The notes under the pieces are model-generated. The model was not told the DNA's origin and ran no database searches. It saw only the letters and a program-made list of their open reading frames with translations. A program made the translations under genes and the position numbers. From the NCBI RefSeq assembly GCF_026210795.1, contig NC_089439.1, positions 1,736,001 through 1,800,000 of the forward strand: 64,000 nt of DNA, in the 5' to 3' direction. This document shows positions 1 to 64,000 of this stretch, in pieces (position 1 is the first letter of the stretch; every line of letters starts with the position of its first letter). The stretch comes from Rhizophagus irregularis (taxonomy: Eukaryota; Glomeromycota; Glomeromycetes; Glomerales; Glomeraceae).

Positions 1-3000
1 CTTGTATTCTTTGTTGTCCAATACTAAGACTGCTCTCCATTATATTAATTATTTTCGTTTTTTTCATCTGTTACAAAAATAGCCATATTACTTATTGATA
101 TCGCATAAGATATTTACTTGCTATCTGTCGGTAACCAGTCCATTTAATTTATCCCAACTTATAATAATTATAATTCTGGCCAAATTTATAATGTCGGTCA
201 GAATAGAAAACCTTAATACTACCCACATGTAAAATCAACAAGAGTTCTTTTTTATTGCAAGAATTTATGGTGTATCCTTTTTTTTTATTAATATCAACTA
301 TAACAGATAAATGCATCATGTATTAATAGCTCTGTTTCTCGTTATCTTGATCTCCAATTCTATGACTCTACAAACTCTACACCTTGCTCAGGTGGGTGTA
401 TGGAAAAGTGTAATACACAAACTGTTAACGAAATGTCACGATCAATTGACTAAGAACAACGACGACAAAGGCAATTGGGACCACTTATTTTGAAGAATAG
501 TTTACGACTTTGTTTCTCATGATCCCAAGTATGTAATCATGGGATTAGATCTTAATTATCGTGTTGTTGATGAATAATCACACCTCTTTGTTTCGGCAAG
601 AGCCCTAATATTTTCGCCTTGCTCGTTCACGTGTAGAAAAAATGTGGGAGTCTAATATTTGGCATACTATGATAACACAATATCAACACTACATTTTACG
701 ATAAATGTCTCCGGTTACGAAATAATCCCGTTGCACCGTGTTACAATAAGAATCTTGAACGTAATTATTCCAGATTCGAAAGAAAACATCAACGAGTTCG
801 CTTCCGAAAGAGTTGTAGATCAACGATAATTTTTAGTAAACGTTTTATCCATAATAATGCATTACGTTATTCATCAATGGGATAGTTGATGGCCAAACGG
901 ACGAACATAAAAAATGTGAAATCAAACATGAGCTAACCACATCAAATACTGCAATCGCTCTTTATAGAATTCCGATGCCAGCACTACAGTAAAAATCATC
1001 TCACAAAAGTAGTCATAGAAAAGTATAGTATCTTGTTGACACATATCTGACCTTGATTTCGAAGCTCGTTTATTATCTGTCAGTTGGTTGATACTAAAAA
1101 GATATACGAAAATAATAACAGAATGGAGACGATACATGATGCTCTGCATAATAAACCATGGATTGATACCCTAATTATACCAGATGATGAAATTGCTTAC
1201 TTTGCAGAAACCTTGAATTTTTGCGAGGTATCATTGCGTCATTACTAAGATATATGCAAGATATATTTAGGGTAATATGACGATCCTTTTTTATTAATGA
1301 ATTGTTCCGATGTTAATCCAGTATCACAATGAGATTTACACAGTATTTTGACTGCATCGGAACAATTCTTTTTATAATATTGTTAATTCATTGAAAATAT
1401 ACATAGAAAAGCGTATTATAGGTATTTTCACGGTATTTTAAAAACATTATAAATTACTTTGCTAACAACATAAAATTTTCGTAAATTACAAATAACTTAA
1501 ATATAGCAATTAATTTAAATTACAATCTAATTAAAAATCTTTTATAATATAACCATTTGTAATTAATAATATTATTTCAATATGTAAAAAATATATATGC
1601 ATGATTATCTAATGTTCCTCTTGTTATAATTGGATAGCCGCGGATTTTTAAGCGATCAACGTACTAAATTTCCGTTGACATAGCGCCCTTGGTGACACAA
1701 CTATAACAAGGTGGGGACCTGATTTGGACAATGGTATCATACAATCATCTGATTGACCTGATGATCTCCGTGTTCACCTGGAATTTCAATTCTCAAGTTG
1801 GAGCTAATTCTTCCATACAAAAAAAAGTTAAAAGCCATTTTTTATTAAGGTTTCCCATACGTCCAGATTCACCTAAAAAGAAAGGGTTGAAATGTCAAGA
1901 GATGTTTTGTTAAAATAATAAGTTGACACAAAGAAAAACCCACTTTCCGAATTCTCATGTGTCTAATGAATCCGAAGAAACAACTATCTAAAAAAGTATA
2001 AATGTAACATATTAGGAAATGTTTTGTTAAGAGAAATGAACTGATTTCCTACCGAGATCCCATGACTCTAATATTCGTACCATCGCCTTGATATATTGAA
2101 AGATAGATTTTTGAATTCGGTACATTGGTACTGTATACAAGGCGATCAACTTTAGCTTTAATAGTGTTACATCGATATTATAGATCCATCTAAAAAAAAA
2201 GAAATATTAATAACCATTCGTTAAAAGTATTTATAGGAAACAAAGAAAAACTCACTGAAATTCATGTACAAAGAGCTAAAGAACCAACTGTCTAATAAAA
2301 GAAAGAAAACAAACTGTAGTAAATGTTTATTAGAAGACAGATAAAGAAGAAAAGTAGAAAATTTGCACTTATCAAAATTTCACATTCAAGAAACATAAAA
2401 ACTTCCTAAAAAAAATGTAAAGTGTTAATAATGTTCGTTTAAAGAGGGATAAAATTAAAAAAAAATTGCACATACCAAAATCTCGCATTAAAAATTTTTT
2501 TTGAAATTTTAAACTAAAAAAAAGTATCAAAACTAAACTTTTCAAAAAGTTAAAAGAAGTTGATTAAACTTTTAAAAAAGAAATTTGACAGTTTGATGGT
2601 TGTATTGCTGCTTCTTTTTGTCTACTAGTATATGATCATTTTTGTTTTTTCTGTGACCTTTCAACACCAATTATAGTAGATTGCAGCGTTTCTGCTTTTT
2701 TTTGCCTAGTATATGTTCGTTTCTGTTTATTTTGAATTAAAGTAGTCTAAGTAGTCTGTACTACTTTTTCTTGAATTCTACTATTATTACATGTTTTTGG
2801 TGGCATGATAGTTTTTATTATTTCAGCAATTTATTTTTTAAAGAGAGAATTGACTAGATTATCAATAATAAATTAATATGATCCTATTATATATTTTTTA
2901 CTTAGCTTATTAATATCGTAGAGTTTAATTTTCGCTTCCAATAAAATCTGATGTTATTTATTGATTACTAATTAACGCGATTTAACTTTTTTTGACTTTT

Positions 3001-3288
3001 TATATGACTAATATTAATAAAAAAAGATATTATGACTAATATGAATAAAAAGCCTAACTAATTCTAACTTAAATATATTTTTCGGTAAAGTTGTTCTCAT
3101 AAAAATTTTATTTTTAACCTAAATATATTTTTTGGTAAAGTTTTCTTAAAAATTTTTTATTTCTACTTTTAAAATATTTTAAAAAAATATAAGCATGATT
3201 CGAAATAGAAGTAATTCTTTACATAAAAAACCATTTTATTTACGCCATAAGTTTTTTACAAACACATCTTCAAATGTTTTAAGTCAAC
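1..3288. other. AT-rich spacer, no gene seen
   Basis: No open frame here is longer than about 75 codons and none has recognisable motifs or believable splice sites. The first 2.3 kb has few homopolymer runs and looks like random AT-rich sequence. From about 2.3 kb poly-A and poly-T runs dominate. I see no RNA gene, no terminal inverted repeat and no tandem array. It may be old, unrecognisable transposon debris. Confidence 0.6.
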
Positions 3289-4520
3289 TTGAATAGTAAT
3301 AATTTAAATATAAACGATGATAATTTGAACGAAAAAGATAATTATATAGGTGAGGCTAATAATATAAATATAAATGATGACAATGATGATAATCTAAATG
3401 AAGATGACAGTTACAACGATTTTAACGATGATGATAATAATCTGAACGAAGATGACAGTTACAACAACTTTAATAATGATGATAATGATCTGAACGAAGA
3501 TGACAGTGATGACAATTTTAATAATGATAATAATATAAGACAAGGTAATATTTATCGAGAAATATATATAGTACAGTATTTAATTTTTATAGGAATAGCT
3601 TATTTAGAATTTTAAATATTTATTTTTTTATAGTTAAATATCAAATTGGAGAATATTTATGCTATAATGACAATAATAGAAGAAAACTAGGACGTCTTTT
3701 GGCTATTTTATATGGAAACGATGGCTACAAATTGTAGGTGTCAAAGAAATTGTACAGTACATAAAATTTTTAAGGGAATGGTACCAAAGATGAATTGAAA
3801 AAATATTGAATTGGATTTAATGAAACGATATACGATACTTTTTGCATTACGACACTTAATTGACGGTGGCATTGATCCAAGGATATCCAAATTTTGTGAA
3901 GGTTTCACTAATTTATCAGATGATTTTGCACGGATAGCTGGTGATTGGTTTATTATTGAAGAACAACCTTATGATTGAAACAAATGGTTAGTTTTTAATA
4001 TTTCATTGGTTTTATTATATTAGATTATTTTTTACTTTGTTCTATTCTTTAGTACAAACAAATGCCGAAAATATTGTTAAGTTATCTCTTAGGCAACGTA
4101 TATCAATACTAAAGCTAGCTAGGGAACGTTCTGTAGATCTATATGGACCCTTATTCCGATCTGAATTAATGATATCATATTCAGATATGGGTTATAATGC
4201 TGCCTTGATACACAAAAAAATTTTCATTTATGAACTCGCGACATATTTTTACAAAAATGAACATGGCACTTTCACTAAAAATTACTTGCGTATTGGAGAT
4301 GCAAATACAAGATTACAATGAAAGTTACGCTATTGTTGAAGCAATTTTTAGTCACAAAGGTAACGATAATAAGTTGTATGTATTTATTATTGTGAAATGG
4401 TTTGAAGAGACTAATCGGACTAGACTTATATAGAATACAAACCGATAATAGATGGCGACATGTTTTTCCATTATCTGCGATAGTTTTATTTAATAATGCG
4501 CATTTTCTTCATTATTGTAG
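3289..4520 (+). pseudogene. Decayed multi-exon gene of a fungal repeat family
   Basis: An acidic, Asn/Asp-rich low-complexity stretch (repeats of the type NEDDSYN, 3289-3540) joins through a GT-AG intron ending near 3633 to a segment containing YQIGEYLCYND and GRLLAILYGNDGY. After stops and a frame change comes RHLIDGGIDPRISKFCEGF (about 3850-3980), then an intron and VQTNAENIVKLSLRQR (about 4050-4320). A further frame change leads to ESYAIVEAIFSHKGNDNK and VKWFEETNR (4320-4430), and another frame gives DNRWRHVFPLSAI. From memory the last two blocks resemble a highly repeated Rhizophagus family of unknown function that is often transposon-linked. The coding sense survives on one strand in order, but at least three frame changes and two stops make it a pseudogene. 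The 5' end is uncertain because no convincing start ATG is visible. Confidence 0.5.
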
Positions 4521-7500
4521 TAATAGTCTCATGATTTACTGAATACTAACTATATAAGAAACTTGTACTACTTTAAGGCTATTTAATAGTAATTTGCAAT
4601 AAATTTTGTTATTTATTAATTAATACAGCTCATATATCGTTAATATATCGTTACATAATTGTTCTAATATTTATACGATACTGATAAGTTATTAAAAATA
4701 CATTATAATAAATCTTTTCGACTTTAATTTGATGTCTTGAAGATTCGTATAATAATATAGTGATAACATTGTAACGATAACTGATGATGTGCAGTTATTT
4801 TACCGTTACTTAATGGTAACTGTCTCGTGTAAGAATATAAACCATTACAATATTGGTGTTTTACCGATACCTTATCAATACCATATTGACATCGGAAAAA
4901 ATTTTATAGTTTCTGCAAAGTATGTAAAATAGTTAGTTGGCGCATTGTAGTACAAAATAAAGTTGGTGTCATTATAAGTATTTTTACGATTTCGTATTGC
5001 TTTTTAGTAAGATCCTTCGCTTCTTCCTTGCATATTCTTGCCAGTTTTCCCTTTCTTCTTCAGATGTTGGTTTTGATTTCCCCTTTGGTATTCGAAACAA
5101 AATACAAATAATTCTCCCATATTATTCCGCTCCACTTCGATATCCTCAATGTCAGTTTTCACAGAACTGTTCGTGTTGTGCCCGTAGATGGTGCATATCA
5201 ACGAAATAATTTTCAGTCGAAGACTGGGCTACGCCCAAAATATCCGGTTCCATAATAAATAAGATTAAGTGCTTTCCATCTACTACATCCCTCACATCGA
5301 ACTTATGACACTGAGTGCCCTCGATACCCTTTCTAATAGAAACTATCTTTGTCATCATGGGTATAAGATACGAGGATTTCGTCATTGGCATTATCACAAT
5401 AATCTATAACACCTGGGTGCTTTTACGAAATAAACAGCGAAATCGTCGGTATCCTCGTAGTATCTGGAAACGATATCATGACTTGCAAAGCTACATTGTG
5501 AGGAATGGAAACAAATCGGAATACAGTATATTTGTACGCAAATATTCTAAGCTGTTCAACATGCGCATAAATTCAAATGCAATGTTTGTCTCTCCAATCT
5601 GTAAAGTTCCGACATTATGGATCAGCATAAACTTATTATAATCCAAAGGTCGGTTGTTATGCTTATAATGAAGAATGAATCTATCGGAATACCATACTTA
5701 GTAGTAGGACAAAATTCGATATGTCAACGATGATCGTACAATTGTTAGTTTTGTTTGAAATTAAATGAAGCAATTCTGACCCCATTCTAGCAAAAAAATA
5801 ATAGTACACTCGTGTTAACGATTAGTTTGATATCCACACACTAGCTGGTGACTAGAACCATATGTCAATACTACAAAGAAATCTACTATAGTTGCTGTAT
5901 TTCATAGACGTGCTACATAAGCTATATGGTACCTAAGGGATGACACGAAACTTTAGCTAGCCAATAATTTCGTGTATTGACCATGAAAGCTGGATCCTGA
6001 TAGGGAAATAACGTCAAATGATGCGATTAGAATCTTGTGTTCGTCCATGCAATTTATAATTATGTGGATCATGTCAATGAAAATAAGAGGCAAGACAGTC
6101 GAGGGAAAGCCTATTCCGACTATTTCCCTGTTGTGATAACACGTCATTAATACTTAATATTACTACTTGTCGTAAAGAGGTTTCTAAAAGTTTTGTATTT
6201 TCATATTGGATTCCCAGAACCACACCCAACTGCCCAATTTTTTTCTACAGTATCCGTTATGGGCCATTCTTAATTATCATTGCCCGCTATTAATACCAAT
6301 AAACCCGGAGTATTTTATCTATAGCTTTTTGCATCGCAGGCTAAGAGTGACGTCTACTCTTCTCCTTATCAGTTATCTTGAGGGTTTCGCTTGTATGTAG
6401 TGACATCAAACCCTATTATTTTTGTGTAATACGAATGTTAATCTCTATTTGCTATCAAATTCCATAAGACCATGTTAATAATGATTGTACGAAATGTATT
6501 AAAAAATGCACACCTGATCAGTCAACAGACAAAATAATAATCTATAATCGGAGTTACAATTCGACATGAAAGCGATGTTGAGTGAACATAAATATTCATT
6601 GTTTACCAAAATTTTCATAAATCTATACTGTTACGAAACAATCTTATTTATTTTATTTATTTTATTTCTAGAAGAGTAGTTATCGGTATCCATAACATTA
6701 ATAGTATATATACATAAAGGAATACAGGGACTATTCAGGTTATTAGAATTGCGAATTTAATCCCACAAAGTAGACTAAGCAGTTATGCAAGACCTCACCC
6801 TTCGAACTAAACTATACTGGTAGGAAAACGCTACTACCAGCACTGATTACGAAACAATCGCAATTGACGGCGGGACATATTACTAATAGACAATAACATC
6901 ACGTGACATCGATACCTGAGGGTCCCATGTCATATAGTTGTTTTGAACGATTTCGAATCTCTTGGACCGGCTAGGTCTACTTCCCAAAGCGTCATTAAGT
7001 TATTATATACTATATAAGCTCCTAGCGCCTGAATGTTCTGCACAACTAGAAATGTGTGCAAAAGTTGCGCTTATGGCATAATTTCCATCCTTCGGTGCAG
7101 TAAATCTCGCGACAGAGAATCTACCATCGCAGCCTGGATGAAAGGCTACACTGTTAGCAGTAAATGTTATAGCATCAAGTATGATAACGTTCGTTGGCTT
7201 TGTGTTATAATAAACACCTAGCCAGTGCGGATCATACCATATGGTGTGACAAAAATAGCATATTATAATTGCCTTTGCATCATATTATTATTCGCGTTCG
7301 ATTGGACGGTAAATCATTATACTGCAAATATGAAACTATTATATTCCTTTTAAAATCTCCTATTTACGTTTCATTGAAAAGGGCGAAATGAAATTTGAAC
7401 AATAAACACGGATCATTGCTAACAATGGGTCTCTTAATGTATCAAAACATGGAAGAAACAACATAAATTCTGAAACATCCTTTTTCGTTTAAAGTATCTA

Positions 7501-9024
7501 TGGCATGTACTGTACATGTCCTACGAGATCGTTGACTTGTATAGTAAGTAAAAAAGTAACGAAAAAATTTATTACGGGATGAGCATGTTTTTATAGTTAA
7601 ATCATAATCCCACTTTTAAATAAAAAAGCTCAGACTGAATTTAGCGAACCTTCCCAAGATAATACCTCGCAATGCTATTTTTTGTGATAACAAATTTATC
7701 ATGTCGAACTTATTCACTTTGTAATTATCGATCAGTGATACAAATGACATTAATGCAATGACCGGAATATACATAATTAGAAAGTTAGTGTTGTATTTAT
7801 TTGTGAAATAGGTATCAATAAAGTTAGATGACAAGCAAACTTATCAAAGAGTTACATTATACGTAATAGTCTAGTTGTTTGTTTCCGAGGCTCAATTTAT
7901 GTTAACGCAATAATATCGTGTAGTGGACCATCATCTTCTATATTAAAAAGTAATGCTTCCCAACCAGGACCAAATAAATGATTAGTGTTACGATTACCAC
8001 TACCATAAGTGCCAACTGATTTTTGTTAGAAGATGGGCAAGGTGGTGATTAAAATATAGCATTTCTGCTTGAGGACCATATAATGAGGCGTGATCATCAG
8101 CTTCGTTAAAAATCCGATTACGAGATTTTCGCACTACATGCTTCCATTTCTTAGGGTTTTAGCGAGATTTAGCTTAGATCAAAGTGATCGTATTCTAACA
8201 GTAATTCTTTAGGAATGTTATACACCAATATAAAATTCAGTTCAGATAACATATTTGCCCCACTCAGCTGCTCACCTAAATACATCATTAAGGAAAAATG
8301 ATTCATGCTCACATAAATACCATATTTGATAATATAGACTCAATCATTCTTAGCATTCTGCATATGCGGAGTATAGTTAGTGGTTGGAAATCTGATCGTC
8401 TCGCAAAATTTAATGGAGCGTTAGTCAGTTTAATCAGAAAGATAACCCAATTGCCAACTGGCGCCTTGATAAAAACTGTGATAGCGATGCCTCCGTTAGT
8501 TTATAATCCAAATAATTTTAATTATCACCAATAATATTATTTAAAAATTTATGAAAAATGTAATTACATAATATATATATTTCTTTATGATAAATATTTG
8601 GTATTTGATACTAATATTCCCTAAAAAGAAAAATCGTCTAAAAACAATAACTGGGACGTTTAGGTTGAACTGAGATTCTGGTACTAATAAGATGATTTTG
8701 AATTCTGTGCATTTATTATACCCATCCAATATGAGGGATTATGAAGACTATATACTTAAAAATTTTTAATTATTGAAATAAATAATTTGTTATCTAATGA
8801 TTCGTATTATTATTTTAAACTTCTTATCAAGGTTTTCGTAAAATCGACTATAAAAAAATCTGAATAAGATCATGTGCCTGCTGTGGTGGCATCTACCATC
8901 ATGCAGATTGTTGAACATACTACGAACAAACAATAAACAAAAAAAAAATAAATTATAAACGGATTATTGGCCTTTTAATGAAAAATATTAAATTGATTTA
9001 ATAAATAATAAATGTAAATGGAAA
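4521..9024. other. Gene-poor spacer, nothing recognised
   Basis: Only short, mutually overlapping frames of under about 110 codons occur, with no shared domain sense and no exon chain that I could splice. The part from about 4.9 to 8.5 kb has higher sequence complexity and fewer poly-A/T runs than the DNA around it. I see no terminal repeats or tandem arrays. Confidence 0.55.
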
Positions 9025-10106
9025 TTAATTGTCCAATTTTCTTCGTTTAATAGATAAATTATTAAGTTTTATATTCTTTAAACTCACTTTACCCTTTATC
9101 TCTATTCCAAATATTGATAAAGTAGCATCTTTTTCTACTTCAATGTTTTCGAATTCTGCACTTTCAACCGTGATGAATTCATTGTCATCATTTGAGGAGC
9201 TCCTTTTTGTTCTTTTATTTATATATGATGTAAATTTTTTTATCAGATTTGGTAAATCAGTTAATATAATATCGTAATCTGAATTTTCGGCCTCCTCAAA
9301 TGATGACTTCGTGTAACCGACAGTTGTTACAAAAATACCTAATGTTCCGGTGGAATATTTTGATAAAGTCCCCTGAAAAATTATTGACTTTATCATTGAG
9401 GTCATATAAAATTTAAATTTCAAATAATAATAATAATACATACAATAAAATCTCTAATAAGAGAAGGATGTACTTTCTCATTAGTAAAGTTTTTACATTG
9501 TACAATAAACTTTACATTTCTGTACTCGCCAATCAAATCAGCTCCGCCATCACCTGTTATAATATTCCCTTTATTTGTCTTGTAACTCGTCCTGAAATAA
9601 ATAAAATGAATGAGTGAAATGTATCATCATTGTTGCCATACAGATAGCCCCGGTTAGACCAGACAGCCCATATCTATAGGACAGTATAACACTGATAACA
9701 CTTTAGGCCCGGTTCGACCGTGCTGCCACACAAAACACAGTATGACCTTTATATACAAGTACCACCAGACTTTGCCCGATTAGACTGCCGACGTTATCTG
9801 AAGTAACAAGTATAGCCACACCATGAGTTGCCATGAAACACCAGATAAAAGCAGTTTTTCTCGAAAACACGAGAGCAATATACATAGCCTCTACTCCTTC
9901 ACGTAGATAAATATCTGGAGCCATGGAATGTATCTGTGAAATACTAATGTAATATGTGACCCGGTGCAAGCACCTGCCGATACAACATATCCAACATCTC
10001 AACATAACACTCACTTTACTCCTTGTACTATGACATTGATCTCTTCGAACTTCTCCTTAACATTATACTCCAACGTGTCTCCCTTTACTTGTGTGCTTGT
10101 TGACAT
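9025..10106 (-). CDS. Mrr-like restriction-endonuclease-fold protein, three exons
   Basis: Three exons read cleanly: 10106-10015, 9591-9444 and 9372-9025. Introns are gtgagt...cag (about 420 nt) and gtatgt...cag (71 nt); phases agree and give 195 residues from the ATG at 10106. Exon 2 has GDGGADLIGEY followed by VKFIVQCKNF, the D-(about 12-14)-(E/Q)xK signature of PD-(D/E)XK nucleases of the Mrr/type IV kind. Exon 3 begins GTLSKYSTGTLGIFVTTVG, the usual next strand and helix of that fold. The C-terminus is Lys/Arg-rich (IKRRKLDN) and may be a nuclear signal. The family is known mainly from bacterial restriction of modified DNA, and expanded Mrr-like families exist in Glomeromycotina (from memory). 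Whether this copy cuts DNA is inference. Q replaces E in the ExK position, as in many Mrr proteins. Confidence 0.8.
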
Positions 10107-13100
10107 TGTAAAATTATTTGAATTTTAGAATTTAATTTTTTAATTTTAAAATGGGGTAGAATCGATATTTTTATATTAAATACTTAGCTTTCTTATGTGT
10201 CTGAAAGTGATATGTCTCACAATTGATTTTATTACATCAAAATCACACTCTGATTACTATATTAGATTTTTGACTTACAAGCCAAGATGTTATTCGAACG
10301 TTTAAACAGACAAACGCGAAATTTGATTATATATGAACAATACATGTGAATAAATTGGATCATTAAGTTCGACAAGCTGAGATTAAATATTATTTGGGCA
10401 AACGTGAAATTTGATTATAATTATAGAAAAGTTAATACATTATCAAATTTGATTACAAACTGAGATATGATCATCAATTTTCATACAAATTGAGATTTAA
10501 AAATTACCTGTTACGCGAAATTTGATAAATCATTAAGTTCGTGCATTATCTGAACATCTGAAAGACAAACGCAAATTTGATTTTTAAATGAACAGTACAT
10601 GTGAACCAGGTTATTTTGGAGATAGTATTTATCAGAGAAAAAGGAATATTCCGCCACTTTTCGCAAATAACTTTACAGTGGTGATCGACATCATCGTTCA
10701 GAATTTTTTTCAAATTATGTAGTGTTTGCATTACTTTCCTGATAACGCCCCGTGGCTTATATGATCTGCGCTACTATTTCTTATTTATCGATGCTAGTAA
10801 TTTTCGTTTTCTGCTAGAATAAAAATAATTATTTGTCACGTAGAGTATCATGTGATAAATAATATATTAACTACTGCGGAGGCCAAATTATTATTCCCTT
10901 AGTAATAACGGTTAATAATAGGGAAATAATCGAATATGTAATAGAAAACAACATCAACACTAGATTTGAACTTTCTAAGTATCACGGGATATTTTCTTGG
11001 GATGTTTCTATTGCTTCACGTAATAATTTAGTATGAGTATTTTTTTTAAAGCGGACTATGATTTAAATATATATTACATACTCATCTTACAACTGCTTTT
11101 TTCGTTACCTTTTACCTTACTATATAGGTAAACGATCTCGTATATAGTTCATGTTATAAAGATTCTTCTAAAAAATGACAAAAGATATTTCGAATTTGTT
11201 TTCAACGTATCTCAGCTAAGACTCTTAGTCTGTGATCTGTATGCTCTAGATTCTAATGTATGGTGAGCATACGTTATCGAAAAAGAGACACTTAATGCAT
11301 TTCAAATTATTTCCGTAATTTAAGTATGTGGTTCTACTGGGCGAAAACATATTAATCCTCAGTTTAAGATTAAGTGAACCAAATGAGAGAGTATATTGCA
11401 GACAAGAATGACATATTTTGATTTCTGAATATTTGATTCGTGCATCATCAATGAGGCAGTCACATTGTTCTGTATGGAACGGAGAAAAAATGTCATGTCA
11501 ACAGTTTCATCTATTAATTTATAGTGAACATTTGTGTGTCTTTTGTATTACTGTTATTCAAGTATTTAAAATTGAGGTTTGTGGAAAAGGATTTGGAAGC
11601 AAGCCTAAGCTGATTATGTGCCCCCAGATATCACATAATCTCGAAATAACCTTTAACAGTCGTAAAGATTTCAACAAGGAGTTTGCTAAGCTTGACTCTC
11701 TTCATACGGAAGCGAAGATAAATACTTTCACTACGAATAATAAACCCAATGTGTCTGCTAATAAAAAATCACTTCGTGGGCAAAACCCCAGGCATTATTT
11801 CAATAATCTTCTAATGAATGGCAACGTTCCAGTGAAACGAAATAAAGCAAATTTATCGAAGAATTCTGTTAGAAAGCATGATTTTTTTGGTAAAATACGT
11901 GTGTGACTTTAGGTATAAGATTTTTTCCGATAAACATGAATCCATTAAGTTTCGGCCTAACATTAAACCCGTGGTAAAAAATATTCCGAATCAACAAAAG
12001 GGTAATCAATTGTAATACTTTTTGTGGTCTAGTAATCTCGTATATAAATAGAAAGCCAATACCAAAAATGGTACCTAATGATGTACTCATGTACATAACA
12101 TCAAAGAGTAATCACTTGAGTATGTTAACACGATATTGATGGAAAGTCTTTCTCCATTCAATGGAAGAGAAACTCATTGGCCCACTGAATATTAAATCTA
12201 AACACGCAATATATTTCATGGGATTTGTAGAAAAGCTATATGAAATAACAAACTCAGTGGTTAATATCTCCTTAAAATATGTTCGCTTAATTGGTTAGTC
12301 TACTTATTTTTTAAATAGATTCTCCTTATCCATTAAATTTGTGGTTACCTGGAATACCCAGAAGGTACGAAGTAGACTATGTCCAATAATCCATGAAACA
12401 TAAAATCAAACGTTAAAATAATAAACTAGTTCTAATAGCTATTGCACCGTTCCGAAATGATCTAGAAAATCGGTTTCACATAATAACATAGTCAATTCAA
12501 CTCCCCCTAAACGATTAAATTATCACATCATAAATGTAGTTCTTCTCTGAAAACTTTATTGTACGGATCAAAAATATAAGTCTTTATTCGACACTTGCAA
12601 ATCTCAAGCTACTACATATTACGTATGACATGTTTACAGCAAAGGTTGCGGAAAAACATTCTCTCTATGTCAATCTTGAGCCATAGAATAACGACCATTT
12701 ATTTTAAAGAGATAAAAAATCTAATCACGTTGTGTCCGAATTCAATGCTCAACAGACTTTCCGTCAACATAATGATTTCGGATTGTCATCAAGGAATGGT
12801 TAACATGTTCATGAGACTACTCGTTGTTGTTAGGGATTATCTCCATCAATAGACATCCCATTTTTCGAAATAACTATCTACTTATATACGACTACAATAA
12901 ATAGATTCTACTGATTAACTTTTTTGATGAGTTTATTTCAATACGGGATAATATCAATCAGAAACTAGATAAATGTGATATTAAATGGAAAAATATTATA
13001 GACAGAGGATCTTCTTTTGTGTTATGTAATAGGCACCAATTTTAACCATGAATAGAGGGATACATAGCAATACACTAATAATAATACTCACGTGCCAACA

Positions 13101-26800: not shown

Positions 26801-28362
26801 CTTTAAGAAAAAATAATATCTAATATCTTTATTATAATTATAGAAAAATATCTCAATTTGATAAAGATAAATTTCTTCTTATGCTTTACAATAAAGATAC
26901 AAAAAGAATTGAAATATTCTTTAATACTGCAAGACAATTAGCACAAAATTTTAAATCGCATTCGACTATTAAACCATTTAAATCATTCTATACAGATGAA
27001 AATTTTATTATTGCAGTTAATGAGCCAAAAGGGCTTCTCGCAATATATAATACAGAAGAAGTTAAGGTATTTGATATTAGTCCCTAGTTTATTTTAAATT
27101 GTAATACATTTTTTCGTCTAATTCTTTTATTATACAAAAAATGTAACAATAGCTTGATGTATTTTCTTTTACCGATAATCGATCAAGGTTATATGGACGT
27201 TATGCAAATATTCAATTATTGCAATGGTATAGTAATATACCGAGCATTAAATATTTTCTGTTCATCAAAGACACTGAGGAACTTTGCTTTGTCGAGAATT
27301 GTGGACGAGCACGTATTTTTAATCTCGTGAATTCACAATTCCGAGTAACAGATTGTAAATTTCCGTCTAATTTAGTAAACGTTTTAAGTTCCCCAGATGG
27401 TTCTTGTATTGTGACATTTACGAAAGAAATATTGGATGATAAACCTGATAAAGCTGATTCAATTATTTCTACCGATGATAAAAAACAACGTGATTATAAT
27501 AATGATATTAAAGAAATAAATCGTGTTTACGTTTATTTTTCCGAAAACTTTGGAGGCAAAGTTAATAAAGGTTCTCATAATTTAAAATTTTTCTTTTGTA
27601 TTATTAAAAGTTTATGAATTTACTAATATTTATTTTCTTTTATTTTATTTTTTAGTTATTGATTTACCATTAAATTTTAAATTCTTAGAATTTCTTCAAA
27701 TTTCCTGTATCAATAACCGACAGACTCATTTGATCTCACTCGATTTAAATAATGGATGTTTTAATTCTTTATTACTCAAAATTACTCTTCAAAAGGCGAA
27801 ATTTCGTTTCCAAAAATGCATGCGAAATCATTCACTTGCGCTTCAGAGAACAAAATCAAATGATCTTATCAATGCTTATAATTTAATGTTTGAAAAATAT
27901 CCAATTGATAGCTGTATCTATCTTGAACAAAGTCGCCCCCTTAGTCTAAAAGTAGTTCTTGATGTTGATAAAAATAACAACATTAAAAAATATGGCGAGA
28001 AATTTAAAAAATATGTTACTAAAATATTTGATGATTTAAAGCATTCTACAAAGAAACCTGCAAATATATTAAAAGAATTTTCTACATCGGTCATTACTTT
28101 TCAAGAACTTGATATTGCAAATGTGAAATTTCAGAAGGACTTTTCATCAGAATATCAATTGGGAGAGTGGATTATTCAACTTTGTTGTCTAATTCCTATA
28201 CAAATTGCTGTAGCAAGAAACAACTTATTTCAGCCACTCAAGGATGGATTATCTTCGGATATTGAACTTGGAGATGATCGTCGTCATGTAGAAATTATAT
28301 CAAAAAACATATCTTTTGGATGGTATGAGGGAATATTCAAGCATTTTAGTAGTAAAAAAGTA

Positions 28363-29160
28363 AAAATTATTTCAAGCATGGGTGAACAATCATGTGGAAA
28401 ATCATTTATGTTAAACCATCTTGTTGGAACTACATTTGATGGGTCAGCAATGGTATGTAGTAAGTATATCTTTTTAAATTTTTTAAATTTTTTGATTAAT
28501 TCTAAATATTTACCAACTTATTTTTAGCGTTGTACTGAAGGCGTATGGATGTCATTAGGTAGGGTTTAAACTTTTTTTTTACTCCATCAAAATACATTAT
28601 ATTTTATTAACTATTTTTACTTATAGTTAATACAAAAGAATGTATTTATGTCGCGCTCGACTTTGAAGGATTAAGATCTCTTGAAAGAACTCCACAAGAA
28701 GGTATGTGCTACAGTGTATCTTACAAATTATCTATTTATTTATCATGATCTAACTATATTTTGTCAATTAATAAATTCTCAGATATGTTTCTAACACTCT
28801 TTAATACAGTTGTCTCAAATCTTATTCTTTATAAAGTAAATATTAATTATACTGTTATATTATATTATTGACTCTTGCTTTGTATATTTACTAATATGAT
28901 CAATAAATTGTTTAATTACAAAAGAATCAATACACCATAAATAGAGATGCATCAAAAATGTTTCAAAAATTTCAAGATGGCGTAAAGTTATTTGAGTCGG
29001 ATCCAAATATATTTCTATAATTATTTAAACCTAAAAATTGCGGATTATTTATTAATTATTTTTCAGGCAAGACTCTGTATTATCATTAAAGACGTGCCTG
29101 AAACAGATAAGAATGGTATTACTAAAGAGTTTCAATTAAAATTGGATAAATTAGTTGCAG
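28363..29160 (+). other. GTPase domain of the giant protein
   Basis: The P-loop GEQSCGKS is encoded at 28381-28404. The next exon completes GSAMRCTEGVW, the switch I-like region of atlastin/GBP-family GTPases. VALDFEGLRS (28650-28680) supplies the DxxG motif. CIIIKDVPETD (about 29075-29105) sits where these GTPases have their guanine-specific RD motif; here it reads KD. Exons 28528-28560, 28627-28700, 28783-28837 and 28923-29022 belong to it. The last lacks a usable GT donor at its expected end. An alternative donor (gtaaag, 28984) would splice in phase but remove about 12 residues. Confidence 0.7.
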
Positions 29161-30048
29161 AGGTAATTAAAATAAAAATTATAATAACAGTGTATATCTT
29201 TTAAAAAAACTAATTTAAATGTTTTTAGGAAGGAGGAGATAATTTTATTACAAAAATGTATGGAGGTGGATTAAGTATTATAGCTTGGCCTGTTTTTCAT
29301 GACGTAGCATGGTTTAAAAAGCTATCAAAAATTAAAATAAAGCTAGATGAACAGGAAACAAAATATGAAAATGCTAAAACTTTCTTGCAAAATACGAAAG
29401 TAATCATGGCTAAATTGAAGGTTTGTTAGCACTATGTCTAATGATGAGAATTCTTTTCTTTAATTTTTACATTTTGAAAATTAGATATGTGATTGGAGTT
29501 CGTTAAACGAAAACCTCATACATATCCGTGTTGCAACGTTAAAAAGATTGCTTCCAATCGCTGTATCTTATGGTATAGAGCAAAAGGATCCCATTATTGA
29601 ACCTCTTGTGGTAAATAAAACTCCTTTATTTTAATGAAAATTGCATATGTAACTCTTAATGAGAGATGTGTGTATTTTAAATTATTTTTAAATTTATTTA
29701 TTAATTAGAATCATGATTCCGAAGAACCAATTGATGGTCCAATAGATTTCTTGAACGATGGAAAACCAATTAAATTATTTCCAGATGATGATGATCATGA
29801 TGATGAATTTTTCATCCAGCTTTCTGAATATTTAAGAAACCACTTCGAGAAAACCACACAACCACGAAAAGAGTCATCGGATGATAATGAATGGTTTTCT
29901 AACTTTGATAGATTCTTAAAAGATATTATTGGGCATCGAACTTCACGTGTTAAAAATTGGTATTTGGAAAATACTGCCAGATTTCCACAAGATAATAGTG
30001 ACATAACTGATGGAAGGTACGCATTGGATCAAAAAATAGGTGAACTTA

Positions 30049-31520
30049 CACGTCTATGGACTTTGTGTGGATTAACATGTTATCAATGTGGTTTGAAATG
30101 TGTGAAAAATTGTGGTTACAATGAAAATCATGATCACAAAGAAAATCATGACTGTTTAACCGATCATAAGTGCCATTTTCCTTGTCACTTTACCGAAGCC
30201 CACAACGACAATCCAACCCCAGAATGTAGACACAAAGCTGGACATAAAGGAAAACATGCTTGTGCTAAAATGATTCATTTGTGTGGTAAAGCATGTTTCC
30301 TTATTGACAAGCTTAATTGTCAAAAAGTTTGTTCTAAGGAAATTGGACATGATGATGGCGAACATTTATGTCAATCAAAACGTAATCATTATTGTGGAAA
30401 AGATTGTTCATTATCAATACACAACACAAAAGGAGATTATCGTTGCCCAAATAAATGTATTATATCATGTGAAGAAGAACATGATTTTCATCATTGTGAA
30501 AATAAAATTTGTCCAATTCAATGTCCAATTCCAGATTGCAAGGAAAGATGTCAAAGTGATGATCACTTTCATGCTTTTTCTGGTTCACAGCAGGTTAATC
30601 ATTTTTGTGGGTATGTACTATACTCTTATAATACTCTTCTAATTATTTTCATTATTTCTTCCGAATGAAAGTTAATTGATTAAAAAAATATTTTTAATTA
30701 AAGGAAAGAGCATCAATGTCGTAAATTATGCGAAGAAGATGGTATATGTAACGTGTTGACTGAACCTAAAAAGCAAGAAGAAACTTATAGGGGTAGAGTC
30801 GAAGGAACTGTTATTACATATACAAAGGTACAATTTTAATGTATAATGTTAAAAATATGATAAAATGTTAACTCTTAAGCCTTTGATAATTTTATTATAA
30901 ATAGTATATTCAAGTAAGTGATAAATTAAAATGCAATAAAAAGATTCCTCCGAATGAATTTGAGCATACTGGAAAACATACGCATAAAGAAGAGGGAGTA
31001 TTTCATTATTGTGATAAACAATGTCCGTTCTGCGAATATTTTGTATGTATTTCAAGATTTTATGTTTAATTATATAATTTCATTTTTTGGTAATTACAAT
31101 ATTAAAAAAACTAAATGAAATTAGTGTACGTTACCTTATGGACATCAGCAACAAATTCATGACACAAAACATGGTAATATGACACAAACTGAATTCACAG
31201 GAGAAGATGATGAATTTGTATATGCAGGGTATAGTATATAAATCATTGAAGAAAAATCTAGTAAATATGATGTTTTGTTTTAATTGAAAAAATGTCTAAT
31301 TGTTAGGCACAATTTAAGAGTTGGTGATCAAGGAACATTTGTTCTTTGCAATTGTGTAAGTATTACACAAAATATAGATTTATAATTCCTACCTATTTTA
31401 ATTTTCCTTCTCTGTATTAGTTTTGTAAAGATTTAGGCAGACATCGCCATATTGATTATTGCCAAAATGAAGAAAATTGCAGACTTGGAAATCAGAGCCG
31501 GGATATGCAACACATCAATG
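30049..31520 (+). other. Cys/His-rich, zinc-binding-like region of the giant protein
   Basis: From LCGLTCYQCGLKCVKNCGY to the exon ending at 31520 there are dozens of Cys and His in repeated patterns such as HxCGKxC, CPxxC and HxGxHxC. These are typical of NF-X1-like or RZ-type zinc arrays next to large GTPases. Introns interrupt it at 30612, 30829, 31043, 31228 and 31356. Metal binding is inferred from spacing. The block lies directly between the GTPase and the VWA domain. Confidence 0.6.
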
Positions 31521-31959
31521 GTAATTTATAAATTCTCTTTCCTTAAATGAACTTATTTACATATTACGTTATTATTCTTTAATCAGTGAAAGTTTCGCCT
31601 AATCCTGATAAGCCAAAAGATTTTATTTCTCACAAACTTTTCTGGGAGCGAACAGGCTTCAAAGGTATGAATGCATAAAGTTCCTCTGTGTCCCCTTAAT
31701 GCACTTTTTGTATATTTAGATTGTTTTATTTGATATTAGATCCTTATACTGTTCAAGAACAACAAGAATTTGCAAAATGTGATCATGAATGTCCCGATGA
31801 AAAACATCTTAAATCCGGATCTACAAGTGTTCCTCCAACTAAATCATTTTGTGAATTACAACTTTTCCATGCTCAACTTTGTCCAGAATCAAAACCTCCA
31901 AACGATTATGGATATATATCTTCAGATGGACATCATTTTAATTGTGAAAAACTAAATAC

Positions 31960-32948
31960 TGCTTTTCACATTGTCTTTGTTTTGGATTATTCAATTTCTA
32001 TGAGTGAGCAAGATATAAAACCGATTCAAGACTTTCCAATTTATGATGACTTAACAAAGAAGCATAATAATAGGATTGGCGCAGTTTATCAAGCGGTAAT
32101 ATTAAATGATATTCAATTAACCAGTCCAACCTTAGTTTTCGTTAACTTGATTCACTATTAATAGGTGTACTTATTTATGAATACACGTAAAAATTCCGCT
32201 AAAATAACTCCTGATAGCATTTCATTAATCTTGTTCAACCATAAGGTATTCGGTTTTACACTTAATGATCTTTAATTTGAACTCATATTTATTCAAAAGA
32301 TACACTCTAATCACCGATATAATCCAGACTATAGTCCCATTTGAATATCGAGATTTAACAAATCTTTCAGATGTGTTAAATTCAATGCTTAAATACGAAG
32401 CTGGTGGTTTAACAGACTTTGATAGTGCAATTCAGAAAGCTGGAATTTTGATTGAAACTCACTTTGATCCTACAAAGTACGTTCTTTTGAATAAGTTAAA
32501 TACATTAACTATTTTGTATAACTTCTTTATTTATAATTTTCTTTTTAGGGTAAATGTCATTATATTCTTATCTGATGGAGAATGCAAAACTCCAACAAAT
32601 CAACTTAATGATATTTGTAAACAAAATAAAGAAAACGGGTAATTAGTTTATTAGTTATTTTTTTTTTTTGTAATAAAATTCATTTAATTTCCCTATTTTT
32701 TTAAAAAAATCTTTGAAAATTTCAGTTCTCCGTTATACCTGTATACGGTATTATTTGGTAGTGATCGGCGTAGTTACTCTTTAGAAAAAATGGCAGAGAT
32801 TGCACAATCTTATCATCCACAGAATTCATCATCCAAAACTCTACGATGTCAATTTACTAGTACTGCTGATGCGGGTAAATTAGTGAATCATTTTAATTAC
32901 GTAGCAGAAAGTTTAAGAAAACATAAACCAGCTTTATTGAAGAAAATA
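31960..32948 (+). other. C-terminal VWA domain with full MIDAS
   Basis: IVFVLDYSISMSEQD gives the DxSxS motif. GGLTDFDSAI gives the MIDAS Thr, and VIIFLSDGECK gives the third MIDAS Asp. It is spread over four exons (31740-32092, 32165-32246, about 32329-32478, 32550-32638) plus a last exon from 32726. All three metal-site motifs are kept, so this end of the gene has not lost constraint for long. Confidence 0.75.
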
Positions 32949-32951
32949 TAA

Positions 32952-33692
32952 TAAGTATAATAGGGGATAAATCAAGTTAAAATTTTCAATTCTTATTGTT
33001 TTTGAGATTTCTTTTTAAATTTTGTATGAGTCAAATGAACATTATTTAGTAAAATCTTTGGCAGGAGTTTATGACGTATATTTCAAGATTTATAAAGTGC
33101 GATTAGGAGATAATTAGCAAAATTATATACGCCATATATATGGCGTAATGTTGTAATGCCATAATTTTTCATGCCGATTATTGAATGCTGTAATCGTAAA
33201 AACATGTATCAATTGTATCATGTATCATAATTAATTAAAAACGTCACCCGCCACTTAAAAACATTATTATGTTATATCTATTTTTTGTAATAATAAAAGT
33301 GATGAAAAGCAATCTAATCATAATCATATTTTGATTATGGAAACTAACGAGAATATAAGTTCATAATACCGCAGAAAATGTAGCTTCTATCGCATAAATG
33401 ACAATTTTTTTGATTCGACGAGTTAGCTCGAGTCAAGTCATAATGCGAGCCAAAATTAATTGTAGTTTTGGCCAATTCCGCTTTTCCAGTGGTAATGCAA
33501 GCTGACCCTACTATATTTTTGGCCAGATTAATATAATCTTAATTGTAAATTTTTAATCCACGATTCGTTATATTCATAATTCTATTGCTTACGTATCATA
33601 GAGTAAAGATGACGATGATCTGATTGATTCGCCTAAAAACTACTTATTTCCTTTAGTATAGTATTTTATATAATATTTTAATTATTAAAATA
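32952..33692. other. Intergenic DNA, no gene
   Basis: AT-rich spacer between the giant gene and the LINE remnant, holding one perfect 20-bp palindrome. No reading frame of interest. Confidence 0.5.
33128..33147. repeat. Perfect 20-bp palindrome
   Basis: TACGCCATATATATGGCGTA is its own reverse complement, about 180 bp after the stop codon of the giant gene. Further GCCATA words lie close by (33162). It could be a protein-binding site or a cruciform-prone spot. Confidence 0.5.
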
Positions 33693-35636
33693 TTGCAAGG
33701 GATAAAGCTGCTAGCAAATGATAATTTTAGATTGTGCGATCATGGTAGAATACATGATCACGTGACCAGTGGAGGACAAACGCTGATAGATGAAATGATA
33801 GAGAAAAAAATTTTTAGTAACAGTGTTCGAAGTTTAAAGTCAGTAAATATAATGTATGTGACGCAGTTAATAGATGAAAATAATAGATTAAAAACATGGA
33901 GACAAATTACAGGAGAAGCTGGTCGTAGTAGTAAGGGTCGAGTACCATTATGGTTTAATGAAATAGAAAAAAAGATGATTAAAAATGATAGCAGAGAAGT
34001 ACATAGTGGTTATGAATTAATAAGAGAAGTGTATAATAGATATAATAATAATATAGTTTATGAAAACTATTGGGAAAAGTTAGAAAGAGATTTTATAGGA
34101 AGAGACTTGGAAGAATTATTAGAATTTGATAATAGATTTAATATAATGAAAATGAGTTTTGAAGATTGTAGAGGTCTTTTGGAATTAAAGAATGCATTTA
34201 TGCAATTAGGTGATTTTAAACAAGAGAATATTAGTTTATATACGGACGAAAGTAAAAAAAATGGAGACAATGGAATTGGATGGGTTGTTATGGATGAAAA
34301 TAACATTATTGGTAAAGGAAGTTTTAAAATTGAGGGTAAATATGAGGTATGGGAATTAGAATTAATAGCTATAATTATAGGATTACTAATAATTATGAAG
34401 GGTGCAAAGGTGAATATTTTTACGGATAGTCAGGTAGTATTAGATTTATGGTATAAATTAATAGTAGAAAATAGAATATGGTCGACCAGAAGGATATGGA
34501 ACATTAAAAGTATTGGATTATGGAGATGGTTAAAATGGTTGATGATAAAATTAGAGTGGGATTTGGTTTATTATAAAGTTAAAAAGCATTCAGGTATTTT
34601 AGGAAATGAATTGGCTGATGGGTTGAGTAAAATTGCGTTAATGACGAAAGAAGATAGAAATTTGATTATAATAAAGTTGAATCAGGAGATAGACTGGGAA
34701 TATAATTTATATTGGAAAAAGGAATTAATTAAAGAGGCGCCAAGGGAGTTTTATAAATTATATAATCAATGGAGTTATAAAGCAGAATTTTTATCTTTAG
34801 ACGTGTGTCGATATTATAGATTCAATAATTCAATAGAAAAGATTGACTGGGTTCGTTCAATCAGAATTATTATGAAAGCTTTTAATGAAGAAAATACAGA
34901 TAAGAATAATTCTGATAATGCTTATAATATTAAAAATTTTTTTGAAATTTTACCTGTGGCAACATTATTAAATAAACGTAATCCAGAATTATATCAAAGT
35001 GGGAGATGTATACGTTGTAATTATACAATTGAAACATGGATACATATTTGGATATGTAGTCAGGCAGACACGTCTATTATTCAAATAATTAATACAGCTT
35101 TTGAATCTTTAAAAGCTAAGTTAGATGAGAAGGATTTTCGGATTTATTATAATTGTCATGCACGTTTATTACACATTTTGAATGAAAAGTCGAAAGTGGT
35201 ATTTAATGGTGGAATTTTTCATGAAGCTATTAAAGGAATAGTTAACAAAAGGTTGTTTCTAAAGATAGAGGATAAAATTTTTAAAGACGCTATAGCAAGT
35301 TTTGTAGAGGACATACATGATATGGCTAGAAAATTCATGTGGAGTGAACGATGTAAAAGTTTTAATGAATGGGAATTAAGACAGGGCATAACGAAACAGA
35401 TGAAAAAAGCGAGTAAATTACATCAATCTTCATTACCTAGTTTGGGTCATGATGAGAAAAAAAGAAAACTCTTTATTTATGATGCTTTACAAAGATGGAC
35501 AGGGTATTATATCAATAACGATATAGTAGCTAAAAGTATTTGGTATGAAATAGGTATAGAAGATTTGTGGAAATATTATACTTTAGTTACGTTTAGATCT
35601 TCTAATTATGCTTCTAATTTTAGTATTTTAGATTAG
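33693..35636 (+). mobile_element. 5'-truncated LINE ORF with RNase H domain
   Basis: One open frame of 647 codons without introns. Residues about 185-315 form a cellular-type RNase H: YTDESKKNGDNGIGWVV (first Asp), WELELIAI (Glu), IFTDSQVVLDLW (second Asp) and KKHSGILGNELADGLSKIA (final Asp region). This is the RNase H that follows reverse transcriptase in many LINE clades. After it come a Trp/Lys-rich segment and a CIRCNYTIETWIHIWIC cluster, like the zinc knuckle at the end of LINE ORF2. Upstream reverse transcriptase and endonuclease motifs are missing, as expected for a 5'-truncated copy. The frame is undamaged, which suggests a recent insertion. The first codon given is only the edge of the open frame. 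Confidence 0.75.
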
Positions 35637-36046
35637 GTAATAACTATGATTAACCACTGGTTATTATAACCATCAGTTTAATAAAATTTTAAATTTTAAA
35701 TTTTTAAAATTAAATTTTATAAAATTTAGAGATTTACGTAATTTGTCATGTGATGATTACGTGTCATATTTAGACTATTTTTATACTACTGATTGATTTA
35801 TCAGCTTTTAAATCTTTTTCTCATGCCTTTCTTACACTCTTTCTCTTTCATTTCATTTGTTTCATTTACATCTTCTATTTCATTTGCAAATTTATTCCAT
35901 TACTCATTTATTTCTATCATTGATTCATATATTTCATTTACTCTTATAAAATTGCATGAAAAAGAACGTATGATACACCTTTTTCACTTATTTTATTCAT
36001 TTTTATTTTTAATATCACTACTATCCTTTAATATCATAATTTTAAC
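35637..36046. other. LINE 3' flank and pyrimidine-rich leader
   Basis: 35640-35700 holds TAACCACTGGTTAT and other short inverted words followed by AT-only DNA. 35793-35960 is T/C-rich with repeated TTTCATTT words and directly precedes the first MULE exon, so it may be its promoter and 5' leader. The TTAACCAC/GGTTAT words have loose inverted counterparts at 53700-53780, so they may be decayed ends of the MULE element; I could not confirm this. Confidence 0.35.
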
Positions 36047-37579
36047 ATGGCTGAATTTGATCAAGAATCTGATATAAGTATGCTTCTTATTTGCTAGAGT
36101 TTTTTTTTGGTTTTGGTTAATTAGAGTTAGGATAAGTTAGGGTTAGGGTTAGGGTTAGGATTAGAATTAGGGTTAGGGTTAGGGTTAGGGTTAGATTAGG
36201 ATAAGAAGTTAATGTTGAGGTTAGGTTAGGATTAGGGTTAGGGTTAGGGAATAGCTATCAATTATATACTAATGAAACTTTATTTACACATATATATATT
36301 TTTAGTCTTCCTTTATAATAGTTCCGGTGATAACAATTATGAAGATTACGAAAGTGGATCAGAAAATGAAAATGAAGAACAAGTGTTGAGTATTGGTAAA
36401 GAATTTGACTCATGGGAGGAAGTTAATAGATTTTTTGATGAATATGCACTATCGAAAGGTTTTGCTATAAGAAAATGCAGAGGAGATTATATTTCTTTAG
36501 AGGATAGTTCACAACGCCTTGTTAGAAGAACTTACTCATGTACTTTTTCAGGTAATTATAGACCAAATAAAGCAACTGATTTATCAAAGTAGCGTCAACG
36601 TACTTCAAATTCAATTGGATGTCTCTGGAAAGCTAGTTTGAATTGGCCTAAAACATCTCCTGCAATTCATTTAACTTCGTATAATGACGATCACAATCAT
36701 TCATTGAATCCATTAATACACAAGACTTCACCTAAATACTGACGTTTTTCTGAAGAAATAAAGGCTGATATAAAATTTTATATGACATATGGTGGACCTT
36801 CAATTGGTGCTAAAATTATTCGAAATTTGCTGCAAGCAAAGTATCCACAACAGTATATACATCCTAAGACACTTTATAATTCTATTCAAGAATGCAAACC
36901 TTTAACACCTACTGTATTACAACATGATGCAACAAATTTGCTTAATTTATTGAGAGAATATCAAATTAAAAACCCAGAATGGTATTATCAAGCTCGTTTT
37001 GATAAAACAGATGGAAGACTTACTTCAATATTTTGGATGTCTCCAACACAAAAACAACTCTGGTTATGATATCATGATGTTGTAATTAATAATTCAACAT
37101 ACAAAAAAAATCGCTATGATTTGACCTTAAATATTATTGTTTGTATTGACTGTGATAATCATACCAGATTGGTTGCATGTGCTTTAGTTGATGATGAAAC
37201 TGAGGCAACATTTAAATGGATTTATGAAAATATTAAAATTGCTACTGGGAATATTGTGCCATATTCAATATATACTAATGGAGATCCCGCTAAGTTTCGA
37301 GCTATTAAGAGTGTTTTGGATACAACAGTACATTTTATCTGTATTTATCATATTAATCAAAATATTCAAAAGAAATTAAAAAGTGTTCTTGGATCAAATT
37401 TTACTCAATTTCATAAAGATATTTATCAAGCACGAAACAGTTTTAATGTTAAAAAGTTTAATTTCTATTGGGAAAAATTGAAAAATAATTATCCATCAGC
37501 AGTTCCATATCTAAATCGAGTATTAGATCAAAATCGAACTGCATGGACACTTTGTTATAATTGTAAAATGTTTACTGCT
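36047..37579 (+). pseudogene. MULE transposase gene, 5' part
   Basis: A short first exon (36047-36077, beginning MAEFDQESD) splices in phase to 36306. The protein continues with an acidic stretch, a FAR1/WRKY-like DNA-binding region (EVNRFFDEYALSKGFAIRK) and the MULE catalytic region: NRYDLTLNIIVCID (first Asp), YTNGDPAKFRAI (second Asp region), HFICIYHINQNIQKKL (CxxH motif of MULEs). Three stops lie in this frame: TAG 36590-36592, TGA 36740-36742 and TGA 37067-37069. All are explained by a single C-to-T change. The frame stops at 37579, exactly where the CACTA-like element begins, and resumes at 51340. Intron 1 carries a telomere-like tract. MULE transposases move DNA by cut and paste; this copy is dead. 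Confidence 0.8.
36121..36249 (+). repeat. Interstitial telomere-type (TTAGGG)n tract
   Basis: About 130 bp of TTAGGG units with degenerate variants (TTAGGA, TTAGAA, GTTAGGATAAG). TTAGGG is the telomere unit of most fungi. The tract is G-rich on the plus strand, and the DNA continues as MULE coding sequence on both sides, inside what reads as MULE intron 1 (36078-36305). It is therefore internal, not a chromosome end. Confidence 0.8.
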
Positions 37580-37604
37580 CACAGGTCGAATGAAAAAAAA
37601 TCGG
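37580..37604 (+). repeat. Left terminal inverted repeat of the CACTA-like element
   Basis: The 25 bp from CACAGGTCG to ATCGG pair with 51312-51336 at 20 positions. They follow the target duplication GCT directly. The first 11 bases are identical to the end of the foldback element at 60158. Confidence 0.85.
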
Positions 37605-37694
37605 ATTTTGACCCTTTTAAAATAGTTTTGCCGATATTAGCATATACATGCCGATTTTTCGCGTATTTATGTATAGATTTGCCCATTTATGCCG

Positions 37695-38270
37695 ATTTTT
37701 AATAAAATCCGATACATCAGTCGGAAATACCAATTTTTAATGGCCGATCTTTGTTAATATTAAATTCGGATGTTGTTATTATTATATAGTATTGTCTGCT
37801 TTTCACATCGGAGGTTTGATATACAAATCGGAATTTGCTCCTTTAAATATAGCCATGCCAATTTCAGTATAGCTTTCGATGAAATCCGATAATTCAGTCG
37901 GAAATATCAATTTTTAATGACCGATCTTTGTTAAATAAAACCGATATTAAATTCGGATGTTGTTATTATTATATAGTATTGTTCGCTTTTCATATCGCAG
38001 GTCTGATGTACAAATCGGAATTCGCTCCTTTAAATATAGCCATGCCAATTTCAGTATAGCTTTCGATGAAATCCGATAATTCAGTCGGAAATACCAATTT
38101 TTAATGACCGATCTTTGTTAAATAAAACCGATATTAAATTCGGATGTTGTTATTATTATATAGTATTGTTCGCTTTTCATATCGCAGGTCTGATGTACAA
38201 ATCGGAATTCACTCCTTTAAATATAGCCATGCCGATTACAGCATATCTTTGCCGATTTAAAGTATAATAC
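37695..38270. repeat. Left subterminal tandem array, about 180-bp unit
   Basis: Three tandem copies with starts (AAATCCGATA...CAGTCGGAAAT) at 37705, 37882 and 38069, that is 177 and 187 bp apart. Each copy contains several CCGAT/ATCGG words in both orientations, like the subterminal transposase-binding repeats of CACTA elements. No coding potential. Confidence 0.7.
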
Positions 38271-38518
38271 TGTCGCGGTAATACTGCAGACTTAATAATT
38301 TTAATATATATATATATACACTAATGTACCGACTTCATAACAATGAAAATTCGGATAGAGAAGAAAAAAGGAAGCATTGGAAAATAAGTGAATTAAACCT
38401 TCACGATATACTTAAAGATAATAAACTTAGGACCTTAGGTGGAAAATTAGTTAAGTGCTTCTTAACTTAACAAATGGAAATATACTTATACCATATAAGA
38501 AAAAGAGAACATAATTAT

Positions 38519-39326
38519 TTAAAAAAAAATTATTTTGATTTTTTTTTTATTATTATTATTATTATCAGGTAAGTTGGAGCGCGAACGTAATAAGTTTCTC
38601 GGATTTTTTAGAGCTTGATTTTCCGCTGAAATTAACAAAAGATATGTTAATGAAATAATATGAAATAATAGGACAAAGATATTTTTAAGTAATAAGGAAG
38701 ATACTTACATCGTAATTTGCGTATTTGCCGGTGAAGAGTAGAAATTGATTCTACTTCATGGTTCTCCAGCTCCTCAACCCTATCTTCTGCGTCCCAGAGT
38801 GCATTAATAGTCCTTTGGTGAGCATTTTGGAGCTCTTGTAATGCATTAGTAGTCCTTCGATGAGCATTTTGGAGCTCTTGTATCTTGGTTTGCGAAGCAT
38901 CTAATGCTTTTTTCGTTGCTTTTAACTCCGCAAGGCATGTTCCCAGGCCTCTGTTATAACAATCGACATTCACTGAGCAATAAAAAAAAATACATATACA
39001 GTATATAAAAATAATGGGTGGTTAGCAAAAGCTAAGTGAATAAGTCGATAGTCCTTGGAAGCATTCTTCAGGATTGTTCCATTTAAGAACCGAGACTGCC
39101 CTGGAGGTACAAGACCTCGTCTCTTCAGGTGACCCATCTAAGAACCGGACAGCTCTGGGAGTATAAAACTCCGTCTACAGGCGACTCCATTAGAGAAATA
39201 CAACCATGAACCTTGCGTACGATACCCACTTTTCAAAAATTTTACGGTCGTCATACGCTTCGCTTTGAGCGTCTTAAAACGCTCCTTAGATTTTTTCTGC
39301 GAGGTTGTGGAACGGCGAGAACCCAT
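38519..39326 (-). CDS. Small basic coiled-coil protein of the CACTA-like element
   Basis: Three exons (39326-39230, 38972-38709, 38625-38519) with clean gtgggt, gtaagt donors and cag acceptors give 155 residues. The start MGSRRSTTSQKKSKERF is chosen because it is the first ATG, with a TATATAA box about 70 bp upstream (near 39405-39411). Residues 1-33 are very basic. Residues 40-115 form a coiled coil containing a doubled block (KIQELQNAHRRTTNAL, then QELQNAHQRTINAL). The tail has a poly-Asn stretch. Intron 1 holds a duplicated segment of about 55 bp (39085-39190). A relative on the other strand lies at 46357. No known family recognised; a DNA-binding accessory of the transposase, or dimerisation partner, is a guess from charge and context. 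Confidence 0.65.
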
Positions 39327-39598
39327 AATGGCGTTAATAAAATATAATTGATGAAAAGACAAAAATTATTGAGCGAAAGTAAAGGGCATGGAATGATGAA
39401 AGGTAGACTTTATATAATAAAAATACGCGTCCTGAAAAACGCGAACAAGCTGATGAAAATACACGTGAATTTTAGAATAATTATTTTTAGAATAAGGAGA
39501 ATAGCAACTTTAAATTAGTAATATATTATTTTGAGATTTGAGCCGATTTTTAATAACGTTATTCAAATTTATAGAAAATTCATTTTATTAAAATGTTA

Positions 39599-39805
39599 TT
39601 TTTTTATTTAAAGGAATAACTGCCATATAATTTTTTATCTTTCTCACTTCAACATTAAATTACATGTAATAATACATTATATATTGGTATTATACTATCT
39701 CTATCCATAATTCTATATTACATGATTTTATGTCGTTATATACTTGACAATAAAATCTTATCTTGAGAATCATGAATCGGTTTATACCATTTAACTAGTG
39801 CAAGT
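39599..39805 (-). pseudogene. Second copy of the transposase 3' end
   Basis: This stretch matches 42708-42945, the last exon end of the transposase gene, in the same orientation. It includes an exactly shared stretch of about 30 nt (CATAATTCTATATTACATGA and onward) and the ATACCATTTAACTAGTGC word. It carries deletions and cannot encode protein. It shows that part of the element was duplicated or that two related elements fused. Confidence 0.7.
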
Positions 39806-40450
39806 AATTATTTAAATAGACCTGTCCCTTAAGGTCTATAGGTCCGGAATGTCTAAAAATTTGCAAATCACATGAATTTTCACTCTGGACCCACAATGGT
39901 TAGTATTTACGAGTGATAGTTTAGCCGTTTCCAAACTGATACATACGCCCAATTGCAACAATCATGATTAAAAAAAATACTTTTGTCAATTGATTGGTTA
40001 CTATAAAATCGCCTTATATTGTTCGACATTCCAATTGTCGAAAACGGCAATAATCGTAGTATAATTATTTGTTAATATTTCACGTGAACAAACAAATCAA
40101 TAATTATTTATATAAAACTTTCTCCATCCCTTTATCGAATTTTAGAACGATGGTTGATTGATTGTTTTGTTAAGTAAATTTCATTTTACGATTTTTAATA
40201 GTGATATATACATGATAATTAATTAAGTGATATCGATGGTATCAATTTTTAGTTTAATTTTAATAGTGATATACACATGATAATTAATTTAGTGATATCG
40301 ATGATATTAATTTAATTAAGTGATATCGATGATATTAATTTTTAATTAAGAGATAACGATTATGATATTATTTTAATGATGTAAGTAATGGTTAAATAGG
40401 TGACTTTTCACCTTTCTTTTCGGTTCAATCTTGTTTCTTTACATTATTAA
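39806..40450. promoter_or_regulatory. Upstream region of SR gene copy 1 with TATA box and small repeats
   Basis: TATATAAAA lies at 40109-40117. At 40199-40370 words such as TAAGTGATATCGATGATATT are repeated four times in tandem with small changes. No protein-coding sense apart from a possible leader. The ATG used for the gene (40451) is about 340 bp after the TATA box, so an untranslated first exon and intron may be present. Confidence 0.4.
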
Positions 40451-42530
40451 AATGAAAAAAAAAATAAATTGACGCTTATTCCTATTTCACGTAGCGAATC
40501 ACATCCTCGTTCTCCTTCTCAGGGTCGCTCTCAGCAATATCATCAATCTCCTTCCTCTCACTCCCATCGACGTCGACGTCGACATCATTCTCGTTCTCTC
40601 TCCCCTCTCCCTCCTCTCTCTCTCTCGACGTCGACGTCGACATCATTCTCGTTCTCGACACCATTATGATTCTCTCTCCTCCTCTCCCTCCTCTCACTCT
40701 CGTCGACGTCGACGTCGACATCATTCTCGTTCTCGACACCATTATCATTCTCTCTCCTCCTCTCCCTCCTCTCACTCTCGTCGACGTCGACATCATTATC
40801 ATTCTCGTTCTTCCAATTCTCATTCTCAACAATCCTCTCTCCCCTCTAGGGGGAGATCGTTAACAAAAAGTATTATTATTTATATTTTTATTGAAATTAT
40901 ATTTAATATGACCTGTACTAATTACTTGTAAAATAATAGGAAATTTGCCGGATTTATCGGAAGGTGGTTATATATATATATTATTATCAAATCAATTAAA
41001 AATATAATAAATTTATAATATTTTATTAACTTCTGATAGGTGGACAACAGCAACATCATCAAGAAGAGCAATCTTCGCAATCTTTAGGTGAGGACCCATT
41101 CATATCATCGCTTCATCAACTTCGCGCTTCTTTGCATAACTGTTTTTCCTATTATAAAATTATTAAATCAAGAAATTCAAGAACTAAAAAGCGCGGTATC
41201 ACAATTGTCTAGTCGACTGGAGGCTTTGACAGGCAGTAACTCCAGCCATTCCAGTGATAAGACGATCGCGAGTATAACAACAAGTGTTAATCGAAGTCTA
41301 TCACCCGTAATAAGCAGAAATAAAGGAAAAAAACTATCACCAATGACTCCAGGCTTTAAAAAAACACTTCGTGTAAGTTACACCTCTATTATAAAATATT
41401 TATCTTTTATAATCTTTAATCATATTCATTATTATTTTAAATAGGATGAAGTTGTTCAAATCATTAATAATTTAGGTTCCAGAATTTCGTTTGATGTTTC
41501 ACAAACGTTTAGTGACCAGAAGAAATCAATAAACAAAAAACTTTTACCAGCGGTAAAAGCGGCAATGAATCCATCGATTGAAGTATATGATACCGAGATT
41601 GTTAATGTAATCAAACAGCTTCATAAGTCTCACCGAGATATCTGGAAAATAACCCAGGATGGCAAATTAGATACGCACAGTAGACGTCAACATATGACTT
41701 CTCGGCGAGACCAAGTACGAAATTTAATAAAATGCAAAATTTGTCAATTATTTCTAATTGTCTATGCAATCAATTAACATTATTAATTAACTATTAATTA
41801 ACTTTTTAACAGAAAATGACGCGACGTAAACGCGGTTTACAACACATGATTAACACAAAAGACAAGGTTTTAAATGACTGCAAACCTCAAGAAATTACCT
41901 GGGACGAGTACATGAAAGATTGTGAAAAAATTGTAGTGATCTCGGAACTTCATTCCGATGAGTGGTCATCGGAAGATGAAAATCTTGCCAACAATGAAAA
42001 AAATCTAGAGAAAAGACCAGAACGTTTAGATAAATCGAATTCTGTAATCAAAATACATGAAAAAAAATGGAAATCTACGAGAGTATGTAAAGTTATTTCT
42101 TTATCAATATAACATTTATAAATAATATTTTTTTTTTAATTAGATTAGGAGAATTCTAAGTAGGGCGGATGAAATCGGGGAGAGTATTGGAACTGGTCTA
42201 ATCCGTATGCGTCATCGTTTAGATAATGTCATCGATAATAAAAGTAGACCGACAGAAATAATGCCAGACTGGTGGATTTCTTCCACCTGGGCGCCAGTTA
42301 GCGAAGACAGCGAAGACAGCGAAGACAGCAATGAAAGTCATAATGAAGGTGGCGATAATAATGATGACAATAATAATAATGATGACAATAATAATAATGA
42401 TGACAATAATAATAATGATGACAATAATGATGAGGATGACAATAATAACAATAGTGGCAATAATAATAACAACGAATTCGATGACAACAACAACAACAAC
42501 AACGATAATAACCCTTTAGTAGTTTTATAA
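40451..42530 (+). CDS. SR-rich, coiled-coil, WWISS-motif protein of the element, copy 1
   Basis: Exons about 40451-40868, 41040-41087, 41173-41372, 41445-41714, 41813-42082 and 42144-42530 join in phase by GT-AG introns. The N-terminus is Arg/Ser/His-rich (SPSSHSHRRRRRHHSRS), built from tandem DNA copies of about 93 bp. Then come a short coiled coil (EIQELKSAVSQLSSRLEAL), a conserved basic region (KKLLPAVKAAMNPSIEVYD, RRQHMTSRRDQ, RKRGLQHMINTKD), HSDEWSSEDENLAN, a WWISSTW motif and a long Asp/Asn tail. It is paralogous to 48025-50257. Two frame problems sit in the first exon: the A-run after the ATG and a CT-microsatellite near 40615, so this copy may be broken or mis-assembled there; the later exons are clean. 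No family recognised. SR-type and acidic ends suggest RNA or chromatin contact, by inference only. It converges on the transposase gene with 163 bp between stop codons. Confidence 0.65.
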
Positions 42531-42693
42531 ATATAATATATGTAACAATAATATAATAATAATATAATAAAAATATGATATATCCTTTAATAAAAAAAAT
42601 TAGTTATAATTTAATCAAATACAAATTTTATATAATTCAAATTCGTCATTCCGATTTACATATAAACAATTTTATATAAGATTCATTTGTTTT

Positions 42694-45600
42694 TTAAAAC
42701 GAAATTTTTTTATTTAAAGGAATCACGGCCATATATTCTTTTATCTTTCTCGTTCCAATATTAAAATCACATTTTATAAATTTTCCTAATATATGATGTA
42801 CCGGTATAATACTATCTCGACTCATATCATAAAACCCATTTGTCCATAATTCTATATTACATGATTTTATGTCATCGTCTACTTGACAAAAATATCTTGT
42901 CCTATGATCTTGGGCCGGCCTGTACCATTTAACTAGTGCTAGCGAATAAGTTAATGATGATGAATTTTTTAAATAAATAGTATGTTCAAAATAAAATTGA
43001 ACTTGACCGGGGTATGTGTCTATAGTTCCATCTTCCTGCTCAAAACGAGCTAATATGTATGATGATTTCTCATGACGAGCTGCCTGAATGGAACCAAATA
43101 TATCCGCCCCAATTCTTATTCTACCGTATTGTATAATTTTGGAAATTACAACAATATCGTTATTTGGACCCGTTATAGAATAAATGGGGATGAAATGTTC
43201 TTCATACAAACTATTATAAAACTCAACCAGTAAGTCCAAGACGCGGTTTGGGAGAAATGTTTCTTGGCGCGGTTTCATTAGCAACCCGGGAAAACGTTCT
43301 GTTCCATAAGCCGATTCATTTTCGATAAGTGAAAGCCTCAGAAAATTTTGATACTCATCACTTGTAAAATCGTCAAGTGCAGCCAAGCTTCCTGCAGATT
43401 TTCTAGGCTTTATAATGTCCAAAGTGGTGTTTAATATATTGCTATCGCAATTTGTGAGGTAATAGTTTAAAAAGGAACTTTCAACCATTATTTTTAATAG
43501 CTCTGGTTCAATGTTACGTTTGCTATTTTTATACGATCCTATGTTCTTAAGAAATAAATTGGTCAATCTGTATAAATTAAAAAAAACAATACGATTTTCA
43601 AATCGGCGAAATTAATATATCATACCTAGAATTCCATTCATTCGTTCGAAGCTAAAACACCAAAATGAGGATAAAGGTCCATAATCTAAAGCGCATTCAC
43701 ATATGTGAAGGCATAAATGAAGATTTGGGCTTATTTTTTTTTGTCCGTATTTTTTTTCAATTAATTTATTCATTTCGAGTAGTTTTGTAAATGCTTCGTT
43801 TAGATCACTTTTTTGTAGTTCCCGATTTGTTAAAATTTTACAGGAACGTACGAAATAAGCAAGAATTTTTCGATCGATCTCTCCCAAGAGATTCCATGTG
43901 ATAGGTATTGCAAAAATTAGAACAAACGTCTTCCACATGTCCGCCGTAAAATTTGAAAAGCCGTCGCCAGTGGCTATTCTAACGGGACGGTGACCGAGGT
44001 CACTTGGAAATTTTATCAAGTCGGCTCGCTCTTGCATTATTTTGAGCTTTTCATTATTTAATATACCTTCGTCGATCCAGAGCTTCATTACAATCCACTT
44101 TGCTACCCCGAGAAAGAGGCAGTGCATGGGATCAACTACGCAAAAGCGCACAGAATTAAAATAAGGTAATTGGTATACTTCCGACCAACGAACATGATAT
44201 TGTGAGACATGAGCCTTACGCGATTCTTCGGTTGCACATTTCTTCCATTCACGTGCCTTCTCCCTTATTAAATTAATATCTCTCTCAACAAACCAGTCGT
44301 CAATGTCTTCAAACCCACCAAAATTGGGTTGATTATTTACCAAGTTTGCTGATTTATAGCATCGATAACATGCGATTCGAGCTGATATAAAACCACATAA
44401 TTTTCGAGTCGCAGGAACGTCACTAGCACAACCTATTATCGCGCCACGGATAAAACGACCGTTGTTATATTCGTAGGTTTTTATATGATACCCTTCCCAT
44501 AACCGATTCAGCTGATTTATGATGGGGTATAAGTAATTGTTGATTTCATGTTTCTTTGGCTCTTTAGGACCGGGTATAACTGCTAGTGTGAGAATATTGT
44601 AGGGCTTGAAACGTTCGCTTCGGGGTAAGTTACAAATAACGGCATATATTACACCGACAGAATATTGGGAATTTATATAGGGTTGAAACCAATCCATGTT
44701 TAGCATTAATCCGATATGAGTTTCGGCGTATTCTTTTTTGAAGAATGGTTCTCCTTTGCCATCTTCAAAACTCATCCAAATCCTCCCATCATAAATGTCA
44801 AATAAGGCTTCAGTTTCGTTTTCCCTTTCTGCCCACTTTCGACATGTCACCTCAAAATCTTTGCGACCGAAAAATAGGGTTAGTTGGCGCCTAATGTTAA
44901 CTAATGGAAATGTCATTATCGGACGGATAATTGGATTATTTCCACCATCTTTATTACTGTCTATTTTTTTGACTAGAGGGTTATTACATTTTTGTCGAAA
45001 TCTTTCTATGCTATGATTCGGGTAGTTTATAAAACTACATGTTGGTACTTCGGTTGTGTTTGATATTTCATTTATGTCATACAATTTGTGACATTTATTA
45101 CATGCGGCATATTTGATAATATTCGTTGATATTCCCAATATTTTTTTGGCTACGTACAGGGAGGAAGGAAAAGATGAAAATTTATTTTCATCTACCGTTA
45201 AAAGAAAAAACCTTAGAAATTTAAATAAAGAATCTATTGAAACATTAGGAAGCTTATATCTTTGTTGATATTGTAATATCCATAAGATAATCCAGGTATA
45301 ATTATCATTGTTGATATTAGGAAGTTTTGGTTCACCATCGTCAAAATCTTTTGACGCAAAATTGACTTCTTCCTCATCATCATCTTCAAAATCTTCAGAG
45401 TCTCTATATTCTTCATCGCTTTCAAAATCTCCAAAATTACTGTCTTCGTCATCATCTTCAAAATCGCTAGAAACACCATCTTCGTCATCATCTTCAAACC
45501 TTTCAGAATCTCTATTTTCGTCGTCATAGTCTTCAAAATCTCTATCTTGATCATCATTCATATCTCTTCCGTTATCCGGTAATAAATTTTCAAGAATGTG

Positions 45601-45957
45601 ATCAGATATTTTCCCTTTCTTTGTGAATTTATGTTTTGCCGATTCATGTATAGGTATCATCTCGAGTAAAGGTTCGCATTCCATTGCATTATTATCGTCA
45701 GTATATTGTCCAACATCAGAAGGCCCAGCCTCTTGATAATCATCACCAAAATTATTAGATGGATTAGCATTAGAAGGCTCAGCTTCTTGATAATTGTTAC
45801 TAAAATTATTATTCGCATAAGATATATTATATTTTAACCCATGTTTAGTTTTCGTTCTTAGGTCCACTAACTTGCCATTACATTCTTTACAAAAGCAGTA
45901 TACTTTAGTTCTTATTCTTGTTCTATTAGATTTGGCAACAGCTCGAGGGTTAGACAT
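42694..45957 (-). CDS. CACTA Tnp2/Plavaka-type transposase
   Basis: Main exon 45957-about 43624 and last exon about 43566-42694. The N-terminus has a Cys motif (YCFCKEC) and long Asp/Glu-Ser repeats. A second Cys cluster (YAACNKCHKLYD) precedes the catalytic region. MLNMDWFQPYINSQYSVG carries the first Asp, GCASDVPATRKLCGF the second, CVVDPMHCLFLG is the usual HxxLLG-like block, and SFWCFSFERMNGILG carries the Glu. These match Tnp2/Transposase_21-like Plavaka enzymes, which cut both ends of CACTA elements. The obvious intron (gtatga...tacag) leaves exon phases 1 and 2, which do not agree, so either splicing is unusual or one base is lost near 43565-43625. Otherwise both frames are open over 1,070 codons, unlike the other mobile genes here. 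Start chosen at the first ATG; a TATATATATAA lies near 46190. Confidence 0.85.
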
Positions 45958-46040
45958 TTTTTTATCTAGAAAATTTTTTGAAAATTTTTTTTTATATAGG
46001 AAATTTTTTTGAAAAATTTTTTTATCTAGGAAATTTTTTG
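45958..46040. repeat. Threefold short repeat upstream of the transposase
   Basis: Three copies of a unit of about 27-30 bp, of the form TATCTAGGAAATTTTTTGAA, lie directly before the transposase ATG (minus strand). They fall in its 5' leader or core promoter. Copy number could affect expression; that is inference. Confidence 0.5.
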
Positions 46041-46356
46041 AGATCCTGAATTAATATTAAAAGTTAATTTCTGATTCACAAAAAGCCGCTAGATACTTAT
46101 TAAAGTGAAACAATCAGCCACATTTTTTTAATTTGTATTAATTATAATATTACAAATATTTACTCAAAATCTTTCGGGATTTTAACCAATTTATATATAT
46201 ATGATTGGAAAATACCACCTGACAGGCACTTTTGCGCCTCTCCCACCCCCTAAAATATAGCATAATGAATGTTATTAGCCATTTTTAGCAATAATACATG
46301 CTTTATTCATCGAATTATAAATTCCGAGATTAGCCAGAAAGATTATTTTCGCAAAA

Positions 46357-46762
46357 ATGGGCAAACCATCGTTGAATTCTCGCAAATCCTCGCGAAATCG
46401 CAAAAAAAAATAGAAGAGAGCGAATGCTAAAGGAATTAAAGGGGTAGGATAAGGAAGTTGCCGATTTGCAAGTCCAGTTGCTGGACTTTAAAAAAGTTGT
46501 GTACGATTCGGGAGAGAAATTACTTAATAAGTTGGAGAAAAGTTCCCGTGAAAACAATAATTTGGTGGAGTGGTTAAAAATATACGACGAAAAAATAAAA
46601 GACTATGAAAAAGAAATTTATGATTTAAATTTACGATTATATTTTTCGCAACAACATCAACAAACGCAGCCGCAACAACAATCGCAACAACAATCGCAAC
46701 AACAATCGCAATCACCTACATTTAGCAGCTTATCAGAATACTTCAAATTTCACAAGTCATGA
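46357..46762 (+). pseudogene. Small basic coiled-coil gene, second copy, broken
   Basis: MGKPSLNSRKSSRNRKKK starts at 46357 and ends in a TAG after a run of nine A. One base less in that run gives a basic stretch that ends at another TAG (near 46447). The same frame then continues with DKEVADLQVQLLDFKKVVY to 46762, ending in a Gln/Ser repeat (QQQSQQQSQ). Basic head plus coiled coil mirrors the intact gene at 38519-39326, though sequence identity is low. It lies between the transposase and SR gene copy 2, opposite in strand to the transposase. Either it is a pseudogene, or an unrecognised intron or an assembly error is involved. Confidence 0.5.
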
Positions 46763-47534
46763 TTAATCAATTATATTTCATTTTTTCATTTTTTAATTTG
46801 AAAATTCCTTTATATTTTGTAAATATGATGTTTTTTTTTGGCTATTAAACCAGCTTCTTTTTCATAATATAAGATAAGATAATATTAATACCTTTAAAAT
46901 CGATTTAAAATGTCATAAATTTTGTATAAATCTAATAGTAATTAATCATCATACTGCATGTAACAAGTATCTCAACGAACGATTTGTCCATCAGCGCCGA
47001 ATGATCGTGATAAACTTGCATCTATCATTTTAGTAGTAATACATATGAACTATAATTTAAACAAAAAGTCAGTCTAGTATGGGGATCATCCTCCCTATCG
47101 ACATGGGGAACATCTCCCTGTAGATGTTATTCATGTACGCAGGCAGAATGGAACTCAGAACTTTATTACATCAACGATGTTATTAGTGGTTAAATTTATG
47201 CGCTGTTTTTTTAATCAAGTTTCATAAAGAATGAAAAAAAAAATTTTGGCGATTTTGTATGTTATCTAGTTGAAAGATTTTATATTATTTTTTATTAAAA
47301 ATTAATTGATTGAGTTATTTTTAATCAAAATATCAAAATCACGTATAAAAGTATAAAAAGTTATTCTTTTATTGCCCAATAAGTACTAATTTTCTGCCTT
47401 GGGCGCAGTTTGTTACTACACGTGACTGGATGACGCATAAGTGTCACGCGCCAGATGCATAAATCCTACAAAATCGGAGGTGCCGATCATGATATATTTG
47501 TGTATGTTTACCACGCTTTCTTCGACGATATTTA
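46763..47534. other. AT-rich spacer inside the element
   Basis: No gene seen. A short GC-balanced part (47395-47480) contains CACGTGACTGG and may be promoter-like. Confidence 0.4.
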
Positions 47535-47700
47535 TATCGCTTTTTTTCGTTCACATCACAGTTCGAAATATTTCCTCTCTCTTTTCGTTCACATCACAGT
47601 TCGAAAATATTTCCTCTCTCTTTTCGTTCACATCACAGTTTCGAAAATATTTTCTATCGCTTTTTGCGTTCACATCACGGTTTCAAAAATATTTCCTATT
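47535..47700. repeat. Minisatellite of about 40 bp, four copies
   Basis: The unit TTCGTTCACATCACAGTTTC...ATATTTCCTCTCTC is repeated four times with small length changes, so it stays open in two frames. That explains the overlapping frames there; I do not regard them as genes. It lies upstream of the TATA box of SR gene copy 2. Confidence 0.6.
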
Positions 47701-47938
47701 GCTTTTTCGTCACGTATCGCTATTTCGTCGCGTCACAGATTTCCTACCGGAAAAACAAACTTCCGTAAGTAATTAATTTAATTAAGTTTAATGATATTAA
47801 TTGATTATTAATATATTTAATTGATGGATAGCGATGTAGTATAAATTTATTGATATGTGATAACGAAGTTAATAATTTATTTTATGTTTATTTTGATTAG
47901 GCAATTACGCGTTAAATGATAGGATGATTCAAAATATG

Positions 47939-47947
47939 TATATAAAG
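47939..47947 (+). promoter_or_regulatory. TATA box of SR gene copy 2
   Basis: TATATAAAG, 78 bp before the ATG at 48025, followed by a CT-rich stretch (TTTTTATCTCTTGTCCG) typical of a fungal start region. Confidence 0.55.
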
Positions 47948-48024
47948 TGCCTTTTTATCTCTTGTCCGATCTTTAATAATAAATACCATAATGAAAAGAT
48001 TTAAATTTTTACAAATTTCTCGGG

Positions 48025-50257
48025 ATGCATAGGAACCTCAATACTAGATCTCAACAAAAAGAATCAGATTCCCGTTCTCACTCACATCGTTCTCATCAAC
48101 GATCCCATTCACGTTGTTCCCATCGTCGTTCTCACTCACGTCGTTCTCATCAATGATCCCATTCACGTCGTTCCCATCGTCGTTCTCACTCACGTCGTTC
48201 TCATCAACGATCCCACTCACGTCGTTCTCACTCACGTCGTTCACATCGTCGTTCTCATTCACGTCGTTCCCATTATCGTTCCCAACCTCGTAGTCGTAGT
48301 CATTCCCAATCTCGTAGTCGTAGTTATTCCCAATCTCGTAGTCGTAGTCGTTCCCAATCTTGTAGTCGTAGTCGTAGTCGTTCCCAATCTCGTAGTCACC
48401 GATTACGACAACAACATATCTCTCCATCCCATTCTAGTTCCCCTATCCGTTCACGTCGACATCATCGATCACATAAATCACAATCTAGATCCCACAGTTC
48501 TAACCATCATCGATCCTATTATGAAGTATCTGATTCTAATGATCAATTTACCACTCTCTCATCCAAAGATTCATCACCACAAAATAGAGGGAGATCATTA
48601 ACAAAAAGTAATATTATTTAAATTAGTCTTAATTACATTTCAAAACATATACCGATTTAACATAATTATTATAGGAACACTTACAAATCAATCTTCGATA
48701 TTGCAAAATCAACCTTCCTCTTCAATTACTCCAGCTCTAAATAGCGGTATTATTTCCCTCACGCTCCTATTCTGACTTACATGTAAAAAAAAAATTTCAA
48801 AATGAATTATATTAAATACTGACTTATAATAGGTGGCGTTGAAAACCAAGAAATTCAAGAATTAAGAAATGTAATCTTAAATCTCACACAACGCTTAAAT
48901 AACCTAACCGAAAAAAATGCTAGTCATGAAGAACCTTTAGTTAATCGTCCCAATAGAAGCTTATCGCCTATTCTTATTAGAGAACAGAAACGTGAGCTGC
49001 CACTCATGTCAAGTAATTATAAGAAGACACTTCACGTAAATATACATTTTTATTAAAATTTATCTTTATTAAATTAAATATTTGATCATTTAATGACTGT
49101 TTTATTAAATAGGATGAAGTAGTCCATATTCTCAATAATCTTAATCAGTCGCTTCAATTCGACCTATCAAAGACGTACAGTGAACAAAAAAAAACAATAG
49201 AAAGAAAACTTTTGCCAGCAGTAAAATCGGCCATGAATCCTTCTATTGTAGCATATGATATAGAGATAGTAAGAATCATAAAACAATTGCATAAATCTCG
49301 CCGAGAGATTTGGAAACTGCAAAAAGAGGGTAAAATGCCGGAACATACCAAAAGACAACACATGATATCCAGAAGGGATCAGGTATAAAATTCATTATTT
49401 AATAATAAAAACATATACAATTAATTAATTTTTTAATTTACTCTTCAATAGAAGATGTCCCGGCGCAGAAGAGGATTGCAGCACATGATATCGACACGAG
49501 ACAAACTTTTGACTGAATGCCAACCTCGTAACTTAAAATGGGAAGAATTTATCAAAGATTGTATAAAGGCGACTAATACTTCAGACATACACTCGGACGA
49601 ATGGTCCACAGAAGACGAGGAATTAGCAAACAAAGAACGCAGTAAAAATACAAGATCAGGTCGATTAATTAACAATAATTCAGTAATAAAGATTTACGAC
49701 AAGAAGTGGCGGTCGTCGGGAGTATGCGAAGTCGTGATGTTATTAATGAATATAACATTTATGCTTAATAAATTATAAATTTTTATTAGATTCAAAAAAT
49801 TCTACATCGATCGGAAGAAATTGGTATTAGCATCGGATCTGGTTTAAGTCGTCCACGTTACCGCTCAGATGAAAATTTTGACAAAAAAAGCAAACCAAAG
49901 GAGAACATTCCCAGTTGGTGGATTTCGTCAAGCTGGGTTGCACAAGAATCCGACGAAGATGGTGATGAAGAGGATAATAGTGACGACGATAACAATGACG
50001 ATAACAATGACGACAATAACGACAAAGATAAAAACAATGCTAGTAACGATAAAAACGACAATAACGTTAACGATGATAATAACGATAAGAATGATGACGA
50101 TAAGAATGATGACGATAAGAAAACCGATAATAATGATTATATTTTTATCGATGACAGCGATGAAAAGGATGATCCATTTCGACTAGTGGTTCCAAAAGAA
50201 ATTATTAGGAGATCAACTACTAAAAAACGTTCTCTTTTAAAAAGTGAAAGAAAATAG
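48025..50257 (+). pseudogene. SR-rich, coiled-coil, WWISS-motif protein of the element, copy 2
   Basis: Six exons parallel copy 1: about 48025-48606, 48676-48746, 48834-49036, 49114-49383, 49452-49731 and 49790-50257. Exon 1 encodes long runs of SHSRRSH and SRSRSQ dipeptides. One TGA at 48154-48156 interrupts it where the neighbouring units read CGA. Downstream: EIQELRNVILNLTQRLNNL coiled coil, KLLPAVKSAMNPSIVAYD, RRRRGLQHMISTRDK, HSDEWSTEDEELANKE, SWWISSSW and a Asp/Asn/Lys tail ending KKRSLLKSERK. Exon borders sit at the same places as in copy 1 and protein identity in the central exons is high (estimated by eye at over half), so the pair arose by duplication within this element's lineage. 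The exon 1 stop would disable it unless translation starts downstream. Confidence 0.68.
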
Positions 50258-50443
50258 TAAGATGATTATAGCACATAGTAATAATAAATATAGCAAGAAT
50301 ATAATAATAAATATATCATAAACTGCAAAATAAAAAAACGTATATTACAATGTGTTCATATAAATTAAAATCGGTCAATAATAGAAAAAAACGGGTAATG
50401 ATGAATTACGAAAAAATCAAAAATAGAAAGATTCTGGCTTACT

Positions 50444-50852
50444 CGAAATAAAAACAGGCATAGATTATTTTAAGTATTGCTCTTACTGATCTATGAATCG
50501 GCATTTCTATTCAAATCTATTTGTGATCGAAATAAAAACAGGCATAGATTATTTTAAGTATTGCTCTTACTGATCTATGAATCGGCATTTCTATTCAAAT
50601 CTATTTGTGATCGAAATAAAAACAGGCATATGTTATTTTAAGTATTGTTCTTACTGATCTATGAATCGGCATTCCTTTTCAAATCTATTTGTGATCGAAA
50701 TAAAAACAGGCATATGTTATTTTAAGTATTGCTCTTACCGATCTATGAATCGGCATTCCTTTTCAAAACTATTTGTGATCGAAATAAAAACAGGCATATG
50801 TTATTTTAAGTATTGTTCTTACTGATCTATATATCGGCATTTCTATTTGTGA
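50444..50852. repeat. Right subterminal tandem array, 84-bp unit
   Basis: Five near-identical copies start (CGAAATAAAAACAGGCATA) at 50444, 50528, 50612, 50696 and 50780; the last is shorter. Each holds GAATCGGCATT. From 50853 to 51311 diverged CGGCA/CCGAT words continue to the element end. The unit is unrelated in length to the left array but shares the CGG core. Confidence 0.8.
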
Positions 50853-51311
50853 GAATGGCATGATTATCGCAGTCCGATTTTGGATGATTACTGCATGAAT
50901 CTGCATGGTAGTGTAAGTCTGTTGTGCCAATTTATAAATCGGCACTTATTTTTTGAAAAATTATTATACGAATCGGTACAATAGGCAGTCCGATTTGGGA
51001 GATTATTGAAGAATCGGCAGGTAATATAAAATGTTTGTTGTTCTGATTTAAAAATCGGCACTTCTATATGTTATGAATCAGCATGTTTATTTTCATGCCG
51101 GCAGTCTGATTGTGATGATATTTTGTAAATTTATTTACAAGTCGGCAGTCCGATTATTGTTTGAATCGGCATGATGGTTTAAAATGCGGCATTCCTATTT
51201 TTTGTTATTAAAAAGAGGAATTTCTATTTTTAGCAATTCACGCCATAAAATCGGCTGAATAAAGCCACGAATCGGACAAATACAGCCAAAAATCGGCAGT
51301 CCGATATTTGA

Positions 51312-51336
51312 CCGATTTTTACTTATTTGACGTGTG
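51312..51336 (-). repeat. Right terminal inverted repeat of the CACTA-like element
   Basis: Reverse complement begins CACACGTCAAATAAGTAAAA and ends ATCGG. The second GCT copy follows at 51337. It closes the element opened at 37580. Confidence 0.85.
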
Positions 51337-52620
51337 GCTGGTATTCAAAGTACTTTACGAGTAGAAGCAATGAATTCTATTATTGCATTTGATACAAATC
51401 AAAGTACTGGACTTTGTCAATTATTTAATATTCTAATGGGCAGATGTGATTTGGAAGCAAACAATGTTTTGATTAATCAGCAATTGCAAAAACAACCAAA
51501 TGTTTCATTATCAACAGTTTATAATACAATATACAAATCAATTGATGAAGAAATTCAGAATTATTTGTTGCCTAATATGCATAATAAGGTTCGTATTCAG
51601 ATTTCTAAAAGTTTCTTATATACAGCTCAACAATTTGATGGCAACCTTGAAGAATATATTAATGTAAGTAACTTTGATAACTTTTTATTTGCTTTTATTT
51701 ATTAATTATATTATTCACTAATTTGTAATCAAATATTTAGTTACAGGGAGAAATTGATAATACAACCGAAGGATATCTTGAAGAAATGTATAAAAAACCG
51801 CAAATTAACTTGAAAACATTATTGGAATATGTAGAACAGCAATATATTACATCTTTGTGGATTATTAGACCTATGGTTTCAAATTGGAATCATCATATTT
51901 TGATCTTAAATGATGGATCTTTTTTATGCACATGCTTCACAATTATTAACTTCGGAATACCTTGTCGACATTTTTTTTGTTTAATGAGATATACAAGTAA
52001 TGCACAATTTGCAATGGCTTTAATTAATCGTAGATGGTTTAATGATGATAAAGTTTTTGATTCAACAATAGATACTTCAATAACAAAATCAATTAGTATC
52101 GTCCAGGAAGAATCTTATATTGATAATCCGATAACACCAAAGTGTCAGATTTTAAGTACATTAAGAAGACAGTCTCATTGATACAGAACTGGTAAAAAAA
52201 TTATCAAAACAAAAACAGCAATTTATTGAGGAACATGAGTGTATAACAAAAGCGTTGAATCTAGCAATTAAAACTGATTCTGTTGATGAATTAATTGGGC
52301 TGTGTAATAGGTTTATGTCTTCTCATATTCATCTTAATATTCAACAAACTAACGGAATATATCAAAATGATCCCAATTATATTCCAAATCCAATTGTATA
52401 TAAAGTTCGTGGGCGTCCACCTAAAAGACTGAAAAGTGCAGTGGAAATTTCTAGAAATAAAAGGACTTTTAAAGAACTTATGAATATAAATCAAACTGAT
52501 GAACAAAATGCAAAAACAAGTGCGGCTGCAGCTGAAGTAAATCTTCATTGTGGACAACGAAAATGTAAAAAATGTGGGCAATTAGGTCATTATCAAAAGA
52601 ATTGTAATAATAATGTATAG
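51337..52620 (+). pseudogene. MULE transposase gene, 3' part
   Basis: After the target repeat the MULE frame resumes as GIQSTLRVEAMNSII. An intron (gtaagt, about 51665, to tag, 51741) separates it from an exon with the SWIM zinc finger CTCFTIINFGIPCRHFF (C-x-C-x9-C-x-H). A frameshift near 52175 leads to DTELVKKLSKQKQQFIEEH, then an AT-hook-like GRPPKRLKS and a zinc knuckle CKKCGQLGHYQKNC, ending at TAG 52618-52620. SWIM plus CCHC is the normal C-terminus of fungal MULE transposases. With 36047-37579 it makes one ancestral gene. Confidence 0.78.
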
Positions 52621-52769
52621 ATTTTATTATAGTGTAGAGATTTTATTGTAATAATGTCATTATAATTAAAGAAATTAAATTTATTAATAAACGTATTAAT
52701 ATACACAGTTTTCTTACAATTCGTAACTCTAAATATATCACGTGACATACTGTAAAGTGGTGTTTTAAC

Positions 52770-53690
52770 TAGAGCTCTGCACGGGTCAGGTCGGGTCAGG
52801 TTACCTGGTTAACCCGAACTGAAATTTTTTTCAGGTCAGGTCGGGTCGGGTAAACCGTTCTGACCCGACTTGACCCATTTGACCCAAAAGTATTTGGGTC
52901 ACTTCGGGTAACTCAGGTTACCTGAAGTTTTATTATTAAATATTTCAATTAAAAAAACGTTATGTAATGTTTTTTTTTTATTAATTATACAAAAAATGTC
53001 AGGTTCGACGTTTTTAAATTAAAAAAAAAGATTTTTTTTAATTTTTATTGAAAAAATGTCAGGTCCTGGCGTTTTACTTTTGTTTTTATATATAAAAACG
53101 CCGAAACTATTTGTTTTGGCATTTTTGTTTCGATCTTAGATGTAAAAACGCTGGAATTATTAGTTCCGGGTTTTTCATTTTGATTTTACATGTAAAAACG
53201 CCGGAATCATTAGTTCCGGCATTTTTCATTTTGATTTTACATGTAAAAACGCCGAAACTGAAAGTTCTGGCTTTTTTTTTTCAATTTTACATGTAAAAAT
53301 GCCAGAATCATTAGTTCCAGCGTTTTTCATATTGATTTTACATGTAAAAACGCCGGAATCATTAGTTCCGGCATTTTTCATTTTGATTTTACATGTAAAA
53401 ACACTGAAACTATTAGTTTCGGCGGTTTTTTTCAATTTTACATGTAAAAACGCTGGAATCATTAGTTCTGGCATTTTTCCTTTTGATTTTACATGTAAAA
53501 ATGCCAGAACTATTAGTTTCGGTGTTTTTAATTTATTTGACCCAAATATATATCGGGTCAATGGGTCGGGTTAGGTACCGACTAGCACTGACCCGACTCG
53601 TGTCAGGTCATGAAATTGATGACCTGACCTGAATATTTTGGGTCAACCCGTTGGGTCACCCGATCTGTCAGGTCAGGTTGCAGAGCTCTA
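52770..53690. mobile_element. hAT-type MITE, 921 bp, with 8-bp target duplication
   Basis: Ends are TAGAGCTCTGCA and its exact inverse, flanked by the identical 8-bp GTTTTAAC (52762-52769, 53691-53698). Eight-bp duplications and TAG-type ends mark hAT elements. Subterminal DNA is full of GGGTCAGGTCGGGTCA words. The body has eight or nine tandem units of about 51 bp, each a hairpin like GCCGGAATCATTAGTTCCGGC followed by TTTTACATGTAAAA. No transposase, so it is non-autonomous. A related element lies at 60246-61613. Confidence 0.85.
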
Positions 53691-53698
53691 GTTTTAAC

Positions 53699-54018
53699 CA
53701 TATATATATGGTTATATAACCATAAAAGGTGGTGAAATAACCAGGATGGTGATCGTAACCACGGTTAAGTTTAGCAACGGTAAAATATAAAATAGTATCG
53801 AAATTTTTAATAAATGTAAGTAAATTAACTAACCTTTTTTATTTACTTTTTTATAATATTAAGGAAGTCTCTGAAGTCTGAAATAAAAAAAGTGAAAAAA
53901 AAATAGATTGATAATCAATAGCCGATCTATTTTTGGGACACTCAGACTGTTCATGACATCCGAGACGGAAGGAAAATCTAGTGATACAACATTCCACACC
54001 ATTTGATTTGTTGGGACA
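53699..54018. other. Spacer between MITE and Gag unit
   Basis: ATATATATGGTTATATAACCAT and TAACCACGGTTAA are short inverted words at 53700-53785. From 53930, GGGACA/TGTCCC words recur. No gene recognised. Confidence 0.35.
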
Positions 54019-55934
54019 TTGTGGGACATGGACATTTGGATAATATCCCAGACCGTCTGTATCCAAACCTTATCGTTCGGACATTGTCCCATACCAACAC
54101 TGTATGCAGGGATTGCAGGCAATGTAGCAATAACTGTTGGAGATGCATTTTTCCCTTCACGTGCTGATGTTGTTAGAACTAACTTTAAAGTTGAAGAGCA
54201 GTGGAGACGTGCAGGTGGACGTCCTACTAATCGTCCTGTTAATGGATTGGGAAATCATGGAGGTCCATTTAATGCTGCTGTCCAGAATCAGCCTATAGTC
54301 TTACAGGGGATTCTTCTGGATTAAGCATTCATGCATATGTGCACAAATTTTCCAACTGTCGTGGAAGAAAGACTTCAGATACGATTTAGTAATCTTTATC
54401 AGGAACAAGGTGAACCTGTTCGATCTTTCTATAAATGAATTGAGAGGGCTGGGGGTATTGTAGGATATGATCAAATCATGGTTTCTCACCAGTTTTATAG
54501 AGGACTTTTACCAGAAAATGGCATTGAAGCTTCTAAAGTTGGGGACGTATCTCTTGATGTTTTACTTAATAGATTGAGTGATCTTGAGAGACGAAAGGGT
54601 GAAATGTTCTATGGGTTACAAAAATGTCAAGATATTGAAAAGGCCAAAAATGATGAATTGGCTGGCTATATTCATCCTATGACTCCACATGAATGTGCTG
54701 TAGTACAAAGGTCAACAGATGTTATTACTCAAGAACGATTACAAGAAATACTTAAGGCTCAGGCTGAGGAACTTACTAAGAATTTCCAGGCACAGTTTAA
54801 ACAATTACAAGCATCTAAGCCAGTTCGTAAGCCACCAGTCTATAGACAACAAATTAAACCTATTCGACCAAAGCCATGGCCACGCGTTATCCAACAAGAA
54901 GATGATGATTATCCTGATCCCGATTGGGATGATCCATTACCTGATGTTGGTGATGATCCTGATGCTCCTGCTTGGACTTTGGATAATCATCAAAATGCTA
55001 TTGATCTTATTATGGGATATAAGCGTGGGACGTCTAAAATACTTACAAATCAACTTCAGAAGGCTAAAGATAGACATGATGATTGGGAATTAGCCTGAGC
55101 AATGAGAAACCTTGATCTTAACGATGATGCTATGGACATTGATACTGCGAGCTTTAGTGAAAAGGTAGAATTGAGAAAAAAAGATGGTGATGTCTATATG
55201 GTTCGTGTTGGGTCAAAAAAAAGTAGGTTCGAGTATCTCAAAACTTCTTAAGTCATTCCCGAATAAGACAGCAGTAAGCTCTCCTAGTGTGCCTTTAAGG
55301 GGCAAAACAACCCCTATTAAGATTTCTGTAAAAGTTACTGGTAGTAAGTCTACACCTGCAAAAGCTGTTATTAAGAATGACTTATTAAGCCTGTTAAGGT
55401 CTGCAGACTTTAGAAAATTACTTTGTGAGATTCTTCAAGAGGAGATGATGTCTGCTAGAAAAGTCAGAGATTCCAGAGGTTCAGGATTTAGCTGAGGAGG
55501 AACAAGAAGAGAATATTAGGGAAGACTATCCTATGGATATTGACATAACTTGTTTGGAGAATACTAAAGATCTTTTAGTACTGGATGGGAAGGTTAATGG
55601 AATAGCAATTCAGTGTTTAGCAGACACTTGTGCTAATGCGTCTTTTATTCAGAAAGAAGCTGCTGAGGAATTAGGGTTGGATATCGACAAGAGTATTACA
55701 TACAACATATCCGGTACTCCAGGAACAGGTAGGATATTCGGCATGGTAAAGGGAGTGTCAATCAAACTTACCCCTGATTATGCTATCACTGAAGATCTTG
55801 CAGTTTTAGATGGATACAAGCATAGAGAGATTGGGTTAAGCCGAACATGTCTGAAACGTTACAATTATAATGTCCATGAATCATGTAAACATATAGCCCT
55901 TACTTGTGATGAGAAGAATTTTTTATTCCGATAG
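54019..55934 (+). pseudogene. Gag-protease polyprotein remnant
   Basis: One frame gives NVAITVGDAFFPSRADVVR, FSNLYQEQGEPVRSFYK and GGIVGYDQIMVSHQFYRGL, which is the capsid-like helical pattern of Gag, up to ILTNQLQKAKDRHDDWELA. It is crossed by TAA 54322-54324, TGA 54436-54438 and TGA 55096-55098. A shift in an A-run near 55215 and another near 55455 lead to the next parts. The last part (to 55934) holds VNGIAIQCLADTCANASFI, the retropepsin-type active-site strand, here DTC instead of the usual D(T/S)G, and a later IGLSRTCLKRYN. Gag and protease process and package retroelement RNA, but no reverse transcriptase follows; 61 bp on, the minus-strand integrase ends. It could be a retroelement fragment or part of a composite element. 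The exact start is uncertain. Confidence 0.65.
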
Positions 55935-55995
55935 TTCCTGATACTAATCGAGGAGACAAAAAATAAGGCCCTTTAATTCTTCTATTTTTTTATTC

Positions 55996-57082
55996 TCAAA
56001 ACTTGCGAATTAAGTCAGGGACATTCTCCTCCAACCAGTCAGCAGGTTCCCAAGTAGCCTCAGTGTCTGGATAGTGCTCCCACTTAACCAAATACTGGTC
56101 TTGACCTTTTCTAATGCGACGCTGAAGTATCTGCTCAGGAACAAATCTTTCAGGTTGTCCTCTTATCACAGAGTCAGGTGGGAGCTTTTCATTAATAGGA
56201 ACTACTTGCAATTCCTTTCGGGTATATGCACATCTGGATATACCTAATTGACCATGTGGTCCGTTAAGGAGATATGTAGGAGGCTGTTCGGGTGAGAGTA
56301 TCATTTTTTTAATTACACGAATGTTTGGGTTCCATCTTATGTCTCCTGTACAGAATTTTCTGTGAAGTTTGTTACCAAATACAGAAATAGATTCATCTAA
56401 CTTGACTCTGACACGTGTTCCTTCAGAGAGGAGTTCCATCTTTTTTGACACTTTAGGTGACCCTGTCGGAATGTCTGGGGGATTTCTTTGCCAGAGTTCA
56501 TTTACTTTACTAACTACATCATGGAAATCTTCTGACCATTCCACGGATGTCACCCTGGTTTTCAACTCCTATGTCACCATTCGTTTGAGAAGGGGTTCTT
56601 GGATGGCTTGGATAGCTCTTTCAGCATATGATTGCTGTTTATATCTACCTGGCTCTCCGAACCTCATCATCACCCCTAGGCTGTTCAGGAAAAAATCGCG
56701 TACCTAACCATTGGTGAATTCTGATCCAGAGTCTGTTTCCAGTCGATGTGTTGGTAGCTTAATATGATTTCTTCTGTAGATTTTAACAAATCCATTGAGA
56801 ACCCTATTTGCAGTCTTATCCTTTAGGGGTTCTGCATCAACTCGTTTACCTGCAACTTCTACTACTACAAGAAAATAGTGGAATCCTTCGGGGTCAACTG
56901 GCATCTCTGCGAGATCTGCCTGATACATCATATTTGGTTTTCATATAACTACTCGTGGATGCTCTGATGACTTCTCCTTTAGGGGCTTTTTGTATAGATT
57001 GTAGTGCTCTTCACCTTTTAGAATTCGTGCTGATACTCCAGAGAGATTGTAGTACTTATAGTAATTCTCTAAGTGTGACATA
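55996..57082 (-). pseudogene. Chromodomain integrase remnant
   Basis: Read from about 57082 leftwards in one frame: a helical N-terminal part (NYYKYYNLSGVSARILKG), the catalytic core with NMMYQADLAEM (first Asp), HRLETDSGSEFTNG (second Asp) and QQSYAERAIQAIQ (Glu, 36 residues later), then an SH3-like part and a C-terminal chromodomain (EQILQRRIRKGQDQYLVKWE, then TWEPADWLEENVPDLI). Stops at 56941-56943 (TGA), 56704-56706 (TAG) and 56569-56571 (TAG) are each one C-to-T change from Arg or Gln codons. The N-terminal part and the QADL motif look more like Ginger/Polinton-type integrases than like Ty3 ones; that is from memory. Chromodomains steer insertion to marked chromatin. It is convergent with the Gag-protease frame. 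Confidence 0.7.
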
Positions 57083-57188
57083 TTACGACAAATTAAAGGA
57101 AAGATTTTGGACTTCAAATCTCAAGATAACATGATTTTACTGTCTAAAGTGCAAGAAGGAAACTGAGACTACTAGTGAAATATAAGAT

Positions 57189-57446
57189 ATGACCACAAAT
57201 GGACATTATCAACTACATGGTGATTGTACAGTTTGTGGCATGCATAAGAATACTTTTACTGGGGTAGACTGGGTGATTAAAAAGAAGTCTAAGGAAAAGA
57301 AGAAAGAAACTGCTGCCAAAAGGCATCAGACGGCTTACAATCAGCAATGCAAGAAACTTGGACAGAAAATTTTAGATGCTGATGACATGTGTAAGGCGTG
57401 TATTGATAAATGCTTTAAGGAGGCAAAAAAGAGGAAAACAGATTAG
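57189..57446 (+). CDS. Small zinc-motif protein next to the integrase
   Basis: 85 codons from an ATG, undamaged. GDCTVCGMHKNTFTG and DMCKACIDKC give two CxxC pairs, with a very basic middle (KKKSKEKKKE). It is divergent from the integrase, about 100 bp away, and probably belongs to the same element. The layout is like short zinc-ribbon proteins of DNA viruses and Polinton-like elements, but I do not recognise the family. It is the only intact frame in the 54-57.5 kb unit. Confidence 0.5.
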   Translation: MTTNGHYQLHGDCTVCGMHKNTFTGVDWVIKKKSKEKKKETAAKRHQTAYNQQCKKLGQKILDADDMCKACIDKCFKEAKKRKTD

Positions 57447-58199
57447 TACTGTCTTCTAAACTTATCTGGATACGCTCTATTTCCAATACTCATTGTTCAA
57501 TTATTTATTTTTTCTGACAGGGCAAGTGGCCATAGTTCAGTGGTCATAGTTTGGTAGTCATAGTTTGGTGGTCATAGTTTAGCTGTCATAGTTCAGCGGT
57601 CGCTAGTTCGGTAGTCATAGTTCAGCGGTCATAGTTTTGGTATTCCAGGTAAGTAGATAAAGGGCGGTTATAACTTGAATCAGGTTTTGGAGTCTGAGGA
57701 GCTAACTAAGGTGGCCATAGTATTATCATAAGTTTTTCGAACTGTAGCCAGTACTATGACCGGATATTCTGTCTGATTTTGGCTTTATTCGTGTTTTTAT
57801 CCACTTTTTAGTAGTCTGGTCATAGTGGTCATAGTGGTCATAGTAGTTTTTATATAAGAAAAAATGGAGAAAAAAAAAGAGTTGGAAAGTAGTGTGACCA
57901 GCCATGGCCACTGTGGCCATGGCGGTAGTATATATGGGGATGTCTAAGCCCCGTAAGAGCCAAATAGGTACTGCGAGGCCATGAGGCTGAGGTGAAGGAA
58001 CGTAGTGACTACACATCCAGCCCAACAACACACTTTCATTTTTTCCTTCCCTTTCATTTTCCCATAATCCTTTCATTCTTCCCTTCATCCCTATAAAAAG
58101 CTTTATCCAAAAACTATGTAAACTCCATAATATAAGGTCATTAATTTCTGAAATATGAGCCTTATATGGAAAAATGTTGAACTTTTGGTAAGTTTCACA
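57447..58199. repeat. Spacer with GGTCATAG tandem repeats
   Basis: 57525-57640 contains eight units of about 15-16 bp of the form GTGGTCATAGTTTG. Shorter TGGTCATAG triplets occur at 57823-57850, and GGCCATGG words lie near 57900. It may be the subterminal DNA of a small element bounded by GTGGCCATAG words. The 190-codon minus frame here (57726-58298) has no domain sense and I do not call it. Confidence 0.5.
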
Positions 58200-59329
58200 A
58201 TGAAACTGCGAAACTACTTTTTCATTCTTTAATAAAACGTTTTTTAACATTTTGAAAATATTATTCTTTTTTTTTTTAATCAGAACATTGGCTAACATTC
58301 CGATTTTTTATTTCATTTATTAACGAAACATTTATTATCGCTATTTTCGATTTAGTTGAAACTGATTAAATTATAAATAAAAATAATAAAATACCGAAAA
58401 CACTTACGTCACATGTTGATCAACAATGATCAGCCAATGAAATTTAAACACATAATAATTTACTGAATAAAAAAATTATTTTTCACGTTCAAACGTTCAA
58501 AAGAAAAAATTTTAACATTATGCCTTTTGCAACCTTACAATAATTAGAAAATTTCACCAACCATTTAAAAACAATAATTACTACTTTATAATATTTCAAT
58601 TATCTGTAATTTGATTTGAATAATTTTTTATTTAAAGATTTAAAGTTTATATAATTATAATGATTTTTTTTTAAAAAAAAAAATCAAAATCTTAGTGTTC
58701 TGTTAATTTGTAATTTAAATGATTTTTTAATTTTTGAAAGAAACAAATCTTTTTCTAATCATAATCCAAAAATTGCCCTAACTCAAGTACCCACCGCATT
58801 TATCTATAGATATAAATATTTATCTCTAGCTGTATATAAAAATATCTTGTTTATCCAACAAGGTCTATAATAAAATGAATAAAAATAAAAATCAGTTAAT
58901 ATTACCAATATAATAATAATAAACTTAGTTTACCTTTAAAATAATGTTAAACTTTACAATCTAAAATACTGGCAAGTACTTTATTATTATTTAATAAGTA
59001 TTTTCAGTTAAATACTCCAGTTAAATAAAAAAAAACAATAATATTTAGTGTGAAGTTACAGTTTTCAGTGAGGGACTGCTATTATACTCCCATTTAATAT
59101 ATTCAGTTGGAGTTGAATCGCTAGTAATCTCCCATTAAAACATTACGAAAATAAAAAAAAATAATAAAAATAATACATGAGTGGCTTAGCATGATGCGTC
59201 AATCAAAATATTTTATATGTTCATATGTGAAACGTGATGCTTTATTAGTACAGTTTCACAAAATTATGAGTTTTCAGTCTTTTTATTATAATTGATTGAC
59301 AAGCCGCAGTTTCAACCAAATTGAAAACG
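58200..59329. other. AT-rich DNA, mostly featureless
   Basis: A few hairpin words of the neighbouring array appear at 58235-58330 (AAACGTTTTTTAAC, CAGAACATTGGCTAACATT). The rest is AT-rich spacer. 59061-59130 contains GGGACTGCT and GAATCGCTAGTAATC, words found in small-subunit rRNA, but without the intervening rRNA sequence. Confidence 0.4.
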
Positions 59330-60110
59330 GTGATAATATTTTGAATTATTCTTTTTTTTATTTTTTTTAATCAGAACGTTGGCTAACATTCTGATTTTTT
59401 TTTATTTTTCTTTTTTTAATGAAACGTTTATTAACGTTTCGAATTATTATTTTTTTTTGAATTTTTTAATTGGAACATTGCCTAACGTTCTGAAATATTA
59501 TTTTTTTTATTTTCTTTTTAATCAGAATATTAGCTAACGTTCCAAAACATAATATTTTTTTATTTTCTTTTTAATCAGAACGTTGGCTAACGTTCTGATT
59601 TATTATTTTTTTTAATTTTTTAAATCAGAATGTTGGCTAACATTCTGATTTATTAATTTTTTTTAATTTCTTTAATCAGAACGTTAGCTAATGTTCTGAT
59701 TAATCATTTTTTATTTGGAACGTTGAAAAACGTTCCAAAATAATATTTTTTTTTTAATTCTTTAATCGGAATGTTGACTAACGTTCTGATTAATTTTTTT
59801 ATTTCATTTTTTAACGAAATGTTGAAAAATGTTTTGTTAATAATTTTTTTTCTTTTTTAATCAGAACGTTGGGTAACGTTCTGATTATTTCATTTTTTAC
59901 AAAACGTTTTTTAACGTTTTGTAATATTTTTTCATTTTTTTTTAATCAGAACATTGGCTAACATTCCAATTTACGTTTTTATTTCTTTTTTTAACGAAAC
60001 ATTTTTTACATTTCGTAATACTATTTTTTTTCTTTTTTTTAAAAAAATTTTTTTAATTGTTTGTTTTTTTACGAAACGTATCTAACGTTTCAATTTTTTA
60101 TTTTTTTTAG
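59330..60110. repeat. Array of varying hairpin repeats (AACGTT type)
   Basis: About 13 units of roughly 50-60 bp, each with a short inverted repeat in a T-rich spacer. Examples are CAGAACGTTGGCTAACGTTC, GGAACGTTGAAAAACGTTCC, CAGAATGTTGGCTAACATTC and AAACGTTTTTTAACGTTT. Arms change from unit to unit but most stay complementary. No coding sense. The array resumes at 62080 beyond the inserted foldback element. Confidence 0.75.
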
Positions 60111-60157
60111 GACTGCGGCTTTCTGGATGGCTCACGGATGGGAATTTTGAAGGTAAA

Positions 60158-62059
60158 CACAGGTCGAAAAGTGAAAAATCAGGCATCAATCAGTCACCAA
60201 TCGGTCACCAATCAGGTATCTGGTTGGTGACCGATTGGTGACTGATAGAGCTCCGAATTTGACCTGACAGATCGGGTGACCTGACGGGTTAACCTGAAAA
60301 ATTCGGGTTGGGTAGCAGATTTAATGACCCGACCTCAGGTTGGGTCAGTCACAGTCGGGTACCCAACCCGACCCATTGACCCGGCATATTTCGGTCAAAA
60401 ATAAGACGTTTCAGCATTTTATATATATAAAAAAATGCCAAACTGACCTGAATCCGACATTTTTTCATTAAAAATAATTACAAAAACGTCTTTTTTTATT
60501 AAAAATATCGGGTTCGATTAAAGAAACAAAAAAAATTGTTTCTTTATTAAAAAACGTCAAACCTGACGTTTTTTATTAAAAGAAACAAAAAAAATTGTTT
60601 CTTTAATTAAAAAACATCAAACCTGACGTTTTTTATTAAAAAAAACAAAAAAAATCATTTCTTTAATTAAAAAATGTCTAACCTGACGTTTTTTATTAAA
60701 AGAAACAAAAAAAAATGTTTCTTTAATTAAAAAACGTCGGGTTTGACATTTTTTCATTAAAAGAAACAAAAAAAAATGTTTCTTAAATTAAAAACATCGG
60801 GTTTGACGTTTTTTCATTAAAAGAAACAAAAAAAATGTTTCTTTATTAAAAAACGTCAGGTTTGACGTTTTTTCATTAAAAGAAACAAAAAAAATGTTTC
60901 CTTAATTAAAAATGTCGGGTTTGACGTTTTTTCATTAAAAGAAACAAAAAAAATGTTTCCTTAATTAAAAAACGTCGGGTTTGACGTTTTTTCATTAAAA
61001 AAAACAAAAAAAAATGTTTCTTTAATTAAAAAACGCCGGGTTTGATGTTTTTTCATTAAAAGAAACAAAAAAAATGTTTCTTAAATTAAAAACGTCAGGT
61101 TTGACGTTTTTTCATTAAAAGAAACAAAAAAAATGTTTCCTTAATTAAAAAATGTCGGGTTTGACGTTTTTTCATTAAAAGAAACAAAAAAAATGTTTCT
61201 TTAATTAAAAAACATCAGGTTTGACGTTTTTTTATTAAAAGAAACAAAAAAAATGTTTCTTTATTAAAAAACGTCGGGTTTGATGTTTTTTTATTAAAAG
61301 AAACAAAAAAAAGTTTCTTTAATTAAAAAACGTCGAACCTGACGTTTTTTATTAAAAGAAACAAAAAAAAATTGTTTCTTTAATTTAAAAACGTCAGGTC
61401 TGACGTTTTTCATTAGAAGAAACAAAAAAAAAGACGTTTTAGCGTAATAAAAAGTGCCAAAACGTTTTTTTGACCCAAAATATATCGGGTCAATAGGTCA
61501 GGTCAGGTATCCAAACTGACCCATGATATTCGGGTCGGGTCACCAAATTCATGACTTGACTTGGGTCGGGTCAAGTCAATTACCCAACCCAGCCTGACCC
61601 ATTCGGAGCTCTAGTGACTAATTGGCATTTTCACCAAATACCGTCACCAATCAGGCAGTTTGCTAACTTTTGATCCAGTGATCAGAAAAGAATGAAATAT
61701 AGCTCATTGGAATCGTCTCAACAAGACGAATCTAATGGTAGTAAAATCGCATCTCTAGGATTAATAGTTAATAAAAAATTAAATAAAATATAAATGATAC
61801 ATTTTTATTTTTATATTTTACTTAATTTCTCATCAAGTATTAATCCTAGAAATGCAATTTTACTACCATTAGATTCGTCATGTTGAGGCGATTCCAATGA
61901 GCTATATTTCATCTTTTTCTGATCACTGGATCAAAAGTTAGCAAACTGCCTGATTGGTGACGGTATTTGGCGAAAATGCCAATCAGGCACCAATCAGTCA
62001 CCAATCAGCTACCTGATTGGTGACCGATTGGTGCCTGATTTTTCGCTTTTCGACCTGTA
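60158..62059. mobile_element. Foldback element with CACAGGTCGAA ends, host of a hAT MITE
   Basis: The left end CACAGGTCGAAAAGTGAAAA and the right end, read on minus, ACAGGTCGAAAAGCGAAAA are inverted. Both arms continue as near-complementary sequence (CACCAATC words, then 61622-61770 against 61845-62000) around a centre near 61800. AAA may be the target duplication. The left arm is split by the hAT-type MITE 60246-61613. The first 11 bases equal those of the 13.76-kb element, so this may be a non-autonomous member moved by a similar transposase. Without the MITE it is about 526 bp. Confidence 0.7.
60246..61613. mobile_element. hAT-type MITE, 1,368 bp
   Basis: Ends TAGAGCTCCGAA and its inverse, flanked by GTGACTGA and GTGACTAA (7 of 8 equal). 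GGGTCGGGTCA-type subterminal words match the MITE at 52770. The body has about 16 tandem units near 60 bp with the form AACGTCGGGTTTGACGTTTT, then TTCATTAAAAGAAACAAAAA, each able to form a short hairpin. No coding potential. Confidence 0.8.
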
Positions 62060-62079
62060 AAACCTTCAAAATTTTTTTG

Positions 62080-62520
62080 ATTTTGTTTGTTTTTAACAAA
62101 ATGTATCTAACGTTTCAATTTTTTATTTTTTTTAGAACTGCAGCTTTTTGGATGATTCACGGACGGGTAAAATTAATTTTTTTTTTAATTTATTTTAACG
62201 AAACGTGACTAACGTTTCATTTTTCTTTCTTTTTTAAGTCTGCGGATTTCTTTTTCTAAACGAGATTTCAAAGAACTTTTAATATTATGGTAAGTTTTGC
62301 AACGAACGTTGCGAAACTTCATTTATTTTTTAATTTTTTTTAGAAACGTTTACTAACGTTTCTTTAAATTCTTTTTGTAGGTCTTTTTTTTGGAAAACAG
62401 GAAAAAGGGTAAATTTCAAAGCATAATTTTACGCTTCGAAACTTTTAAAAAAAATTTTTATTTTTATTTTTATAAGGAAACATTTCTAACGTTTCCTTTA
62501 GAATTTTTTTGTGGTCTTTT
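62080..62520. repeat. Hairpin array, continued
   Basis: ATGTATCTAACGTTTCAATT with GAACTGCAGCTTTTTGGATG closely repeats 60070-60142, as expected for DNA on both sides of an insertion made inside a repeat array, or for a local duplication. Units such as AAACGTTTACTAACGTTTC follow to about 62520. Confidence 0.6.
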
Positions 62521-62789
62521 GGGGGTAAGTTTCTTTTTTTAAAAAAAAAGGATTAATTTTATATTCACCAGTAATATGATAATTTTAGTTTTATAAGTTT
62601 TATATTAATTTTGTTTGTATTATGTTTTACAATTTCATACACGTAAATAAAAATTTTTTTATGAATTTTTTTAAACTGTAACTTTTTTTCCAATTAAACC
62701 CATACAACTCAATTTCATAAATTAGAAATGAAATTTATAGAGAAATTTGTGTTTTTATAACACTACTAATTGTTTAACTCCTAAAGTTT

Positions 62790-63760
62790 TATATTTTTTA
62801 TTTAATAACTTTAGAGTGTAATTTCACTACTTTAGTCAAATGAAATCAATTTCTTTTATTAATTAAAAGTTGTTCAATAGAGCCAAAACTACTTGTATAT
62901 TATTTTTTATAAGTGTAGGTATAATACATATAAAAAAACCTATATTTTTCATAATGGTACTAACTTTCAAAATTGTTTTTTCATTTATTAACTTCAGAGC
63001 GTAATTTTACTACTTTAGTCAAATGAAATCGACTTTCTAAATTAATTGAATATTGTTCAGCAAGGTCAAAACTACATGTATATTAATTTTCATGAGTGTA
63101 GGTATAATATATATGGAGAAACCAACATTTTTCATAATGGTACTAACTTTCGAATTTTTTTTTTTCTGTTTACTAACTTTAGAGCGTAATTTCACCACTT
63201 TAGTCAAAATGAAATCGACTTTCTAAATTAATTGAAAATTGTTTAGCAAGGTCGAAACTACTTGTATATTAATTTTTGATTTTTTTTTTTGTTTATTAAA
63301 TTTGGCGCATAATTTCACCACTTTAGTCAAATGAAATCGACTTTCTAGATTAATTGATAATTGTTCAGCAAGGTCGAAACTACATGTATATTAATTTTCA
63401 TGGGTGTAGATACAATACATATGGAGAAATCTACATTTTTCATAACGGTACTAACTTTCAAATTTTTTTTTTTGTTTATTAACTTCAGCGCGTAATTTTA
63501 CCACTTTAGTCAAATGAAATCGACTTTTTAACTTAATTGAAAATTGTTCAGCAAGGGCAAAACTACTTGTATATTAATTTTCATGGGTGTAGGTATAATA
63601 CATATGGAGAAATCTACATTTTTCATAATGGTACTAACTTTTGAATTTTTCTTTTTTCCATTTACTAACTTTAGAGCGTAATTTCACCACTTTAGTCAAA
63701 TGAAATTTACTTTCTTTATTAATTGAAAGTTGTTTAGCAATATAAAATCTACTTAATATT
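62790..63760. repeat. Tandem satellite of about 184 bp
   Basis: Six copies marked by the word TTT(A/C)G(A/C)GCGTAATTT...CTTTAGTCAAATGAAATC, starting near 62812, 62995, 63180, 63303, 63486 and 63672. Spacings are 183, 185, 123, 183 and 186 bp, so one unit has lost about 60 bp. Copies differ by a few percent to about 15 percent by eye. AT-rich and non-coding; the array fades out towards the window end. Confidence 0.75.
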
Positions 63761-64000
63761 GTAGGATTTATTCATTTTTTATAATAATACTAACTTATGA
63801 ATTATTGTATAATATATTATTATATTTAAACTATATATTTTATATAAATATTTTTAGAAAAAATGTATTTGTAACAGCCTGTTACATATCTTATTTGTAA
63901 CATCCTTTTTTTATTTTTTTTTAGTAATAAATTTAATATGTGTTTCACAAATAAAATTTTTATATGCAAAATTTAATTTGGAAAACTTTTACTTAATGTA
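63761..64000. other. AT-rich end of window
   Basis: AT-rich sequence after the last satellite unit, with AACAGCCTGTTACA near 63872. Nothing else recognised. Confidence 0.4.

Follow-up and report, generated by a model that had tools for sequence, protein, structure and literature searches.

A glomeromycotinan protein family encoded beside Tnp2 transposases in CACTA/EnSpm-type elements of Rhizophagus irregularis

A 13.8-kb Tnp2 element in the genome of Rhizophagus irregularis carries two related multi-exon genes, here called A and B, and the protein family represented by these genes belongs to the transposon. We assume, with a probability only slightly above one half (about 0.52), that A and B encode a Tnp2-borne partner protein of the transposase, which by analogy with TnpA of plants would grip AATCGG motifs in the subterminal repeats of the element and thereby aid transposition. 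The analysis started from one window, i.e., the whole stretch of 64,000 nucleotides under study (C11:1736001-1800000), and the searched genome comprised 146.7 Mb in 32 contigs.

The Tnp2 element and its two partner genes

The element and its parts are listed in Table 1. Seven further copies align with the window over most of 37580-51336, and CACA-type inverted ends together with a 3-bp target site duplication were present in all five copies where both ends were examined (GCT in the window, TCT in C11b, TAA in C19, TGA in C1b and TAT in C32); C24b, C3a and C15b contributed one end each and therefore stand outside this count. The insertion interrupts a MULE transposase frame (PF10551, E 6.9e-17) at 37070-37579 and from 51337 onward, and this frame is open through the junction if the flanks are fused with a single GCT. 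The genes are indeed carried by a DNA transposon, as the first-pass annotation had proposed.

Table 1. Features of the window element and of the minimal element F2 (window positions, except for F2).
Feature	Position	Strand	Remark
Whole Tnp2 (CACTA/EnSpm-type) element, 13,757 bp	37580..51336		match limits against seven other copies, end sequences, empty-site frame
Left target site duplication GCT	37577..37579		
Left terminal inverted repeat	37580..37604	+	starts CACAGGTCGAATGA; end sequences
Left subterminal repeats	37757..38317		three 187-bp units with AATCGG motifs
Decayed second transposase C-terminus	39591..39764	-	residues 237-305 of the C-terminal frame; tblastn 49% identity, E 1e-12
Gene A, partner protein	40452..42530	+	first exon broken in window copy
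Gene A coiled-coil exon	about 41165-41372	+	acceptor not fixed
Gene A core exons	41445-41714, 41813-42082, 42144-42530	+	introns between these GT-AG
Tnp2 transposase, two frames	42694..45957	-	PF02992 (Transposase_21), E 2.1e-14
Gene B, partner protein, six exons	48025..50257	+	one in-frame stop in exon 1
Gene B exons	48025-48607, 48675-48746, 48833-49035, 49113-49382, 49452-49721, 49790-50257	+	
Right subterminal repeats	50359..50862		84-bp units with AATCGGCA motifs
Right terminal inverted repeat	51312..51336	-	starts CACACGTCAAATAA read on minus strand; end sequences
Right target site duplication GCT	51337..51339		
F2 element, 6443 bp	C17:904391-910833		ends CACTGGTCGAATGA / CACTGGTCAAATGA, target site duplication TTA

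5'-CAC..GTG-3' ends with a 3-bp duplication, which are used to recognize CACTA/EnSpm elements (PMC12730594), were found in all five copies and also in the smaller element F2 described below. Repeated subterminal motifs, likewise expected of this group, are strong in the window element and modest in F2. The transposases of both elements pass the PF02992 cut-off (E 4.9e-18 in F2), and CYRC and HLCLH...FERMNG were seen by eye in the unaligned frames as mere candidates for the C(2)C and H(3-4)H motifs expected ahead of the last catalytic E in CACTA transposases. Among Pfam matches at E up to 1 there was none to the Plavaka family, which is described as prevalent in R. irregularis (PMC11075540), and Transposase_21 (tnp2) was the only family above cut-off. 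The transposase is placed between A and B, and an intron around 43600, read by eye, probably connects its two frames; the frame 43615-45957 is open in the window, and the long frame is without gaps and stops in two of the seven other copies.

Genes A and B had been annotated as look-alikes with a common exon layout and an ordered set of motifs, and this description proved accurate: the 3' exons are in register, two core exons measure exactly 270 nt in each gene, the cores are 59% identical as protein and about 64% as DNA, and KLLPAVK(A/S)AMNPSI, GLQHMI(N/S)T, HSDEWS(S/T)EDE and WWISS(S/T)W are present in both. A comparison of 230 codons shows saturation at synonymous sites (pS 0.80) with a pN of 0.25, which argues for constrained protein homology and against chance; judged by these sequences, A and B are old duplicates and both proteins are constrained. 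All five introns of gene B are GT-AG and, apart from the single TGA, its frame is open, and the first exon of gene A, out of frame in the window, reads through in copy C19. The AG/GT splice signs flanking core exon 41445-41714 are kept in all seven other copies and those flanking 41813-42082 in six of the seven. The predicted exon borders match P0001 and P0004, gene models from other records and themselves predictions, and agree in part with model P0016, in which the end of one exon is skipped. In several other copies A, B or the transposase is disrupted by stops or frame shifts. At C24:2443363-2463175 gene B is split from its transposase by an apparent insertion of ~11 kb, and this copy ceases to align with the window around exon 3 of B.

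Two short stretches that resemble coiled coils and have basic N-termini, detected by eye inside the element at 38690-39331 (-) and 46357-46762 (+), are perhaps remains of another gene pair. Elsewhere in the window we observed a DUF7431 match at 20191-21390 (+) (E 1.7e-96), accompanied by a fungal MACPF-like match below cut-off, a long retroelement-like frame with an RNase H domain at 33657-35636 (+) (PF00075, E 3.7e-11) and a chromo domain at 55996-56568 (-) (PF00385, E 1.5e-15) that may belong to a retroelement integrase.

Association of the family with Tnp2 across the genome

Searches with the core of A, a third relative and the F2 partner yielded at least 78 family loci after merging of exons by hand, the best candidates having been scored. 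Tnp2 positions were taken from other searches, with at least 169 entries, at least one of which is a double. The check set beforehand, an association within 10 kb of Tnp2, came out positive: 60 of the 78 listed family loci lie that near to a listed Tnp2, and only 2.4% of the genome does. This holds for all 17 A and all 17 B loci, for the single AB-like locus, for 13 of 16 F2 copies, which form a single young family and do not count as independent, and for 12 of 26 others, which comprise several diverged lineages, and it does not hold for one fragment of A. Sixteen of the 17 B loci adjoin their own transposase, and the remaining one (C24:2443363) is nearest to that of a neighbor. For 18 of the 78 listed loci there was no listed Tnp2 within 10 kb, and the one checked by sequence had one: beside the partner at C2:4069099 a Tnp2 is located in divergent position, with two matching stretches of 38 and 63% identity. 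Conversely, 31 of 55 listed Tnp2 are accompanied by a listed partner and 24 are not; here again the one checked by sequence had one, as a more diverged partner lies in divergent position to this Tnp2 on C16 (HMM E 3.4e-13 and 2e-7, small frame set) and carries HRHRREE, HSPEISETDEE, WRS and APKW. Neither of the two outcomes that would have refuted the first-pass proposal occurred: the family is kept in other copies and in other element lineages, and no known host family far from transposons emerged from the protein searches.

The usual arrangement of partner and transposase is head-to-head. Among the 60 listed loci 39 are divergent to Tnp2, 18 convergent and three tandem, and 17 of the convergent ones are gene A. 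Without gene A, 39 of 43 loci near a listed Tnp2 are oriented head-to-head, the exceptions being C15:381187 (convergent) and C2:1261508, C32:2508458 and C24:2443363 (tandem). The odd orientation of gene A could be explained by the transposase stub to its left, which suggests that A probably once had a divergent transposase of its own; considering this stub and the plan of the relatives, a tandem duplication of a unit of transposase and partner probably took place, followed by loss of the left transposase. A second transposase stretch was also seen past a diverged partner gene at L056 2946-3122 (+) (34% identity, E 1e-9) and is possibly another sign of duplicated units.

The simplest arrangement was found in F2, a distant element whose ends are similar to those of the window element. 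A scan for CAC and GTG ends that match at 11 or more of 16 positions and are flanked by a duplication of 2 or 3 bp gave the chosen pair with 13 matches and three other pairs with 11 each, so that the limits are those of one copy, and between these ends only a partner gene and a transposase are present, head to head. A near-identical F2 partner is annotated as OCT59_015669 (436 aa, 23 member sequences). As partner and transposase make up this element alone, the partner would seem to be among the core genes of these elements and not a passenger of the window copy.

Partner proteins and candidate subterminal motifs

The conserved part of the family is a basic core of ~230 residues, predicted to be helical, and SRR, RR..G...M, SDE.S..D, the W of WRS and W.IS are among the positions invariant in seven cores. 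WWISS, one of the motifs that had been highlighted, is correct for A and B but becomes WxIS across the seven cores. In the AlphaFold model of the F2 partner P0023 (mean 62.5) block means are 89-97 for core residues 171-250 and 68-89 for 251-310, and a separate N-terminal helix at 101-120 reaches 92-93; the A protein P0004 is predicted with a like arrangement (mean 60.1), and heads and tails of the models are mostly of low confidence. No known fold could be assigned to the models by comparison, no DNA-binding domain was recognized in Pfam scans and fold comparisons, and the assumption that no known family applies is in agreement with the lack of a convincing Pfam, NCBIfam or PDB match.

Protein searches at E up to 0.001 gave 22, 23 and 39 matches, six of them without organism name, and all named homologues come from Glomeromycotina (Rhizophagus irregularis, R. 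clarus, Funneliformis mosseae, F. caledonium, Ambispora leptoticha and Gigaspora rosea), although remoter relatives could be missed because the search needs shared five-residue words and one search scored the best 7991 candidates. Two annotated proteins among the relatives are composite: in P0039 of R. irregularis, which has no Pfam match, a transposase C-terminus is apparently joined to the partner core, perhaps as a gene-model fusion, and in P0049 an RNase H retroelement part is joined to it.

Candidate target sites of the partner are located in the subterminal repeats, and TnpA-type proteins of plants are described to recognize such repeats (PMC2613891). In the window element AATCGGCA occurs 13 times in the outer 1780 bp and twice in the inner 11,977 bp (shuffled ends: mean 0.07, maximum 1) and AATCGG 25 and 14 times (mean 1.59, maximum 7), whereby this contrast is inflated by the choice of the motif from the same ends and the excess is partly tandem copying of the 84- and 187-bp units. 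In F2 the excess is small, with four AATCGGG sites in the outer 860 bp and none in the inner 5583 bp against shuffles with a mean of 0.18, one of which reached two, and AATCGG is found six times outside and three times inside.

Possible function and relation to known systems

We propose that the ancestral element would have consisted of a partner gene and a transposase, transcribed divergently between CAC...GTG inverted ends, and that in the family of the window element a tandem duplication of this two-gene unit and the loss of one transposase would have left two partner genes. The partner may self-associate through the N-terminal helix, its basic core may bind the candidate AATCGG motifs, and in this way it could bring the element ends together and recruit or regulate the transposase, in the manner of TnpA of plant Spm. 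The same binding could also lift silencing of the element by CpG methylation. The partner would then parallel plant TnpA without being homologous to it, and would assist transposition and/or counter silencing.

The main rival is an anti-silencing factor, which would bind noncoding repeats of the element family that encodes it and remove or block silent marks, while the ends are paired by the transposase. VANDAL elements, which offer the parallel for such a factor, belong to the Mutator group and not to CACTA. They encode VANC, whose described sites of action are short motifs within noncoding tandem repeats of the same element family (PMC10398659), and it fits that AATCGG, located in repeats close to either end, includes a CpG and that transposons of R. 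irregularis are reported to be generally CG-methylated (PMC8647823). However, the motif copies are few in F2, no resemblance in sequence to VANC was noticed, and as an explanation on its own we consider this unlikely; given the CpG and the methylation, the partner could also have anti-silencing as an additional task. It is also conceivable, but doubtful, that this family, known from Glomeromycotina, is new and combines sequence-specific anti-silencing with end pairing at element-matched AATCGG-type motifs, the duplicates sharing the tasks as activator and repressor or for the left and right end.

An SR-like regulator, acting through RS head and basic core on the multi-exon transcripts of its own element, seems quite improbable. 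The head of B contains 51 RS/SR dipeptides in 194 aa, and in six of seven proteins the head exceeds the shuffle mean, from 51 vs 26.7 (P0016) down to 11 vs 8.0 (P0023), but P0029 shows no excess (10 vs 10.0), Pfam scans of the family gave no RNA-recognition domain, and the FF-domain-like rows are weak, at a level that the comparison tool calls common. For lack of such a domain in these scans, B was not classed as an SR splicing factor in spite of its RS-rich head. The SR head and acidic tail of the first-pass annotation are strong features of B and of A/B-like proteins, respectively, but not of the family: the head is weaker elsewhere and only A/B-like proteins, among them those of R. clarus, showed the long Asp/Asn tail, and therefore the hint at splicing or chromatin is weak. 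Very unlikely, in our view, is a captured passenger gene with a task unrelated to transposition. No function is known for the family and several element copies are partly broken, but the partner is one of the two genes of the compact F2, is kept beside Tnp2 in several lineages in one orientation, and found no host family among the protein-search matches.

The preferred partner protein resembles TnpA/TnpD of plant En/Spm, where a second, non-catalytic protein likewise accompanies a Tnp2 transposase and CAC...GTG ends, a 3-bp duplication and subterminal motifs are present, but En/Spm is one alternatively spliced unit, whereas the partner described here is a divergently transcribed gene of its own with putative DNA binding. 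An assignment to plant TnpA was rejected, as there was no homology in Pfam scans (plant CACTA partner families were absent from the matches of A/B cores at E up to 1 and of 23 members at 0.01) and the named homologues are restricted to Glomeromycotina. This does not speak against a like function, since partner proteins of different plant CACTA groups are described to share little similarity with each other (PMC2613891). PrA/PrB of the Schistosoma CACTA element SmTRC1, a proposed TnpA counterpart also reported to lack similarity to plant TnpA, originate from alternative splicing, and the search for relatives in that report gave none among elements of other animals or of fungi (PMC1636069); in contrast, the partner family spans several genera. 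Harbinger (Nuwa) elements likewise combine a transposase with a separate partner gene, which there encodes a DNA-binding Myb/SANT protein (PMC12730594), whereas Pfam scans of our family gave no Myb/SANT match. A CACTA transposase with a second, non-homologous protein is a known plan (PMC2613891; PMC1636069) and not the new system that had been suspected.

The few thoroughly characterized CACTA systems are described as those from plants (PMC2613891), and the present family may bear on how unrelated partner proteins arise. With one partner family across diverged element lineages and genera, a minimal element and a candidate motif, co-evolution of partner and motif becomes testable. Furthermore, the family may provide a role for many "hypothetical proteins" of mycorrhizal fungi and may aid in sorting their transposons, two thirds of which have been called unclassified in R. 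irregularis (PMC11075540).
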